The position numbers were made by a program, and so were the translations under genes. The notes beneath the pieces were generated by a model. That model saw only the letters and a list, made by a program, of their open reading frames with translations. It made no database searches and was not told where the DNA came from. A stretch of DNA of 64,000 bases from Verrucomicrobia bacterium LW23 (lineage in GTDB: Bacteria; Verrucomicrobiota; Verrucomicrobiia; Methylacidiphilales; UBA1321): assembly GCA_003054695.1 (NCBI GenBank), contig QAZA01000023.1:62001-126000 (forward strand). The letters run 5' to 3'. Position 1 is the stretch's first letter. Each line of letters begins with the position of its first letter. Below are positions 1-64,000 of this stretch, one piece after another.

Positions 1-2984
1 TCCGTTTCCCGATGGCGAATGCGCACGCTCAGGCCGGGCATGATGCGGCCGACGGAGCCGACCTGCCGGTTTTGCACACCTTCGGGCCGGGTGGCGCAGG
101 GCGGATCGTCCAGCAGGTTGACGCCGACGACCGGGGTGGCTTCGGTCATGCCATAGCCTTCGCACACAGGCAGCTTTACGGCTTTCTCAAACTCCGCGGA
201 TACCTCCAGCGGAAGCTTTTCTGCGCCCGTTACCACCAGCTTGAGGGAGGCGAGCTGCTCGGGCCTGGCCTTGCGGATATAGTGGCGCAGGAAGGTGGGT
301 GTGGTGATGAGCAGGTGAATCTTGTGCTCGGCAATAATCTCGATGAGCTTTTGCGTCTCGCGAGGGCTAACGTAGGTGACGACTTTGGGACCGCCGAGCA
401 TGGGCCACCACAGCGTCACCGTTATGCCGTAGCTGTGAAAGATCGGCAGGCAGCCCAGCACAGCGCCCACGTGCACATCGGCCAGCATGCTTTGAATTTG
501 CACCGCGTTGGCCAGGATGTTGCGGTGCGACAGGGTTACGCCTTTGGGCTCGCCACTGCTGCCGCTGGTAAAGAGAAGCGTCGCCTCCTCCCTCCCGCCC
601 CACTTCGGCACGCCGGCCATGGCGCGCAGCACGCCGCAGGGCAGCAGCAGGCCGGCAAAAAACCACTTCTTCAGCGCCATGCCGGGCAGCCCCTTGAGCA
701 CGGTGGTGATATCGATGCGTCTCTCCGGCCAGGGAAAGTCGGGCAGCTTCTCCCAAAGGCCGGGGGCGGAGAGCACCGTGGTAACGCCGGAGCGGCGCAG
801 GCAGGAGACGTTGCCGTCGCGATCGAGCGTAAAGTTGAGGTTAACGCTGGTTTTGTTGGCCAGCACACAGGCCAGGTTGGCGATAGTAGCGCCGAGGCCG
901 GGCGGCAGAATAATGCCGACGCGTCGCTCCGGGATGTTCGCCTTCATCCAGTCCGCCAAAGCCAGGCTGACGGCCAGCAGGCGCCCTCCGGTGAGTGATT
1001 TATTGCCATTAAACGCGTCCACCACCACCGGCGTAAAAAACTTGCTGCGCAGGCCGCGAATCAGCCGCGCGCCCAGGTGCGAGTTCAGCTCCGGCCGGGC
1101 CGAGAAAGCTTCCTCACCCAGGTCGTACAGGGCGGAGCGCACATCGGCCAGCGGCGTACCGGCGGCCAGCGGCTTGCCATAGTACACGTTGACGGTGCAC
1201 GGCCACACGCGGGAGAGGAACCGGCGCAGCGGCGTGTACGTGGCGCGCCACGCTTCGTTCCAGGTATTCTCCAGCCATACGGGCAGCAGCGGTGCGCCGG
1301 ATTTGCGGGCGAGCAGGCCCTGCAGGCCGTTGAGCTCCTGCAGGGAGGAGGCGCGTGTCAGCGCGTGCTCGGGGAAAATGCACACCACCTCGCCCTCCGC
1401 CAGGGCCTCCAGCGCGGCTTCCACGGCGCTTTTCGCCTTGCCGGGCACGATGGGGATGCAACGCAGCACCTTAAGCATGCGGCTGAGAAATCCCCCCTGC
1501 ACGGCCGGGTTAAAGATCACAAAGCGGATGTTGCGCGGGCAGGCCAGCTGCAGAAGAATCGCATCGCCCACCGTAAGGTGGTTGCACAGCAGTAATACGC
1601 CGCCTTTTTCCGGCAGCTCGCCGACACGCACAGGGCGGATGCGGTAGTAGAGGCGCGCCACCAGGCTTACCGCAAAGCGGATGAGATTCTCCGGCAGGAG
1701 CCAGATGACATAGAGGGCGATGCACGCGGTGGGAATCGCATACCCGGCGTACTGCAGCGGCGCGGGGATGTGGATGGCGCTGAGCGCTCCCTGCACAAAG
1801 ATGGCGACGATGCAGGTGAGATTAAGCACCAGCCCGCTGGCGCTCATTACGCGGCCGCGCTCCCTGGGGCGCGTGTTTTCCTGCAGGTAGGCGTTCAGCG
1901 GCACGGCAAACATGGCGCCGGCAAAGCCCAGGCCAAACAGGGGCACGTAAAAGAGGAGTGTTGTGGGAGGCGTCAGGCCCATAGCCACCAGGCCGCCAAT
2001 CAGGCCAATGGCACCCACGGGGATAAACCCGAGCTCAATGTGCCGCCCGGAGAGGATGCCCACCAGTACGCTGCCGCAGATAACGCCCAGGCCCAGCGTC
2101 ACCTGGTAGATGCCGAAGAGCATGCTCATGCCCTCGTGCCCCGCCACATGCTCGGCCGTCTCCAGCAGCGTAAGGGACAGCGCCGCCGCAACGCCGTAAA
2201 AGTAGCTGTAGCCCAGGATGCAAAGCCGCACCTTGCGCTGCGGCCACACGTCGCGCAACTGCCCAAAGTGCTCCCACAGCAGGGAGAGGCGGAACGGCCC
2301 GGCGGCCTCGCTGTGCGAAGGAGTGCGCGGCACAAACGCCATGCACAAAACGCCCAAAAAGGCGGTGACCAGCAGAAACCCGCCGCAGTACAGCGCAGCG
2401 CCCCAGGAGGGCTCCGTAAGCCCGGGCGAATGGCTGGCCAGCCCGCCCGCCACCAGACTGACGCCCACGCCACCGAAGGCCGCGTCCACGGGCGGCATTG
2501 CCTCGTGCAACAGCCACGCGTAGCCCAGGCCGGCGGCCAGACCGCCCAGCAGCATGCTGGCCATGGCGGTGGCTTCGATCGTGCCGGAGGCCGCGCTGAC
2601 GCTCTCGCTGTCCACCAGCTCCTTGACAATGCCCAGCTTGGCGGCCGCCATAATGGCCGTGTGTACGCCCAGCAAAAAGATGCACACCACCGTAAGCGGC
2701 AGCATATGGCACCACAGCGCGTAGCACATCAGCGCCGTTACCGCCGCCTGAAACCACTGACTGTAATAGAGCACGTCGCGCTTGGAGAACCGATCCGCCA
2801 GCCAGCCCACCGTGGGTGCCAGCAGCACAAACGGCAGGATCATCAGCATCGCGACAACATTCTTGAAGATGTCGCCTTCCAGCAGAATCTGGATGCCCAT
2901 CGTCGTCACTACCAGTTTGGCGGCATAGGCGTTGAATAACACCTGTGACTGTGCCAGGACGACAGCTAGAAAGGATCGATTCAT
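1..2984 (-). CDS. aas: Trifunctional lysophospholipid transporter / acyltransferase / acyl-ACP synthetase (partial, left edge)
   Basis: One uninterrupted reading frame of at least 994 residues, open at the window edge. Residues 1 to about 420 form a major-facilitator membrane domain (it starts MNRSFLAVVLAQ and has many hydrophobic segments), as in LplT. Residues about 440-620 form a PlsC-type acyltransferase with the HX4D motif (H469-L-T-V-G-D474). From about 640 there is an AMP-forming ligase with the P-loop-like motif TSGSSGEPKG at about 806. LplT-Aas proteins flip lysophosphatidylethanolamine inward, re-acylate it and activate fatty acids on ACP at the inner membrane. In E. coli this is two genes; single-chain fusions are known. 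I checked that all three motifs lie in the same frame. The last 100-150 residues of the ligase are missing because of the window edge. The ATG at 2984 is the first start of the frame that gives a normal MFS N-terminus. Confidence 0.9.
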   Translation of the reverse strand, partial: MNRSFLAVVLAQSQVLFNAYAAKLVVTTMGIQILLEGDIFKNVVAMLMILPFVLLAPTVGWLADRFSKRDVLYYSQWFQAAVTALMCYALWCHMLPLTVVCIFLLGVHTAIMAAAKLGIVKELVDSESVSAASGTIEATAMASMLLGGLAAGLGYAWLLHEAMPPVDAAFGGVGVSLVAGGLASHSPGLTEPSWGAALYCGGFLLVTAFLGVLCMAFVPRTPSHSEAAGPFRLSLLWEHFGQLRDVWPQRKVRLCILGYSYFYGVAAALSLTLLETAEHVAGHEGMSMLFGIYQVTLGLGVICGSVLVGILSGRHIELGFIPVGAIGLIGGLVAMGLTPPTTLLFYVPLFGLGFAGAMFAVPLNAYLQENTRPRERGRVMSASGLVLNLTCIVAIFVQGALSAIHIPAPLQYAGYAIPTACIALYVIWLLPENLIRFAVSLVARLYYRIRPVRVGELPEKGGVLLLCNHLTVGDAILLQLACPRNIRFVIFNPAVQGGFLSRMLKVLRCIPIVPGKAKSAVEAALEALAEGEVVCIFPEHALTRASSLQELNGLQGLLARKSGAPLLPVWLENTWNEAWRATYTPLRRFLSRVWPCTVNVYYGKPLAAGTPLADVRSALYDLGEEAFSARPELNSHLGARLIRGLRSKFFTPVVVDAFNGNKSLTGGRLLAVSLALADWMKANIPERRVGIILPPGLGATIANLACVLANKTSVNLNFTLDRDGNVSCLRRSGVTTVLSAPGLWEKLPDFPWPERRIDITTVLKGLPGMALKKWFFAGLLLPCGVLRAMAGVPKWGGREEATLLFTSGSSGEPKGVTLSHRNILANAVQIQSMLADVHVGAVLGCLPIFHSYGITVTLWWPMLGGPKVVTYVSPRETQKLIEIIAEHKIHLLITTPTFLRHYIRKARPEQLASLKLVVTGAEKLPLEVSAEFEKAVKLPVCEGYGMTEATPVVGVNLLDDPPCATRPEGVQNRQVGSVGRIMPGLSVRIRHRET

Positions 2985-3436
2985 GCGGATAGGTACGCGG
3001 GGCAGGGGCAGAGTAGACGGACGGCGAAAGAATCCAAGCACCGATTTTCCCATCAGCCTGGGCGGATGGGTGCGGGCGGGCGGGCAGGCGGGCTTGGGTC
3101 GGCCGCAAAGCGCGACATATGTGATCCGCGCCGGTGTGTGGCGCAGGCGGCAGACGGGCACAAGACCGCCCGCATATTGGAAGAGATTTCGTATTGCGCA
3201 AAATAAATTTGCACTGTTTTTTATCTTATTGTTAATGCAATCATTGCTGATTCAGGCAATAGCGCGGAGAATTCCGGGGGCGGACATCCCTTGTCGGCTG
3301 CGGTTTCTCCGCGGGGAAGGATGCTTCTGGAGCAAAAGCATTTCAGCCACTTGCAATATGCGCTGACGTGCTATCTTATAAGTTTGCGCCGGGTTGTCCC
3401 GTCGCGCCCGACGTTGTACGGAGGCACACTAAATAT
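2985..3436. other. Divergent intergenic region between aas and the hydrolase gene
   Basis: About 450 bp separating two divergent genes, with an AT-richer stretch at 3190-3250. A weak sigma70-like pair for the rightward gene is TTGCAA at 3351-3356 and TCTTAT at 3374-3379 (17-nt spacing). A short palindrome with the half-sites CGGACAT and TTGTCGG lies at 3281-3297. I see no gene here. Confidence 0.4.
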
Positions 3437-4297
3437 ATGATGCGGAGTGATTTGCGCGATTATTCGGACGAAATGGAACTGAGCCAGGCCGCGGAGGAGC
3501 TGGTAGACGCAGAGGCCCGGGCGGGGCTGGCCCCCGGCACCGGCGGGGCTGGGCGCGACGGCAAGGACACGAACAAGGGCGGGGGCGAAGGCCATAATCC
3601 GCGCCGCGACGAAGCCGTGGTGCTGATCCACGGACTGTGGATGACCGGCTTCGAGTTTGCCGCGCTGGCCGTGCGGCTGCGGCGCTCCGGGTACATCACC
3701 AAACGCTTTCCGTACTCCGACATGCGGCACGGCCTTGTCGATAACGCGGACAAGCTCAACGACTTCGCGCAAAGCATCCACGCGCGCCGCGTCCATTTTG
3801 TGGCGCACAGCCTCGGCGGCATTGTGATGCTGGAGCTCCTGCGACGCCACCAGCAGCGCCGCCACGGCCGCGCCGTCGCGATAGGAAGCCCCTTCCTCAG
3901 CACGTGGACGGCCTCGCGCGTCAGCAAATGGCCCGTCGTCGGCCCCATGCTGGGCCGCACGATGAAAGATCACCTGCGCCAGCAATCCGCCGACCCGGCC
4001 GTGATGAGCTGGAACGGCGGCGGCGAAGGCGCGGTGCGCGACTTCGGCGTTATTGCCGGCACTTACCCCATGGGCGCCGGCAAGATAGTAGGCATGCGCG
4101 GCCTTTGCGATGGCACCGTACTTGTGGAGGAGACCAAGCTGCCGGGCGCGACGGACCACATTGAGCTTAACAGCAGCCATTTTGGCCTGCTGGTGAGTCG
4201 AAATACGCACGCGCAGGTCGATTCGTTTCTTCAGCAAGGTAAATTTTGCCGGGCAGCATTACCCAGTGTGTCAGCTTCGGCGACGATTCGTGCATAG
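3437..4297 (+). CDS. Alpha/beta-hydrolase (lipase-like)
   Basis: About 286 residues. After a charged 55-residue N-terminus with a Gly/Lys/Asp-rich linker comes EAVVLIHGLWMTGFEF, the oxyanion-hole HG strand-loop of alpha/beta hydrolases. The nucleophile elbow AHSLGG follows about 60 residues later. A late His in NSSHFGLL is the likely catalytic histidine. The compact layout and the GSPF segment after the elbow resemble triacylglycerol-lipase/PGAP1-like hydrolases. No signal peptide is visible, so it is probably cytoplasmic. ATG 3437 was chosen because GGAGG at 3420-3424 lies 12 nt upstream; an upstream GTG in the same frame has no ribosome binding site. The substrate cannot be read from the sequence. 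It stands alone, divergent from aas. Confidence 0.75.
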   Translation: MMRSDLRDYSDEMELSQAAEELVDAEARAGLAPGTGGAGRDGKDTNKGGGEGHNPRRDEAVVLIHGLWMTGFEFAALAVRLRRSGYITKRFPYSDMRHGLVDNADKLNDFAQSIHARRVHFVAHSLGGIVMLELLRRHQQRRHGRAVAIGSPFLSTWTASRVSKWPVVGPMLGRTMKDHLRQQSADPAVMSWNGGGEGAVRDFGVIAGTYPMGAGKIVGMRGLCDGTVLVEETKLPGATDHIELNSSHFGLLVSRNTHAQVDSFLQQGKFCRAALPSVSASATIRA

Positions 4298-4735
4298 CAA
4301 TGTTATAGATAGCGACACTCTGAATCCGCGGCGCCCAATCGCGCAGCTTCGGCAACGCCGGCAGCGTAAGCGCTTTGCAAGCAATTGGTTAGAAATGGGC
4401 AGCAGTACATCGCCACCCCTAAAAGCTGCAAGGTCCGCATGTTTGCTCGTTCCTTGTATTAAGGAGTGCAATACTATTCACTGCGGAAAAGAATGCCGAT
4501 TCGCAAAATATCCCCGCGATTCCTCGGCTTGCCCGCAAGTCTGGCACGGTAAGCGCTGCATATAACGGCACGCAAACGCAGCCATTGCCATCACTCCCCC
4601 CACCCAACCCAACCCTTCACCCCCACGCACTGCCCCTCCGCTTTCTAATCGCCGACACCCCACATCCCCTGCCCGCGCTTTATGGCTTCCCCCCGGCGCT
4701 GAACTGACGTAAAGTATGGGTACAACCCACTCTTT
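4298..4735. other. Intergenic region, no gene recognised
   Basis: About 440 bp between two same-strand genes, presumably holding the 3' UTR of the hydrolase gene and the promoter of the PHP gene. Short frames here have no ribosome binding site or coding-like composition. I see no terminator hairpin and no repeat. Confidence 0.4.
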
Positions 4736-5512
4736 ATGAAGCTGTTCAGCGACTACCACATGCACCCGCAGGCGCACAAGCTGCAGCCTTACTCGCAGGA
4801 ACTTCTGCAACCCTGGGCGGACCGCGCCCGCCTTCGCGGCGTCAGCGACTTTGCGCTGACGGACCACGATCGCTACCACGAGGCGGTCTGTTTCGACGAA
4901 ATCGAACGCTTTCGCGAGCGCAACCCGGACCTGAAGATCCGCTCCGGCATTGAGCTGGACAACGACCCCAAGAGCAGCGCCGCCGGCCGCGCCTGGGTGG
5001 CCCGCCACTGGGATCGCCTGGACTTTGTGCTGGGCAGCGTGCACTACATCGGGGACTGGATGTTTGACAGCGCCGCGCAGGTGGACGGCTACAAAACACG
5101 CAATATCGACGAGGTCTACGAGCAATACACGGCTGAGCTGGACCGCATGATTGTGCTGGGCCACATCGACAGCCTTTCGCATCTGGACCTTATTAAGATA
5201 TTCAAATATTTTCCGACATCTCCCCTTGTGGACGTTTTCACCCCCATCCTGGAAAAGATTGCCCATGCCGGCCTGGCCATGGAGATCAGCACCGCCGGCT
5301 GGCGCAAGCCCGTCGGTATCCAGTACCCGGATGAAGCGATCGTCCGCAAAGCCCTGGAGCTTGGCATCCCCATCACCATCGCCTCCGACGCCCACGCCCC
5401 CGCGGAACTCAGCAAGGACTACGAAAAGCTTGCCGACTTTCTGCAGCTGACAGGCGTGAAGGAAGTGGCGGTGTTTGAGAAACATAAAGCCACGCTCGTC
5501 TCTATCATGTAA
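4736..5512 (+). CDS. PHP-domain phosphoesterase, histidinol-phosphatase-like
   Basis: 258 residues, the usual length for the HisK-type (PHP-class) histidinol-phosphatases. The metal-binding PHP motifs are in order: DYHMHP (H8, H10), LTDHD (D43, H44), GIELD (E73), SVHY near residue 102, GHID near 142 and SDAHAP near 215. Enzymes of this family hydrolyse L-histidinol phosphate in histidine synthesis, but PHP proteins also act on other phosphates and no his genes lie nearby, so the substrate is an inference. It is cytoplasmic. The next gene follows after 34 bp, which suggests co-transcription with the cNMP-binding protein. Confidence 0.8.
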   Translation: MKLFSDYHMHPQAHKLQPYSQELLQPWADRARLRGVSDFALTDHDRYHEAVCFDEIERFRERNPDLKIRSGIELDNDPKSSAAGRAWVARHWDRLDFVLGSVHYIGDWMFDSAAQVDGYKTRNIDEVYEQYTAELDRMIVLGHIDSLSHLDLIKIFKYFPTSPLVDVFTPILEKIAHAGLAMEISTAGWRKPVGIQYPDEAIVRKALELGIPITIASDAHAPAELSKDYEKLADFLQLTGVKEVAVFEKHKATLVSIM

Positions 5513-5546
5513 CGCCGCCTTCCCCTCCCCACTTCGCCCGCTACCC

Positions 5547-6611
5547 ATGAGCAGCTCCCCCACACAACCCCGAAGCGAATTCTTCGGCCACTTCTTCAAC
5601 CGGCTGGAATCGCTCAAGCAGCGTGAAATCATGCGGTTATGGAAGCCGGTGAAATTCCACGCGCGGCAGTTTGTGTACCACCAGGGCGAGGAGGCCGACG
5701 CCATGTACGTGGTGGACCGCGGCGTGGTGGAGGTGGTGACGCGCAGCCCCGACGGCAAACAGTCGCGCAGCCTCTCCTACCTCACCCGCGGCGACGTGTT
5801 TGGCGAGATTGGCGTGCTGACCAGTAACAAACGCGTGGCTGGCATTGTGACGTGCGAGGAGGTGGAACTCCTCAAAATCTCCAAACAGGATTTTTACTGG
5901 CTGATGCAGCGCATCCCCCAGCTTGGCGCCTTTATGGCCGGCTACCTGGCGGAGCGCCTGTACGAGACGACCGACACCGTCACCTTCAACAGCTACAGCG
6001 TGGACTTTGGCGGCAGCCTGCTCAAGTTCGACATGCTGCTCATTTTCCAGACGATTATCGGCAGCGGCCAGACGGGCGAGCTGCGCCTCATCAACCCTCA
6101 TAACGACCTCATCGGCAGCTTCTTCTTTACCGGCGGCCGCGTGGCCAACGGCCGCTTTGCCCACCTGCAGGGCGTGGAGGCCGTGTGGCAGATTTTCCTG
6201 GAACCCGCGTTTGAAGGCACCTTCGCCTTCCAGATTCGCGACAAGCCAACCCTGCCGTTTGACGACGCCTACCGCATCCAGATGGACGGCATGGGCCTCC
6301 TCATGGAAGCCGCCGGCATGCGCGACCGCTTTATGGAGCTGCCCGGCAAACTCCAGCGCATGGATGGCCGCCTGGCCCGCCTCGTCCTGGACTTGGAATG
6401 GGACGACCCCTCCACGCAACATCTGGTGGACCGCGTGTGGAAGATCGTCGAGCGCCGCCCCCAGGTCCTCAACAGCGTCTGGCGCCGCCTCGACATCTGC
6501 TCGCTCACCCTCATCCAGATCGTCCAGGCCATGATCGCCAACGGCCTGGCGGAGCTGGCCTACGAGGAAGCCCCGCAAGTGGCCGGCGGCCCCCATCACG
6601 CCATGCGCTAA
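5547..6611 (+). CDS. Cyclic-nucleotide-binding / DUF4388-type regulatory protein
   Basis: 354 residues. Residues about 20-140 form a cNMP-binding beta-barrel: FHARQFVYHQGEEADAMYVV, then the phosphate-binding-cassette region GDVFGEIGVL. Unlike Crp/Fnr proteins it has no C-terminal helix-turn-helix DNA-binding domain. The middle part (SVDFGGSLLKFDMLLIFQ, TGELRLINPHN, GSFFFTGGRVANGRFAHLQGVEAVWQIF) matches the DUF4388/PATAN layout of signalling proteins. The C-terminus is helical. It may therefore couple a nucleotide second messenger to protein-protein contacts rather than to DNA. ATG 5547 lies between the end of the PHP gene (34 bp away) and the first conserved residue; upstream in-frame sequence overlaps the previous gene. 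Confidence 0.75.
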   Translation: MSSSPTQPRSEFFGHFFNRLESLKQREIMRLWKPVKFHARQFVYHQGEEADAMYVVDRGVVEVVTRSPDGKQSRSLSYLTRGDVFGEIGVLTSNKRVAGIVTCEEVELLKISKQDFYWLMQRIPQLGAFMAGYLAERLYETTDTVTFNSYSVDFGGSLLKFDMLLIFQTIIGSGQTGELRLINPHNDLIGSFFFTGGRVANGRFAHLQGVEAVWQIFLEPAFEGTFAFQIRDKPTLPFDDAYRIQMDGMGLLMEAAGMRDRFMELPGKLQRMDGRLARLVLDLEWDDPSTQHLVDRVWKIVERRPQVLNSVWRRLDICSLTLIQIVQAMIANGLAELAYEEAPQVAGGPHHAMR

Positions 6612-6632
6612 CGCACTGACGCACCGAACGTC

Positions 6633-6650
6633 AACGCCTTGCAGGGCGTT
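6633..6650. terminator. Small hairpin between convergent genes
   Basis: A perfect AACGCC/GGCGTT stem with a 6-nt loop sits between the ends of the cNMP-binding gene (+) and the unknown gene (-). It has no clear T-run, so termination is only a possibility. Confidence 0.35.
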
Positions 6651-7383
6651 ACGACGCTACAAAGACTTCCCCGCCAAAGCTGTGCGCCAGGGACAGCGTC
6701 AGGCCGCGCAGCAGCTCCGCATTGCCGCGATGGAGATGAAAGAGGAGATTGCCCACCTGCACCTTCTCTCCATCCCACGTCTCGTCGGGCACGTCGTCCG
6801 CCCCAAAGCACACGGAATAAGGCGGGCCTTTCTCCCCTTCGTCCTGGCCAAGCACGGAGAGCGACAGCACCATCTCGGGCAAGTCCATCTTCTCGCGGAT
6901 GGCGCTCAGTTCGGCCGTCAGGGATTTCTCCAGCTCCTCAAACCGCGCCACCAGCACCGCCGTTGCCGCCAGCTGTATGGTGGCATCGGGCAGGGCTCCC
7001 ACGCGCGGAAACAGCGTCGGATTCTTCTCCCCAACCAGCGCGCTCGGCTGCTCCGAAAAGTCCTCCGTGGCTGCGGAGGCGATGATGACACTGCTGCCAA
7101 AGCACCGCGCTACCGTCAAGTGCAGGCGGGAGCCCTGCAACAGCGCAAGATGCTCCGGCAGAACGCGTAGCGTAACATCCCCCACCATTGCATGCACCCG
7201 GCCGCTGTCCGTGGCAAGCTCCTCGCTCACATCGCGCAGCAGGTAAGGCGGCCCCTCGTGGCCGGGCACCTGCCGGCCCGGGTGCAGGAGCGGGATGCTG
7301 CCAAAATGGCTTACCAACTCGGCCCGGTTACGCAGGATCTCCAGCGCGGCGGACGAAGCAGGGATGACGGGGGTTGTGCTCAT
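6649..7383 (-). CDS. Hypothetical protein, not recognised
   Basis: 244 residues, no signal peptide or membrane segment, and mixed alpha/beta composition. It starts MSTTPVIPASSAALEILRN; the middle holds a probable helical segment (ARFEELEKSLTAELSAIREKMDL) that could form a short coiled coil, and the C-terminus has a repeated hydrophobic pattern (VGNLLFHLHRGNAELLRG). I recognise no family. ATG 7383 has GGAG 5 nt upstream and is preferred over the in-frame GTG at 7389. It converges with the cNMP-binding gene and lies just downstream of a structured repeat. The codon pattern is normal for the window, so I believe it is a real gene. Confidence 0.6.
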   Translation of the reverse strand: MSTTPVIPASSAALEILRNRAELVSHFGSIPLLHPGRQVPGHEGPPYLLRDVSEELATDSGRVHAMVGDVTLRVLPEHLALLQGSRLHLTVARCFGSSVIIASAATEDFSEQPSALVGEKNPTLFPRVGALPDATIQLAATAVLVARFEELEKSLTAELSAIREKMDLPEMVLSLSVLGQDEGEKGPPYSVCFGADDVPDETWDGEKVQVGNLLFHLHRGNAELLRGLTLSLAHSFGGEVFVAS

Positions 7384-7409
7384 ATTCACTCCAGCGAGAG
7401 GGAGGCATT

Positions 7410-7558
7410 AGACCAATTCGCGCAGTTATTTGGCCTTTTGGCGGCGCCGATTTTGGGATGCGGGCAAGGCGGGCTTGAGGGAGTGCATTTGAAAAATGCA
7501 TGACCGAAAGACCAACGCAGCTTGCGCCCAAAAGCGGCCCGCCAAAAGGCCAAATAAC
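7410..7558. repeat. Structured repeat family A, copy 1 (variable arms, conserved 94-nt core)
   Basis: A perfect 20-bp inverted repeat (GTTATTTGGCCTTTTGGCGG at 7425-7444, complement at 7539-7558) encloses a 94-nt core. The same core, also exactly 94 nt, occurs in inverted orientation at 46855-46948 with different arms. Both copies begin AGACCAATT and have TTGG(C/T)GG at the inner end of the arm. The core contains the block GAGGGAGTGCATTTGAAAAA identically in both copies. It lies between the 3' end of one minus-strand gene and the 5' end of the next. Confidence 0.8.
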
Positions 7559-7572
7559 CGGATGCCGGAAAG

Positions 7573-7615
7573 AAAACAAGCCCTTCGGCCGGAAATCGAC
7601 CCAGGGGCTTGTTTT
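7573..7615 (-). terminator. Rho-independent-type terminator of the 433-residue unknown gene
   Basis: Read on the minus strand, AAAACAAGCCC pairs with GGGCTTGTTTT across a loop of about 21 nt and is followed by CTTTCC. It lies 25 bp past the stop codon at 7640, directly beside repeat A. Confidence 0.65.
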
Positions 7616-7639
7616 GAGGAGAGCAGACGCTGCCAGGGC

Positions 7640-8941
7640 TTACTTCCCCTGGCTCTGGATCTCCCTAACCGACTCCATCAGCGTTTCCGTCTGCGATATC
7701 AGAGCATTGAGCAGCGGAAAGGAGTGAGACGTCGGCACGGTGTCCTTGAGGGAGCGCAGCTTCTCCAGGTGCCCCTCCAGCTGTTTGAGCGCTCTCCCCC
7801 CGTTTTCCCCCTGCAGGTCCTCGGGGCTTTCCGAGACGGTGGTGGCCAGCTGGGTCAGCGTGTAGTTCACGTCGCGGACGGTGGAGAACTGCTCTTTGGA
7901 GTAGTCGCCAATGCCCAGCTTTTGGGCCAGCTTGTTGCGAATGATCGTGCCGTCGCACACCATGGCTTCCTGGATGTCGCGGGTCGCCTCCAGCAGCTCG
8001 TCGCCGGGGATGTCGGCCAGGCGCCGGGGCAAAGAGCCGGATTCGCCAAAATCCTCAAACTGGTCCTTAAAGCCTTTGCCCGGCTGGGGATTGGGGTGCA
8101 GCACCTCTCGCTCGATGGTAAGCAGGTGGTTCAAAGCCATCAGCGGGTCCGTCTGCGCCAAATCCGGCTCCATGGTCAGGGACATCACGACCGTGTTGAT
8201 CGATCCGCTCACCATGTTATACGCGGCCTTACCCTCGGAAATCTCGCTTTTCATGCTGGGCGGCATGCCCATCACAATGCGCAGCGTTGAGTTTTTCGGA
8301 AGCGGATCGGGCAAGAGGCTCTCCAGGTTCGGCTGCATGGCCCGCACCAGCGCCCGCTCGCCCTTCTGCTGCGCAAGGGTCTTGAAGGCCTTGACAAAGT
8401 CCTGGTCGGAGGTGAACAGCTTGTTGCTGAACTGCGGGTCGCTGCGGATGGCATCGCGCAGCACATTTTCCATCTGCTTGTCGCTCAGCGCCGAGGGGTC
8501 GGGCGATGTTTCGAGCCCGTACGTGAGGCCTTTCCACACATCCTTCACCAGCTGCGGCATCACGCTGTCCAGGCGCTTCTCATTGAGCCCCTGGTTCTTC
8601 TCGGCCAACATCCTGGCCTTGTCGATGGTGACTTTAACGCGGTAGGCGGTAAGGGGGCGCCCCTTCTCCAGCTGACCCTGCAGATCGCGCGAAAAGACAT
8701 CGGCGATTTCCGAGCCAAACGCGTCCTTCAGCCGGTCACGAAAGTCGGCCGCCGTCTGCTTGTTCGATTGGATTTCGGCCTCGGAGCGCGTGAGGAATTG
8801 AAAGGCCCTCCTGAAAATGTTGGTGTAAGATTGCCTGCCACTCGTCTGGAGGCCGCTGCTGTCGCCCGAAAGGCGATCGTTAAAGTTGAAGTTGGACGAG
8901 TTAACGTCCCGATACGCTCCCAGCTTGGATAAGTCTGCCAT
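7640..8941 (-). CDS. Large hypothetical protein, helical, not recognised
   Basis: 433 residues, hydrophilic and mostly helical, with no signal peptide or membrane helix. The first 60 residues are rich in Ser, Asn and Gly (NSSNFNFNDRLSGDSSG), then come long amphipathic helices (FRRAFQFLTRSEAEIQSNKQTAADFRDRLKDAF and many later ones) ending in SQGK. Such a Ser/Asn-rich N-terminus followed by an all-helical body is seen in substrates or chaperones of specialised secretion systems, but I recognise no family and no secretion gene is nearby, so this is speculation. ATG 8941 gives MADLSKLG; further upstream the frame reads through AT-rich, non-coding-looking sequence. Base composition is a little less GC-rich than the neighbours. 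It ends at a good terminator hairpin. Confidence 0.6.
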   Translation of the reverse strand: MADLSKLGAYRDVNSSNFNFNDRLSGDSSGLQTSGRQSYTNIFRRAFQFLTRSEAEIQSNKQTAADFRDRLKDAFGSEIADVFSRDLQGQLEKGRPLTAYRVKVTIDKARMLAEKNQGLNEKRLDSVMPQLVKDVWKGLTYGLETSPDPSALSDKQMENVLRDAIRSDPQFSNKLFTSDQDFVKAFKTLAQQKGERALVRAMQPNLESLLPDPLPKNSTLRIVMGMPPSMKSEISEGKAAYNMVSGSINTVVMSLTMEPDLAQTDPLMALNHLLTIEREVLHPNPQPGKGFKDQFEDFGESGSLPRRLADIPGDELLEATRDIQEAMVCDGTIIRNKLAQKLGIGDYSKEQFSTVRDVNYTLTQLATTVSESPEDLQGENGGRALKQLEGHLEKLRSLKDTVPTSHSFPLLNALISQTETLMESVREIQSQGK

Positions 8942-9422
8942 GGTCGTTCTCGTAGTCGGTAATGGGGGGGTTACGTCATCGCCTAGCCCATAAATAATGA
9001 AGCATTTTTGAAAAAAAAGCGATATAAACCAGACGAACGGGCGCACCGCCACTTGCGATTGCCTTGCCACTTTATTCGTTCTGTCCGAGCGTAATTGCCG
9101 GATACAGGCGGGCGAGTTTAGAGGTTGTCGACATTTCCACGTTCTGCTGTCCCCTCTTGGCGACCTTTCTGTCCCTGGCGTTAAAATTCCCCTCGCATAA
9201 AGAGCAAATAACTGTGCGAATTGGTCTTATCCGTGGTTAGCTTTCCGTTCAAAGGGGAGTTTTTAACCACGGAAAACACGGATTACGAAGAGGGGAAAAA
9301 GGGAATGTTCTCCACGACAATGGTAGAATGTCGACACTCTCTGGTGCATCGGCAAAGATCTATTTTGGGATTAGATGTATATGGACAGGGAGTTTCCGAG
9401 AACCTCGAAGCTGTTCTATAAC

Positions 9423-9599
9423 CTAGCCCAGAGTTCCCCGAGCAAAGCGAGAGAACCCTGGGTAAGCAGTAGTTTCAGATCAACCCCAACGCAGGTTGTA
9501 TCCATCTGCGTCGCAAAGGGATGCGACCCGCGTTGAGGTCGTTCGATTTCGCGCCTTTACCCAGGGTTCTCTCGCTTCGCCCGGGGAACCCTGGGCTAG
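9423..9599. repeat. AGCCCAGGGTT-type long hairpin (family C, copy 1)
   Basis: 43-nt arms (9423-9465 and 9557-9599) are inverted complements with only a few mismatches; they start CTAGCCCAGAGTTCCCCG and end in the complementary ACCCTGGGCTAG. The loop holds a smaller inverted repeat around 9490-9535. Related half-sites (CCCTGGGCTA) are seen near 22575 and 25830, and a longer relative lies at 17879-18094. Confidence 0.75.
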
Positions 9600-9779
9600 G
9601 CTTTACAACCTCGTTGAGGTTGTCAGAGCCTTGCGAACATCTGTTCTTGAACCGCCATAATCCTAAAATAGATCCTTGCCTCAACACTGGCTTAAGGGTT
9701 GGCGACGACAACTCACGACAATCAGGCCCTCACTGACAGTGAGAGCACTTTCCCGATAGCTTGTCGAACGGCGGAGACG

Positions 9780-10070
9780 TTCCACAACATTGCCAAGGGT
9801 TGCCCGGAGCATTCTGAGGCAAGGACTACCCCGGGTAGGCTGGAATCAGGTACCCCACGCGAAGCGTTCTTCCGTCAGACCCTTCGCGCTCGTTCCTCGC
9901 GCGGGCGATGCTCAGAGCCGCAGAGAGTGCCTTGCACACGCATGAACCGAGCGCGAGTGGATCGAAGTAAGAACGCTTCGCGCAGGGTTCCTGAGGCGAA
10001 CTTTCCCGGGGTAGTCCTCGCATCAGAATGCTCCGGGCAACCTTGGGGTATGCTATGGAACCGCTCCGCG
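9780..10070. repeat. Giant palindromic repeat (family B, copy 1)
   Basis: A nested inverted repeat spanning about 290 bp: outer arms TTCCACAACATTGCC..., middle arms AAGGACTACCCCGGG / CCCGGGGTAGTCCTCG, inner arms CGCGAAGCGTTCTT / AAGAACGCTTCGCG. The inner 195 bp recur at 35071-35266 with high similarity. It is followed by further small hairpins (CCGCTCCGCGG at about 10064) before the pgi stop. Confidence 0.75.
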
Positions 10071-10216
10071 GTTCTCGGAGCGCCTTGTTCGTTCCGAATT
10101 CTGCTGCGAACGCTCAGCTCCGCCGTTCGCGGAGCCTTGTGCTCGGTCGATAGTATCTGCGAACGCCCGGGGCGAACAAGGGCCGGAATTCTCTCTCCTG
10201 CCAACGTGCCTTTCTC

Positions 10217-13200
10217 CTACTCCCCGTCCTGCTTGGGCGGGTTAATGGGGCCGGTGAGGCGGCGGAGCGGGATCGACTTCATGTTGGTGGGCAGAAGGCG
10301 GCGTAGCGGCGGGCGTAGCGGCGGGCGCGGAAGCGCGCCGGTCGTCGTCAGCGGATTGGCCGGGGGACGCGGGGGCGTGGGAGGAAGCGGAGGGGGGCCG
10401 CCAAACAGCGACGGGGCCGGGACGGGCGCGGGGGGCGGCTCAGGAGCGGGGGTGTACTCCTCCGCCACCGGCTCGGCCGCGGGAGTTTCCGCAACCGGCT
10501 CGGAATAGCTTTCCGCGATGGGAGCGCCGGGCTCGGAGTAGCCGAAGCTCTGGGGCTCGGGTGCGGGCTCGGACACCGGCTCGGAAGCGGGCTCAGGCTC
10601 AGGCGCGGGCGCCTCCGCAACGGGCTCCGCGTAGGGCTCCGGGGCGACGGGAGCGGGCGTTTCGGCCACCTCCAGCGGTGCGTCCGGCACGGGGATGGGC
10701 GCCTCGACAGCGGGGGCCTGCTCGGCGCTCGTCTCGCTAAACCAGGTGTTGGTGAGCGGCGGCGGCTCCGATTCAGCTCCGGCGACGGGTGTGGTCGGCT
10801 CCGGCACGTAGTCGGGCACGGGCTCGCTCAACGGGGCCTCGGGCGCGGCGGGCTCCAGGTCCACGGGGGCCAGGGCGACGGGCGCGGGCGCATCGGCAAA
10901 GGGCTCGGGAGCGGGGGCGTCAGCGGGGATTTCGGCCGCGGGTTCCACGTGCGCCACTTCGGTCGGCTCCACGGCCGGCATCGGCTGCGACTCGGGGATC
11001 GAGGCGATCATCTCCTCCGGCGTCGCGTCGGGCGCGTCGGCGGCGCTGCCGCTGTACTCGGCGGGGATGGCCGGGGTGCCGGTCTCCTCGGCCGGGATGG
11101 CGCCTTCGGGCTGCTCGAAGCCGAGCGACTCGATGGGGGCGGGCGGCGTCTCCGGCTGCACGGGCGCGTCGGGCGCCGGCTCGGAGAGCACGGGCTGGAT
11201 GGCGGGCGACAGATCGGCAGGCGCGGGCGCTACCTCGGCGGCGAACTCGCCGGAGGGCGTGGGCGCGGGCTCCGTGTAGGGCGCGGGCTCGGAGACGAAG
11301 TCCGAGATGGGCGCGGGGGCCGGCTCGAAGGAGCTGTCGGTCGACTCGGTCGGCACCGTGGCGATGGGCGCGGGCTCGCCGAAGGACGAGGGCTGATTCG
11401 GCGTGTCGATCAGGGTCGTCGGCGCTTCCGGAGCGGCCTCTGTCGGGCTGTAGGCCAGCGGCTGCGGAGGCGCGCTAAAGTCCTGGGAGGCAGAAGCTTC
11501 CGGCGCGGGCGGAACAGAGTCCGATGGCGCGATAAACTCGCTGGGCAGCGGCGCGTTCTCCACGGGAGCGGGCGCAAACGTATCGACAGGGGCCGGCCTG
11601 AAGTCCTGGACGGGTGCGGGCGCGGTGATGTCGCTGGTGACACCGAGTTCGGAGCTCGGGGCGGGCGCGAAGCCGGCGTCCACGTACGGGGCGGGCTCAG
11701 CCGTGGACTCAGGCGCGGGCTCGGGTACCGTGTCCGGCGCAGGTGCTTCCGTCGCAACGGGTTGCACGGCGTCGCTGGGGATGGGCTCCGCGACAGGCTC
11801 GGTGCTCTCCGCGGCGGGCGCGGGGGGGATGTCGGGAATCGGGGCGGCATCGCCTCTGTCCGTGGCGGCGGGCGCGGAGTCAGCCGGCGGCGCGTCTGCA
11901 ACCACTTCGGTGGCAGGCACTTCGGCCGAGGGCGCGATCGGTTCGCCGGGGGCGGGCTCGGGCGGCGCGGTTTGCTCCACCAGGCTGGAGATCTGCTCGG
12001 AGGCGGGCGCCGGCGGCTCCTGCGCGGCGGCTTCGGCAGCGGGGTCCGCGCTCTCCGATACAGCGGGCGCGGCCGGGGCGGGGATGATCGCCGGCACCAG
12101 GCTGGTGCTCAGCGTCTCGCCGGATTCCTTGGCTTTGGTGCGCAGCTTTTTGAAGTGGTTGATGAGGCCGCGCGTGGAGGAATCGTGCGTGGAGATGTCA
12201 GAGTCATCGGTCAGCTCGGGCAAGATCTTCTTGGCCAGCTGTTTACCGAGTTCGACGCCCCACTGGTCAAAGCTGTTGATGTTCCAGATAATGCCCTGCA
12301 CAAAAATCTTGTGCTCGTAAAGGGCGATGAGGCTGCCCAGCACGTGCGGGGTCAGCTTGGTAAACATGATGGAGTTTGTCGGCTTGTTGCCGGTAAACAC
12401 CTTGTGGGGGATGAGCGCTTCGAGAGCCTCGCCCTTCAGCCCTTCCCTGGTCAGCTCGGCGCGGACTTCGCTGAACGTCTTGCCTGTCATCAGCGCTTCC
12501 GTCTGCGCAAAGTAGTTGGAGAGCAACATGTTATGGTGCTCGCCAATGGGATTCTGGCTGATGGCCGGGGCGATAAAGTCGCACGGAATAAGGCGCGTGC
12601 CCTGGTGGATGAGCTGGTAAAACGCGTGCTGGCCGTTCGTCCCCGGCTCGCCCCACAGCACTGGGCCGGTCACGTAGTCGACCGGGCGGCCGTTGCGGTC
12701 CACGCTCTTGCCGTTGCTTTCCATGTCCCCCTGCTGAAAATAGGCCGCAAAGCGGTGCAGGTACTGGTCGTACGGCAAAATCGCGTGCGTTTGCGCGCCG
12801 AAGAAATTGCTATACCAGATGCCCAGCAGCGCCAGCGTCACCGGCAGGTTGGAGGAGAACTCCGCCGTGCGGAAATGCTCGTCCATGTCGTGGGCGCCCT
12901 GCAGCAGCTCCTCAAAGCGGTCCTGCCCAATGGCCAGGGCGATGGAGAGGCCGATGGCGGACCAGAGCGAGTAGCGGCCGCCAACCCAGTCCCAGAACTC
13001 GAACATGTTGGCGGTGTCGATGCCAAACTTGCTGACAGCGGCGGCGTTGGTGCTGAGCGCCACAAAGTGTTTGGCCACAAAGGCTTCGTCGCCCGCGGCT
13101 TTCAGGAACCACTCCTTGGCGCTGGTGGCGTTGGAGATGGTCTCCTGCGTCGTAAATGTCTTGGACGCAATGATAAACAGCGTCGTATCCGGCGCCAGGC

Positions 13201-13780
13201 TCTTGAGCGTCTCGGCAATGTGCGTGCCGTCCACGTTGCTCACAAAGTGCGCTTTGGGGCCGTCGCAGTAGGGCTTCAGCGCTTCGGTGGCCATCAGCGG
13301 GCCGAGGTCGGAGCCGCCGATGCCGATGTTGACGATGTCAGTAATCGGCTTGCCGGTGTAGCCTTTCCACTCGCCGCTGCGGATGGCGGTGGTGAACTCG
13401 CGCATGTGGGCCAGCACGGCGTTAACCTTGGGCATCACGTCCTCGCCGTCGGAGTAGATGGGGCGGTTGGAGCGGTTGCGCAGGGCGATGTGGAGGACGG
13501 AACGGCCTTCGGTGATGTTGATTTTCTCGCCGGAAAACATCTTTTCGATCCACCCGGCCAGATCGGCGTGGCGGGCGAGATCCCGCAGCAGCATCATGGT
13601 GTCGGTGGTGACGCGATTCTTGGAGAAATCGAGTAGAATATCACCAAAAGTGAGAGACAGGTTGGCAAAGCGGCTGTCATCTTCCGCGAACAAGTCGCGC
13701 ATTCGCCGTTGGGCGATCGCTTGATGATGCTCTTGGAGCGCTTTCCATGCCGGCGATTTAGTGAGCGAAGCGGTGGCCAT
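10217..13780 (-). CDS. pgi: Glucose-6-phosphate isomerase with a very long disordered C-terminal tail
   Basis: 1187 residues, twice the usual 550. Residues 1 to about 550 are a complete glucose-6-phosphate isomerase (glucose-6-P to fructose-6-P, glycolysis): SIS folds with [13 protein letters not shown], the signature [14 protein letters not shown], the active-site region [18 protein letters not shown] (Glu and His) and [16 protein letters not shown] with the catalytic Lys. Residues about 555-1187 are an extremely Pro/Ala/Glu/Ser-rich stretch made of PAPE-, PVAE- and EPAP-like units with no predicted fold or hydrophobic segment; it ends in a basic, Pro-rich patch ([13 protein letters not shown]). 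The frame is continuous with no stop or shift. ATG 13780 ([10 protein letters not shown]) has only a weak GAG upstream. The tail may tether or oligomerise the enzyme; its role is unknown. Confidence 0.93.
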
Positions 13781-14174
13781 TTGAGGCTCACGGTAACCAG
13801 AGAGGGCCGCTTGTGGCAATCTCTTTAGGCGTGGCGGCGCATCTTTTTTTATGATTCGACTAAAAACCCGGCTATCCGGCTTATGTGCAAGGATTTATCG
13901 AGGCGCGAGATTTTCCGGCAAGCGGTGTGAAATCGTGTGACAAAGGCCCGCCGGCGACGTCCGGCAAGGCGCTAAGCTAAGAAGTTCGCACCTCTTGTTG
14001 ATTACGGAATTGCCCTTAACCCATCTTTTCAAATATCTTGTTGCGGGAAAATCCGCGCTCGGCGACATTGGCGGGCGGAAAAGCGGAGGGAAAGTGCGCA
14101 CTTGCTGATACAAGCGCTGCAACACCCACCGCCCCGGCGATTTTTACGGGACTCCTTAAGCATCAACATCATAC
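13781..14174. other. Divergent promoter region between pgi and the protein kinase gene
   Basis: 394 bp between divergent genes, AT-rich around 13985-14045. Both promoters should lie here, but I see no clear consensus pair and no palindromic operator. Confidence 0.4.
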
Positions 14175-15509
14175 ATGAGCGAGCTGTTCAAACCAGGCGA
14201 TCTGGTCGGCCTCGAACCCTCCGGGCAGACGTGCCGGATTGAGGAGTTTTTGGGCGGCGGCGGCCAGGGGGAAGTGTATTCCGCCCGCTATGGCGAGCGG
14301 GCCTGGGCGCTGAAGTGGTACTACCCGCAATCCGCCACGCAGGGGCAGCGCAAGGCGCTTGAGAAGCTCATCGACATCAAGATCAAGAGCTACAATTTCC
14401 CCTCGCCGGAGTTTCTGTGGCCCGAGTTTATGGCCTCGCGCCTGGGTTTCCCCGGCTACGGCTATCTGATGCCGTTGCGGGAGAGGAGGTTCCATGGCAT
14501 TGTGGACATCCTGAACCAGCAGGTGGACCCGAGCTTTCGCTCGCTCGTCAATGCCGGCATCAAGCTGGCGGACAGCTTTTTGTTGTTGCACAGCAAGGGG
14601 TTATGTTACTGCGACATCTCCTTTGGCAATGTGTTTTTCGACCCCGAAACGGGCGATATCATGATCTGCGACAACGACAACGTTGGCGTGGATGGCGAGA
14701 ACAACAGCGGCGTGCTGGGCACCCCGCGCTTTATGGCGCCGGAGGTGGTGACCGGCAAATCCAAGCCCAACATCCAGACGGACTTGTACTCGCTGGCGGT
14801 GCTGCTGTTTTACATGTTTTTTCTGCACCACCCGCTGGAGGGCCGGTTTGAGGCGGATATTCAGTGCATGGACCTGGCGGCGATGCAGAAGCTGTACGGC
14901 AAGGATGCGAAGTTTATCTTCGATCCCGACGACGAAAGCAACCGCCCGGTGCCTGGCCTGCACGATAATGCGCTGACCTTTTGGCCGCTCTACCCGCAGT
15001 TTTTGCGCGACATTTTTATCCGCGCCTTCACCAGCGGCATCAAGGACGCCAAGGACGGGCGCGTACGCGAGAGCGAGTGGCGCGCCGCCCTCTCCAAGCT
15101 GCGCGATCTGATCTACTACTGCCCCCAGTGCGGTGCGGAGAACTTTGTGCACGAGGGGCCCAACCCGCTCGACACTGTGCCCGAGAGCGTGTGCTGGGGC
15201 TGCGGCTGCGAGCTGACTGTCCCCTTTCGCCTGTGCGTGGGCCGGCAGACGGTGGTGCTGAATCAGGACACGAAAATCTTTACGCACCACGTGGACCCGC
15301 GCAAGCGCAACGACTTCTCCACCCCCGTGGCGGAGCTGGCCCAGCACCCCGTGCGCCCCGACGTGTGGGGCCTGAAGAACCTGAGCACCGCCAAATGGAC
15401 GACGCTGGGCCCCAACGGCAAGCAGCTGGAAGTCCCCCCCGGTCGCTCGGTGTCCATCGCCTACAACACCCGCATCCACTTCGGCACGTCCGAAGGGGTA
15501 ATTGTGTAA
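14175..15509 (+). CDS. Atypical protein kinase with zinc ribbon and FHA-like C-terminus
   Basis: 444 residues. Residues 20-300 are a protein-kinase fold: Gly-loop FLGGGGQGEVYSARYG, K47 in ALKWY, catalytic loop CYCDISFGN (D147, N152) in place of HRD...N, CDNDNVG (D166) in place of DFG, and GTPRFMAPEVV. These substitutions match the kinases that accompany vWA and PP2C partners in TerY-type stress systems, so the kinase is probably active on Ser/Thr. Residues about 315-350 form a zinc ribbon (CPQCG...CWGCGC). The end (WGLKNLSTAKWT, VPPGRSVSIAYNTRIHFG) resembles an FHA phosphopeptide-binding domain. No vWA or PP2C gene is in the window next to it. It is cytoplasmic, and the start at 14175 is the first ATG of the frame. 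Confidence 0.8.
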   Translation: MSELFKPGDLVGLEPSGQTCRIEEFLGGGGQGEVYSARYGERAWALKWYYPQSATQGQRKALEKLIDIKIKSYNFPSPEFLWPEFMASRLGFPGYGYLMPLRERRFHGIVDILNQQVDPSFRSLVNAGIKLADSFLLLHSKGLCYCDISFGNVFFDPETGDIMICDNDNVGVDGENNSGVLGTPRFMAPEVVTGKSKPNIQTDLYSLAVLLFYMFFLHHPLEGRFEADIQCMDLAAMQKLYGKDAKFIFDPDDESNRPVPGLHDNALTFWPLYPQFLRDIFIRAFTSGIKDAKDGRVRESEWRAALSKLRDLIYYCPQCGAENFVHEGPNPLDTVPESVCWGCGCELTVPFRLCVGRQTVVLNQDTKIFTHHVDPRKRNDFSTPVAELAQHPVRPDVWGLKNLSTAKWTTLGPNGKQLEVPPGRSVSIAYNTRIHFGTSEGVIV

Positions 15510-16166
15510 GAGGGAATGAGGGATGGGGGATGGGGGAGTATTTAACCACGAATGACACGAATAGGGCGGAGGGGAGAATGAGGAGCGGGGAATGGGGAGT
15601 TTTTTTTAACCACGGATCACACGGATTACACGGAATTTGCAGAGGGACGACAAAGGGGAGAGAGCACGAACGGCACAAATAGTTCGGTGACAATGTGAAA
15701 GAACCGTTTCCTTAAGAAAGTGCCCACGCTGGTCCTGTCACGCCCTGTTCCTCCCCTCCGAAAATTCCGTGTAATCCGTGTGATCCGTGGTTAAAAAACT
15801 CCCCTCCCTTTCCCCCATTCTCCCCTCTGCAATATTCGTGTCATTCGTGTCATTCGTGTTATTCGTGTTATTCGTGTTATTCGTGGTTAATTACTCCCCT
15901 CTCCCACTCCCTCCCACCCAAACGCCATCGCACGATTTTCAGCGCAGGCTGATTTTTTTGGCTTAATCTTTGATGGAGCAAGAAGTTGGTGGCATATTCT
16001 TTTTAGGCTTCCCATCCCCAATCACGTCTTGCTATTTGTTCCCCTCTTTTTCCAATCAGTCTGCGGAACCATGGACGGGTTGCAGCAGGACGGGCCGGGT
16101 GTGCGGGTGCCGGTAAGGAAAAATAAATCACCCTCTAAACCATCGATTACACGATTTCGTCTCTCT
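15510..16166. other. Intergenic region with accessory NACCACGGAT repeats
   Basis: About 650 bp. TTTAACCACGAATGACACGA (15541) and AACCACGGATCACACGGATT (15609) face their complements at 15760-15800 and 15830-15895, so the region could fold into a long hairpin. The inner right part is a tandem array of a 9-bp unit. The last 150 bp are the likely promoter of the next gene; no gene is seen. Confidence 0.55.
15834..15886. repeat. Tandem 9-bp repeat (ATTCGTGTC/T)n
   Basis: Six adjacent units of ATTCGTGTT or ATTCGTGTC ending in ATTCGTGGTTAA. It looks like an expanded copy of the single ATTCGTGTAATTCGTGGTTAA repeat found at several other places in the window (for example 19979-20005 and 33940-33960). 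Confidence 0.75.
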
Positions 16167-16730
16167 ATGAAAATGTCTGCTCTCCATAGCCTGCGCTCAG
16201 TTGCAATGGTTTTCACCCTGGCGCTGGCCGCTGTTTCCGCCGCAACCGTTTGCGCGTTCGCCGTCTCGGCAACCGACGTTGACGGCCGGTCCATCGCCCT
16301 TAACCCCGCCGGCAAAGTCTCGGTGGTGTTGTACCTTAACGGCGACCTGGACGAAGAAGCCCGCAAGATTTCCCAGGGCCTGGACAGCTATACCGGCCGT
16401 GGCGATTTTCAGGTTGCCCGCGTGGTGGACCTGCGCGGCGAAGTGCCCCCGGTAGCCCGCCAGACCGTCACGAAGGAAACCTTGAAGCAGCTGGATAAGG
16501 AAGCCGCGCGCCTGAAGCCCGTGTACGCCCGCAACGGCTGGGGCGGCAATCCCCGCTCGGATCTCAACACGGTACTCGACTTCCACGGCGGCACCCTGCG
16601 TGCGCTGGGCTGGACGCAGACGTACAACAGCGTGCAGGTGATTGTGTTCAACAAGAAGGGCGTAGAAGTGAAGCGCTTCGCCGCCTCCTCCGCCGCGCCG
16701 ATCATCACGGCCATCAAGGCTGCGTACTAA
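16167..16730 (+). CDS. Exported thioredoxin-fold-like protein without CXXC
   Basis: 187 residues. A signal peptide covers about residues 1-34 (MKMSALHSLRSVAMVFTLAL..., AxA-like site near AVSA). The body (GKVSVVLYLNGDLDEEARKI..., FQVARVVDLRGEVPPVARQ, VTKETLKQLDKEAARLKP, VLDFHGGTLRALG, VQVIVFNKKGVEVKRF) follows the alternating strand/helix order of thioredoxin-like YtfJ/redoxin proteins. The two redox cysteines are absent: the only Cys is in the signal region. It is probably periplasmic. ATG 16167 is preferred because the upstream frame does not look coding; ATG 16173 is an alternative. The gene ends at a strong terminator. Confidence 0.6.
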   Translation: MKMSALHSLRSVAMVFTLALAAVSAATVCAFAVSATDVDGRSIALNPAGKVSVVLYLNGDLDEEARKISQGLDSYTGRGDFQVARVVDLRGEVPPVARQTVTKETLKQLDKEAARLKPVYARNGWGGNPRSDLNTVLDFHGGTLRALGWTQTYNSVQVIVFNKKGVEVKRFAASSAAPIITAIKAAY

Positions 16731-16778
16731 GCGTGGAGTCCTGCCCGAAAGGGCGGGGCAACCAACCTCCCTTTCCAA

Positions 16779-16810
16779 AGCCCCGGCGCTTGCGTGCGCC
16801 GGGGCTTTTT
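16779..16810 (+). terminator. Strong Rho-independent terminator
   Basis: AGCCCCGGCGC pairs perfectly with GCGCCGGGGCT across a 6-nt loop, followed by TTTTTATTT. It lies 49 bp after the stop of the thioredoxin-fold-like gene. Confidence 0.9.
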
Positions 16811-16948
16811 ATTTGCGGGGTGAGGTGGAGAGGGGACTCGGCAGGGCAGAAGAATCTCCAGCGCGGCAAGTAATCCATTGACATCGCGGGGGCGGATGTG
16901 GTGAGATACGGCATCCACTCCACTCCTTTAAAGCAGATGTGCAACCCC

Positions 16949-17629
16949 ATGAAGCTCCAGATCCCCACCCCCTGCTCCCACTCCTTACGCCCTCTTGCCA
17001 AACGCTTCCCCGGCCTCCCCGCCGCCATCGTCAGCGCGCTGCTCCTCGCCGGCGTGCTCTGCCATCCTCTCTCACCTGCCTGCGCGGCGGATCCCCTGGA
17101 CCTGATGGAGGCCGGCACGGAGAACTTTGGGTGGAAGTTTGACAATGGACAGGAGTTCCCCGGCGCCAAGGGCGGTATCTCGGTGGACCAGGACGTGGTG
17201 TACAACACCAAACCCACCCTCAAACTCACCGGCGACTTTACGGACGGCGGCGCCTATGTGCGTGCCAACACGCGCTTTAACGCCAACGACATTACGGAAA
17301 TCTCCTTCTGGATCCGTAATGCCAGCCTCAGCAGCCTTACGCTGCGCCTGCTGGATACCACCAAGCAGTGCCACCAGTTTACGCTCAGCGTGAATCCCCA
17401 CGACGGCGAATGGCAGCAGGTCGTCTTCAAGCCGCAATCCCACTTTGCCAAGGAGGGCACGGTGGAAGGCAACAAGATCCTCCGCTACCAAAGCTGGGGC
17501 GGCGCCGCCGACAAGGAATGGCACGGCACCAACGGCGCGTTCGACATTATCATCGGCAAACCCTCCGACGGCAGCAGCAAAGTGGCGGAAATCTGGATTG
17601 CCGAGGTAAAGGTAACGCCAAAGGATTAG
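16949..17629 (+). CDS. Exported beta-sandwich protein, carbohydrate-binding-like
   Basis: 226 residues. The N-terminus has a long basic region followed by a hydrophobic core (LPAAIVSALLLAGVLC) and cleavage near ACAAD, so it is probably secreted or periplasmic. The mature part (NFGWKFDNGQEFPGAKGG, YNTKPTLKLTGDFTDGGAYV, ITEISFWIRN, LTLRLLDTTKQCHQFTLSV, EWQQVVFK, EIWIAEVKV) reads like a galactose-binding jelly roll, as in CBM-type modules of glycan-degrading proteins. There is no catalytic domain. An ATG 12 nt upstream (16937) is also possible, and neither start has a clear ribosome binding site. It is monocistronic: a terminator lies upstream and repeats follow. Confidence 0.6.
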   Translation: MKLQIPTPCSHSLRPLAKRFPGLPAAIVSALLLAGVLCHPLSPACAADPLDLMEAGTENFGWKFDNGQEFPGAKGGISVDQDVVYNTKPTLKLTGDFTDGGAYVRANTRFNANDITEISFWIRNASLSSLTLRLLDTTKQCHQFTLSVNPHDGEWQQVVFKPQSHFAKEGTVEGNKILRYQSWGGAADKEWHGTNGAFDIIIGKPSDGSSKVAEIWIAEVKVTPKD

Positions 17630-18353
17630 CGGGGACTGGGGAGGAGGAGAAGGGAAGAGGGGAAGAGAAGAAGGGAATTTTACCACGGAAAGCAGGCGAA
17701 GGGGGAACCAGAAACGGGGAGGGGAGAAAGGGGGATGTCGGATCGGTTTATGATTCTGCATGGCGTATTACTGTGCCTACTGACAGTTGCGCAGCGGAAA
17801 TTTTAATCGCCAAGGGGGAAAATCCGTTGTCCAGAGCGATTTCAACCCGCATGTAACTGCGTGGGGCATCCCTCCATCCGATGCGCCGACGGCGCAAAAC
17901 ATCTCGTAGCCCAGGGTAAGGTCTGCCGCAGCCCTGGGTGAGGAAGGATAAGGAACGCGTCCTGAAGGGACGCCCCAATTCTTGACGCCAATAGATGAGG
18001 AGTCCCTTCAGGACGCAATTCGTGGGCTCTGTCACCCAGGGCTGCGGCAGACCTTACCCTGGGCTACGAGATGTTTTGCGCCATTGGCGCATCGGAAGTC
18101 GTTACAGCTCCGTTACATACAACTTAAAGCCACTCCAGATAATTGTCCCAGCGCAATGACTTTCCGCGCAGTGCAATATTCCCCCTTTCTCCCCTCCCCC
18201 TTTCTGGTTCCTCACTTCGCCTGCTTTCCGTGGTAAAGCTCCCCTGCCCCCTGTCCCCCGCCTGCGCCTGCGTTAAACACCCCTGCAGTTGCAATCCACA
18301 AAAAATGTGCAAGGCCGCTTGCCATTTGGATAGAGAATCGGTTTGATCTGCCG
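17630..18353. other. Intergenic region with a 216-bp hairpin
   Basis: About 720 bp between same-strand genes, dominated by the palindrome at 17879-18094. The last 100 bp (GGATAGAGAATCGG...) should hold the lpxC promoter; no clear consensus is seen. No gene. Confidence 0.5.
17879..18094. repeat. 216-bp hairpin repeat, AGCCCAGGGT type (family C, copy 2)
   Basis: Two 63-nt arms (17879-17941 and 18032-18094) are near-perfect complements: CGATGCGCCGACGGCGCAAA..., then CTCGTAGCCCAGGGTAAGG. Inside, GCGTCCTGAAGGGAC (17957-17971) pairs with its complement (18002-18016). It shares the ACCCTGGGCTA core with 9423-9599 and the half-sites near 22575 and 25830. Confidence 0.85.
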
Positions 18354-19667
18354 ATGGCAGTACTCAAGCAACGCACCGTGGCATCGGCCCAGACCGTCAA
18401 GGGACTGGCCCTGCACACGGGGAATAACGTCACCCTCACCGTCAAGCCGGCAGCACCCAACACCGGCTACATCTTCAAGCGGCTGGACCTTGCCGACGAG
18501 CCCACCGTCGCGGTCCACATCGACAACGTCAAGCAGGTGGAACGCGCCACCACCCTCGGCGAGGGCAGCGTCAAGATCCACACCGTGGAGCACCTGCTCT
18601 CCGCCCTCCGCGGCTTCGGTATCGACAACGCGCTGATTGAACTGGACGCCAACGAACCGCCCATCGGCGACGGCTCCGGCCGCATTTACGCGGAGCTGCT
18701 GACGGCCGCCGGCAGCATGGAGCAGGACGCCGTCGTCACGTTTTACGAGCTGCGCGACCCCGTTCGCGTTACCGGCAAGGACGGCGCCTACATGGTGGCC
18801 TGGCCCAGTGACAAATTTGAAGTGGCCGCGACCAACGCCAACCACCTGGGCAAGCACACGCAGTTCCTCAACTACACGCTGGACACCGCCACCTACGCCA
18901 GGGAGATTGCCCAGGCGCGCACCTTTGTGTTTTACGAAGAAGTGCAAGTGCTTCAGGAAAAAGGGCTTATCAAGGGCGGCAGCATCGAGAACGCTATCGT
19001 CATCCAGGGCGACACCATTGTGTGCCGCGAGCCCCTGCGCTACCAGGACGAGTTTGTGCGCCACAAAATCCTGGACATCATTGGCGACCTCGCGCTCTTT
19101 CCCCAGCGGCTAAAGGCCAGCATCTATGCAAGCAAGCCCAGCCACGCCCTGAATGTGGAGCTGGCCAAGGCGATCCAGAAGCAGTATCGCGCCTATGTCT
19201 CCGGGCTGATGCCGATCGAGAACATCCCGATGGGCGAGGGCGGGCTGGATATCAATGAGGTGATGAAGATCCTGCCGCACCGTTACCCCTTCCTCCTGGT
19301 GGATCGCGTGGTGAAGTTTGAGGGGCAGACGAAGGCGATCGGCCAGAAATCTGTCACCATCAACGAGCCGTTTTTCCAGGGCCACTTCCCCAGCCACCCG
19401 ATTATGCCCGGTGTGCTGCAGGTGGAGGCGATGGCCCAGGTGGCGAGCATCCTGCTGCTGCGCGCCAGCGAAAGCCCCGGCAAAATCGGCTACTTTATGA
19501 GCGCCGACAAAGTGAAATTCCGCCGCCCCGTAGTGCCCGGCGACGTGCTGATGATTAACGTGGAGCTTACCAAAGCCCGCGGCAAAATCGGCAAAGCCAA
19601 CGGCTTCTGCACCGTCAACGGCGACATCGTCAGCGAAGGCGAGCTGATGTTTGCGCTTATCGGCTAA
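18354..19667 (+). CDS. lpxC/fabZ: Fused UDP-3-O-acyl-GlcNAc deacetylase / 3-hydroxyacyl-ACP dehydratase
   Basis: 437 residues. Residues 1 to about 285 are LpxC, the zinc deacetylase that commits UDP-3-O-acyl-GlcNAc to lipid A: HTVEHLL (H76, H80), PPIGDGSG, and RHKILDIIGDLAL with the third zinc His and catalytic Asp. Residues about 295-437 are FabZ, the hot-dog dehydratase of fatty-acid elongation: LPHRYPFLLVDRV, GHFPSHPIMPGVLQVEAMAQ with catalytic His and Glu. The fusion is known in Bacteroidetes and some other phyla and joins two branches that compete for 3-hydroxyacyl-ACP. Both halves look intact. ATG 18354 has no strong ribosome binding site but starts exactly at the conserved N-terminus (KQRTV...G.ALHTG). 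lpxA follows after about 450 bp of repeats. Confidence 0.95.
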   Translation: MAVLKQRTVASAQTVKGLALHTGNNVTLTVKPAAPNTGYIFKRLDLADEPTVAVHIDNVKQVERATTLGEGSVKIHTVEHLLSALRGFGIDNALIELDANEPPIGDGSGRIYAELLTAAGSMEQDAVVTFYELRDPVRVTGKDGAYMVAWPSDKFEVAATNANHLGKHTQFLNYTLDTATYAREIAQARTFVFYEEVQVLQEKGLIKGGSIENAIVIQGDTIVCREPLRYQDEFVRHKILDIIGDLALFPQRLKASIYASKPSHALNVELAKAIQKQYRAYVSGLMPIENIPMGEGGLDINEVMKILPHRYPFLLVDRVVKFEGQTKAIGQKSVTINEPFFQGHFPSHPIMPGVLQVEAMAQVASILLLRASESPGKIGYFMSADKVKFRRPVVPGDVLMINVELTKARGKIGKANGFCTVNGDIVSEGELMFALIG

Positions 19668-20116
19668 GCGCCGTGCGCCGGCCGAGCGGGCGGGTAGCAG
19701 GGAAGGAGAGGGTTTAACCACGAATCTCACGAGTGACACGAATATTTCGGAGGGGAAATCAGGGATTTTTTTAACCACGGATCACACAGATCACACGGAA
19801 TTTACGGAGGGGACGAATGGGGAAAAGGGTTCCTTCACAATGCCACTTCCTCCGCAAGATTCGTGTCATTCGTGATTAAATAATCCCCTTTCCTCCCCTC
19901 CGCAAATTCCGTGTGATCCGTGTAATCCGTGGTTAATAAACTCCCCATTCCCCGTTTCCTCCCCTCACCTCCCCCATTCGTGCGATTCGTGTAATTCGTG
20001 GTTAAATAATCCCCGTTCATCTTTCGCCTTGTATGTAAGTGTGGACGCGATAAGAAGGTAGCCACCCACCCCCCGTAAAGAAAGAGTCCGCCTTGCACCT
20101 CCCCCGCACTAATCCC
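19668..20116. other. Intergenic region with clustered NACCACGGAT repeats
   Basis: About 450 bp between lpxC/fabZ and lpxA. Two forward units (AACCACGAATCTCACGAG at 19717; AACCACGGATCACACAGATC at 19773) face four complementary units at about 19858, 19905, 19980 and 19990, again giving a potential hairpin. No gene and no clear promoter. Confidence 0.55.
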
Positions 20117-20884
20117 ATGATCCACCCCACCGCGATAATCGACCACTCCGCCGAGCTTGGTGTGGATGTGGAGGTGGGGCCGTACTGCGTGATAGGCGCG
20201 GCGGTGCAGATTGGCGACGGCTGCCGGCTGCTCAGCCACGTCTCCATCCAGGGGCCCGTCACCATCGGGCCGGAGAACATCTTCCATCCCTTCACCGTCA
20301 TCGGCGCACGCACGCAGGATTTGAAGTACACGGCGGAGCCCACGTTCCTCTCCATCGGCGCCGGCAACAACTTCCGCGAGTTCACCACCGTGCACCGCGC
20401 CACCGCCCCCGGCAATTACACCCGCATTGGCAACAACAACAACTTCCTGGCCTACAGCCACGTAGCGCACGACTGCATTGTGGGCGACGGCTGCATCTTC
20501 TCCAACAACGGCACGCTGGCCGGGCACGTTACGGTGGACGACTACTCCATCATCTCCGGGCTCAGCGCCGTGCACCAGCATTGCCGCCTGGGCACGCTCA
20601 GTTTTGTTGGCGGCTGCACCAAAATAGTGCAGGACGTACCGCCCTACTTCATCGCCGACGGCAACCCTGCTGCCATGCGCGCCGTCAACGTCGTAGGCCT
20701 GCAACGCCACGGCTACACCGCTGAGCAGATTACGGACATCCGCAACGCCTACCGCATCCTCTACGACAAGACCCTCAACACCACCCAGGCCGTCGATAAG
20801 CTCGAAGCCGAGTACCCGGACACCGAGCACATCCGCGTCCTCATCGCTTTCGTCCGCACGTCCGCCCGCGGCATCATCCGCTAA
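20117..20884 (+). CDS. lpxA: Acyl-ACP--UDP-N-acetylglucosamine O-acyltransferase
   Basis: 255 residues, normal for LpxA, which attaches 3-hydroxyacyl from ACP to UDP-GlcNAc in the first step of lipid A synthesis. The N-terminal two thirds are a left-handed beta-helix of hexapeptide repeats (IHPTAIIDHSAELG, VEVGPYCVIGAAVQIGDGC...). The catalytic His lies in FLAYSHVAHDCIVGDGC, and GNPAAMRAVNVVGLQRHG is the usual exit from the helix into the helical C-terminus. ATG 20117 begins at the canonical MIHPTAII; longer frames read repeat sequence. It overlaps the convergent photolyase gene by 4 bp at the stop codons. Confidence 0.95.
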   Translation: MIHPTAIIDHSAELGVDVEVGPYCVIGAAVQIGDGCRLLSHVSIQGPVTIGPENIFHPFTVIGARTQDLKYTAEPTFLSIGAGNNFREFTTVHRATAPGNYTRIGNNNNFLAYSHVAHDCIVGDGCIFSNNGTLAGHVTVDDYSIISGLSAVHQHCRLGTLSFVGGCTKIVQDVPPYFIADGNPAAMRAVNVVGLQRHGYTAEQITDIRNAYRILYDKTLNTTQAVDKLEAEYPDTEHIRVLIAFVRTSARGIIR

Positions 20885-22560
20885 TCCTCCGCGTCGGCGC
20901 CCCCCTCCCGCTCCCCGCGCAGTGTTGCAAAGGCGTCCAGCGCCGCCTTGCGGGCGGCGGCGTGGTCCACAATCGGGTGCGGGTAGGTGGTGCCGAGGGT
21001 GATTCCCGCATGGCGCAGCAGGTCCGGCGCAACGTCCCACGGGTGGTGGATGTGCTTGTCACTCAGCGCCTTAAGCTCAGGCACCCACCGCCGTATGTAT
21101 GCGGCGCCCGGGTCAAACTTCTCGCCCTGCGTTATGGGGTTAAAGATGCGAAAATAGGGCGCGGCATCCGCCCCGCAGCCGGCGGACCACTGCCAGCCCA
21201 GCGTGTTCTGCGCCAGGTCCGCATCCACCAGCGTGTCCCAAAACCACTGGGCGCCCGCCTGCCAGGGCAGCAGCAAATGCTTCACCAGAAACGACGCCGT
21301 GATCATCCGCACGCGGTTATGCATCCAGCCGGTGGCCCACAGCTCGCGCATGCCCGCATCCACCATCGGGTAGCCCGTGCGGCCGCGAGTCCACGCCAGG
21401 TAGCGGCGGCGGGCCTCGTCGCCTGGGGAGGCGGCGGCCGCCTGCGACTTCGCGGGCGCCATGCGGTCGCATTCGCGCAGGTGGGCGGGGCTTTGCGGAT
21501 CGCTTACATCCGCTGCCACGTTGGGTAAAGCGCCGGGCGGCACGGGCATCCAGGGAAAGCGCCTAAAATCTTCGACCAGCGGCTCCACGGCCGTGTGGGG
21601 AAAGTGACAGAGCAGGTGATGCGAGAACTCCCGCCAGCCCAGCTCTGTCACAAACTGCCAGCGCGTCCAGCTCTCCGAGGCAATCCCGCGCTCTTGGGCA
21701 GCGACCCGCACCGCATGCCACACCTGGCGCGGACTGATCTCCCCAAAGTGCAGGTGAGGCGAAAGGCGCGAGGTTCCTGCATCGCCCGGAAAGTCGCGGC
21801 GCTCCGTGTAGCTCAGCAACCTGCTCTCCGTAAAGCGCTGCAACGCCGCGCTCGCCCCGGCCTCGCCGGGCTGCCACACTCGGGAAAATCGCCGCGCCCA
21901 GTCGACATGCGGCAACAGCGCCAGATCCGCCAGTGAGGCGGAGGCAGGCCAGCCGTTGCCGGCCGTCGCCGGCAGGTCTCCGGGGCGCGGCCCCTCGCAA
22001 GGCGCCTCCGGTGGCGTAAGGGTAAGGCAATGGCGCCAGAACGGCGTGAAGACGCGGAAAGGGCGGCCGCTCTTGTTGCGAACGCGGGGGTCCCACGGCT
22101 CGTAAAGCAGTGCCGTGCAAAAGCTTCGGGCATGCACGGGCGGCCCCGCGCTTTCGCCCGCGGGGCCGGGGAGCCCGTCGCGCAGCCGCGCCTTGATCTC
22201 CTTGTCGCGCATCAGTGCCGCGGGTTCGTAGCGGCGGTTCCACAGCACCGTGTCCGCGCCGGTTTGCCGAATCAACTCGCGCAGCACCGCCAGGGAGGAC
22301 CGCGCCTCGGCTGGCCCGTGCGGAGCGACAACGCGCAGGATCAGCCGGCTGCCCGCCTCGCGCAGCGCGCCCTCCAGCGCCAGCAGCGAGTGATGCAGCC
22401 ACCAGCGCGAAGCGGCACCGGGCGGCCACTCCCCCTCCTCCTGCGGCGCATGGATGTAGAGGGGGATGACGGGGGCGCCGGTGCGGACGGCGGCGGCAAG
22501 CGCCGAGTTGTCCCGCAGGCGCAGATCCTGCCGAAACCACACGATAACAGGAGGTTGCAT
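20881..22560 (-). CDS. phrB: Deoxyribodipyrimidine photolyase
   Basis: 559 residues; CPD photolyases are usually 450-480. It repairs UV cyclobutane pyrimidine dimers using FAD and an antenna. The N-terminus VIVWFRQDLRLRDNSAL is the alpha/beta antenna domain. The FAD domain has RLSPHLHFGEISPRQVW, TGYPMVDAGMRELWATGWMHNR, NTLGWQWSAGCGADAAPYFRIFNP and the final PIVDHAAARKAALDAF. The extra length comes from a loop before TGYP (about 40 residues, rich in Ala, Ser and charged residues) and Pro-rich loops in the linker. Motifs look complete, so it should be active. ATG 22560 begins MQPPVIVWFRQD. It is tail-to-tail with lpxA. Confidence 0.93.
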   Translation of the reverse strand: MQPPVIVWFRQDLRLRDNSALAAAVRTGAPVIPLYIHAPQEEGEWPPGAASRWWLHHSLLALEGALREAGSRLILRVVAPHGPAEARSSLAVLRELIRQTGADTVLWNRRYEPAALMRDKEIKARLRDGLPGPAGESAGPPVHARSFCTALLYEPWDPRVRNKSGRPFRVFTPFWRHCLTLTPPEAPCEGPRPGDLPATAGNGWPASASLADLALLPHVDWARRFSRVWQPGEAGASAALQRFTESRLLSYTERRDFPGDAGTSRLSPHLHFGEISPRQVWHAVRVAAQERGIASESWTRWQFVTELGWREFSHHLLCHFPHTAVEPLVEDFRRFPWMPVPPGALPNVAADVSDPQSPAHLRECDRMAPAKSQAAAASPGDEARRRYLAWTRGRTGYPMVDAGMRELWATGWMHNRVRMITASFLVKHLLLPWQAGAQWFWDTLVDADLAQNTLGWQWSAGCGADAAPYFRIFNPITQGEKFDPGAAYIRRWVPELKALSDKHIHHPWDVAPDLLRHAGITLGTTYPHPIVDHAAARKAALDAFATLRGEREGGADAED

Positions 22561-22693
22561 GGCCTTTTGGTTGAGCCCTGGGCTATAGCCTTTAGGAGGC
22601 GCGCGTTTGCTTGCCTAAGCAGTTATGCAGGCAACTACTTTGCCGGGTAAACCAATCCGTATTGGAAAAATTTTGATCTCTGTAAAATTTCAC

Positions 22694-22728
22694 TAAAAAT
22701 CCTCACGCATCGGTCGAAGCGTAAGGAT
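22694..22728 (-). terminator. Rho-independent terminator of the DUF5069-like gene
   Basis: On the minus strand ATCCTTACGC pairs with GCGTGAGGAT (one G-T pair) across 10 nt, followed by TTTTTAG. It starts 8 bp after the stop codon at 22736. Confidence 0.8.
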
Positions 22729-22735
22729 ATCCAGC

Positions 22736-23308
22736 CTACCGGCTCGACGGATTTTTGACGTACTCGACAATAGCCGCGGTATCCTCCCCCGCGCGCCAGA
22801 CTTCGCGCAAAAAGGTCGGAAGCTCCAGCCGGTGCTCGGCAAAAAAATGACGATCTCCGGCGCACCCATACATCAGCTCGTCGGGCAACTGCCCGCGCAG
22901 CTTGGCTCTGGCCTTCATTATCAGGCGCGGCAGCCAGCTTATGCCGTCCACAGCGGCGCTTTTGGCGGGAAAGTCGGCAAGCGCATAGCGCCCGGCGGGA
23001 AGCACCCCATCCTGCACCTTTGTAAAATACTCGTGGCGAACGGTTTGTACAGCAAGAACCGTTGCCCACACGGGCTCCCCGTAGTTCGCGTTGTCCTCCA
23101 CAAAGTCGTAAATCTCCTGGGCGCGAAAGCCCATGGCTTCAAGCTGGGCAACCTCAGCCGCGCTAAAGAGGGCGGAGGCGCCACGCGTTCCACCGGAAAA
23201 ACGCTCCAGGCCAAGTGTAAAGAGCGTGTGGAAAAGGTCCTGCCAGGCAGCGGAGGTGCCAGAAGCGGAGCCCACGGCGGCAGCGGATGCGGAGGAAGGT
23301 TGGGACAT
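22736..23308 (-). CDS. DUF5069-like protein
   Basis: 190 residues. The C-terminal half (WLPRLIMKARAKLRGQLPDELMYGCAGDRHFF, then LPTFLREVWRAGEDTAAIVEYV) matches my memory of the DUF5069 pattern, a family of unknown function found mainly in Verrucomicrobia: PR-x-x-x-KARA-x-L-x-G, then YGC-x-x-DR-x-FF. The N-terminal half is helical and Ala/Ser-rich. No signal peptide, so it is cytoplasmic. ATG 23308 has a G-rich stretch just upstream; earlier in-frame sequence (to 23416) looks non-coding. It ends at a clear terminator. Function unknown. Confidence 0.65.
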   Translation of the reverse strand: MSQPSSASAAAVGSASGTSAAWQDLFHTLFTLGLERFSGGTRGASALFSAAEVAQLEAMGFRAQEIYDFVEDNANYGEPVWATVLAVQTVRHEYFTKVQDGVLPAGRYALADFPAKSAAVDGISWLPRLIMKARAKLRGQLPDELMYGCAGDRHFFAEHRLELPTFLREVWRAGEDTAAIVEYVKNPSSR

Positions 23309-23980
23309 ATCCCCCCACAATAGGCGGATGCGCGGGGAAAGCAAATCCCGTCGCACGGGGGCGCGGGCTGTCGCAAAGAATTGTGCGGCAGGCACCACAG
23401 ATGTCCCTGGGTACATGGCATACTGCGTGCATGGGATGGATAAGCATCCGCTGGCCAGACGTTATGATGGAAGCACATGTGTTAACAATAAATGTAAAAA
23501 AGTGATGGTTACGGAGTATGACGAGTGATTTCCTATCGCAAGGGAATGCATCTGCATTTAATATAGGTAATAAGCAGTACGAAATGGTGTGGATGGGAAG
23601 AGAAACGCTTAACATGTAGATACAACAGCCGCTCACTTGTAGATACAAGACTCCCCTGCGTTTTGGTCTCCATTTTGCAACATAAGCCTCGATCGAATCC
23701 GCATAGCTATAAATGAGCGTCTAACTGTTGTATACATCACCTTACATTTGAATCCCATTGCATGATTATTTAAAAATTTTATTGCTTTTGCTTAGGTTTA
23801 TAAGGAATTACAAAAGGACGCATTTGCACCAGTTGCTTTGCCACCGTTCCAGTACCCGCGATAATTTAACCCCGCTTATTGATCCAGCGTAGTACATCCC
23901 TCCCCCCCATCCCGCCCCACGCTACGCCTTTCCACTGTGTTGAATCCCGCTCGTGCCGCCAGGTTCAGGCCGTATTTCCT
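23309..23980. other. Divergent AT-rich regulatory region upstream of the GntR-LacI regulator
   Basis: About 670 bp and clearly AT-richer than the surroundings between 23460 and 23880. It contains three TTGTA-N2-TACAA-like boxes and probably the promoters of both flanking genes. No gene recognised. Confidence 0.5.
23614..23737. promoter_or_regulatory. Candidate operator boxes TTGTA-N2-TACAA
   Basis: Palindromic boxes ATGTAGATACAA (23614-23625) and TTGTAGATACAA (23637-23648) lie 23 bp apart centre to centre, about two helical turns. A third, shorter one, TTGTATACAT, lies at 23728-23737. The half-sites resemble the TTGTAC-GTACAA boxes bound by AraR-type GntR/LacI hybrid repressors, and the downstream gene encodes exactly such a hybrid. 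Autoregulation is an inference. Confidence 0.5.
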
Positions 23981-25123
23981 ATGACTCCCTCCCCCCATTC
24001 CACCTCGGACTCCGGCCGCTATACGGCGCGGCAGACGGTAGCTGCCACGCTTACCCGGGAGATTATGGAGGGACTCTACTCACCGGCGCTCTCGCTGCCC
24101 TCGGAGCACCAGCTGTGTCAGCGCTTTGGCGTCAGCCGCGTTACCGTGCGGCTTGCACTGGGGGATTTGCAGAACCGCGGGCTGATTTACCGCCGCCACG
24201 GCAAGGGCACCTTTGTGCATCCCCCCACGCAAAAACCGATGAAATCGGTGGGTATGATGGTGTTGGACACCAGCGTAGCGGCATGGAGTGAGATCGGCTG
24301 CCTCATTCGCGGCGCTTTCCGCCACCTGGGAGGCCGCGGCGCGCACCTGGTCATGCTCGGTTCCGGGCCGTCCACCTGGGCGCCGGAGGTGCTGCAAACG
24401 CTCAGCGGCGTTATTGTGGTGCATGCCGGCGTGTCTCCGGACGACCTGGCCGGCCTTCGCCAGCGCTCCCTCCCCTTCGTCATCCTCGATCCCTTTGACA
24501 ACACGCTGAAACCCGCGCTGCGCCTGGGCATGGAGGCGGCCGCCGTCTCCCTGACCTACCGCCTGCTGGAGCTGGGGCACCGCCGTTTTGTCATGCTTAC
24601 CACCGGCACCCCCCTTGATACCCTGCGCACCAAAGGCGTCCAGACCGCCCTGCACGCCGAGGGCCTGAGCCAGGACACCCTGCGTGTGGAGTTTTGCGGC
24701 GCGGACGGCGAGAACGTGGACTCCATCCTGAGCACCCTGTTTGCCCCCCTTGCCGCCGCCCATGCCGGCGGCGACGGCGACAGCCCCGCCCTGTGCGCCG
24801 CGGCCGATGCCGAGCTGCCCACGGCGCTGATTGCCTGCAGCCAGATGCTGGGCCTGCACGCCTGGATGACCGCGCATCGCCTAGGCATCGCCGTGCCGGA
24901 GGAGCTCAGCATCGGCGCCTTTCTTGCCGACGGCGCCGAGCAGGTGCGCGGGCTCTCGGGCATTCAGGGCGGCTTTGCCACCAGCGGCGCCGCCGCGGCG
25001 GAGCGCCTGGAGCACGCGTTTCTCCACGGCACCCCGCTGGAGAGCTGGGACGTTGGCCACCAGCTGGTGGATGGCAACACCCTGGGCCCCCGGGGCAAGC
25101 CCAGGGCCGGGCAAGCGGGTTGA
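23981..25123 (+). CDS. GntR-family regulator with LacI-type sensor domain (AraR-like layout)
   Basis: 380 residues. Residues about 10-80 are a GntR winged helix (YTARQTVAATLTREIMEGLYSPALSLPSEHQLCQRFGVSRVTVRLALGDLQ, then GLIYRRHGKGTFV). Residues about 90-370 are a periplasmic-binding-protein-like sensor as in LacI/GalR (SVGMMVLDTSVAAW..., GVIVVHAG, LELGHRRFVMLTTG, TALIACSQMLGLHAWMTAHRLGIAVPEELSIGAF). Such hybrids usually repress sugar-use genes and release DNA when a sugar binds. No sugar genes lie directly downstream, so its targets are unknown. ATG 23981 is the first ATG next to the domain; the sequence upstream is not coding-like. Candidate operators lie 240-370 bp upstream. Confidence 0.85.
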   Translation: MTPSPHSTSDSGRYTARQTVAATLTREIMEGLYSPALSLPSEHQLCQRFGVSRVTVRLALGDLQNRGLIYRRHGKGTFVHPPTQKPMKSVGMMVLDTSVAAWSEIGCLIRGAFRHLGGRGAHLVMLGSGPSTWAPEVLQTLSGVIVVHAGVSPDDLAGLRQRSLPFVILDPFDNTLKPALRLGMEAAAVSLTYRLLELGHRRFVMLTTGTPLDTLRTKGVQTALHAEGLSQDTLRVEFCGADGENVDSILSTLFAPLAAAHAGGDGDSPALCAAADAELPTALIACSQMLGLHAWMTAHRLGIAVPEELSIGAFLADGAEQVRGLSGIQGGFATSGAAAAERLEHAFLHGTPLESWDVGHQLVDGNTLGPRGKPRAGQAG

Positions 25124-25500
25124 TCGTGGACTTGGTCTCATACCCGCGTGCACGCGATGCGCGAGAGCCGGCGCCTTTACTGCAGGGACCGGATTGTTTT
25201 GTCCTCCGGTGAATTTTACAGATATTTGGATTTTGGACTGGAAAAATCAGAGTGCTCGTGCACAATACTCTTATCTAATCCATCTACCCATGGCCGACGA
25301 GCCGGTTACCAAATAATAACTCGCGCAGCCGCTTCTTTTGGGCTATCTTTTTATTCAGATCACAAAACGGAGCAAGATCCTAAATTTATTTCTAACCTGG
25401 CCGAAGTAACGAGCAGGTCGTATTGGATCGGGTTATTTCCAGGCGCTATTCCCTCTCCCCAGCCGTACCCCCAAGGTCGAATACTCCAGGAGAACTTGCC
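25124..25500. other. Intergenic region, no gene recognised
   Basis: About 375 bp, moderately AT-rich in 25200-25400. Presumably the 3' UTR of the regulator and the promoter of the small gene at 25501. No hairpin or repeat stands out. Confidence 0.35.
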
Positions 25501-25695
25501 ATGTCTACCGTCAAACTCCCCCCCCTCAAGATTCAGGACTCCACCCGCGTTCGCGTCAGCGCGAGCGGAGAGCCGCTCTGGATCGACTTTGACCACCCGC
25601 TCATCAAGCGGGCCACACTGCTGCGCAAACAAGGGCGCAAGCAGGAGGCGGAGATGTGCCTCTTCTCGTACTTCAAGCAGTACACAGACTCCTGA
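25501..25695 (+). CDS. Small hypothetical protein (64 aa)
   Basis: 64 residues, MSTVKLPPLKIQDSTRVRV... then WIDFDHPLIKRATLLRKQGRKQEAEMCLFSYFKQYTDS. The second half looks like a single helix-turn-helix repeat of TPR style (ATLLRKQGRKQEAEMCLFSYFKQY). A good ribosome binding site, AGGAG, lies 8 nt before ATG 25501, which is the main reason to call it. No signal peptide. Function unknown. Confidence 0.55.
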   Translation: MSTVKLPPLKIQDSTRVRVSASGEPLWIDFDHPLIKRATLLRKQGRKQEAEMCLFSYFKQYTDS

Positions 25696-25799
25696 TGCCG
25701 TGGCGTCGCAGGTGGAGAGCCGTCGTATTCCTGAGTCCGTACAGATGCGGGATTAAGTACAGCCAGACACGCAGAGCCTCCGGCCTTCCGATACTCTTC

Positions 25800-25860
25800 A
25801 CCCAGGCCATACGCCCGGCTCGCGCCCTGGGCTATAGGCTTTCGCGCCTGCGGCGCTTCG
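25800..25860. repeat. Half-copy of the AGCCCAGGGT repeat (family C)
   Basis: CGCCCTGGGCTATAGGCTTTCGCGCCTGCGGCG is related to one arm of the hairpin at 17879-18094; an incomplete partner (TTCACCCAGGCCATACGC) precedes it. A similar half, GAGCCCTGGGCTATAGCC, lies near 22571. Confidence 0.5.
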
Positions 25861-25957
25861 TTGGATGCCGTGACTGCACGCCCGCCGGCGCATCAATTTA
25901 GCGGTGTACCCTTAACGCGGCTTGCGGTGCGCCGTCGATACGGTACGCTATACGACT

Positions 25958-26701
25958 GTGCCTTCCGACGTCGACACACCCCCCCGCACCCCCGCGACTG
26001 CCGCCGGCCCCGGCCGGATGTGCCCGGATTGCCGTACGCGGCCGGGCCTGCGCGAGTGCGTGGCGTTTGAGGCCGAGGACCCGTCAAGCGTCACCATGCT
26101 ATCCGACGACAGCTCGCTGACCTTTTACTGCCGCGGGTGCTACACGGCGTGGGGCCTGCCCTACCGCGTGCTGCGCCAGTTTGGCGGCACGGGCGACATG
26201 CGCGACACTCCCGTCGCGGAGCTGCCCGACTTCCCGGCCGGCACCCGCTGCATCTACTGCGACGCCGCGCCCGCCGAAGTGCTCTCCGGCGCGGACCACA
26301 TGCTGATTTGCACAGGGGAGCCCTCGTACCTCACCTACACCGGCCGCGCCCTGTGCAAGCCGTGCCATCAGTGGGAGTCGACGCTCTTCTTTGCCCGCAT
26401 GGCGCAAACCGGCATCCACGGCCTGCACGAGGTGCGCACCCTCAAGGCGGAGGTGGTGCGCGAGATGCAATGCATGCGCCTGCTTGCTCCGCAAGAGCGC
26501 GACGCACGCAAGGCCGAGGCGAATCACCTGCGCGACGAACACCCCGAAAGCGTAAGCGAAGCGCTACGCGTTAAGGCGGAGGCGCACACCCGGCTGGTGC
26601 GCGAGGTAACCGCCGCCACCGCTACCGGACGAGTCGCGCTCCCCCCTACTCCAGATCCGCGTACAGCTCCAGCAGATTTCCCTCGGGATCCGTCACCGTA
26701 A
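25958..26701 (+). CDS. Hypothetical multi-CXXC zinc-binding protein
   Basis: About 247 residues, not recognised. Cysteine pairs occur as RMCPDCRTRPGLREC, FYCRGCYTAWG, RCIYCDAAPAEV and LCKPCHQWEST, so it probably binds two zinc ions in a ribbon or knuckle arrangement. The rest is helical and charged (LKAEVVREMQCMRLLAPQERDARKAEAN). The start is uncertain: GTG 25958 is used; an in-frame TTG at 25922 and ATG in front of CPDC are alternatives, all without a good ribosome binding site. Its 3' end overlaps the convergent VOC gene by 56 bp, so the last 18 residues (Pro-rich) are doubtful. Confidence 0.55.
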   Translation: MPSDVDTPPRTPATAAGPGRMCPDCRTRPGLRECVAFEAEDPSSVTMLSDDSSLTFYCRGCYTAWGLPYRVLRQFGGTGDMRDTPVAELPDFPAGTRCIYCDAAPAEVLSGADHMLICTGEPSYLTYTGRALCKPCHQWESTLFFARMAQTGIHGLHEVRTLKAEVVREMQCMRLLAPQERDARKAEANHLRDEHPESVSEALRVKAEAHTRLVREVTAATATGRVALPPTPDPRTAPADFPRDPSP

Positions 26702-27044
26702 CGGTACGGATGCCCCAGGGCGCATCCTGAATCTGATCCAGCGCGTGCGCCCCATTGGCGATAATGCGTTGCGCCTCCCTCTCAAACTCCACAACGGACG
26801 TGTAGATGATGGCGAGGCTGAACGTCCCGTTGGTGCCACGCGGGTAGGAGAGCGCATGCGGAAACAGCTCCTCCAGCTTGTCGCGCTGGTACAGCGCCAG
26901 CCGACACGACCCGGTAACAAAGCTGGCATACGGGCTCCCCGGCGAGTAGCGCTTGATGGGAAATCCCACAACGTCGCGATAGAACGAGACCATGCGGTCC
27001 ATGTCCCTCACAAAAAGGCTGATCATCTCCAACTTGCCGGGCAT
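26646..27044 (-). CDS. VOC-family (glyoxalase/bleomycin-resistance fold) protein
   Basis: 132 residues, a single VOC unit pair. MISLFVRDMDRMVSFYRDVVGFPIKR is the typical first beta-alpha-beta module and WGIRTVTVTDPEGNLLELYADLE the typical end, with the metal-ligand Glu in LLELYAD. Members bind a divalent metal and act as lyases, dioxygenases or binding proteins; the specific reaction cannot be told. Cytoplasmic. The ATG at 27044 starts just before the fold. The 3' end overlaps the opposite zinc-protein gene. Confidence 0.85.
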   Translation of the reverse strand: MPGKLEMISLFVRDMDRMVSFYRDVVGFPIKRYSPGSPYASFVTGSCRLALYQRDKLEELFPHALSYPRGTNGTFSLAIIYTSVVEFEREAQRIIANGAHALDQIQDAPWGIRTVTVTDPEGNLLELYADLE

Positions 27045-27118
27045 AGGGATTAGACGAGTTACAACACAAAAATTGATTTCCAGCGTGAGACTTCGCCTTG
27101 GCCTCTGTTCCCCCCGCG

Positions 27119-27167
27119 ACGGCCCCCGCAGGGCCGTCAGCTACAGGGATCCAACGCCCCGCGTTGG
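27119..27167 (-). terminator. Twin hairpins after the tandem-ACT gene
   Basis: CCAACGC-CCC-GCGTTGG (27151-27167) and ACGGCCC-CCGCA-GGGCCGT (27119-27137) are both perfect. They follow the stop of the ACT gene at 27168 directly. There is no U-tract, so termination is only likely, not certain. Confidence 0.45.
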
Positions 27168-27623
27168 TTAGCGGGAGATGTCGTCCTGGCTTAGCAGGGT
27201 AAAGCCGTTTTGGGCCAGTACGTTGGCGGCGATGTCTTCGTCTTCCACGTGCATGGCCAGGGCGGCTTTGCCGTTGGGGGCGGTAAGCAGGGCGAAGGTG
27301 AAGTCGACATTGCACTCCGCCTGCAGCAGGGCGCTTAGCACGTACTTCAGGTCCGCGGCGCCGCCGGGCAGCTCCACCACCACGACGGTGCACTCGGTGT
27401 AGGCAACGTTGTACTCCTCAAAAATGGCGCGGGCGGATTGCTGGTCGTCCACCACCATGCGGGCAATCGACGAATCGGCGGTGTCGATGATCGTCAGCGC
27501 GACAATGTGGACATTGCGCTCATCAAAGTACTTCACAATCTCCAGCAGCCGCCCGACCTTGTTGGCCATAAAGACGGAAAACTGCACCACTTTAGTCGGC
27601 GAGAGCCCTTCGATGATATCCAT
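27168..27623 (-). CDS. Tandem ACT-domain protein
   Basis: 151 residues made of two ACT domains: VVQFSVFMANKVGRLLEIVKYFDERNVHIVALTIIDTADSSIARMVVDD (first) and CTVVVVELPGGAADLKYVLSALLQAECNVDFTFALLTAPNGKAALAMHVED (second). ACT pairs bind amino acids and regulate amino-acid metabolism; stand-alone pairs of this size are usually regulatory subunits or sensors. No acetolactate synthase or other partner is next to it. The ATG at 27623 starts MDIIEGLSPTKVV. Cytoplasmic. The ligand is unknown. Confidence 0.8.
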   Translation of the reverse strand: MDIIEGLSPTKVVQFSVFMANKVGRLLEIVKYFDERNVHIVALTIIDTADSSIARMVVDDQQSARAIFEEYNVAYTECTVVVVELPGGAADLKYVLSALLQAECNVDFTFALLTAPNGKAALAMHVEDEDIAANVLAQNGFTLLSQDDISR

Positions 27624-27777
27624 TTAAGACGTAGTTCTTCGCGCATCGCCGAGGCTTTGTCACGCGGAAAGATGGGCGGAATGCGGGGAAATTTTACCAG
27701 GGTAAGCCATCGGGGCGGCGGGCCGCGGCGGCCGGGTGCCGTGGAGGCGCCGCGGATGGGCGCACAGCGCTCAGTAA

Positions 27778-28722
27778 TCAGCGTATTTCGGCGTCGGGGT
27801 CAAACTCGTTGTCGTTTTGCATCAGGTGCATCACGCTTTGCAGCTGGTGATGCAGCTCATCGCGGTAGGCCTGGCGTACGGCGCGGCACTTTTCGCCCAG
27901 GGGCAGGGTTTTGCTGCGCCAGCGCCATACGGGGCGGACGCCGCACCAGCTGTTGGTCACAAAAATCTCGGTGGCTTCGTCCAGCACGGCGGGCTTCATC
28001 AGCACCTCTTTAACGCGGGCGCGGCGCATTACAAAATCGCGTACCACGCCGCGGCGGCAGCCGGCCTCGCCGGGGGGCGTGCACAGCTCGCCGTTGTGGA
28101 CCCAGAAGAGGTTGCCCATGGAGCAGGTGGCCAGGTTGCCATCCTCGTTGGTCAGCACGGCTTCGTCGGCGCGCACGTGGGTGCGGGCCTGGTAGTGGGT
28201 GAGGTAGCTGAGCGTTTTGTGGCGAGAATCCCAGTTTTTGCTGCACACCTGCTGATCCGCCAGGCCCAGCGTAAACGCGGCGGGCACGCGGGTATTATCC
28301 TCTACAAAAAAGTGCACACTCTCGCCGGGCGTTACAATCCAGCGCCAGCGGCCGGTAAGCTGGGGCAGATGCGGGGCTACCTGGCGGAAATCGCGCATCA
28401 CCTCCAGGCCCAGCGTGTCGGCGGAGTGGCGGATGCTTTTCCAGTGCTCGTTAAGGAAAAGCGGCACCCCATGCACCACGCGTATCGTCTCAAACACGCC
28501 CAGCCAGGGGCGGAAACTCGTCGCCGAGAAAAGACCCGGTATGTACGAGCCCGGCATGGCCGAGGCCGTCTCCGCCGCCGCTGCCACCGCACGCTCGGTG
28601 GATGTCGCCGAGATAACGCCGGACGACACCGCTTTGCCGGGGCGTCGCGCGCCGCTGCCGCCGCGAGCGGCCGACGGAGAGGAGGGCACTTTATGCAGGC
28701 TGGTGACGGGGGTGTTTCTCAT
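27778..28722 (-). CDS. pabC: Class-IV aminotransferase-fold protein, 4-amino-4-deoxychorismate lyase-like
   Basis: 314 residues. The first 55 are a low-complexity Ser/Ala-rich extension; the fold begins at LGVFETIRVVHGVPLFLNEHW. The PLP-enzyme motifs follow: lysine region HKTLSYLTHYQART, then ADEAVLTNEDGNLATCSMGNLFWVHNGELCTPPGEAGCRRGVVRDFV and VLDEATEIFVTNSWCGVRPV. PabC converts aminodeoxychorismate to p-aminobenzoate and pyruvate (folate pathway); branched-chain or D-amino-acid aminotransferases share the fold, but the position behind pabB decides. Its ATG overlaps the pabB stop as ATGA (28719-28722), so translation is probably coupled, which also supports this long start. Confidence 0.85.
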   Translation of the reverse strand: MRNTPVTSLHKVPSSPSAARGGSGARRPGKAVSSGVISATSTERAVAAAAETASAMPGSYIPGLFSATSFRPWLGVFETIRVVHGVPLFLNEHWKSIRHSADTLGLEVMRDFRQVAPHLPQLTGRWRWIVTPGESVHFFVEDNTRVPAAFTLGLADQQVCSKNWDSRHKTLSYLTHYQARTHVRADEAVLTNEDGNLATCSMGNLFWVHNGELCTPPGEAGCRRGVVRDFVMRRARVKEVLMKPAVLDEATEIFVTNSWCGVRPVWRWRSKTLPLGEKCRAVRQAYRDELHHQLQSVMHLMQNDNEFDPDAEIR

Positions 28723-30044
28723 GGCATGGGGGTGGGGCTGTCGCCACTGCCGGTGGTGCCGGTGCCGGGCGGGTACATCGATAAGACGGGTGAATCGCGG
28801 AAACTGGCAGGGGCGGGCGCGGCGCTCTGGGAGGGCACGGCGGAGGCTTCCTGCTCCATCGCCACCATCTGGTGGTAGGACTCCACGGCCAGGCGCATGC
28901 CGGAGGCCTTGTGCAGGGTCTCCTCGTACTCGCGAGCGGGAATGGAATCGGCCGTAATACCGCTGCCGGCGTGCAGAGAAAGCATCCCGTTGCGCAGCAA
29001 CAGGGTACGGATGGCGATACTGAATGCGGCGTCGCCGTTAAACGCAAAGTAGCCGATCGCCCCTGTAAATATACCACGGGGACACGGCTCCAGCTCCGCA
29101 ATTATTTCGCACGCGCGCTTTTTGGGCGCGCCGGTAATGGAGCCGCCGGGGAAGGCCACCTCCAGGGCGCGCAGCGCGTCGATACCCGGGCGCATCATGC
29201 CCTCCACGGTGGAGACGAGGTGGTAGACCTGGGCGTACTTCTCCAGCTTGATGATGTCGGTGACGACGACCGAGCCGTACTCGCAGATGCGGCCCAGGTC
29301 GTTGCGCTCCAGGTCGGTAATCATCGTCAGCTCGGCAATCTCCTTGCGGTCCGTCAGCAGCTCGTAGGCCAGCTGCGCGTCGCGGATGGGATCGCGGCTG
29401 CGAGGGCGGGTGCCCTTGATGGGCCTGGTGGCGACGTGGCGGCCCTGCACGGTGAGAAAGAGCTCCGGCGAGGCGCTCAGGATCACGTCGCCGCCCGTGC
29501 CCATGTCCAGAAAGGCCGAGCCGGGCGCCGGGCTGCGCCAGGTCAGCTGCTCGAAGAGGCGGTAGGGATCACCCGCAAAGGGCGCCGTAAAGCGCTGGGC
29601 GATGTTGACCTGGTAGATATCGCCGGAGCGGATATACTCCTGCGCGCGGGCCACGCGGGCCTCATACTCGGCGCGCGTCTGGTCGGGCGTAAAGTCGGGC
29701 GATCCGTGCGGGGCGGAGACGCCGGGGGCGCCGGGGGCGGTGCCGGGGCGCCATCGGGAGCGGCGCGCCTGCCACCACGCGTTGGGCTGGTCCGCCGGCA
29801 GCGCACGCAGTTTGGGAAAGATGAGGAAGTGGAAATCCCCCTCATACGTAAAGTAGCCGACGGCGGCGCCCTCCGGGTGGGGCGAGGAATCGAGCGACGG
29901 GCGGCGATAACGGGCCAGCACCTCGCGCAGGCGCCCCAGCTCCGCCCAACAGCCGCGCACTTCTTCCACGGGCTCATCGCCCTGGTAAATCCACCCGGGC
30001 AGAGTCCATGAGTTCAGCGAGACGAAAGGATCGCGGGTATGCAT
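28719..30044 (-). CDS. pabB: Aminodeoxychorismate synthase component I
   Basis: 441 residues, chorismate-binding enzyme. AVGYFTYEGDFHFLIFP is in the N-terminal sandwich. The catalytic half has RAQEYIRSGDIYQVNIAQRF, ASPELFLTVQGRHVATRPIKGTRPR, IAELTMITDLERNDLGRI, AFPGGSITGAPKKRACEII, and IFTGAIGYFAFNGDAAFSIAIRT with LHAGSGITADS. The PIKGT motif, with Lys where anthranilate synthases have Ala, marks PabB. It makes 4-amino-4-deoxychorismate from chorismate with ammonia from a PabA glutamine amidotransferase, not seen here. The C-terminal 45 residues are Pro/Ala/Ser-rich extra sequence. Coupled to pabC; folA for the same pathway is 17 kb away. Confidence 0.92.
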   Translation of the reverse strand: MHTRDPFVSLNSWTLPGWIYQGDEPVEEVRGCWAELGRLREVLARYRRPSLDSSPHPEGAAVGYFTYEGDFHFLIFPKLRALPADQPNAWWQARRSRWRPGTAPGAPGVSAPHGSPDFTPDQTRAEYEARVARAQEYIRSGDIYQVNIAQRFTAPFAGDPYRLFEQLTWRSPAPGSAFLDMGTGGDVILSASPELFLTVQGRHVATRPIKGTRPRSRDPIRDAQLAYELLTDRKEIAELTMITDLERNDLGRICEYGSVVVTDIIKLEKYAQVYHLVSTVEGMMRPGIDALRALEVAFPGGSITGAPKKRACEIIAELEPCPRGIFTGAIGYFAFNGDAAFSIAIRTLLLRNGMLSLHAGSGITADSIPAREYEETLHKASGMRLAVESYHQMVAMEQEASAVPSQSAAPAPASFRDSPVLSMYPPGTGTTGSGDSPTPMP

Positions 30045-30865
30045 GGGTGCCGGCCGTGGCCTGCAGTCACCGCCTGGTGCGGGGAGCGGAGGAGGCGAGA
30101 GGGTTGGATGGGGCTTTCGTGGAAGGAAAGCAACATGAAGTTAATCGTTCTCTACTTTAGAGAATTTCGGCGATGTTGAGAAGGGGATTTTTGGTGCAAA
30201 AGCTCGTATCTGCGTTTAAGCTACAAGGTGTTGCGTTCCAGAAACTCTCCGGAAGTCCTTGGACGCTCGCCCCATGCCCGCGCTTCATCTTTTTTGCCGA
30301 AAATCGACACGCGCATGTACGTTATGTTGATGAATTACTAAGGTGTAAACGCTAATAAACGCTAATACAATAAGGAGGCCCGATCGCCCGGTACTACTAT
30401 CCATCTCCTTCTCATTCCGCACTAATACAGCAGCCACAAGCGCTCCGCCCATTTATGCAATAGCGGGTTGTACCTTAGTACGCCAACGGATCACAGCCGG
30501 ACAAACCGCGATGTCGGGATATATCTCGTAACGGTTGCCACAACCCACGTTGTATCAGCACGTTTGGCGACTTCTTCCCGTCTGCAATTTGCCTAAATTT
30601 GGGGTTGATCCGCGACGCTTCCCCCGCTTGTATGGGGCACGACTACCCCTGGGGTTGCCGGCCGGCCGAGATGTGCGTGCCGCGGGGTGCGGGCACGTCG
30701 CTATGACAAAGAAAGCACACGATTATTGCCCATGCTCCGCGCTTACATCCACTGCTATTCATGTATATCACAACAGGAAAAGTGGCATACTTGTTAGGAA
30801 TGATTGCCTTTTGTTGCTTTCCTTATTAATGTACTATCAGCAGCGCTAAAGGATGGAACAGCCCC
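30045..30865. other. Unexplained 820-bp intergenic region
   Basis: Divergent gap between pabB (-) and the histidine kinase (+), AT-richer than average. It contains the direct repeat AAACGCTAAT (about 30346-30366), a purine-rich AATAAGGAGG at about 30369 without a following frame of note, and T-rich tracts. A frame at 30535-30849 has no ribosome binding site and poor composition, so I do not call it. No tRNA or known riboswitch pattern was recognised. Confidence 0.4.
30811..30839 (+). promoter_or_regulatory. Possible sigma70-like promoter of the histidine kinase gene
   Basis: TTGTTG (30811-30816) and CTATCA (30834-30839) with 17-nt spacing in an AT-rich stretch, 27 bp before ATG 30866. Both boxes deviate from consensus. 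Confidence 0.3.
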
Positions 30866-32512
30866 ATGGCTAAGTCGTTTGATGAGGAACGCCTTCTTGA
30901 CACACTCCGGCATACGGAGGTTGTCCTGTTTCGCGTGGACACCTCCCTGCGCTACACGTGGGTGTTTAACCTGCCCGAGTGCTTTGCGGATGCGGGCCTC
31001 ATCGGCAAATCCGACGGCGAGCTGCTGACCGCCGAGGAAGCCGAGCCGCTGATGCAGTCCAAACTGCTGGCCATAACCTCCGGCGAGCCGGCGCGCCTGC
31101 CCTGCCGCATGACGCTGTGCGGCCACACCCGGTGGTTTGACCTGCGTATCCTGCCCCAGCGCAACGCCGACGGCGACGGCGACGGCAATGGCAATGGCAA
31201 TGGCGCAGGCGCGTTGAACCCGGTAAGCGAGCTCCTCATCTCCGGCCACGACGTAACCGAGCGCCACCTGCTGGCCGCGCGCCTGCACGAGCTGACGCAC
31301 CACGCCGAGGAGATGCGGGAGCGCAGCGCGCGGCTGGAATCGCTGGGCCTGCTGGCGGGCGGTATCGCGCACGATTTCAATAACTTCCTGGCCGGCCTGG
31401 CCGCGTCCATCTCCCTGGCGCAGACGGACTTGCAGATATCGCTACGCAGCCACGAGTACCTGCAGGCGGCGCTCGACGCTTCCTTTGCCGCACAGCAACT
31501 TACCCGCCAGTTGCTCACCTTTACCAAAGGCCAGGCGCCCCACAAGCACGCGTGCGACATGCGCGAGCTGCTGGAGGACGCCACCCACTTTGCCCTGCGC
31601 GGCAGCTCCGTAGCCGCCCGCTTTGAGATTGACCCGGCGCTGTGGACCGTGGAGGCCGACGCGGGGCAAATCCGCCAGGTCATCCACAATATTGTGCTGA
31701 ACGCGCGCCAGGCGATGCCCGAGGGCGGCACCATCCGCGTGATGGCCGCCAACGCAGAGCCCGGCGTGGGCGGGCACAACGACACGGCCGTGTTCGCCGC
31801 GCCCTCGGTGGCGGTGACCATTCAGGATACCGGCACAGGCATCGCGGAGGAGTTGCGCGACCGGATCTTTATGCCCTACTTTACCACCAAAGGCACCGGC
31901 ACCGGCCTGGGCCTCTCCACCAGCCAAAGCATTGTGCAGCGGCACGGTGGGTCCCTCACCTTTACCAGTACGCCGGGGGTCGGCACCGCATTTACCGTTC
32001 GACTGCCCGCCCAGCCGGGCCTGCGCGTGGAAGCCGAGGAGGAGGCGCCGGCCGAGATGCGGGGCAGCGGCCGCATTCTGGTAATGGACGACAACGAACT
32101 GATCCGCAAGCTGGTGACGGAATTTCTCCAGAACGCCGGCTACGAGGTGGCCGCCGTAAGCGATGGCGATGCCTGCCTGCGCGTTGTGGCGGAGGGACTT
32201 GCGCGCGGCGAGACGTTCGACGCCTACCTGCTGGACCTCACCATCCCCGGCGGCCGCGGCGGCGTGGATACACTGCGCGAGCTCCAGTTGCTGCACCCCA
32301 CCGCCCGCGCCGTAGCCACCAGCGGCTACGCCGAGGAGGAACCGATGATTCACTTTGCCCGCCACGGCTTTTGCGACGTGCTGGCCAAGCCGTTTCGCTT
32401 TGAAGTGCTGGCCGCCACGCTGGACCGCGCCATGGCCCTGGACGGCAACCCACCTCTCCCGCGGCCCGCCCCCCGCGAGGTGCGCGAACATCTGCACGAT
32501 GTCTCGCTTTAG
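30866..32512 (+). CDS. Hybrid sensor histidine kinase / response regulator
   Basis: 548 residues, no membrane segment, so a cytoplasmic sensor. Residues about 10-130 are a PAS-like sensor (TEVVLFRVDTSLRYTWVFN, then a repeat-encoded DGDGDGNGNGNG loop, SGHDVTERHLLAARL). The phosphoacceptor His is in LAGGIAHDFNNFLAG near residue 167. The HATPase has NIVLNARQAM (N box), DTGTGI (G1), FTTKGTGTGLGLS (G2). The receiver domain starts ILVMDDNE; its phosphoacceptor Asp is in AYLLDLTIPGG and the Lys in VLAKPF. The class matches PAS-HisKA-REC kinases that phosphorylate their own receiver. ATG 30866 is preceded by AAAGGA about 12 nt upstream. No partner regulator is adjacent. Confidence 0.9.
   Translation: MAKSFDEERLLDTLRHTEVVLFRVDTSLRYTWVFNLPECFADAGLIGKSDGELLTAEEAEPLMQSKLLAITSGEPARLPCRMTLCGHTRWFDLRILPQRNADGDGDGNGNGNGAGALNPVSELLISGHDVTERHLLAARLHELTHHAEEMRERSARLESLGLLAGGIAHDFNNFLAGLAASISLAQTDLQISLRSHEYLQAALDASFAAQQLTRQLLTFTKGQAPHKHACDMRELLEDATHFALRGSSVAARFEIDPALWTVEADAGQIRQVIHNIVLNARQAMPEGGTIRVMAANAEPGVGGHNDTAVFAAPSVAVTIQDTGTGIAEELRDRIFMPYFTTKGTGTGLGLSTSQSIVQRHGGSLTFTSTPGVGTAFTVRLPAQPGLRVEAEEEAPAEMRGSGRILVMDDNELIRKLVTEFLQNAGYEVAAVSDGDACLRVVAEGLARGETFDAYLLDLTIPGGRGGVDTLRELQLLHPTARAVATSGYAEEEPMIHFARHGFCDVLAKPFRFEVLAATLDRAMALDGNPPLPRPAPREVREHLHDVSL
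31170..31211. repeat. Hexanucleotide repeat inside the sensor kinase gene
   Basis: GACGGC units followed by GGCAAT units, about 7 in all, encode (DG)3(NG)3. Unit number changes in steps of 2 residues without a frameshift, so length variation is possible. Confidence 0.7.
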
Positions 32513-32638
32513 GTGAGGTAGCATCGTCACGAGATTTAGCGGGAGATGTCGATATTCAGCGCAAGGCTGAACGTCGTTCGGGAGGCGGCACCTTGTGTTG
32601 CCTTGGCGATTGCCCGCTCATGCGGTACATTCATCGCT

Positions 32639-33634
32639 ATGTCCTCCTCACCTTCCCCCGATTTCTCCGCCAATATGGATCGCTTTACCGGCGAGCCCGG
32701 CGCGGGCGGCTATGCGGCGGGGTACGATCGCTTTCGCCCGGCGCCGCCGGATATGCTGGCCGTTATCCTGGCCCGCATGGCCGGCGTTGCCCTGGCCGGC
32801 GATACTACCCCGGGCCTCCCCGCTTTGGGCACGGTGGTGGATCTAGGCAGCGGCACTGGGCTCTCCACACGGTACTGGGCGGCGCGCGCGGCGCGGGTGG
32901 TGGGCGTGGAGCCGACCGATGCGATGCGCCGGCAGGCGGAGGAGGCCGGGCGCGCGTTCACTAACATTGCGTACAGCAGGGCTTTCTCGCACGAGACGGG
33001 GCTGCCGTATCAGTCCGCCGACATCGTCTCGTGCTCGCAGTCGCTGCACTGGATGCACCCGGTGCTGACCTTCCGCGAGGCGGCGCGCGTGCTGCGTCCG
33101 CGCGGCGTGTTTGCCGCCAGCGACTACGACTGGCCGCCCGCCACCGGCTCCTGGGAGGCCGATGCCGCGTACCAGGCATGCGCGGAGCGCGTCGACGCCC
33201 TGGCCCGCGAGCATGGAGTGGCGCCGGTGGTGCAGGTGAGCGACGACGATCCGGAGGCCCAGGCGGAAGCCGAAGCGCTTGCCGCCCAAAGCCTTGGCGT
33301 CGCACCGGCAGGCAGGCGGGCCCTGTCCCCCGCCGCCGCTCGCCCGTCCGCCCCGGTGCTGCACTGGGACAAGGAGCGGCACCTGGACCGCATGCGCCGC
33401 AGCGGCGCTTTCCGCTACGTGCGGGAGATTGCGATTCACCAACAGGACGCAGGCAACGCGGACCGGCTGGTGGGGCTGATGCTAAGCCAGGGCTCCGTCA
33501 ACTCCCTGCTCAAACTCGGCTTTCACCAGGAGGACATTGGCATCGCCCAGCTCCGCGAGGCAGCCGCCCGCTGCCTGGGCCCGGAGCCGCGCCCGTGGGT
33601 GTGGACATGCCGCGTCCGCCTGGGCATTGTGTAA
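32639..33634 (+). CDS. SAM-dependent methyltransferase, class I
   Basis: 331 residues. Motif I is GTVVDLGSGTGLSTRYWAARA and motif II GVEPTDAMRRQA, then the usual DIVSCSQSLHWMHPVLTFREAARVLRPRGVFAASDY. This arrangement is typical of the Ubi/Bio/TehB-like small-molecule methyltransferases. The C-terminal 130 residues hold an Ala-rich insert and the substrate lid (HWDKERHLDRMRRSGAFRYVREIAIHQ). ATG 32639 (MSSSPSPDFSANMDRFTG) is the first sensible start; further upstream is non-coding-like. Cytoplasmic. The acceptor is unknown and the neighbours give no hint. Confidence 0.85.
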   Translation: MSSSPSPDFSANMDRFTGEPGAGGYAAGYDRFRPAPPDMLAVILARMAGVALAGDTTPGLPALGTVVDLGSGTGLSTRYWAARAARVVGVEPTDAMRRQAEEAGRAFTNIAYSRAFSHETGLPYQSADIVSCSQSLHWMHPVLTFREAARVLRPRGVFAASDYDWPPATGSWEADAAYQACAERVDALAREHGVAPVVQVSDDDPEAQAEAEALAAQSLGVAPAGRRALSPAAARPSAPVLHWDKERHLDRMRRSGAFRYVREIAIHQQDAGNADRLVGLMLSQGSVNSLLKLGFHQEDIGIAQLREAAARCLGPEPRPWVWTCRVRLGIV

Positions 33635-34058
33635 CGGCGGCAAGCGAGGCGGAAGAGGGGAATCTTTAGCCTCGAATGAAAAGAAATAGAGCGGCTTCCG
33701 TAATGGTGTACAAGAGGCTGTCGACATTTCCGATGCATCCCCTTGGCGAAACTTTCCGTCCTTGGCGATACGATCTGCCTTGGATCTACGGACCTTCAGA
33801 TAACATCGCCAAGGGCGGAAAGTTTCGCCAAGACTGAGGCGAAAAATGCTAAATGCTAAACTTTTAGAATTCTCTCACGGTAAGATTCTATAAACACAAA
33901 CCACCTGTTAACTTCCTTCCTTTCCCCCCATTCGTCCCCTTCGTGCTATTCGTTGTTAAATATTCCCCGTTCTCCGCACATCCGGCTTGAACTTCGTCCG
34001 TCTCAATGCGAGCATTGGCGTCGTGAAACGGACCCTACTTGCCGCCCTTTTTGCCCGC
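33635..34058. other. Intergenic region with a 28-bp-arm hairpin
   Basis: About 420 bp: family-D repeat and hairpin at 33716-33831, an AT-rich stretch around 33845-33910 and an inverted accessory repeat (TTCGTGCTATTCGTTGTTAA, 33940-33959). No gene seen. Confidence 0.5.
33716..33831. repeat. GTCGACATTTCC repeat with long hairpin (family D)
   Basis: Arms 33742-33769 and 33804-33831 (28 nt; CTTGGCGAAACTTTCCGTCC start) pair with one mismatch. The upstream part, GAGGCTGTCGACATTTCC, and the left arm also occur at 9121-9180 in diverged form (GAGGTTGTCGACATTTCC). Confidence 0.7.
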
Positions 34059-34943
34059 ATGGATTTAACCTTTGCATCTCGCGCAGCGGTGCTTGCGGCA
34101 GCGGCCGCACTGGCGCTGGCGGCTCCCGCGGCAATCGCCCAGGAGGCGGCAGGCGCGGGCAGTGGCGAGTTCAAGGTAGGCGCGCCGGTTTCGGATATCC
34201 GCACGCCGGAGGACAAGTTGTACCGCATTTACCAGGCGGAGGGGATGTTCCGCATTGACTCGGGCAACCCCGGCAGTTCGTCGCGCAAAACGTTTATCTA
34301 CAACACCGCCAAGGGTTTGCTTTTCTCGCTTAACTACCGCGACAAGACCTACACGCGGGTGCCGATCAACCTGCCTGCCAACCAGCGCTCGCAGTTCTCC
34401 AACCGCGACAACGAAACGCGCAACGACATCATCAAGACGGCCGATGCCGAAAAGGCGGCGGTAAACGGCGCGTTTAATTACGACCTGACCGACATGCGCC
34501 AGCTGAGCGAGATTATGCTGGGCACCACCACGTGCGAGCGCTACTCGCTGGAGAAAGACGGCGTGCGCACCACCGTGTACCTGAGCAAGGACAAGGGCTA
34601 CCCCATGCGCATTACGCGGCAGTCGCGCGACGGCTCCTCCAGCTCGCAGATCCGCATTTTTGAGTTTACCTACCCCAACCTGGCGCTGCCGGAAGGCACG
34701 TTTGAGCCGCCCATGGACTTCCGCCGCGTCGCCCCGCTCATCGATCCCGTCGACCCCGCCCTGCTGGCCGCCGAACGCGCCGACCCGGGCGCCGCCGCCG
34801 CCGACAAACCCGCCGAAGGCGAGCACGCCGCCGCCACGCCCCCCGGCGACGGCACCCCCGCCGCCCCGCCCGAAGCCCCCGCCAAGCCCAAACCAAAGGT
34901 GCCGGAAAACGAGCCGTTCCTCAGCACCAAGCCGCTGCTGTAA
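34059..34943 (+). CDS. Exported protein, LolA/DUF4412-like sandwich with Pro/Ala-rich tail
   Basis: 294 residues. The signal peptide MDLTFASRAAVLAAAAALALA...AIAQ is clear, so it is periplasmic or outer-membrane associated. The body (LYRIYQAEGMFRIDSGNPGSSSRKTFIYNTAKGLLFSLNYRDKTYTRVP, YDLTDMRQLSEIMLGTTTCERYSLEKDGVRTTVYLSKDKGYPMRITRQ, RIFEFTYPNLALPEGTFEPP) has the strand pattern of DUF4412 / LolA-fold proteins that bind lipid or act at the envelope. The last 70 residues are a Pro/Ala/Lys tail (PPEAPAKPKPKVPENEP). ATG 34059 is preferred over the earlier in-frame TTG because it starts right at the signal peptide. Function inferred from fold only. Confidence 0.65.
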   Translation: MDLTFASRAAVLAAAAALALAAPAAIAQEAAGAGSGEFKVGAPVSDIRTPEDKLYRIYQAEGMFRIDSGNPGSSSRKTFIYNTAKGLLFSLNYRDKTYTRVPINLPANQRSQFSNRDNETRNDIIKTADAEKAAVNGAFNYDLTDMRQLSEIMLGTTTCERYSLEKDGVRTTVYLSKDKGYPMRITRQSRDGSSSSQIRIFEFTYPNLALPEGTFEPPMDFRRVAPLIDPVDPALLAAERADPGAAAADKPAEGEHAAATPPGDGTPAAPPEAPAKPKPKVPENEPFLSTKPLL

Positions 34944-35026
34944 CCGGGGCGGACGCAAGTTGGCAGAGCCGGAGACGGCGGCGCTGTCCGTTTCTGTTTC
35001 CGAAGGTGCCAGGGGAGAAATCTCGT

Positions 35027-35076
35027 GGGGATTTTGAGATGCGGGCAAGGCGGGCCGGGGGAGTGCATCCCCTGGA
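35027..35076. repeat. Structured repeat family A, partial copy 3
   Basis: The segment GATTTTGAGATGCGGGCAAG...GGGAGTGCAT matches the first half of the 94-nt core at 7445 and 46855. Here the arms are different and short (CCAGGGGA at about 35010, TCCCCTGG at about 35067). It abuts repeat B. Confidence 0.65.
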
Positions 35077-35266
35077 ATCAGGAACCCACGCGAAGCGCTC
35101 TTCCGTCGGACCCTACGCGCTCGTTCCTCGCGCGGGGCGTGTTAAGGACGACAGAAAATGCCTCCCACATGCAGTAAACGAGCGCGAGTGGATCGACACA
35201 TGAACGCTTCGCGTGGGGTTCCCGAAGCGAACTTTCCCGGGGTAGTCCTCGCATCAGAAATGCTGG
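35071..35266. repeat. Palindromic repeat, family B, copy 2
   Basis: About 195 bp similar to 9840-10035: CGCGAAGCGCTCTTCCGTCG, GAGCGCGAGTGGATCGA, GAACGCTTCGCGTGGGGTTC and CTTTCCCGGGGTAGTCCTCG are shared in order. The inner palindrome (CGCGAAGCG / CGCTTCGCG) is retained, but the outer left arm present in copy 1 is replaced by the family-A core. Confidence 0.75.
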
Positions 35267-35356
35267 CGAGTGACGGCGGGACGGCAGATACTGAAGGCTG
35301 GATAAGGATCAGAGTTTTACAGCAGCCTGTTCTTTCCCTTAGACTCTCGGCTTGCC

Positions 35357-35602
35357 ATGATTCACCCCGACCTTCTCGCCATCCTCGTCTGCCCGGAGTC
35401 GCGGCAGGAACTCCGCGAAGCTTCCGCCCAGGAGGTTGCCGCGCTTAATGCGCGCATCGCCGAGGGCAAAGCGCAGGATGTGGCCGGCGGCAAAGTGGCG
35501 CAAGCCGTGGAGGGCCTGCTGATCCGCTCCGATGGCACACGGGGATACGCCGTGCGCCAGGGCATCCCGGTAATGCTGATGGACGCCGCGATTAAGCTGT
35601 AG
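35357..35602 (+). CDS. Trm112-like small protein
   Basis: 81 residues. The start MIHPDLLAILVCPESRQELREA and the end GLLIRSDGTRGYAVRQGIPVMLMDAA match the Trm112/YcaR fold (small zinc-ribbon-derived proteins that activate methyltransferases or accompany lipid A genes). Only the first cysteine (LVCPE) remains; the other metal ligands are missing, as in many bacterial members. The middle carries an Ala-rich helix insert. ATG 35357 is followed by the conserved HPDLLAILVCP. Possibly supports a methyltransferase such as that at 32639, but this is only a guess from proximity. Confidence 0.8.
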   Translation: MIHPDLLAILVCPESRQELREASAQEVAALNARIAEGKAQDVAGGKVAQAVEGLLIRSDGTRGYAVRQGIPVMLMDAAIKL

Positions 35603-35788
35603 TCAGTGTCGTGGCGAGGGTGGCTCGAGGATGGGTGTCCACGGCCCGGCCGCTCCCTGGCGCCGTTGGCGCTCCGGAACACCTCGCCTTGCGTGCACCT
35701 GTGCCTGAGTGCCTGAACTGCTCGGGCCGAGTCCCCCAAGCCGGCGCTTTACCTTGGCCGTTGGGCCCAGTAGAATTCGCGGCATATC

Positions 35789-36499
35789 ATGGATATCCAG
35801 GAACTCGTTTTTCCCCACAGCAAGGCATGGCTAACGGCCATGGTGGCGGACTTCAATATCATTGTGCGCTCCGCCATTGCCGAGCGCGGGGCGGCGCATG
35901 TGGCCCTGAGCGGCGGCAACACGCCCAAGGCGTTTTACGAGGCGCTTAACGGCATCGACTCCCTGCCCTGGGAGCAGATCGGCTGGTGGCTGGGCGACGA
36001 ACGCACGGTGCCCGTCACCAACGACAGCAGCAACGAGAAGATGGTGCGCGCCACGCTGGGCAAAAACCGGCCGGAGTTTGACGCCAACTTTATCTCCTGG
36101 CACCTGGCGCCCGATTACGTCTCCTGCGCGGAGTGGTTTGGCGAGCAGCTTGTCGACAAACTCGGCACCCCGCCCACCTTCGACCTCGTCCTGCTGGGCA
36201 TGGGCGGCGACGGCCACACGGCCTCGCTCTTCCCCGGCACCACCGCGCTGAATGTGCGCGACAAGTTTGCCGTGCTGACCGACGTGCCGCAGCTGGACAC
36301 GCGTCGCTTTACTGTAACATACCCCGTGCTGGATGCGGCGCGCGAAATCTGGTTTCTTGTGCAGGGGGACGACAAGCGGCCGATGCTGGACCGGTTGCTG
36401 TCGCGCGATGCCACCATCCCCAGCGCGTGCATCAACAACCCCAACCAGCGCGTCTACTTTGCCAAATCGGTGCCCATTACCGGCGCCGCCACGGCATAG
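35789..36499 (+). CDS. pgl: 6-phosphogluconolactonase
   Basis: 236 residues, the usual size of the NagB-fold lactonase that hydrolyses 6-phosphogluconolactone in the oxidative pentose-phosphate pathway. Motifs: HVALSGGNTPKAFYEAL, WWLGDERTVPVTNDSSNEKMVRATL, and FDLVLLGMGGDGHTASLFPGT, which is the key Pgl/NagB signature; the ending VYFAKSVPITGAATA is less typical. GDERTVP favours lactonase over glucosamine-6-P deaminase. The start at ATG 35789 is MDIQELVFPHSKAWL. No zwf or gnd is in the window. Cytoplasmic. Confidence 0.9.
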   Translation: MDIQELVFPHSKAWLTAMVADFNIIVRSAIAERGAAHVALSGGNTPKAFYEALNGIDSLPWEQIGWWLGDERTVPVTNDSSNEKMVRATLGKNRPEFDANFISWHLAPDYVSCAEWFGEQLVDKLGTPPTFDLVLLGMGGDGHTASLFPGTTALNVRDKFAVLTDVPQLDTRRFTVTYPVLDAAREIWFLVQGDDKRPMLDRLLSRDATIPSACINNPNQRVYFAKSVPITGAATA

Positions 36500-36632
36500 C
36501 GCCCTGCGGCAAGCGGAAAGCAGCGGGTGCGCGCGCGCAGCATTACGGTAATGTAACGGGGGGGCGGAGTCACACCACACCCGCCCGCTCCCCCACGTTA
36601 GGTGACGCATGACAGTCAACCGGAGCCCAATC

Positions 36633-37202
36633 ATGGAAAACAAGCCTGATTCCCCCGCACTTACTGATTCGCCCGTGCCCGTGCCCGTGCCCGCGCCCAG
36701 CGCCCCAGCCGCCGACGCGGCTGCCTCCGCCGAAAGCAAGCACGCCTTCCAGCACACCTGCATGGGCGGCGCCACGTTTCGCGACGTGGGGCTGAACGAT
36801 GCCGTGTTTCATGACGTGGGCCTGAACAACGCGCGCCTGGATGACGTGGGGATGCGCGACGCCGTCATCCACTTCTCGGATCTCTCCGGCACCCTGTTTG
36901 ACGACGCGTGCCTGCAGGGCGCCACGTTCAGCAACGTCAACATGCAGGGCGTCAAGTTCAACGACATCAACCTCAGCGGCGCCTCGTTCATCAACATCAA
37001 CCTCTCCGGCGCCTCGCTTAGCGATATCAACCTCTCCGGCGTCGCCATTACCGACGCGTGCCTGGAGGGGATGACGATCAACGGCATCCTGGTAACGGAT
37101 TTGCTGAAGGCGCACAAAGCGGCGGCATCGGCGCAGGGGACTCCCCCGCCAGCCGGCACGGACGCCGCGCCCGGGCCCGGGGCTGTATCCCCTGCCGCGT
37201 GA
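36633..37202 (+). CDS. Pentapeptide-repeat-like protein
   Basis: 189 residues. After a Pro/Ala-rich N-terminus (PVPVPVPAPSAPAADAAA) there are about 14 tandem five-residue units in the pattern A(D/N)LxX: ATFRD VGLND AVFHD VGLNN ARLDD..., then GASFI NINLS GASLS DINLS GVAIT. These fold as a right-handed square beta-helix; members can mimic DNA or serve as scaffolds, but most have no known role. The C-terminus is Pro/Ala-rich again. ATG 36633 is chosen because CGGAG lies 7 nt upstream; ATG 36609 is an in-frame alternative. Cytoplasmic by lack of a signal peptide. Confidence 0.75.
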   Translation: MENKPDSPALTDSPVPVPVPAPSAPAADAAASAESKHAFQHTCMGGATFRDVGLNDAVFHDVGLNNARLDDVGMRDAVIHFSDLSGTLFDDACLQGATFSNVNMQGVKFNDINLSGASFININLSGASLSDINLSGVAITDACLEGMTINGILVTDLLKAHKAAASAQGTPPPAGTDAAPGPGAVSPAA

Positions 37203-37340
37203 CGGGCAGCCCCTTGCCTGCGGCCTGGCCCGGGTGTACGTTGATGATGGGCGAAAGCCGGGTGGCTCCCGGCCTCTGACCAGGGCATCTGGAATGCACG
37301 CCTTCCCCGCCCGTCCGTCAACCCCTTGCAGGTAACGCGT

Positions 37341-37664
37341 ATGTCCCTCAACGACATCAGCAAAGACTCGCACGGCACCACATTGCCCGGGCCGCTCTAC
37401 GCCACCGGGGCCGTTCTGATCGGTGCTCCGCTGTTTGCCGCCATCCAGCTCACATCGGGGCCGGTCGCCGCCATCTCCAGCGCTTCGGTGCTTCTGCTGG
37501 GCATCGGCGCGTACTATGGTATTCAGAAGCCCCACAACGCGCTGCTCGCCGCCGCCTGCTGGATCGGCATCTGGTTCCTGGCCTTTCTGGGCGGCATGCT
37601 GGTGGCCTGGACGATAACCGAAGCGTCCGCCGTCGCCGGCGCGCCGGTGATACCCGGGAGGTAA
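37341..37664 (+). CDS. Small membrane protein, not recognised
   Basis: 107 residues with three hydrophobic helices: YATGAVLIGAPLFAAIQLTSG, VAAISSASVLLLGIGAYYG and NALLAAACWIGIWFLAFLGGMLVAWTI. The short N-terminus (MSLNDISKDSHG) is hydrophilic. No family recognised; inner membrane is likely. It follows the pentapeptide gene by 139 bp on the same strand, so a link is possible. Start ATG 37341 with a weak AGG upstream. Confidence 0.5.
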   Translation: MSLNDISKDSHGTTLPGPLYATGAVLIGAPLFAAIQLTSGPVAAISSASVLLLGIGAYYGIQKPHNALLAAACWIGIWFLAFLGGMLVAWTITEASAVAGAPVIPGR

Positions 37665-37779
37665 CCCGAATACTTTAGGTGGGAGGGCCCCAGCCGCCCG
37701 ATCCGACTTCAAAGCCATGAATTTCTCGGTCACGCCCCTCGTCTCCGAAGTCTGAAAGAAGTGTATGTTCGCTCGCAGA

Positions 37780-39057
37780 TTACATTCGAATCACCGGCCG
37801 CGGTGCCAGAATCTGCCTCGCGGCGGTTGACGTTTCGCCCCTCAACCGTTTGCGGACTACGGCTAGCGCACTTTCCACCATCTCGTCCCATGGTATCGCA
37901 ATGGTGGTAAGGCATAGCTCTTCCGCTACCGGGGCGTCGTCGAAACCGATCAGATAAGGGCAACGCTGAGCCGTGGCGGCGCAGTAGCGAAGAATACCTT
38001 CAGCGAGACGGTCGTTGCAGCAGAAGATAGCGGAGTGATTCCCAGAGACGAGTAGTGGTGCGGCGCGGAGGCCGTCTTCCAGGAACCAGCCGTCAGCCCA
38101 AACCTCGTGGGACTCGGGGAGCAGTGACATGAAGCCTTCCACGCGTCTGATGCTGCGATAGTCTTTTCGCGGGCCGGCCAATACCGCAGTTCTGGATGTG
38201 TGCCCACGCATCCGCATGATTTCCGCGGCGCATAGCCCACCGGAGAAATCATCGGTCGAGATTGAGTCTACAAAAGTTCCGGCGAGGCCGGATGGGCCGA
38301 GATCATGGAGAAGCAGTGCGTATTCGGGGAGTGTCTGAGTCGTGGCGGCAACTGCTGCAATCTCAGCAGCATTTGGGCCATAACCTGCGTCACGCTCCTG
38401 GGCGCTAGTCCGCCCCCTGGACTGCATTCCATGCCGTACGCCTTGGTGTTCGCGTTGGTGTACGGCCTGCATCCCTGCGCTTCCGTCGCTCTGGTCCTCG
38501 TCTCTAATCCCAGCCGTGGCTCTGCCTGCTGAAAAGAGCGACAGCGCTTCGCGGCATTCCCACATCACCGGGTAGAGCCTGGCGGCGGTGGCGGGAGCGC
38601 TTCCGGGACGGCTTTCTTTGGCTCTCTCGGTTGCTTGTGTGCCCGCACCCAGCGGCGATTCCGTACTCCTGTGGTGTACTCCATTTCCCTCTCTTTCCCC
38701 TGCAAATGCCGTTTCGAACCAAATACCTTCTTCAGTTAGCCGCGCCTGAAGTTGCGCCAGCAGCCTCGCGCCAAAACTTCCTTCCCGCCGCGCTCGCTCG
38801 TGAAACAAAAGTCGCACGCCTTCCAGCTTGATTCGCTGCCCCGCTATATAGGTGCCGGAGCAAGGGCGACGCTCTATCCACCCTTCCTGGCAAAGCTCGG
38901 CAATAAGGCGGTGAGCCGTCTGGTAGCTGACTTCAAACCGCTCAGTTATCGCACGAATCGATAAGAAGCGGTCACCCGGGCGGAAGAAACCTTCCTGGAT
39001 TCTCCTGAGAAGTTTGTGTTTGAGCTCAATGACTTTGTCGCTTCGGGTGCGTGGCAT
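37780..39057 (-). CDS. GntR-family regulator with LacI-type sensor domain
   Basis: 425 residues. Residues 1-75 are a GntR winged helix (VIELKHKLLRRIQEGFFRPGDRFLSIRAITERFEVSYQTAHRLIAELCQEGWIERR). The sensor domain (ALLLHDLGPSG, SISTDDFSGGLCAAEIMRMRGHTSRTAVLAG, SAIFCCNDRLAEGILRYC, CPYLIGFDDAPVAEELCLTTIAIPWDEMVESAL) is LacI/GalR-like. Between them lies an unusual 120-residue low-complexity, Gln/Arg/Gly-rich stretch (about 105-230) instead of a compact sensor start; its codon pattern differs from the flanks. It is divergent from the catabolic operon at 39148, which it presumably controls in response to a sugar. ATG 39057 is MPRTRSDK. Confidence 0.8.
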   Translation of the reverse strand: MPRTRSDKVIELKHKLLRRIQEGFFRPGDRFLSIRAITERFEVSYQTAHRLIAELCQEGWIERRPCSGTYIAGQRIKLEGVRLLFHERARREGSFGARLLAQLQARLTEEGIWFETAFAGEREGNGVHHRSTESPLGAGTQATERAKESRPGSAPATAARLYPVMWECREALSLFSAGRATAGIRDEDQSDGSAGMQAVHQREHQGVRHGMQSRGRTSAQERDAGYGPNAAEIAAVAATTQTLPEYALLLHDLGPSGLAGTFVDSISTDDFSGGLCAAEIMRMRGHTSRTAVLAGPRKDYRSIRRVEGFMSLLPESHEVWADGWFLEDGLRAAPLLVSGNHSAIFCCNDRLAEGILRYCAATAQRCPYLIGFDDAPVAEELCLTTIAIPWDEMVESALAVVRKRLRGETSTAARQILAPRPVIRM

Positions 39058-39147
39058 GTACCCAGGAATATAATCATATCAGTTTTCTTGCAATCCGATA
39101 CTTTATCATTGCCGCTAACACCGATCTCGGAAATAATTCATCGCATC

Positions 39148-40026
39148 GTGATTGCCACTGTGCCTACCCAGATTGCCGCGCACGCCAAGGTCTCGCCCAT
39201 TCAGGACAAGGTCATTGTCGTTATTGGCGGCACCACAGGTCTGGGCTTTTCAGCCGCCCGTGCGTTCGTCAATGCGGGCTCCTCAGTAGTTGTGGTGGGG
39301 CTGGATGACAGCAGCACCAGCGAAGCGCTTTCCTTGCTCCAGGCACCAGGCTCGTGCCATGAGGGCCAGATCGGCGGGACTAAGGCACGGGTCCGGGGCC
39401 TTACCGGCAACGCAACCTTTCCGGAGACTGCCCGCCGGGCTATCGCAGAAGCCGTAAACACCTTTGGCCGGCTGGACGGGCTATATCACGTGGCGGGCGG
39501 CAGCGGACGGCTCATGGGGGATGGGCCGCTTGGCGACATCACTGACGAAGGCTGGGACGCTACTTTGGAGCTCAACCTTACCTCACTCTTTTACTCGAAC
39601 CGCGCGGCGGTCCGACAGTTTTTGGACCAGGGCGGCGGCGGCAGCATCCTTAATTTAGGGAGCGTGCTGGGGTGGTCGCCGGCACCTCGTTACTTCGGCA
39701 CACATGCCTACGCGGCGGCGAAAGCGGCGGTGGTGGGGTTGACAAAATCGGCTGCCGCCTATTATGCATCCAGCGGCATCCGCTTCAATGTGCTTGCGCC
39801 GGCTCTTGTCGAGACTCCCATGTCCCGTCGCGCCGTGGCAGACAAGGCGATCATGTCCTATGTGCGCCGCAAGCAGCCCCTGGACGGCGGCCGCATTGGC
39901 CAGCCTTCCGATCTCGACGCGGCTGCAGTGTATTTCATGAGCGACGGCTCCAGATTCACTACAGGCCAGGTTCTTTCCATTGATGGTGGTTGGAGCATTT
40001 GCGAAGGCGCACTGGAGGAGGCATGA
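39148..40026 (+). CDS. Short-chain dehydrogenase/reductase
   Basis: About 292 residues. The Rossmann motif is VIVVIGGTTGLGFSAARAF (TGxxxGxG variant), then GRLDGLYHVAGGSGR, GSILNLGSVLG with Ser, and YAAAKAAVVGLTKSAA, whose Tyr-x3-Lys completes the active site; LAPALVETPMSRR and GQVLSIDGGWSI are the usual end. It oxidises or reduces an alcohol/ketone with NAD(P), probably a sugar derivative. It is the first gene of the operon, divergent from the GntR regulator. The start is uncertain: GTG 39148 or GTG 39160, neither with a good ribosome binding site; upstream sequence overlaps the regulator gene. Confidence 0.87.
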   Translation: MIATVPTQIAAHAKVSPIQDKVIVVIGGTTGLGFSAARAFVNAGSSVVVVGLDDSSTSEALSLLQAPGSCHEGQIGGTKARVRGLTGNATFPETARRAIAEAVNTFGRLDGLYHVAGGSGRLMGDGPLGDITDEGWDATLELNLTSLFYSNRAAVRQFLDQGGGGSILNLGSVLGWSPAPRYFGTHAYAAAKAAVVGLTKSAAAYYASSGIRFNVLAPALVETPMSRRAVADKAIMSYVRRKQPLDGGRIGQPSDLDAAAVYFMSDGSRFTTGQVLSIDGGWSICEGALEEA

Positions 40027-40925
40027 TCGAGCCTGCCTGCGCGATGCTGGGAATCGACCTGGGCGGAACCAACATCAAAGCCGTCTGGACGGACGCCGAA
40101 GGTAACGTCGTGCGCCGAGAGACTCGCCACACTGGCGATTGTGATGGCACGGCCGTGTGGATGGATGAAATCTGGGCTTTATCACAGAGCAGCGCGCCCC
40201 GCATAGGCATCGCCGCCCCGGGCCTTGCAACCAAGGACGGTCGCGCCATAGCCTTTATGCCTGGCCGCCTGAGGGGGCTGGAGGGCTTGGACTGGAGCGC
40301 ATACCTCGGCCGCAAAGCCTCTGTACTCAACGACGCCCATGCCGCGCTGCTGGGAGAAGTATGGCAAGGCGCGGCGCGTGGCAGATGTCACGTGGTTATG
40401 CTGACCTTGGGTACCGGAGTTGGCGGTGCGGTGCTGATTAACGGCCGCCTTCTGCGCGGCGCGATCGGGCGGGCCGGCCACCTGGGCCACATCAGTCTCA
40501 ACGCCGCCGGTGCACCTGATATCACAGGAACGCCTGGCAGCCTGGAAGACGCCATTGGAGAGTGCACTGTACAGCGCCGCACCGGCTTTGCCTCCACCAA
40601 AGAGCTCGTCCAGGCAGTGCGCGCCGGGTCCTCCGAAGCACATCGTGACTGGAATGAATCCGTCCAGGTTCTCGCCGCCGCAATCACATCGCTCATCAAC
40701 GCGTTTGATCCCGAGGTAGTGCTTCTCGGCGGCGGCATCACCGCAGCCGGAGAAGCCCTCTTTTCACCACTCCACGCCCATCTGGACTCAATGGAATGGC
40801 GCCCAGCAGGCCACCGCGTTCCTGTGGTACGGGCGCAGCTCGGAGAGTGGGCGGGTGCATATGGCGCTGCATTCCACGGCGCCGAATCCGATTTGCTTGG
40901 CCACAACGCATCTCCCCAGGCCTGA
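40023..40925 (+). CDS. ROK-family sugar kinase without the zinc motif
   Basis: 300 residues. The ATP-binding start is MLGIDLGGTNIKAVWTDAEG. LTLGTGVGGAVLINGRLLRGAIGRAGHLGHISLN is the ROK signature region, and VLNDAHAALLG holds the catalytic Asp. The usual zinc motif CxCGxxGC is replaced by PDITGTPGSLEDAIGE with no cysteine. VVLLGGGITAAGEALFSPL completes the fold. ROK proteins phosphorylate glucose-like or N-acyl sugars. The ATG overlaps the SDR stop (ATGA) and GGAGGAGG lies right before it, so translation is coupled. Substrate unknown; the operon suggests a sugar intermediate. Confidence 0.88.
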   Translation: MIEPACAMLGIDLGGTNIKAVWTDAEGNVVRRETRHTGDCDGTAVWMDEIWALSQSSAPRIGIAAPGLATKDGRAIAFMPGRLRGLEGLDWSAYLGRKASVLNDAHAALLGEVWQGAARGRCHVVMLTLGTGVGGAVLINGRLLRGAIGRAGHLGHISLNAAGAPDITGTPGSLEDAIGECTVQRRTGFASTKELVQAVRAGSSEAHRDWNESVQVLAAAITSLINAFDPEVVLLGGGITAAGEALFSPLHAHLDSMEWRPAGHRVPVVRAQLGEWAGAYGAAFHGAESDLLGHNASPQA

Positions 40926-41015
40926 ATCCGTGACCATAGCGACGGTTTTGCTCGACTGACGCGCTTGATCTCCCATGCCTTGCGCCTGTTTTTCCCGTCC
41001 CCTCCATATCTTCTC

Positions 41016-41909
41016 ATGCCTTCCGTCTCCCTTATGCACACATCACTCGCCACTCCCGACACAAGTGTGTCGCCCGCACCACCGGACGCAAACGAGATCT
41101 CCTCCGCTCTGTCGCCCACTGAGGACTATCTCCAAAAGTGCGGAGCCATCGTGGGCTGCGTATCCCGGCAGTCCGCCGCCATCGTCCAGGCTGCGGACTG
41201 GTTCACAGAAACCATTCTTGCCGGACGAATGGTGCATGTGTTTGGATCAGGCCACAGCCGCATTATGGTAGAGGAAATGTGGCCCCGCTACGGGTCGTTC
41301 CCCGGGTTTAACCCCATTGTTGAGCTTTCGCTTACGTTTCATCACCCCGTGGTGGGCGCCAATGGGCAGAGACAGGCTATGTTCCTGGAGAACGTCAGTG
41401 GCCTTGCAGCGCGCATCCTACGCAATTTCGATCTCTCCCCGCAGGACTCCGCTCTTGTTATCTCGTCCAGCGGCTGCAATATCGTGCCCATCGAGATGGC
41501 GGAAGAATTCCAGAAGCGAGGCGTCCGCGTGGTGTCGATCGTCAGCCGCACGCACTCCGAAGCCAGCGCCGCCAGACGCGCCGATGGGAAGAAATTGCAG
41601 GACTTCTCCGATCTGGTGCTGGATACCGGCGCGCCGGTGGGCGACGCCATGGTACGCATTGCGGGGCTGGACACGCCCGTTGCCCCCGGCTCCACCATCG
41701 GCGGCTGCCTGCTCGTCAACGCGATGAAAGCCGAGGTCGCTCAGCGGCTCACGCTCGCGGGGAGTCCGCCAAAGGTTCTCAGTGCGGCAGCAGTAGTGGG
41801 CCCGCAGGTTGCCTCGGATCTTTTCGAGGCGGCCTATGATGAGCACGGGCGGCGACTGGCTCGCCTTTACGCCAACCTGGGGGCATCCACATGTTCAATT
41901 TCCTGCTAA
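41016..41909 (+). CDS. SIS-domain protein (phosphosugar isomerase-like)
   Basis: 297 residues. The SIS fold (sugar isomerase, sugar-phosphate binding) is visible from VHVFGSGHSRIMVEEMWPRYGSFPGFNPIVELSLTFHH to DSALVISSSGCNIVPIEMAEEFQKRGVRVVSIVSR and VDLDTGAPVGD; the Ser-rich turn SSSGCN binds the phosphate. Proteins of this type occur in sugar-use operons beside kinases and act as isomerases or binding proteins. The first 30 residues are loose. ATG 41016 is used; ATG 41034 is possible. The end overlaps the next gene by 19 bp. Confidence 0.82.
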   Translation: MPSVSLMHTSLATPDTSVSPAPPDANEISSALSPTEDYLQKCGAIVGCVSRQSAAIVQAADWFTETILAGRMVHVFGSGHSRIMVEEMWPRYGSFPGFNPIVELSLTFHHPVVGANGQRQAMFLENVSGLAARILRNFDLSPQDSALVISSSGCNIVPIEMAEEFQKRGVRVVSIVSRTHSEASAARRADGKKLQDFSDLVLDTGAPVGDAMVRIAGLDTPVAPGSTIGGCLLVNAMKAEVAQRLTLAGSPPKVLSAAAVVGPQVASDLFEAAYDEHGRRLARLYANLGASTCSISC

Positions 41910-43312
41910 AGGACAAAATCCCGCTTCTGGTGGAGGCCGATGTGCTGGTAGTCGGTGCCGGATCCGCGGGCTGCTGCGCCGCACTTGCTGCTGCCGAGGG
42001 CGGCACGCGCAGCGTAGTGCTTGTGGAGCGCTATGGCTTTGCCGGCGGCACCTCCACGCAAATGCTGGATACCTTCTATGGCTTCTTCACGCCCGGAGAA
42101 GCTCCCCGCAAAGTGGTCGGTGGAATTCCCGACCGCGTTGTGGACCGACTTGACTCGGCGGGCGAGATCTTTCTGCGGCCCAACACTTATGGCGCCGGTA
42201 CTGGCGTAAACTACAATCCGGAGCGCCTGAAGCTCGTGTGGGACGAGATGCTGGACGAAGCGGGCGTGCGCCTGCTGCTTCACGCCACTCTCGTGGATGT
42301 GGAGGCTGCGCAGGACGGAATACTCCGCGCCGCCATTCTGTGGACAAAGCGGGGCTTCTTCCGCATTGCCGCCCGGCGCTTTGTCGATTGCAGCGGCGAT
42401 GCGGACCTCTGTCACCTGGCCGGGATCGCCTGCGAAAAAGCCGGCGACCTTGAACCCGCCCAGACGCTAACCACGACCTTCCGCATGAGCAACGTGGCGC
42501 TGGACGTCTACGAGAAAACCGGCGGCAAAAAGATGCTGGCAAAGCGCATGGCCCAGGCCGTGGACTCCGGCACGCACCCGCTGCCGCGCAAATCCGGCAG
42601 TCTTCATCGGATGAACGCGACGGCCTGTATCTCGACCGTGGCAGTGCGGGTTGCCAATGTGGATGCGACCGACTTTGAGCAGCTTACCGCAGCGGAGAAA
42701 GAGGGGCGCCGCCAGGCGTTCCTCTACGAGCGTTTTTTTCGCGAATGCGTGCCGGGCTTTGAAGAATCGAATATCATCGGTCTCTCCCACCACATCGGCG
42801 TGCGCGAAACGCGGCGCGTATACGGTGAGTACCGTCTTACAAAGCAAGACTGCCTGGGGGTCGCTCGCTTTGACGACAAAGTGCTTCTCTGCGGTGCGCC
42901 GATTGAGGATCACCGCGCGGCACCCGACGGCATGAGCGAGGAAACTGTGTGGGCCTACGTGCCGGACGGCAATGTGTACGACGTGCCCTACCGCACTCTC
43001 GTCCCCAAAGGGCGAGATGAGCTGTGGGTGGCCGGTCGATGCTTCAGCGCCACCCACGATGCCCATGCCTCCTGCCGCTCCATGGCGCAGACAATGGCGA
43101 TGGGCCAGGCCGCAGGGCTTGCAGCCGCGCTCTCCCTCGAGGAGGACACCGGTGCCCGGGGCATTTCCATTCGCTCGCTGCAGGAGCGTCTGCTGTCCCT
43201 TGGAGCGATTCTGGAGATGCCGGACGCAGTAGCCGATACATCTTCTGCGGGATGGAAACGCCGGACCGGCGCAGTTGCTCCGGGAGTAACGGGATGGGAG
43301 CGCGTGTCATGA
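41891..43312 (+). CDS. FAD-dependent oxidoreductase
   Basis: 473 residues. The dinucleotide-binding motif is ADVLVVGAGSAGCCAALAAAEGG, followed by VVLVERYGFAGGTSTQMLDTFYGFFTPG, which is the typical GGT-type FAD_oxidored pattern. FVDCSGDADLCHLAG is the second FAD contact, and VAGRCFSATHDAHASCRSMAQTMAMGQAAGLAAAL the C-terminal FAD-binding end. This family is common in Planctomycetes and Verrucomicrobia near glycan genes; its reactions are mostly unknown, presumably oxidation of a sugar or acid. It overlaps its neighbours on both sides (19 bp with SIS; ATGA with the next), so it is in a tight operon. Confidence 0.87.
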   Translation: MFNFLLKDKIPLLVEADVLVVGAGSAGCCAALAAAEGGTRSVVLVERYGFAGGTSTQMLDTFYGFFTPGEAPRKVVGGIPDRVVDRLDSAGEIFLRPNTYGAGTGVNYNPERLKLVWDEMLDEAGVRLLLHATLVDVEAAQDGILRAAILWTKRGFFRIAARRFVDCSGDADLCHLAGIACEKAGDLEPAQTLTTTFRMSNVALDVYEKTGGKKMLAKRMAQAVDSGTHPLPRKSGSLHRMNATACISTVAVRVANVDATDFEQLTAAEKEGRRQAFLYERFFRECVPGFEESNIIGLSHHIGVRETRRVYGEYRLTKQDCLGVARFDDKVLLCGAPIEDHRAAPDGMSEETVWAYVPDGNVYDVPYRTLVPKGRDELWVAGRCFSATHDAHASCRSMAQTMAMGQAAGLAAALSLEEDTGARGISIRSLQERLLSLGAILEMPDAVADTSSAGWKRRTGAVAPGVTGWERVS

Positions 43313-44280
43313 GCTTTATTCGCACCGTACTGGGCGATATCGCCCCGGAAACGCTCGGGGTGTGCTATGCGCACGAGCATATCATTATAGACCCGGGCCA
43401 CATGACAGAGCGTTTCCCCGAGTTCCTGATTGACTCCGTAGACCTTGCAGCCGAGGAACTTGCACGGTTCAGGCAGGATGGCGGCAGCGCAATGATCGAC
43501 TCGATGCCCACGGGCGGCCGGAACGCCGGAAAGCTGGCAGAGGTATCGCGCCGCACCGGTGTGCATATCGTCTCCCCCACCGGCCTGCATCTTCAGAAGT
43601 ATTACCCCGCCGATCACTGGAGCGGAAGCAAGTCCGTCGTCTGCCTGGCGGACTACTTTATGCGCGAGATTACTTTTGCCATCAACGATGCTGAGAACGG
43701 AGCAGTGCGGAAGCCAGCCAATGAGGCGGCAAACGCATCGCCCGGCCCATCGCCCCGCGCAGGGCTCATCAAGATCGCTTCCGGCCTCAATCGGCTATCC
43801 GAGCAAGAGAAGCATGTCTTCGCCGCCGCCGCCGCGGCCCACCGCAACACCGGCTGCCCCATCCTCACCCATACAGAGCAGGGGACAGCGGCGCTTGAGC
43901 AGATTAAGCTGCTGGCGCTCCTGGGAGTGGATCTGCGACACGTTGTTCTCTCTCACACGGACCGCAAGCCAGACCTCTCGTATCACCGCGAGATTTTGCG
44001 GACAGGAGTACGTGTGGAGTTTGACAGCGCATTCCGCTGGAAGGAAGTCAATCCCACCCGCGACCTGGTGCTGGCTCTGGCACCAGAGTTTCCCTCGCAA
44101 ATCATGCTGGGCATGGACGCCGCACGCCGCACGTACTGGCGCAGCTACGGCGGCTCGCCCGGCCTCAGTTTTCTGCTCACCGACTTCCGCCGGCAGTTGC
44201 TGGAGGGGGGATTGAGGGAAGAGCTGTGGGAGCGCATCATGGTAGCCAATCCCGCCGAGGCGTTTGCCTTCGCGGGGTAA
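43309..44280 (+). CDS. Phosphotriesterase-family hydrolase
   Basis: 323 residues, amidohydrolase superfamily. The metal ligands are in order: CYAHEHIII (HxH), a Lys in GLIKIASG (carbamylated bridging Lys), ILTHTEQGTA and VVLSHTDRKPD (His pair), and MLGMDAARRTYW (Asp). The family includes phosphotriesterases and lactonases, and in bacteria is often found in sugar-use gene sets where a lactonase is most likely; that is the favoured guess here, given the oxidoreductases around it. ATG 43309 overlaps the FAD-protein stop (ATGA). Cytoplasmic, no signal peptide. Confidence 0.85.
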   Translation: MSFIRTVLGDIAPETLGVCYAHEHIIIDPGHMTERFPEFLIDSVDLAAEELARFRQDGGSAMIDSMPTGGRNAGKLAEVSRRTGVHIVSPTGLHLQKYYPADHWSGSKSVVCLADYFMREITFAINDAENGAVRKPANEAANASPGPSPRAGLIKIASGLNRLSEQEKHVFAAAAAAHRNTGCPILTHTEQGTAALEQIKLLALLGVDLRHVVLSHTDRKPDLSYHREILRTGVRVEFDSAFRWKEVNPTRDLVLALAPEFPSQIMLGMDAARRTYWRSYGGSPGLSFLLTDFRRQLLEGGLREELWERIMVANPAEAFAFAG

Positions 44281-44302
44281 AGGTTTATCTCCTGAGTTCT
44301 TT

Positions 44303-45370
44303 ATGAATACGAAATGGAAGATTGCGGGGATTAACTTCGATCACATGCACATGGGCGATCTGCTGCGAAAGGTCTTCGAGCATTCCAACGCCGAAATCGT
44401 GGGTGTAAGCGACGAGCGTCCGGATCGCATGGAGGACACGGTGCGGAAGTTCGGAATACCCCGTCAGCGCGTGTTTACCGACTACCGCGAGTGCATGGAA
44501 AAAGCTCGTCCGGACCTCGTGATCCTGTGCCCGGCAACGGCGTTGCACGCGGAGTGGACGGAGCGCATCGCCCCCTATGGCGCGCATATTCTCGTAGAGA
44601 AGCCCTTCGCGGCCTCTCTGGCGGAGGCGGACCGAATGATCGCGGCGCTCGCCGCCACGGGCAAGCAGTTGATCATCAACTGGCCGCTGCGCTGGTACCC
44701 GCCCCACGTAACGACAAAGCGTCTCATCGACGAGGGTGTGATAGGCGACGTGCTTGGCGTCCATTATTACGACGGCAATCGCGGCCCACTACGGCACAGC
44801 GCGGACAAGATCGAGACTGTGCCAGGGAAAAAATCCGAAAGCTGGTTTTACCAAAAGAGCAAGGGCGGCGGCTCGCTGCTCGACTACCTGGGCTACGGCA
44901 CCACGCTCGGCACCTGGTACCACGGCGGGCGCGCTCCGCTGGAGGTAACCGCCATGGTAGACCAGCCCGAGGGCCTGGAGGTCGACGAGCACTCCATTAC
45001 CATCGCCCGCTACTCCACAGGCCTGTCCAAATACGAGACACGCTGGGGCACATTCACCGATCCGTGGATGCAGCAGCCCCAGCCCAAATGTGGCTTCATC
45101 ATCACCGGCACCAACGGCACCATCAGCTCCTGGGACTACGAAAAAGTAGTGCGCGTGCAAACCAGGGAACGTCCTGAAACCTACGAGATCCCTGTTGACT
45201 GCCTTGAAGCATCATGCGACGGCCCCATCCAGTACGTATTGCACTGCCTTGAAACCGGCGCAAAAATCGACGGCCCGCTTTCACCCCAGGTCTGCCGCAT
45301 AGGCCAGCAGATCGTGGACTCCGCTGTCCTCAGCGCCCGCGAAAAGCGCACGGTGCCGCTGGTGGCCTGA
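44303..45370 (+). CDS. Gfo/Idh/MocA-family oxidoreductase (variant nucleotide motif)
   Basis: 355 residues. The fold matches sugar dehydrogenases of this family: N-terminal Rossmann domain, then HILVEKPFAASLAEAD with the catalytic EKP and the C-terminal sheet (GGGSLLDYLGYGTTL). The glycine-rich NAD(P) loop reads GINFDHMHMG rather than GxGxxG, so cofactor binding may be altered or relaxed, or the protein binds something else. It follows the phosphotriesterase by 22 bp. ATG 44303 has no strong ribosome binding site. Confidence 0.85.
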   Translation: MNTKWKIAGINFDHMHMGDLLRKVFEHSNAEIVGVSDERPDRMEDTVRKFGIPRQRVFTDYRECMEKARPDLVILCPATALHAEWTERIAPYGAHILVEKPFAASLAEADRMIAALAATGKQLIINWPLRWYPPHVTTKRLIDEGVIGDVLGVHYYDGNRGPLRHSADKIETVPGKKSESWFYQKSKGGGSLLDYLGYGTTLGTWYHGGRAPLEVTAMVDQPEGLEVDEHSITIARYSTGLSKYETRWGTFTDPWMQQPQPKCGFIITGTNGTISSWDYEKVVRVQTRERPETYEIPVDCLEASCDGPIQYVLHCLETGAKIDGPLSPQVCRIGQQIVDSAVLSAREKRTVPLVA

Positions 45371-45499
45371 CAAAGCTGGGGGCGCGGGCTATGTCACCGG
45401 CCGGCGGAAGTCGAGACAAACATGGCCAGCCTGTCACCAGGGAGTCCTGTCCTGCCCATTTCCATTCGTGCGAAAGCATTTCCCCTGCCCCATACCGCG

Positions 45500-46654
45500 A
45501 TGACCAACCATACCCCTGTACAGCCCAAAGCCTCCTACGGTTTCGAAGCAGACAACGTCCCCGGCACCTTTGCCGCGCCGGATCTTCCCTACCGCCCGAC
45601 TGATCCTCTCCACTACCGCCCCAACATCGGGCTGATCGCTTGTGGCGGAATCACTTCGGCACACCTCAAAGCGTATACGGGCGCCGGATACAACGTGGTG
45701 GCCCTGTGCGATACAGATCCGACCCGAGCGGAAAAGCGCCGCGACGAGTTCTATCCCAGCGCGCAGGTTTACAGCGACTACCGAGATCTCCTGGCGCGCG
45801 ACGATATTGAGGTAGTCGACATTGCCGCGCACCCGATCGAGCGCGAACCCATCATCCCCGAAGCCCTGCGTGCACACAAACATGTGCTGAGCCAGAAGCC
45901 GTTTGTGCTGGATCTCGATTTGGGCGAAGCATTTGTGAAGCTTGCCGACGATATGGGCGTGCGCCTGGCCGTGAACCAGAACGGCCGCTGGGCACCCTAT
46001 TTCTCATACATTCGCCACGCGATAGAAGCCGGGCTGCTGGGCGATGTTGCCACTGCAAACTTTGAGCTGCACTGGGACCACAACTGGACCTCGGCCACGC
46101 CCTTCAACAATCTCCATCACCTCGTGCTTTTCGACTACACAATCCACTGGTTTGACGCGATCCACACCTTCTTCCCCGGCCGCCGGGCCACCCGCGTGTA
46201 TGCCTCCGTAGAATGCTCCCGAAGCCAGACGGCCAAGCCGCCGCTGCTTGCGCATGTGCTGGTCGATTTCGATGGCTGCCAGGCCACCATCATGGTCAAT
46301 GGTGACACCCTCTTCGGCCCGGAAACGCGCACATCCGTCATCGGCAGCAAAGGTACCATACGGAGCGTCGGTCCAAGCCTTCAGGAACAGCAGGTAACCC
46401 TCATTACGGCAGAGGGCATCGCCCGCCCCGCGCTGAAAGGCAGCTGGGTGCCGGACGGCATGCACGGCTCCATGGGCGAACTCCTTTGCGCCATTGAAGA
46501 AGGCCGCGAACCCCGCAACTCCGCTCGCAATAATCTCCGAAGTCTGGAACTTTGCTTCGCTGCCATTGCCAGCGCCGACACGCACCGGCCGCAGATTCCT
46601 GGGCAAGTGCGCAGCTTGCCCAGCTCCTGTGTCACTCGCAGCGGGCTAAACTGA
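45500..46654 (+). CDS. Gfo/Idh/MocA-family oxidoreductase
   Basis: 384 residues. NIGLIACGGITSAHLKAYTGAGYNVVALCDTDPTRAE is a normal Rossmann start with GCGGIT-like loop. The catalytic motif reads HVLSQKPFVLD (QKP instead of EKP), and LAVNQNGRWAPYFSYIRH is the usual later element. It probably oxidises or reduces a sugar with NAD(H). It is the last gene of the operon, 129 bp after its paralogue. ATG 45500 (MTNHTP) is preferred; an upstream in-frame ATG at 45422 would add 26 residues that do not look conserved. An inverted repeat lies after the stop. Confidence 0.87.
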   Translation: MTNHTPVQPKASYGFEADNVPGTFAAPDLPYRPTDPLHYRPNIGLIACGGITSAHLKAYTGAGYNVVALCDTDPTRAEKRRDEFYPSAQVYSDYRDLLARDDIEVVDIAAHPIEREPIIPEALRAHKHVLSQKPFVLDLDLGEAFVKLADDMGVRLAVNQNGRWAPYFSYIRHAIEAGLLGDVATANFELHWDHNWTSATPFNNLHHLVLFDYTIHWFDAIHTFFPGRRATRVYASVECSRSQTAKPPLLAHVLVDFDGCQATIMVNGDTLFGPETRTSVIGSKGTIRSVGPSLQEQQVTLITAEGIARPALKGSWVPDGMHGSMGELLCAIEEGREPRNSARNNLRSLELCFAAIASADTHRPQIPGQVRSLPSSCVTRSGLN

Positions 46655-46982
46655 ACGTCATAATTATCAGGAAAATGCTCCAGCGTCCTGCATCAGTGAT
46701 TCTTCTTGGAACAACAAGCGCGGCTTTCAGTGGCGTGCTATGGAAAACATTATGCGAAGGATTTATGGCACAGGACGCTGGGGAATACCGCCTCTTCGAG
46801 GTTGACTGATCTCTGTGTAAGACCATTTATCGGAATAAACCGGTACATTGGCGGGACGCTTTTGAGCGAGGGAGGCGTTGAGTCTTCGGTCATGCATTTT
46901 TCAAATGCACTCCCTCAGCCTCGCCTTGCCCTCATCTCAAAATCGCCTCCACCAATGTACCGGTTTATTCCGACAATTGGTC
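46655..46982. other. Intergenic region with hairpin and repeat A
   Basis: About 330 bp between convergent genes. It holds an inverted repeat CCAGCGTCCTG (46680-46690) / CAGGACGCTGG (46771-46781) and the family-A element. No gene is seen. Confidence 0.5.
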
Positions 46983-46988
46983 TTACAC
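46815..46988. repeat. Structured repeat family A, copy 2
   Basis: 40-nt arms (46815-46854 and 46949-46988; 37 of 40 pair) start GTGTAAGACCATTTATCGGA. They enclose a 94-nt core that, in inverted orientation, aligns at high identity to the 94-nt core of copy 1 (7445-7538) with no gap in length. The arms differ from copy 1 except at the ends (AGACCAATT outside, TTGG-GG inside). The right arm covers the stop codon of folA. Confidence 0.85.
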
Positions 46989-47567
46989 GCGCGACATCAC
47001 CTGCATGGTGCAGGCCGCGTGCGTTTCCGCCTCGCGCACGTGGGGGAAGTGCCGCTCGAAGGGCGGCATGTGGGTGTCGCCCGGGTGGGTGGCGTGGATG
47101 CGAGTGAGATACACGGTGCCGATGTACGGCATCGCCGCCGCAAATACCCGGGCGCCGCCGGCAATGATGACCGCCCCGGGGAACTCCCCCGCGCGCGTGC
47201 GCGTCAGCAGATCCTCCATGGAGCCGCACACCGCGGCAACGCCAGGCCACGCGGGCCGGCCATCCGCGCCCAGGGAATCCGCCCTGCCAGAAAGCACCAC
47301 GGTGTGGCGGCCGGGAAACGCGAAGGTGGGCGATGTCTCGGCCAGAATGCCCTCCCACGTGGTGCGGCCCATCACAATGGTGTTGCCCGTGGTAATGCGC
47401 CGAAACCACCGCAAATCCTCCTTCACCTTCCACGGCAAAAAGCCATCGCGCCCAATCACCCGCTCGGCGTCCATCGCCACAATGCCGGCAAAGGGGTGGG
47501 GCGAAGCCGGATCGGCAGGCGCGGGTGCGGGAAAGGGCGGGACGGAAGCGTTGGGTTCGGATGACAT
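46983..47567 (-). CDS. folA: Dihydrofolate reductase
   Basis: 194 residues. HPFAGIVAMDAERVIGRDGFLPWKVKEDLRWFRRITTGNTIVMGRTTWEGI is the standard DHFR core (with the Trp and the active-site acidic residue at KEDL), and VVLSGR, AVIIAGGARVFAAAMPYIGTVYLTRIHATHPGDTHMPPF completes the fold. The enzyme reduces dihydrofolate with NADPH. The first 25-30 residues are a Pro/Ala-rich extension. ATG 47567 (MSSEPN) is used; a longer form from ATG 47624 is possible. The stop codon lies inside the arm of repeat A, which may serve as its terminator. Confidence 0.9.
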   Translation of the reverse strand: MSSEPNASVPPFPAPAPADPASPHPFAGIVAMDAERVIGRDGFLPWKVKEDLRWFRRITTGNTIVMGRTTWEGILAETSPTFAFPGRHTVVLSGRADSLGADGRPAWPGVAAVCGSMEDLLTRTRAGEFPGAVIIAGGARVFAAAMPYIGTVYLTRIHATHPGDTHMPPFERHFPHVREAETHAACTMQVMSRV

Positions 47568-47652
47568 CGGCACTACTCTGCCATCATCCGGCCCCGGCGT
47601 AAACGTTGTCGATGTCAGGAGCATCCCCTTGCGCCATGCTCCTACTCTCCCC

Positions 47653-49011
47653 CTACGCCTTCATCACCGGCAGCAGCTCAAAGTCGCGGCCCAGCACGGT
47701 TTTGCCGGGGACTTTGAGGACGCTGGCCAGGACGGACGCGTAGACGGCACGAAAGTCCACATTGTACTTCACATCGCCCTTGTCCAGATCCTTGGGTGCC
47801 AGGCTGGGGTAGGCGCCGTAGAGGCCGGCTTTGACGCGCGGGCCGAAGAGGAACATGGGGGCGGCGGCGCCGTGGTCGGTGCCCTGGCTGCCGTTCTCCG
47901 CCACGCGGCGGCCAAACTCGCTGAAGGTGAGCACCGTTACGCGATCCGCGTTGCCCTGCGTCTTCAGGTCCGCGTAGAAGGCCTTCACCGCCTCGGAGAA
48001 CTCCTTGAGCAGACGCGGGTGGCTTTGCGCCTGGTTGGCGTGCGTGTCGAAGCCGCCCATGCTGAGGTAGTAGACGCGCGTCGTCATGCCGCCCGCGATG
48101 AGCTTGCTGATAAGCCGCAGATTATTCGCGATTTGCGTGCCCGGGTAGGACGCCTCCGTGCCCGTGCCGCCCTTGGGCTGCCTGGCCAGCAGCGCACGGA
48201 TCTTGTCGGAGCTTACCTGCGCGTCCATCGCCGTGCGCTCGATAAAATCCAGCGGCGAGCCCGCGCTTTTGGTGGGGCCGCTCAGCATGCTGATGCTGCC
48301 GCCGGAGGTGGCCAGCTCTTCGTCCGCCTGCCCCATCTCCATGCGGGCCTGGCGATTCATCCTGCGGTACGTTTTCTCCTCCTGCATCGCCTCCTCGGTC
48401 TCGCCGCCGGCGATAAAGCGGTAGGAGCCCGGGTTATCCAGCGACACGCCGCGGGGCACCTTGGCCGACATCGCCTGCGGCATCTGCCCGCCGATGTTGA
48501 TGCCAACCTCCGGGTCCGCGCCGGTGCAGCAGTTATCGAAATAGCGGCCGATCCACCCGTACTTCTCCACCTTGTCGGCATCGCTGGCCGTGTGCCAGAT
48601 TTCCGTGCTGCGAAAGTGCGAGCGGTTGGGGTTGGGATAGCCGACGCCGTTGATCAGCGCCACCTCGCCGCCGTCGTACATCTCCTTAAGCGCGGAGAGC
48701 GCCGGGTTGAGACCCAGCTGATCGTTAATCTGCAGCACGTCGGACTTCGGCACGGCCAGCTTGGGGCGAGCCTTGTAGTACTCGTCGGAGGCGAAGGGAA
48801 TGACCGTGTTGACGCCGTCGTTACCGCCCGCAAGCTGCATCACTACAAGGATTTGTGAATCCTTACCGGTAGCCACCTGCGTGGCCTTGTCCGCCGCGTG
48901 GGCGTGCATCACGCTAAAGGTGTTGGCGATAAAGTTGGGCACCGTCCAGCTCAGCGCACCGCCGAGAAGGGTGGAGCGGAGAAAAGCGCGGCGGGTGGTA
49001 AACGTGTTCAT
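47653..49011 (-). CDS. DUF1501-family secreted protein
   Basis: 452 residues. The N-terminus MNTFTTRRAFLRSTLLGGALSW is a twin-arginine-type signal (RRAFLR), so it is probably exported folded. The body has the sulfatase/alkaline-phosphatase-like DUF1501 motifs: ILVVMQLAGGNDGVNTVIPF, YPNPNRSHFRSTEIWHTA, VYYLSMGGFDTHANQAQSHPRLLKEFSEAVKAF and VTVLTFSEFGRRVAENGSQGTDHGAAAPMFLFG. These proteins pair with DUF1800 in planctomycetes, verrucomicrobia and others; function unknown. The partner gene starts 57 bp upstream, giving a two-gene operon. Confidence 0.92.
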   Translation of the reverse strand: MNTFTTRRAFLRSTLLGGALSWTVPNFIANTFSVMHAHAADKATQVATGKDSQILVVMQLAGGNDGVNTVIPFASDEYYKARPKLAVPKSDVLQINDQLGLNPALSALKEMYDGGEVALINGVGYPNPNRSHFRSTEIWHTASDADKVEKYGWIGRYFDNCCTGADPEVGINIGGQMPQAMSAKVPRGVSLDNPGSYRFIAGGETEEAMQEEKTYRRMNRQARMEMGQADEELATSGGSISMLSGPTKSAGSPLDFIERTAMDAQVSSDKIRALLARQPKGGTGTEASYPGTQIANNLRLISKLIAGGMTTRVYYLSMGGFDTHANQAQSHPRLLKEFSEAVKAFYADLKTQGNADRVTVLTFSEFGRRVAENGSQGTDHGAAAPMFLFGPRVKAGLYGAYPSLAPKDLDKGDVKYNVDFRAVYASVLASVLKVPGKTVLGRDFELLPVMKA

Positions 49012-49067
49012 AGCGGGGAAACCTTGGGATGGTAGGAAGGAAGGAGAGAAAGAAGTCGGCGGCGGCG

Positions 49068-50561
49068 TCAGGCAACCTGATAGTCCGGCGTGCTCATCAG
49101 GAGGCGGATCGAATCCCGCACCTCGGTGGGGCCGAGCTCGTTCATGCCGTTCATGAACTCGCGCAGCGCCCTGGCGCGTTCGGGGCGAAGCTCGCCCTGC
49201 AAAAAGCGCTTTTGCAGCGCAACAAACAGCGACTCGCGCGTGGCCAGCTCCTTGCGCGTAAACAGGCCGTCCACCTCCGCCGGCTTAAAGACGTTGCCCG
49301 CCTCGATACCAAAGCGCTTGAGCATCTTCTTTACCGGGCCCACCGTTTTATTCAGGCCCTTGCCACCACCGGGCAACAGGTCCTGCTCATTGCCCTCCAC
49401 AATGGCGCCGGCCATGTTGTAGCGGTTGAGCAGGTAGTTGGTGCTGATCCAAGAGATGCCGCCGTCCCACCCCTTGACGTTGGGCGGGGCAAAGAGGTTC
49501 TGGCCCAGGCGGTTAAGCACGCCGGTGGTAACGGGCGCCTCGGGCAGTTTCATCTCCAGCATTTTGGTGGTGCCAATAAGCCACTGCACTGGGCTCTTGA
49601 CCTGCTGGCGCATGACCTGCGGGGTGTAAAACTCCTCGCTGAGGAAGAGCGTGCGCATCAGCGCCTTAAACTCCATGTTGTTGTCGGTCAACACCTTGGC
49701 CATGCTGGCAATCACCCGCGGATTCTCCTCGGGCGATCCGAAGAAATTCCACAGCCGCTGGCTGATGTAAATGGCCGCCTGGGGCTGCCTGACGATGCGG
49801 TTGATGATATCCTCGCCTGTCAGCGGGCCGCTGGCGCCCAGGAACGTCTTGTCGCCGTCATCGTGCTGGCCGCGGCGTTCCACAAAGGTCTGCCGATCAG
49901 GCCCCAGCGTCCACCCCGTAAAGGCGCGGGCGGCGGCGCGTACGTCGTCCTCCGTGTAGTGGCCCTCGCCCAGGGTAAAGAGCTCCATCACCTCGCGCGC
50001 GTAATTCTCGTTGGGCTGCTTGCGCGTGCTTTTTGCGTTGTCCAGCCAGATCAACATGGCCGGATCCTGCGATACCGCCACGAGCATGCGGCGCCAGGAG
50101 CCCAGGGCGTATTTGCGGAACGTCTCGTTCTGCTGATACATCAGGTAGGCCACGCGCACCTTTTGCACACTGGTGGCAAAGTGGCCGTGCCAAAACAGGG
50201 TCATCTTTTCCTGCAGCGGCCGGGCCGTTGTGGCCATGCGCTCCAGCCACCAGCCGCGCAGGCTTATAAGGCGGCGCGCTTCCTCGCGGCGCTCCTCGGC
50301 CTGCTTTTTGCGCTTCTCTTCCTCCGGCAGCGAGCGGTAGGAGCGGATGCGCTCGGCCAGCTCGGGGTCTGGCTTCGCCCAGTCCGGCGCCTCCACGGTC
50401 TCGGGGATCTGATCGTAATCCACCAGCGAGGCGACCGCCGCCCGCGCGCCCATCTTGTACAGCCGGTCAATCTCATGCGGCGCGCCCCCAAAACCGGCAC
50501 GGTTAAGCAGGTGGGCTGCCGCCTCGTACGTCCAGCGGGAATCGGGAAGAGGACTGAGCAT
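49068..50561 (-). CDS. DUF1800-family protein
   Basis: 497 residues. The start WTYEAAAHLLNRAGFGGAPHEIDRLYKMG, the central MTLFWHGHFATSVQKV, DNAKSTRKQPNENYAREVMELFTLGEGHYTEDDVRAAARAFTGWTLG, and FYTPQVMRQQVKSPVQWLIG are the DUF1800 signature. It is encoded directly upstream of DUF1501 on the same strand, the known pairing. No signal peptide is obvious at MLSPLPDSRWTYEAA; the export route may be through the partner. Function unknown; cell-surface glycan or exported-enzyme maturation has been suggested for the pair, which I cannot test here. Confidence 0.92.
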   Translation of the reverse strand: MLSPLPDSRWTYEAAAHLLNRAGFGGAPHEIDRLYKMGARAAVASLVDYDQIPETVEAPDWAKPDPELAERIRSYRSLPEEEKRKKQAEERREEARRLISLRGWWLERMATTARPLQEKMTLFWHGHFATSVQKVRVAYLMYQQNETFRKYALGSWRRMLVAVSQDPAMLIWLDNAKSTRKQPNENYAREVMELFTLGEGHYTEDDVRAAARAFTGWTLGPDRQTFVERRGQHDDGDKTFLGASGPLTGEDIINRIVRQPQAAIYISQRLWNFFGSPEENPRVIASMAKVLTDNNMEFKALMRTLFLSEEFYTPQVMRQQVKSPVQWLIGTTKMLEMKLPEAPVTTGVLNRLGQNLFAPPNVKGWDGGISWISTNYLLNRYNMAGAIVEGNEQDLLPGGGKGLNKTVGPVKKMLKRFGIEAGNVFKPAEVDGLFTRKELATRESLFVALQKRFLQGELRPERARALREFMNGMNELGPTEVRDSIRLLMSTPDYQVA

Positions 50562-50870
50562 ATGGGGTTAAACCCTCAGGTTAAAATGAAGTTGCGCGAA
50601 TCTGCTGGTGTGCAGCAAAAAAAGTGACCCAAATCAAACGCCTCGCGATAGGATACAACGCCCTCCGGCCACCCTGCTCCCCTGCCCGCCGCCATCCGGC
50701 AGCGGAGACACCCTGCCCACGTATATTCTGCTACTAAAGAGACGTGTGGACGATACAAAAGTAGCATCCGAAACCGACATTTTGTTGCAGAAAATCCATA
50801 TCGCCCAGCATCACCGCCCTGCGCTATCCCAGCGCATCCCAGGCTCTCCCATGCACAAAGGCTGCCTGCG
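50562..50870. other. Intergenic region between DUF1800 and the unknown gene
   Basis: About 310 bp on the minus-strand side, probably the promoter of the DUF1800-DUF1501 operon (AT-rich at 50745-50800) and the 3' end region of the unknown gene. No clear consensus boxes, hairpin or gene. Confidence 0.35.
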
Positions 50871-51938
50871 CTATCGGTTCTCCGGCAACTGCAGCGGCAG
50901 GCGTAGGCGATCGGACGGAGGGCGCGTCTCCGGGGCGGCGACGGTGGGGAGCTCCAGCGGCAGCTGCAGAGGTGCGCGGGTTTGGGTGGAGGGCGGCTTC
51001 TGCTCCGGCGGGGTGGGCGCGGCCACGGAGGGAGGCGCGGGCGGCTGCAGGCCGGCGGAGGGCGAGACGACGCGGCCGCGATAGATGACAACGCGCGAGG
51101 AATCGGCGGGCGCTTCGGACGACGACGGATCCGCCGCGGGCAATGCGGGGGTGGACTGCGCAGCTAGCTCCAGGCGGTCCGACCCGGGCTGCGCGGGCAT
51201 GCGCAGCTCGCCGGACTGCGAAGAGACGACCCGGCCGCGGTAGATGACAACGCGCGAGGGCTCCGCCGCGGCCGGCTCCGGCTCGGGTTCGGCGGCGGCC
51301 GGCTCGCCGGGGGCGATGATCGGGAGCTCGTGCAGGCACAACACGCAGAGGTAGCCCTGCAGCCAGTTACGCGCGTAAAGGCGGCCGTTGTCGCACGTCA
51401 GGATAAAATCGGTAAAGTTGAAATCCAGCGTATGCATGCCGGCAAACAGCGCGGCCAGCTGCGCGCCCACGGGTGCGGTGCGCGATTCCTCGAACACCGG
51501 CGGCAGTCGCTGGGAGAGGAGGTTGCCATTCCTGTCGTAGGCGATGGTGCCGGTTTGCGGAGCAATGCTGGTAAGCTGCGGCATCGGTTCGTCGCGCAGC
51601 AACTCGCTCTCGGCCGCCACAAGCACGCCGCCGATACGCTGGCCGCTGAGCAGCAGAAGGCCCCGGTGCGCGCGGCAAAAAATATCCATGCGCTCCGGCG
51701 TGCCCAGGCCCAGCGTCTCCCCAATATCCCACGCAAAATCGAGGGCGCGCGTGACAAAAGCGCGCATCTCCTCCACCGGCCCGCGCGATAGCGTAACATT
51801 GCCAACCCCATCAAAATAGGCCAGCCGCACAACATGCGGATCGCCCAGCACCTGGGCGTCGGTAGGAGTGATGTGGCTCATGGAGTGGGGTGAAGTAGGG
51901 GCAGCAGGGCGGGCGGGCCGCGGATGGCCTGTTTTCAT
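50871..51938 (-). CDS. Hypothetical protein with duplicated motif and Pro/Ala-rich tail
   Basis: 355 residues, not recognised. Residues about 20-190 are a globular alpha/beta part (VVRLAYFDGVGNVTLSRGPVEEMRAFVTRALDFAWDIGETLGLGTPERMDIFCRAHRGLLLLSGQRIGGVLVAA) that loosely resembles a Roadblock/LC7 or profilin-like fold. The second half is low-complexity Pro/Ala/Glu with an exact duplicated segment SRVVIYRGRVVS (two copies, about 60 residues apart). No signal peptide. ATG 51938 has AGGTGG/GAAGG just upstream and is preferred, but ATG 51881 (MSHITPT) starts right at the fold. Function unknown. Confidence 0.5.
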   Translation of the reverse strand: MKTGHPRPARPAAPTSPHSMSHITPTDAQVLGDPHVVRLAYFDGVGNVTLSRGPVEEMRAFVTRALDFAWDIGETLGLGTPERMDIFCRAHRGLLLLSGQRIGGVLVAAESELLRDEPMPQLTSIAPQTGTIAYDRNGNLLSQRLPPVFEESRTAPVGAQLAALFAGMHTLDFNFTDFILTCDNGRLYARNWLQGYLCVLCLHELPIIAPGEPAAAEPEPEPAAAEPSRVVIYRGRVVSSQSGELRMPAQPGSDRLELAAQSTPALPAADPSSSEAPADSSRVVIYRGRVVSPSAGLQPPAPPSVAAPTPPEQKPPSTQTRAPLQLPLELPTVAAPETRPPSDRLRLPLQLPENR

Positions 51939-52113
51939 CGCCACCTGCCTTCTGCACGGGGCGATGAGACCTTTTCGGCCACAATCCGCCCGGCTTTAGC
52001 AAAATGCACGATTGCTGGGCAGAAATCGCCGCAACGCCAATGCTACCCGGCAATTTCTGCTGCGTACACGCAAAACTCCTCGCTCCGCGCACTTGCTTTG
52101 GCCAACGGCGCGC

Positions 52114-52683
52114 TCAGGGGTGGACCGCGCCGGGGATCGGTGCTGCTGCAAAGAATTCTTCCCTCAAAATGCCGTATTCCACAAGATCCATCAGCACGCC
52201 GTTCTTCATCATGTGGCGGCGCCGGTATCCCTCCCTGCGCATCCCCAGCTTTTCCATCACGCGCCCTGAGGAAGGATTTGTCGAATAGAAGCCGCCGCCA
52301 ATCTTGGCCAGGTGGAAGTGCTTGAACGCAAACCGCATGCATTCGCGCGTCGCCTCCGTGGTATAGCCCTGATTCCAAAAATCAAATCCCATCCAGTAGC
52401 CCAGTTCCCCGCGCAGATCCGGCAGGTGAAGACCCATGGAAACACACCCCATCAACTCGCCCGTGCTTCTGCTTTCCACCGCAAACGCGATAAGCTTCCC
52501 CCTCTCAAAACCCGGCTGATGCGTCGCAATCCACGTCTTTGCCGCCCCCTCGGGATAAGGATGCGGAATATTGGCCGCCGTGCGGGCAACGGCCTCATGC
52601 CCAGCCAGACGCTCTACCGCATCGCTATCGGCCAGCGTAAAAGGCCGCAGCGTCAGTCGAGCGGTGTGAAGCGTCGGCAACAT
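52114..52683 (-). CDS. GNAT-family N-acetyltransferase (RimJ/RimL type)
   Basis: 189 residues. HTARLTLRPFTLADSDAVERL is the start of Rim-type acetyltransferases; GELGYWMGFDFWNQGYTTEATRECMRFAF is the acetyl-CoA-binding beta4-alpha3 signature, and STNPSSGRVMEKLGMRREGYRRRHMMKNGVLMDLVEYGILREEF the typical end. It transfers acetyl from acetyl-CoA to a protein N-terminus or small amine; target unknown. ATG 52683 (MLPTLHTARL) is preferred over the longer frame to 52752. It stands alone on the minus strand, upstream of a repeat-rich gap. Confidence 0.88.
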   Translation of the reverse strand: MLPTLHTARLTLRPFTLADSDAVERLAGHEAVARTAANIPHPYPEGAAKTWIATHQPGFERGKLIAFAVESRSTGELMGCVSMGLHLPDLRGELGYWMGFDFWNQGYTTEATRECMRFAFKHFHLAKIGGGFYSTNPSSGRVMEKLGMRREGYRRRHMMKNGVLMDLVEYGILREEFFAAAPIPGAVHP

Positions 52684-52809
52684 AGGAATCGCTATTACAA
52701 CAAGGAGATTCGCAGGTGTCGATCTTCCTCTCGGCGCCAACAGCTTGAACATTCCTGTTTTCCCCTCCGCGATGTGCGTGGTTAATCGCTACCCTTCGAG
52801 AGGAAAATG

Positions 52810-53320
52810 AACCACGGATCACACCGATTACACGGAGCGGATGGAGCGTTCCTGAAGTGCCATTCGAGTTCGGATGTCGACAGCCGCAAGAGGTCAGTCC
52901 AAAAGCCCAGTCGTTAGCTTCTAACCACAATTTGTCCTCTGTCCCCCTTTATCCCCACTTAGCGGCTTTGTCCCCCTTCGCGCGAGACATTCCCCTCTGT
53001 AAGTTCCACTGCTTCACAGATTTATATCGCGCGAAGGGGGAAAAAGCCGCTAAGTTGGGATAAAGGGGATAGCTGTGCAAATCAGTTTCCCCTCCGTGTA
53101 ATCCGTGTTTTCCGTGGTTGAATAACTCCCCTTCGAACTGAAAGTTAACCACGGATTACACCGATTGCGCGGAGCGGATGGAGCGCTCCTGGAGTGCCTT
53201 CCGAGTTCGAAGATCGACAGCCCCAATAGGTCGGTTCAAAAGCCCTGTCGTTAGCTTCTCACAATTTGTCGGCTGTCCCCCCTTTATCCCCACTTAGCGG
53301 CTTTGTCCCCCTTCGCGCGA
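52810..53320. repeat. Direct repeat (family E), two copies
   Basis: Copy 1 at 52810-52986, copy 2 at 53157-53320, in the same orientation and highly similar: AACCACGGATTACACCGATT, GCGGAGCGGATGGAGCG, CCGAGTTCG, TCGTTAGCTTCT, CACAATTTGTC, TATCCCCACTTAGCGGCTTT, CCCCCTTCGCGCGA in order. Confidence 0.8.
52944..53068. repeat. Long hairpin in family-E copy 1
   Basis: 42-nt arms 52944-52985 and 53027-53068, nearly perfect (CCCCTTTATCCCCACTTAGC start), enclosing a 41-nt loop. Confidence 0.85.
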
Positions 53321-53406
53321 AATAAATCTGTGTAGCCGTGCTACTTACAGAGTGGATTGTCTCGCACGGAGCGAGACAAAGCCGCTAAGCGGGGATAAAA
53401 GGGGGG
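53277..53406. repeat. Long hairpin in family-E copy 2
   Basis: 31/32-nt arms 53277-53307 and 53375-53406 (CCCCCCTTTATCCCCACTTA start), with a small secondary stem GTCTCGC / GCGAGAC next to the right arm. It lies 18 bp beyond the stop of the STAND gene and could act as its terminator. Confidence 0.8.
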
Positions 53407-53423
53407 AAGCCTGGTGATCGGGC

Positions 53424-56400
53424 CTACCCCTGCGGGGGAAGCACCGCCCCGGGCGGCGCATCGGTGGCGGGCGGCTCCGTGCTGCCGGGGGGCGTGGAGG
53501 GCTCCGACACAGGCGCGGGGGGCGCCATGGTGCCGGGCGCGGGCGTAAGCGTGGGGTCCGCCGCGCCGCTGGGGCTGGGCTCGGTGGAGCCGGTGCCGCC
53601 TTCGGCCGGGGCCACCTCGGTGCCGCGGGCGCCGCCGGTGCGTCGGGTCTGGCCCTCCGTGGCGGTGGCGTCAATCTCCCCGGGCGCCGCGCCGGCCGGC
53701 GCTACGGGTGTGCCCGAGCCGGTCGGCATCACCGAGGGCTGCGCCGCGGGCTGCGTTACCGGCACCGCCGGGGCGGGCGCGGTGGAGGGCGACGGCTCGG
53801 CGGCGGCGGGGGCATCCGCACCGGCGCCGCTGGTCATCATGGGCGCGGCCGTGCCGGTGCCAATGGGGCCGAGCGTTGGGGTGGAGCCCGGAGTGCCGCC
53901 GCGCAGGCCCAGGCTGTCCGCCCGCTGGGCGCGCGTAAAGAACTGCTTGGCCACGCGCGAGAACGGATCGACGGCGGGTTGCTCCATCACCTGGCGGCGC
54001 ACTTTCTGGAAGGAGCCTTGCTGGTCGAAGGCGATGGGCAGGCCCGTGTCGGCCATGCGCGCGCCGCCCAGCGCCTCCACAAAGTCGCTGAACCACTCGG
54101 GCGCCGGCGTGTCGCCCGGCACGGGCAAATCCCACACGCGAGAGCCGTAGGTGCTGGAGGTCAGCAGCCCGCTGCCGTCCGGGCTAAACGCCACGCTCCA
54201 CACAAAGCCCTCGTGCGGAAGGGGATCCGACAGCGGCGTACCGGTTTGCGCATCCCACACACGCGCCTGGCCATCCCAGCTGCAGGTGGCCACGCGCTGG
54301 CTGTCGGCGCTCCAGTCCAGATCCCAGATCAGGTCCGCGTGCTCCAGCTTGCCGCCGACGGGCCGCACCGCGTCGGTAATCTCGTACAGCTGCGCCGTGC
54401 CGTCGGAGTTAGCCACCGCAAAGCGCTTGCCGTCCGGGCTAAACATCACCTTCATCGCCGCGGGCAACCCAACCGTGCGCAGCGGGCCCGCCGCCACGCC
54501 GCCGTTGGCAATGTTCCACATAATCGTTGCGCCGTCGTCGCCGCCGGAGAGCAGCCGCAGGCCGTCGGGGCTCCACGAAAGACTGTTGACGCCGCGCGTG
54601 TGCCGCTTCAGCTCGCCCGCCGGGGTGCCCGCCGGGATGCGCCACAGCCGCACCACCTTATCCTCGCCCGCCGTGGCCAGGAAGGACCCGTTGGGGCTGA
54701 TCGCCGCCGCCTTCACCTCGCCGCCATGCTGCAGAGCCCCGCTCGCGGAGCGCCCCGTCGAGGAGTCCCAGATCTGCGCCGTGCCGTCCTTGGACGCCGT
54801 GGCGACAAACTTGCCGTCCGGCGAGTAGGTAATGGCCGTGATCGCCCCCTTGTGCCGCAGGCTGTGCGAAATCATCTGCCCGGTCGACGTCGTCCAGATG
54901 CGGCCCACGCCGTCCTCCGTGCCGGTAGCCACGCGCGTGCCGTCCGGGTTAAACGCCGCGCAGCGCACCTGCGAGCCATGCACCATCGGCTGCCCGTGCG
55001 GCGCATTGTGCGGCGCGCGATAGAGACGCGCCACACCGTCCTCGCTGGCGCTCAGGATCAGCTGCTCGCGATTGCTGTCGGTGATGGGGCTCCATTTGCC
55101 AATGGTGGCCGGCATGGCGGAGCGCATGATGGGCGGCGTTACCGCGCCGGTGTTGGCGTCCCACAAGCGCGCCGTAAAGTCGCGGCTGGCCGTCAGAATC
55201 TTCTCGCCGTCCGGGCTGAACACGGCGCTGACGACCGGGCGCTCATGGCGCATCGGCGCGGAGACGGGGCGCCCGCCGGAGCGTAAATCCCACACACGCG
55301 CAAAGCCCCGTGCTTCGCCCTCGCCACCGGTCTGGTCCTCGCACGCCGTAACAATGCGCGCGCCGTCCGGGGAGAAGGAGACCCAGCGCACCGGGCCCGG
55401 GTGGCGGATGGGCGGGATGACCGGCCGGCCCGTCGCGGCGTCCCACACGCGCGCCGTTTTATCCATGGATACCGTGGCGACGCGCTTGCCGCTGGGGCTG
55501 AAGGCCGCGCGCAGCACCGGCCCGGTGTGCGTAAAGGGGAAGCTTACCGGCTCGCCCGTGGCGGCGTCCCACAACATCGCCATGCCGTCATCGCCGGCGG
55601 TGAGGATGCGCGTGCCGTCCGGGCTGAAGCTGAGCATGCGGATGGTGCGCTCGTGACGCATCGTCTGGCCCACTTGCTGCAGCGTTTTGGAGTTGTAGAT
55701 ACGAGCCAGACCGGCAAGCGTGCACGTCGCCACCTTCGTGCCGTCCGGGCTCCACACCACGTCCTTCACGGGGCTCTCGTGACGCACCGGCTGGTCCACA
55801 CGCATGCCGTCCGCCGCGTTAAACAGGCGCAGCATCCGGTCCTCGCTGCCTGTGGCAATAAGGTTGCCATCCGGGCTAAACGTTACCGCATTGACGGCGC
55901 CCTTGTGCTCCATCTTGGGGTTCTTCTTCTCGCCTGTATCCACAGCCCACATCTGCGCCTTGCCGTCCGCGCTGCCCGTCAGGAAAAAGCTGCCGCCCGG
56001 GCTAAAGCACGCGGAGTAGATAATATCCTGGTGATCCGTAGCGCCGGAAATAATCTGGCCGCTGGCCGTATCGCACACCAGCGCGCGGTGATCCATAGAC
56101 GCCGTAAGCACACGCAACCCGTTGGGGCTGAACGTGGCGACCGTAAGCGCCCCGCGATGCCGATACCACACCAGCGGCACCTTGCGCAGCGCCAGCGTGT
56201 AAAACACGCGCGTGCTGGCAAACGTGTGCAGCGGATCGACCCGCAGCGCCCGGGCCAGGCTGGCCAGCATCCAGTTCTGCCGCCCCTCCTCCGCCCAGCG
56301 GTCGGCCTGCAGGTAATCGGTCTGCGCCAGGATACGGCTCGTCTCGTCGCGCTCGCGCCGGGCGGCCATCGTACTGCGCTCCTCGCGCAACTTCGCGTCC

Positions 56401-58634
56401 TTGGCCTCCACCGTTGCGGCGCGAAAACGCCGGTACTCCTTAAACGCCTGCACGCCGCCGTAAGCGACGCCGATCATCAGCATGCCCAGCAGCACCATCA
56501 TCAGCTGCATGCGGCGCGACCACCCGCGCTCCTCGGAGCGCTTCGCGCGCGCGCTCGCCTCGATAAAACGCACCATGTCGCGCGGAAGCAACGCGCGCTC
56601 GCTCTCCAGCAACTCCTCGGCGTCCATCAGTTGCCGGCCCGGAGGCCACAGCCACTCCGCCTTGCGACGGTTATCGAGCCACGCCTGCGTGTCGCCCTCC
56701 AGCCGGGCGCGCGTATTCTCAAACGTATGTTGTTGCTGCAGAAAAGATTCCAGCCGCGGCCAGTGATACACCAGCGCCGTGTGGGCAATCGTTACCAGAC
56801 TGCCGCCCGCCCGCGCCTCGCGCGAGACAAACAGGCCCGCACGCAAAAACGCGTCCACCAGGGCCCTGGAGCTGCCGTGCGCCACAAGCTCCGCATACGG
56901 AACCCACAGCGGCAGAAGATCTTCCGAAGGCTTGACGCCGCGCACAAACAATTGCCGAAAGACATCGTGAAACGTGGCCTGCTCCGTATCGCGAAGCGAG
57001 CCCAGCAAGCCCTCCGCACCGCGCCCCAGCGAGTTCTCCACACCGCGCAACGCATCGTACGCCGCAAACTGCATCAGCCCGTCGGTCGTACGCGCCTTAA
57101 ATGTCTCATTAAGAGTAAATTGCAAAAGCGCGAGCGTCGCCGGCTTCTTCAGCGCCAGCGTGTCCGAAATAAGCACGTCGTCCAGCGCGCCGCCCCCCTG
57201 CCGCGACGTCTCGAACGTAAGCCCGGCCGCCTCCGCCGGACGCCGCACTATCGCGCCCAGTTCATCCGCCCCCAGCGACGGCACCTGATACTGCCCGCCG
57301 CCCGCCTTCAGGTCCATCAGCTGCGGAAGCTCCTCGCACTGAACAAAATACGCCGTTCGAATCGTCGCAACCACCCACACGTTGCCGCACCGCGCCAGCG
57401 CCTGCACGGCCGTAATGTACCCCGCCCGCTGCGCGCGAATCTCCGCGTCCGCCCCAAAAAGCTCCTCGAGGTGATCCAGCGCCAGAAACAGCCGCGACAC
57501 CGGCGGTTGCCCCCTCGGCGTGGACGCCGCCGCACTGCGCGCCGCCATACCCAGGCCATGCGCAATCACCTGGCCAACGGCCTCCGGCTTGCTCCGCAAC
57601 AGCTCCGCCAGGCGCCGCGGCACATTCTCGTCCTGCATCAGCTCCGGCAACGCCTCCGGCGCAAGCAAGGCCGCCGCAAGTCCTTCAAACAGATCACCTT
57701 CGCTATCGCCAGACTGCACGATGGCGCTGCGCCACAGGCCCACGCCCTCCACCACGCCCGGCTTCGTCACCCACGGCATCAGCCCCGCGCGCAGCAGCGA
57801 CGATTTGCCTGCGCCCGCCGAGCCGTAGAGCATCAAAAACGCGCTCCCCTCCGCCTCCTGGCGCTTGAGCGCCGTCACCGCTTCGTCGATAGCCCGCGCG
57901 CGACCAAAAAAGATCGCCTCGTGCTCCGCCTCAAACGGCAGCAACCCGCGGAACGGCGAGCCGTGCTCCTGCGGAAAGCGCCACGGCAACGCCGGCGTCT
58001 GGCGAATCGCCTCAGCCGCGGGCTCGCGCGCAATGATTGCGCCCCACAGCCGGTCCTCCACGTCACCCAGCAGCTCGTCGAGAGCGCGGTAACGGAGGAA
58101 AAACGGGCCCTCCCCCCGCTGCGGAAACTGCGTCCAGTGCTCCAGCACCTGGTCCACATAGTCCGCCTGCGAGGCCGCCCGCTCACGCTCCGCGCGCGGC
58201 TTGACGGGTAGCACCGGAGCTAAGTCCTTGATGTACAACGCCAGATGCGGGCCGCTAACCGTGCCGTCCGGGCTGGCCGGTCGCAGCGCGCTCATCGCCT
58301 CCTCAAATATATACTCGGTGCCCGTCACGTACGGGCGACCGTCACCGGGCCGCACCGGCACACCGGCGGGCGTCACCGCGCCCGGGTGCTCTCCCATGCG
58401 GCTCCACAGAAAGCACAGGACGATATCCGCCTGGGCGGGCAGAAAGGGTTGTACCTGCGCGCCATACTGCGGCGCCGTAGCATTGAACGCCGGCGTATCA
58501 TGCTCCCACACAAGGCTTTGCAGCTCCACAACCGGCGCGACGCGTGAGGTCATCCGCTCCACAATGCGCGAGACGGCTACGCTTTCCAGGCCGACATCGC
58601 CCGGCAAAGAGAGAATTACCCGCAAAGTCTTCAT
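53424..58634 (-). CDS. STAND ATPase with DUF4062-like N-terminus, membrane helix and 16 WD40 repeats
   Basis: 1736 residues in one frame. N-terminus (about 1-110): RVILSLPGDVGLESVAVSRIVERM...PFLPAQADIVLCFLWSRMGEHPG, a SPGDV-type DUF4062/TIR-like module. About 230-560: STAND NTPase with Walker A YGSAGAGKSSLLRAG (about 268-281), Walker B RLFLALDHLEELFG (about 380), followed by a winged-helix-like segment (KPATLALLQFTLNETFK) and HTALVYHWPRL. About 706-728: a hydrophobic helix (MQLMMVLLGMLMIGVAYGGV). About 800-1500: about 16 WD40 repeats (FSPDG...TGSEDGTARLWD), enough for two propellers. From about 1545: a Pro/Ala/Gly/Thr-rich tail. Such proteins sense a ligand via the propeller and act through the N-terminal module, often in defence or development. 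ATG 58634 is preferred over TTG 58640. Confidence 0.85.
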   Translation of the reverse strand: MKTLRVILSLPGDVGLESVAVSRIVERMTSRVAPVVELQSLVWEHDTPAFNATAPQYGAQVQPFLPAQADIVLCFLWSRMGEHPGAVTPAGVPVRPGDGRPYVTGTEYIFEEAMSALRPASPDGTVSGPHLALYIKDLAPVLPVKPRAERERAASQADYVDQVLEHWTQFPQRGEGPFFLRYRALDELLGDVEDRLWGAIIAREPAAEAIRQTPALPWRFPQEHGSPFRGLLPFEAEHEAIFFGRARAIDEAVTALKRQEAEGSAFLMLYGSAGAGKSSLLRAGLMPWVTKPGVVEGVGLWRSAIVQSGDSEGDLFEGLAAALLAPEALPELMQDENVPRRLAELLRSKPEAVGQVIAHGLGMAARSAAASTPRGQPPVSRLFLALDHLEELFGADAEIRAQRAGYITAVQALARCGNVWVVATIRTAYFVQCEELPQLMDLKAGGGQYQVPSLGADELGAIVRRPAEAAGLTFETSRQGGGALDDVLISDTLALKKPATLALLQFTLNETFKARTTDGLMQFAAYDALRGVENSLGRGAEGLLGSLRDTEQATFHDVFRQLFVRGVKPSEDLLPLWVPYAELVAHGSSRALVDAFLRAGLFVSREARAGGSLVTIAHTALVYHWPRLESFLQQQHTFENTRARLEGDTQAWLDNRRKAEWLWPPGRQLMDAEELLESERALLPRDMVRFIEASARAKRSEERGWSRRMQLMMVLLGMLMIGVAYGGVQAFKEYRRFRAATVEAKDAKLREERSTMAARRERDETSRILAQTDYLQADRWAEEGRQNWMLASLARALRVDPLHTFASTRVFYTLALRKVPLVWYRHRGALTVATFSPNGLRVLTASMDHRALVCDTASGQIISGATDHQDIIYSACFSPGGSFFLTGSADGKAQMWAVDTGEKKNPKMEHKGAVNAVTFSPDGNLIATGSEDRMLRLFNAADGMRVDQPVRHESPVKDVVWSPDGTKVATCTLAGLARIYNSKTLQQVGQTMRHERTIRMLSFSPDGTRILTAGDDGMAMLWDAATGEPVSFPFTHTGPVLRAAFSPSGKRVATVSMDKTARVWDAATGRPVIPPIRHPGPVRWVSFSPDGARIVTACEDQTGGEGEARGFARVWDLRSGGRPVSAPMRHERPVVSAVFSPDGEKILTASRDFTARLWDANTGAVTPPIMRSAMPATIGKWSPITDSNREQLILSASEDGVARLYRAPHNAPHGQPMVHGSQVRCAAFNPDGTRVATGTEDGVGRIWTTSTGQMISHSLRHKGAITAITYSPDGKFVATASKDGTAQIWDSSTGRSASGALQHGGEVKAAAISPNGSFLATAGEDKVVRLWRIPAGTPAGELKRHTRGVNSLSWSPDGLRLLSGGDDGATIMWNIANGGVAAGPLRTVGLPAAMKVMFSPDGKRFAVANSDGTAQLYEITDAVRPVGGKLEHADLIWDLDWSADSQRVATCSWDGQARVWDAQTGTPLSDPLPHEGFVWSVAFSPDGSGLLTSSTYGSRVWDLPVPGDTPAPEWFSDFVEALGGARMADTGLPIAFDQQGSFQKVRRQVMEQPAVDPFSRVAKQFFTRAQRADSLGLRGGTPGSTPTLGPIGTGTAAPMMTSGAGADAPAAAEPSPSTAPAPAVPVTQPAAQPSVMPTGSGTPVAPAGAAPGEIDATATEGQTRRTGGARGTEVAPAEGGTGSTEPSPSGAADPTLTPAPGTMAPPAPVSEPSTPPGSTEPPATDAPPGAVLPPQG

Positions 58635-58870
58635 AATCAATCAGATACTATGGGAAGAGAAGCAAAGGACAAGGCCCGCCCGTGGCAGACCGGCAGGCAG
58701 CTAAAATCACCGGAGCACGTGTATAAGGCAAGCACAACCGCGCAACATCGTTCGAGCGGCCGTCCACCTATGCCTTTGCAGAACGCTAAATGCAAGGATA
58801 TATCCTTCTCTCTACAAAGCAAAAGCCTTCGAAATTACAGTTATTCGCTTAAAACGGCATTTCCAACGCG
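58635..58870. other. Intergenic region between STAND and PKS-like genes
   Basis: 236 bp, upstream of STAND and downstream of the PKS-like gene (both minus). AT-richer at 58790-58860. No terminator hairpin is obvious. Confidence 0.4.
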
Positions 58871-61800
58871 TCAACTCTTTCCAAACGCCGCCGTGTACCC
58901 ACGGTCCACACTGCAATCCATGTCCTCCACCATCAGAATCGGCCGGCCCGTCTCGTCGCTCACGTACACGTCGCAGGCAATGTGCGTACGGTCGTGAGCG
59001 CGAATCATAACCTCCACGGTATAAATATCTTGCAATCGGGCCGCCCGATACACGCGGAAGCCGCCGTACCGCGACGGCAGGCAGGGCGCCTGCAAATGCT
59101 CAATGCTCCACAACATCAGCAACTGCACGCTCCCCTCCAGCAACAGCGGATCAACATGCCACATGGGCGATGCCGGCTCCGCCATCCACGCGGCCGGCTC
59201 CGGCGCCGCCCGCACGGTGCCGCTGATGCCTCGCGTGCCAAGTCCGTGGATCGTCTCGATGCAGTAAAGATCGGGCCCGTGGTAAAGCAAGGTCTCCATC
59301 GCCTCCCGCACAGGGCGAGGGTAAGGGTGCGACGCAAGGTTCGGCAAAGTCGGCACAGGTGCCTGCGGCGGAGGCGCTTGCGACAGAAGCATCGTGGCCC
59401 GGTAATACGCCTGTTCCTGCTCGCTCTGAAGCTCCACCGGCACCTCGTAGAGCCCATTGCTTTTGCGCTGCGCCGCCCCGGCCGCAAGTCGCAGCCTCAT
59501 CGCGCGCTCGCTCTCGCCAAACTCCTCCAGCGCCACAGGCCGCAGCGCGCGAAAATTGCGGCAACCGTGCAGCGTCATCTCCGGCGAGTGCCGCAGCGCC
59601 GCCTCGGCCATCCAGTTAAGCCCCACCGAGAGCGGCAGCACCGGCCGTTCCTTCAGAACATGCGACCGCAGAAAGGGATGCGTCTCGACGGAAATCTCCC
59701 GCTCCGTCACCAGCGCCAACCCCATCGCTACCCCCAAATGCAACCGTGGCCCGAGGTGCAGCCCCGTACCTCCTCCCCCCGCACTGCTTCCGCCGGCGCC
59801 GGAGGTGGAGGTCCGAACCATCCCCCCAACCAGGCCCGTCGGCCGGCGCCGCATGATGGGGGCAGGCAATGGCTCATCCTGTTGCTGTACAACGGTTTCC
59901 GACGCAGGCACCTCATGCGGCGCAGTGTCTGGCTCGGCCACATCGCAAGCGGGAGAGACATCCAATGTCCCTGCTTCTCCGGCAAGCTTGGAATCCAGCG
60001 CATCGACGTCCCCATCAGCCTGTACAGAAGCTATTGATCCCGTGGCATTTACATCCTTCACCTCCACGTCCCCCGGCTCCACCCCGGCCTGCGCTGCGTT
60101 CAGTGCGCGAAGGACTTCCGCAACCTGGCCAAGTTGTGCTCCTGCAATATCTTCCGCAGGGGGAGGCCGTTGTGCGGCGGGGTGCCGCAAAAGCAGGGCC
60201 TGCCACACGCCCTCCAGGCGCGCGGCATCCAACCCAAGATCTTGATCCAACGTAAGTTCCACATCCAGAAACTCGCGGGGATACTCACACTCCACTGCCA
60301 GCAGATCGAGAAAGTCCTCAACCACAACATCCTGGAAGAGAGGAGCTTCCACTGATTCCGCTACGACTTCGCGCTCCCTCTCATCCATCTCCGCCTCATG
60401 GCCGGAGTCCTCTGCAGTAGTCGTAACATCCTCGCTATCTGCATCTTCCGAGACATTCGCGACACATTCAGGCTCATCGTCGGGACTAGAGGGCCCAGGG
60501 CCGCTACCGCCATCAGAATTGAAGTCATCCTCATCTGTATCTTCTTCACCCTCAAAGCCTTCTTCAACCTCCCCCAGCGAAGGCTCGTCCTCGGATGCAA
60601 CGGCGCTAAGAGATGCGTTTGTCGACACAACATCCTCCAGCGCAAAAGCTTCCACACCTTCATCCGAGTCTGCATCCAGCCCTTCCTCCGAGGCGACGGC
60701 GCGAGCCTCCGCAAAAGCCGCGGCCGTGCGCTGCGCTTCGATCTGCTGCACGCGCGAGCGATACAGCTCCTGCACCGCTCGCTGCGCCGCCTCCTGGTTG
60801 GCCAAAAACTGCCGGAACATTTCCGCCGTTTGCGCATGTAGTTGTCGCAGAGTCTCATGCGCTGCCGCATACTCTTTCTCCAGCAACACATCCCCCTCGT
60901 CCCGAGGCGGTCCGGCCAAAGGAGGTGGCAGATGAGCGATGGCCAGGGAGGGCGGAGGGACATACAATGTCTCTGACGCAGGAAGGGCCGGCAACCCAGG
61001 GACAAGCGATGTCCCTATCCCCGGGGTGGAACGCCCAGCAGGGACATAAAATGTCCCTGACGCCGGCACACCAGGTGTTATCATAGCTCCCTGCCCCGCA
61101 GGCACTTGTACAGCTCCAGCTGTAGGGTACGCATAATAGCCGGGATACTGCGCCGGCACCGGAACAGCCCCGCGGCCACTGCTTCCATTCTCCCCGTTGG
61201 CAGCCTTGCGCGACTCTTGTCGCGAACGCCCGGCGGAGCGGCCCGTCGGAGCCGGCACAGCTCCCGCAGGCAGCACAACCAGCGGCACTAACAGACGCCC
61301 GGGCATCGTCGGCCGCACTTGCGTAACATCATGAAAGAGAGAAGGATGCGCCGCTCCCGGCCAAAGCTCCAGGCGGACATGGCTCCCCAGCGCCGCAAGC
61401 TGCGCAAGAGCCTTTGCCAGCGGAAGCATCCCCCCCGGAAAACCCGTAAACGCCTGGGGCGCAGCTTCCTCCGCGTCCAGCGAAAGCGCGGCATGGGGAT
61501 GTTCACCCAGTTCCTCGCGCACTTCGCGGGTCAGCGTCGTGCCGGGGCCGATCTCCAGAAAGATGCGCGTGCCGTCCTGGTACAGCTGCCGAATCGCCTC
61601 GCGCAGCGAGCTGCTCTCTACAGCCTGCCCCACCAAATGCTCGCGCAATAGTGTGCTATCCTCCGGCAAAGGCATTGAGCCGGAACGACTTGGAGCATAA
61701 ACAGCAACTCGCGGCGGGGCAATATCCAGCCCCTCCACGTTGCGATTCCATAACGAGCGCATTGGGGCCTCCTGCAATGCACTAGGCAAAGAGCTGAGCG

Positions 61801-64000
61801 GCAGCTCATCGCAAACGATGGCGCGCTGCAGGCAAATACGTTGAGCCCGAAGGACTTCCGGGCGCGGACCAAACACGATCCACGCCGTTTGCTGCTGTCT
61901 CAGGCCGAGATTCAGCCGCTCCTCGCGCAGCACGCGGCGAATCGTCTCGAGCGGAGCGCGGATGGAGAGGGCCGCCACCGGCTCGTTCAGCTCGTGCATC
62001 AGGTGAAATTCCGTGAGGCAACGGGCGCGCATGGCGGCCAGGAAAAGGAGCGTGGCGCGATCGAAACAGCCGGCCGCGGCCAGTGCCGCCAGCTCGCCGC
62101 AACCCGCTCCCGCCACGGCATTTGCGTCGATCTCGAACTGCTGCAGCATGCCCAGCATAGCCAGCGATGCCACGGTCACGGCGGGCTGTGCGGTATCGGG
62201 GCTGGCCAGGCCGGTGGGCTGGCCCTTGCCCGGCTGGTTGCGGGGGTGGGACATGGTATGTCCCTCCATGGCGGGCGGCGCCGGCCAGGGGTAGATGTGA
62301 TCGGCCAGCAGGGGCGATTCTACGCCGGTTTGCAGCTCCGTGTGCGCCATTACGTCAAACGCGACGGGGAACGCGCATACGGCATTGGCGGCCATCCCCG
62401 GCGCTGCCGCAGCGACGTCCGGAAAAAGCATGGCGACACGGCCCGGAGGCGGGCCGTAGCCGTGGAAGATGTTCTCCGGCAACGCCCAGGACTCGGCGGG
62501 GTTAGCGGGGAGGAAATCGAGGGCAATACGCAGCTGGCGGCGCAGCTCGCGCGCGTCGCGGCTTACGATGACGAGGCGGTTCTGGTGCTGTCGGGAGAAC
62601 GTCGAGCGGGAGTCGATGGCGCGTTGGGAGAGAGCCTGGGCTGTAATGCCCTGGTTAAACGCTTTATCAAGATCTTTGAGCTGCGAAATCAGCGGACGGC
62701 TGGACTTGGCGGAGAATGCGAAAATCTCCACCGAATCGGCGCGCACGGGTTCCACCCGCGTCGGCTGGCTTTCCTCCAGCAAAAAGCAGTAGTGTGTGCT
62801 GTTGTTGGGGTTATGCCCCCACAGCCCCGCGCGGCGTTCGCGTCCGGGCACCGTAAACCAGGGGCGCGGGTTACCGGCATCGGTAACGATGGGCGGGGGG
62901 TTGCCGGTAAGCATACCGGCGAGGGATTGCGAGGAGGTGGGAGGGCGCTGCGATGCGGCAGTGGCGGGGACATGGTTTGTCCCTCCGGCCCGCGCAGACT
63001 CTCCGAAGGCGCCTGTTGGCAACAACTTATGATGAAGGCTGAGCGCCAGCCTGATCACTCCGCACACGCCGGCCACCGCGCCCAGCCTGCCGTAGAGCGG
63101 CGAGGGTGTGGCCACCACGCAACGGGGCGCGGCCTCGGCGGCGGAGGCGAGGCCGTGCCAGCCCATCCACGCAAGCGGGACGACCTCCGCGCCCGGCATA
63201 GGGCTTTGCACCTCAACGAATTCCGCGCCATCTGGCCGGATGCCGGCTCCCTGGCAGGCACCTTGCCAGGCCTTGTGGGCCGCGGCGAGGATGCGGGAGC
63301 GACCGGGTGCGTCGTCGGTTTGGGTTGCGGAGCCGGAGCCGCGGATGACGGCCCAGATGCGGTCGCCGTCGCGAACAGCCTCGCTTAAACGTTTGAGCAC
63401 AACCAGAGCGATACCTTCTTCCTCCGGCGGGCGACCTGTGTGGGCCCAGGCGGCGTCCGGGGACGGCGGAGCGCCCGGGCCTACTTGTGTGGCTGCAAGT
63501 GCCACAGCACCAGCAGCATCCACAATGGCCTGGCGCTCGGCGTCGGGCAGGAGCTGCACGCCGCCGGCCACCATGATGTCGCAGCGACCCGATTCAAGTT
63601 CGTCGACAGCAAGCTGGATGGCGGCAAGGCCGGCTGAAGGGCCGGAATCAACGGCGCCGTTGAGACCGCGCAGACCTATGGCCTGGGCGATGAACCGGAC
63701 GGCCGACTCGTTGTCGGAAACAGCTGTGCCTGAGGGGATTGCGGAGTCAGGGTCGGTTGCGGAGGCGTGGTCGGATTCGTCGCCCTCGGCGTCGTTGCCG
63801 TTTTCGTCGGGCGACGGCGCGACTTGCTGGGGCGCTTCCATAACTTCCGCAACCGCAGCTGCATAGGGGGAGGCGGAGGTGGCCGGCGTTGCGGATTCTG
63901 AGGCATGGGTGAAGCCGAGGACAAGGCCGGCGCGGTCGTCGGGCGAGGCGGCCAGGGCACTGGGGACATTCGATGTCCCTGCGTGTTGTAAAGCCTCTCG
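58871..64000 (-). CDS. Polyketide/PUFA-synthase-like megaprotein with missing catalytic residues (partial, right edge)
   Basis: At least 1709 residues, open at the edge. In order: ketosynthase-like domain (64000 to about 62770); acyltransferase-like domain (about 62440-61330); Pro/Gly-rich linker; coiled coil LLEKEYAAAHETLRQLHAQT (about 60900-60700); acidic linker; carrier-protein-like domain (about 60350-60180); hot-dog dehydratase-like domain (about 59720-58880). The order and the coiled coil after AT resemble Pfa/heterocyst-glycolipid-type synthases. Catalytic residues are lost: KS DTACSSSL reads DSGPSAGL (Cys to Pro) and the HGTGT His is absent; AT GHSxGE reads GAGCGE (Ser to Gly); ACP DLGIDS reads DLGLDA (Ser to Ala), checked in the bases at about 60233. 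The dehydratase keeps HPFLRSH but has LLEGSVQ where LLD-x3-Q is usual. The frame is free of stops, so it is a maintained protein, not a decayed one. Function unknown; perhaps a scaffold or chain-length-factor-like partner. Confidence 0.8.
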   Translation of the reverse strand, partial: REALQHAGTSNVPSALAASPDDRAGLVLGFTHASESATPATSASPYAAAVAEVMEAPQQVAPSPDENGNDAEGDESDHASATDPDSAIPSGTAVSDNESAVRFIAQAIGLRGLNGAVDSGPSAGLAAIQLAVDELESGRCDIMVAGGVQLLPDAERQAIVDAAGAVALAATQVGPGAPPSPDAAWAHTGRPPEEEGIALVVLKRLSEAVRDGDRIWAVIRGSGSATQTDDAPGRSRILAAAHKAWQGACQGAGIRPDGAEFVEVQSPMPGAEVVPLAWMGWHGLASAAEAAPRCVVATPSPLYGRLGAVAGVCGVIRLALSLHHKLLPTGAFGESARAGGTNHVPATAASQRPPTSSQSLAGMLTGNPPPIVTDAGNPRPWFTVPGRERRAGLWGHNPNNSTHYCFLLEESQPTRVEPVRADSVEIFAFSAKSSRPLISQLKDLDKAFNQGITAQALSQRAIDSRSTFSRQHQNRLVIVSRDARELRRQLRIALDFLPANPAESWALPENIFHGYGPPPGRVAMLFPDVAAAAPGMAANAVCAFPVAFDVMAHTELQTGVESPLLADHIYPWPAPPAMEGHTMSHPRNQPGKGQPTGLASPDTAQPAVTVASLAMLGMLQQFEIDANAVAGAGCGELAALAAAGCFDRATLLFLAAMRARCLTEFHLMHELNEPVAALSIRAPLETIRRVLREERLNLGLRQQQTAWIVFGPRPEVLRAQRICLQRAIVCDELPLSSLPSALQEAPMRSLWNRNVEGLDIAPPRVAVYAPSRSGSMPLPEDSTLLREHLVGQAVESSSLREAIRQLYQDGTRIFLEIGPGTTLTREVREELGEHPHAALSLDAEEAAPQAFTGFPGGMLPLAKALAQLAALGSHVRLELWPGAAHPSLFHDVTQVRPTMPGRLLVPLVVLPAGAVPAPTGRSAGRSRQESRKAANGENGSSGRGAVPVPAQYPGYYAYPTAGAVQVPAGQGAMITPGVPASGTFYVPAGRSTPGIGTSLVPGLPALPASETLYVPPPSLAIAHLPPPLAGPPRDEGDVLLEKEYAAAHETLRQLHAQTAEMFRQFLANQEAAQRAVQELYRSRVQQIEAQRTAAAFAEARAVASEEGLDADSDEGVEAFALEDVVSTNASLSAVASEDEPSLGEVEEGFEGEEDTDEDDFNSDGGSGPGPSSPDDEPECVANVSEDADSEDVTTTAEDSGHEAEMDEREREVVAESVEAPLFQDVVVEDFLDLLAVECEYPREFLDVELTLDQDLGLDAARLEGVWQALLLRHPAAQRPPPAEDIAGAQLGQVAEVLRALNAAQAGVEPGDVEVKDVNATGSIASVQADGDVDALDSKLAGEAGTLDVSPACDVAEPDTAPHEVPASETVVQQQDEPLPAPIMRRRPTGLVGGMVRTSTSGAGGSSAGGGGTGLHLGPRLHLGVAMGLALVTEREISVETHPFLRSHVLKERPVLPLSVGLNWMAEAALRHSPEMTLHGCRNFRALRPVALEEFGESERAMRLRLAAGAAQRKSNGLYEVPVELQSEQEQAYYRATMLLSQAPPPQAPVPTLPNLASHPYPRPVREAMETLLYHGPDLYCIETIHGLGTRGISGTVRAAPEPAAWMAEPASPMWHVDPLLLEGSVQLLMLWSIEHLQAPCLPSRYGGFRVYRAARLQDIYTVEVMIRAHDRTHIACDVYVSDETGRPILMVEDMDCSVDRGYTAAFGKS
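59955..59971. repeat. GGGACAT-N3-ATGTCCC palindrome, site 1
   Basis: GAGACAT-CCA-ATGTCCC, one mismatch from the perfect palindrome. In the gene it encodes GTLDVS. Confidence 0.85.
60957..60973. repeat. GGGACAT-N3-ATGTCCC palindrome, site 2
   Basis: GGGACAT-ACA-ATGTCTC, one mismatch. Encodes ETLYVP. Confidence 0.85.
60999..61015. repeat. GGGACAT-N3-ATGTCCC palindrome, site 3
   Basis: GGGACAA-GCG-ATGTCCC, one mismatch. Encodes GTSLVP. Confidence 0.85.
61041..61057. repeat. GGGACAT-N3-ATGTCCC palindrome, site 4
   Basis: GGGACAT-AAA-ATGTCCC, perfect. Encodes GTFYVP. Sites 2, 3 and 4 are exactly 42 bp apart. Confidence 0.9.
62248..62264. repeat. GGGACAT-N3-ATGTCCC palindrome, site 5
   Basis: GGGACAT-GGT-ATGTCCC, perfect. 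It lies in another codon phase than the rest and encodes GHTMSH. Confidence 0.9.
62967..62983. repeat. GGGACAT-N3-ATGTCCC palindrome, site 6
   Basis: GGGACAT-GGT-TTGTCCC, one mismatch. Encodes GTNHVP. Confidence 0.85.
63963..63979. repeat. GGGACAT-N3-ATGTCCC palindrome, site 7
   Basis: GGGACAT-TCG-ATGTCCC, perfect. Encodes GTSNVP, 21 bp from the window edge. Confidence 0.9.

Follow-up and report, generated by a model that had tools for sequence, protein, structure and literature searches.

The seven copies of the palindrome GGGACAT-N3-ATGTCCC found within one PKS-like gene of Verrucomicrobia bacterium LW23 belong to a palindrome family that is specific to LW23 among the sampled genomes. Each copy consists of two fixed half-sites, spaced by roughly a helical turn (~11 bp), with a free centre, and what is kept is the double-stranded DNA sequence. 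The copies sit where added DNA harms little, i.e. in lineage-specific linkers or loops and just past stop codons. As to their origin, there is in our view about an even chance that the seven sites are part of a REP-like mini-palindrome family added in the LW23 lineage, the arms of which would be read by a putative two-fold symmetric protein or enzyme.

The PKS-like gene lies at the end of the stretch of DNA analysed as a whole (64 kb, hereafter the window). Its model spans C23:120871-126306, running beyond the window end to C23:126306, and Pfam recognised a ketoacyl-synthase (KS) remnant, an acyltransferase (AT) and a dehydratase (DH) in the open reading frame. An earlier note on the window had reported seven sites there, three perfect and four with one mismatch, and all were recovered at the coordinates it had given:

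58871..64000, minus strand: PKS-like open reading frame with all seven sites (ORF call, gene model and Pfam)
59955..59971, no strand: site 1, GAGACATCCAATGTCCC, one mismatch (position 2, the frequent G>A variant); phase 0 (GTLDVS)
60957..60973, no strand: site 2, GGGACATACAATGTCTC, position-2 variant; phase 0 (ETLYVP); opens the trio spaced by 42 bp
60999..61015, no strand: site 3, GGGACAAGCGATGTCCC, position-7 variant; phase 0 (GTSLVP)
61041..61057, no strand: site 4, GGGACATAAAATGTCCC, perfect; phase 0 (GTFYVP)
62248..62264, no strand: site 5, GGGACATGGTATGTCCC, perfect; phase 2 (GHTMSH)
62967..62983, no strand: site 6, GGGACATGGTTTGTCCC, position-7 variant; phase 0 (GTNHVP)
63963..63979, no strand: site 7, GGGACATTCGATGTCCC, perfect; phase 0 (GTSNVP)

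As the note had also described, six of the seven sites shared a codon phase (GTxxVP-type) and the one at 62248 was in another (GHTMSH), while the 42-bp spacing of the sites at 60957, 60999 and 61041 was exact. Its statements that no other copy occurs in the 64 kb and that chance would provide fewer than one were likewise borne out: none was found elsewhere, even with up to two mismatches, and dinucleotide shuffles of the window yielded 0.20 sites each, with a maximum of 3 (7 observed). Within the trio (60957-61057), the flanks of the first and third units have TGACGC in common and, judged by eye, agree at about half of 25 bases, a likeness that would fit an old 42-bp duplication in which flanks drifted and palindromes stayed.

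Contrary to the link seen in the earlier note, the motif is not tied to the PKS-like gene, since the genome (6.61 Mb in 56 unordered contigs) contained 188 sites when one mismatch was allowed, in host genes of very different function; the reversed control pattern gave one. A link with PKS domain borders was unsupported as well. Perfect copies numbered 65, and the relaxed form GRGACA-N5-TGTCYC occurred 209 times, against about two expected from base composition. An artefact of chance or of codon bias in the PKS gene is therefore practically inconceivable (7 versus 0.2 sites in the window, 209 versus about 2 in the genome). Many copies spread evenly and without link to this gene family would, according to the note, refute its reading; this was half borne out, as many unlinked copies were found but their spread was strongly clustered.

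Relatives were nearly devoid of the palindrome. Each of 11 genomes of the same family displayed 0 or 1 site, no more than one perfect site was present in any of 387 further genomes of the phylum, and each of 61 relatives from the order at most two copies of GRGACA-N5-TGTCYC. The tandem form was absent from 84,980 named genomes, a set that possibly excludes LW23 itself and its near relatives, and small loci from relatives revealed no palindrome family comparable to the LW23 motif. Perfect sites occurred in 52 viral contigs, of which only one, the IMG/VR contig L052, displayed two (positions 7339-7377, 22 bp apart). A viral source was rejected because 52 contigs are not above chance, according to a rough estimate of the size of the collection.

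The anatomy and placement of the sites were read in detail over 2.44 Mb (37% of the genome), using home-made gene models and our own alignments; many of the statistics were chosen after the data had been seen. An intact GRGACA-N5-TGTCYC core was present at 108 sites and a further arm mismatch at 23 others, off-register spacer controls giving 3-21. The extended consensus was CAGRGACAY-NNN-RTGTCYCTG (17-21 bp), with a spacer of strictly 3 nt and a near-random composition of this centre. Nearly all variants affected position 2 (G>A) or position 7 (T>C or A), mostly on one side only, and the GACA/TGTC core was almost never mutated, including at third codon positions in phase 0. Outward from the 17-mer, the information per flank position was 1.29, 0.65, 0.17 and 0.10 bits, then about zero, so that the signal vanished some 4 bp outside. 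Position 7 and the following base were not independent: G came next in 25 of the 31 cases with C at position 7, compared with 60 of the 152 with T (p 4e-5). This base pattern (half-site spacing, free centre, graded flanks, position 7-8 dependence) suggests that a predicted two-fold symmetric protein recognises the sites as double-stranded DNA. A link between GACACG half-sites and CpG methylation is a thought only. No GTAG/CGTC tag was present, the conserved flank ending with TG, and flank identity showed no excess at any offset that would betray a target-site duplication. A transposon end with target duplication and a centre drawn from the flank were both discarded since the flanks give no signal.

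Just over half of the 108 sites (58) were in genes and 50 were intergenic, in a sequence that is 82% coding. The coding sites occupied phases 0, 2 and 1 in 34, 22 and 2 cases, respectively. These figures bear out the earlier argument, drawn from site 5, that conservation acts on the DNA palindrome and not on the peptide, as do third codon positions without drift, a near-random centre and an almost unmutated core. The opposite situation, in which only the peptide would be conserved and synonymous drift would break the palindrome, was not encountered within the LW23 genome, and conservation at the peptide level is ruled out by the several phases, the fixed third positions and the intergenic copies.

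Intergenic sites were often no more than some 50 bp away from a stop codon, and 45 of the 50 were in non-divergent gaps; divergent gaps, which represent 28% of intergenic bases, held the other five. The sites formed tight clusters, each with about four members over a few kb, separated by long stretches without any, and isolated sites were rare. A neighbour at 80 bp to 5 kb was recorded for 91% of them, against 29% under random placement. Flanks of cluster mates were no more similar than those of unrelated sites, and local GC equalled genome GC. No chromosome-scale pattern of clusters was obvious in these unordered contigs, where GC skew is weak. A second and shorter level of organization was an exact 18-bp step, observed in 20 chains of neighbours (17 doublets, two triplets and one array of six units). 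At least one inner half-site was weakened at position 7 in 15 of the 17 doublets (p ~4e-5), and the centres of 18-bp neighbours were somewhat more alike than those of random pairs, though seldom identical. Tandem duplication of the motif is most evident in the array (L039:19486-19592, or C25:74486-74592), where most of the six 18-bp units have GCG as centre. On a larger scale, C9:56280-106255 and C10:43254-93229 (inverted) displayed the same protein matches with identical scores at mirrored positions, which suggests a large inverted near-identical segment, due either to duplication or to assembly redundancy.

The genes that house the motif share no function. They include PUFA-synthase-like, AddA/UvrD-like, SNF2, HrpA-like, DinG-like, UDG and ScpA genes, as well as those for acetoacetyl-CoA ligase (AacS), AccA, a pseudouridine synthase, PrmA and a prophage-type terminase (PrmA and AccA being named from sequence and not from Pfam), while gatCAB, dapF/dapA and purB are among the neighbours of intergenic sites. 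Two PUFA-synthase/PKS-like loci are heavily marked inside their genes, with about nine sites at C39:191607-206190 and the seven of the window at 58871-64000, and motif clusters also include the genes AacS, thiolase and AccA of acyl-CoA metabolism; this recurrence is possibly a coincidence of gene length.

Alignments showed that many coding sites coincide with residues that orthologues lack. In the DinG-like protein, four sites fell within three inserts of 23, 28 and 11 amino acids, and all 27 orthologues, from many phyla, were shorter there by 23, 25 and 9-11 amino acids in the measured windows. The prophage-type terminase contains a stretch of 21 amino acids with a doublet, missing from a Microcystis phage terminase. 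Beside its first site, AacS was 6 amino acids longer than two family orthologues, and at its second only 3. In-frame inserts specific to LW23 were recorded at sites of DinG, SNF2, GT9, AccA and the terminase, some of them much longer than 18 bp. In seven alignable genes, 11 of the 16 coding sites overlapped such inserts, which make up 6.7% of the residues (manual count from alignments). Inserts of this kind numbered 22 per 4,167 amino acids in motif genes and 4 per 2,569 in four non-cluster controls, a small set imperfectly matched to the motif genes. Addition of DNA is not the sole route, since sites in PrmA, in the acyltransferase RGxxM of the PUFA-synthase-like gene and the third site of the terminase were on conserved columns with little or no change in length.

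Under the REP-like reading, a mini-element would have multiplied in the LW23 lineage through added short palindromic DNA, with an addition step of 18 bp that would fit several of these cases. Its arms would have stayed intact because a putative two-fold symmetric DNA-binding protein or enzyme recognises GRGACA-N5-TGTCYC, and this protein may itself drive or select the spread of copies. We consider this reading the most likely since the distribution resembles that of published REPs, which are found at 3' ends, in convergent and unidirectional gaps and as dimers, and within repair, helicase and pseudouridine-synthase genes (PMC3733652). Among the roles suggested in the earlier note, a spreading mini-palindrome tolerated in linkers is the best fit; the dimeric binding site also suggested there is its main rival and may form part of one story with it. 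Several observations fit the REP-like reading poorly. Relics would be expected of a selfish repeat that multiplies freely, yet decayed copies are few; the near-random centre is not inherited between copies; neither target-site duplication nor flank likeness among cluster copies accompanies them; some sites are on conserved columns without clear net insertion, and some inserts far exceed 18 bp. Moreover, the single RAYT-like gene is flanked by another family and the GTAG/CGTC tag is missing.

The main rival holds that the sites are targets of a lineage-specific chromosome-organising or nucleoid-tethering protein (Noc-, SlmA- or MatP-like) and are kept by selection, a dimer sitting on each 17-21 bp palindrome, a cluster of about four sites forming one binding domain, and sites being placed where coding tolerates them. 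This is a tentative alternative, to which we give appreciably less credence. The features of the palindrome speak for it: half-sites ~11 bp apart, a sharply bounded core with graded flanks and a free centre, and the C-to-G dependence at position 7 that is expected of protein recognition. So do the exact 18-bp doublets with their weakened inner half-site, the rarity of isolated sites, the sites on conserved codons without net insertion, and the precedents of SlmA, matS and Noc sites. Such systems are, however, normally common to related genera, whereas all family relatives lack sites here; the model does not call for a bias to lineage-specific inserts and 3' ends; clusters formed no obvious chromosome-scale pattern (in unordered contigs with weak GC skew), and no cognate protein was found. 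A ParB paralogue was dismissed as the binder, given that no site was present in the flanks of the one clear-scoring member, nor in those read for weaker matches. The REP-like and chromosome-organising readings overlap in their need for a protein reading the arms; they differ in whether it propagates the sites or only makes use of them. A mobile origin must explain few decayed copies and a variable centre, and an architectural role must explain site-free relatives and the presence of most alignable coding sites in added DNA. A bolder reading would be a young chromosome-architecture system of the LW23 lineage, with a dimer, about 209 sites added across the genome (unrelated reading frames included) in clusters of about four, 18-bp doublets with tuned inner half-sites, and proteins lengthened to host a DNA signal; we regard it as rather unlikely.

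Three further explanations appear improbable. That the sites are operators for the large regulon of a single transcription regulator would agree with a palindromic dimer-type site and with the HTH regulator genes adjoining three clusters (XRE-cupin, L038:6353-6904; GntR/LacI-type, L130:241-1368; AraC, L027:972-1874), but divergent gaps are avoided, more than half of the sites are inside genes and the hosts share no function; the chances of this are slim. Slightly slimmer still are those of hairpins in RNA or in a single strand, whether terminator-like or transcribed as stem-loops of REP type. Although a stem of nine base pairs with a 3-nt loop can be drawn on paper and many sites lie past stop codons, pairs changed on both sides numbered six with three compensated, which is no compensatory pattern, and the wobble bias of the coding strand was absent (7 versus 8 at position 2, 6 versus 5 at position 7). 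Transitions were tolerated at position 2 and not at positions 3-5, Rfam gave only a tRNA match on six cluster loci, and no T run followed the directly read sites. A DNA-uptake-type signal kept by biased transformation, the least credible of the three, would account for an intact consensus with few relics that is specific to one genome and occurs in coding and intergenic DNA. It is countered by the low number of copies (~209 in 6.6 Mb, against roughly 1,900 uptake sequences in Neisseria (PMC3898611)), by tight clusters with long empty stretches, and by two-fold symmetry.

Mobilisation of the motif by a resident RAYT is unsupported. None of the five Y1_Tnp matches in the genome had the motif nearby, and the one at C25:144746 is flanked by inverted copies of another palindrome, CCCAGGGC-N4-GCCCTGGG. 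The locus concerned (C25:144615-145268; L095:1370 and L095:2004) comprises a RAYT-like Y1_Tnp frame of 351 amino acids between these inverted copies, and the palindrome has about ten perfect copies in the 2.44 Mb, all intergenic; apparently, this is a classical REPIN/RAYT system. The genome is rich in other inverted repeats. Those found de novo were mostly intergenic and, where read closely, had conserved flanks; they include AACCTC-N3-GAGGTT (window ~9607) and TGCATTT-N3-AAATGCA (window 7484 and 46893), and look like ordinary MITE/REPIN-type repeats.

Among known systems, REPs have in common with the motif short high-copy palindromes located just 3' of genes and in non-divergent gaps, dimers, and intragenic insertions often in DNA-repair, helicase and pseudouridine-synthase genes. 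The genome with the highest number of intragenic GTAG repeats was that of Opitutus terrae, another member of Verrucomicrobia (PMC3733652). In LW23, DNA-repair genes accounted for about six of 25 coding hosts (hand count, with an assumed background of 4%), which is a parallel and not a test. Unlike REPs, the LW23 motif has no GTAG/CGTC tag, wobble pattern, fixed loop or flanking RAYT, its core is almost free of decay, and about half of its copies are inside genes. It was therefore not filed as a REP/RAYT family, given the missing tag and the different palindrome around the RAYT-like gene.

Targets of Noc, SlmA and MatP are also many-copy palindromes (12-14 bp) that are not promoter-linked and occur in coding regions (PMC4726725, PMC3116907). 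The 14-bp palindrome of Noc is present about 70 times (PMC4726725); most SlmA sites fall within coding sequence, and the centre of matS measures 3 bp (PMC3116907). Judged from its base pattern, the LW23 motif would be compatible with a dedicated binder of this type. These targets number from 23 to about 70 and follow macrodomains, in contrast to the 209 copies, kb-scale clusters and 18-bp doublets that are confined to one genome here. The dRS3 element of Neisseria (ATTCCC-N8-GGGAAT, PMC3898611) likewise has two fixed 6-bp arms, a variable centre, hundreds of copies and arrays, but it is intergenic, within mosaic elements, and is a phage integrase target; no such link was seen in LW23. HIP1 of cyanobacteria is comparable as a genome-specific over-represented palindrome and differs in being uninterrupted, 8 bp long, very frequent and tied to methyltransferases recognising internal sequences (PMC4390886). 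Rickettsia palindromic elements (RPE) are the precedent for in-frame addition of palindromic DNA to protein-coding genes that are unrelated to each other. They measure ~150 bp and encode a conserved peptide (review PMC10969869), unlike the motif of 17-21 bp with two main reading phases and no conserved peptide, so that size and peptide exclude the LW23 family from the RPE.

The LW23 family offers a natural case in which a signal at the DNA level apparently adds residues to a DinG-type helicase, SNF2, AccA, a terminase and polyketide/PUFA synthases, and its exact motif provides a bait for the protein reading it. The family is also relevant to the preference of intragenic REPs for genes of DNA repair and RNA modification, given that like hosts recur here with an unrelated sequence. 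Dispersed bacterial palindromes are mostly longer, largely extragenic and often tied to RAYTs; that of LW23 is 17-21 bp long and sharply defined, has a free centre, and occurs in protein linkers about as often as in intergenic DNA.
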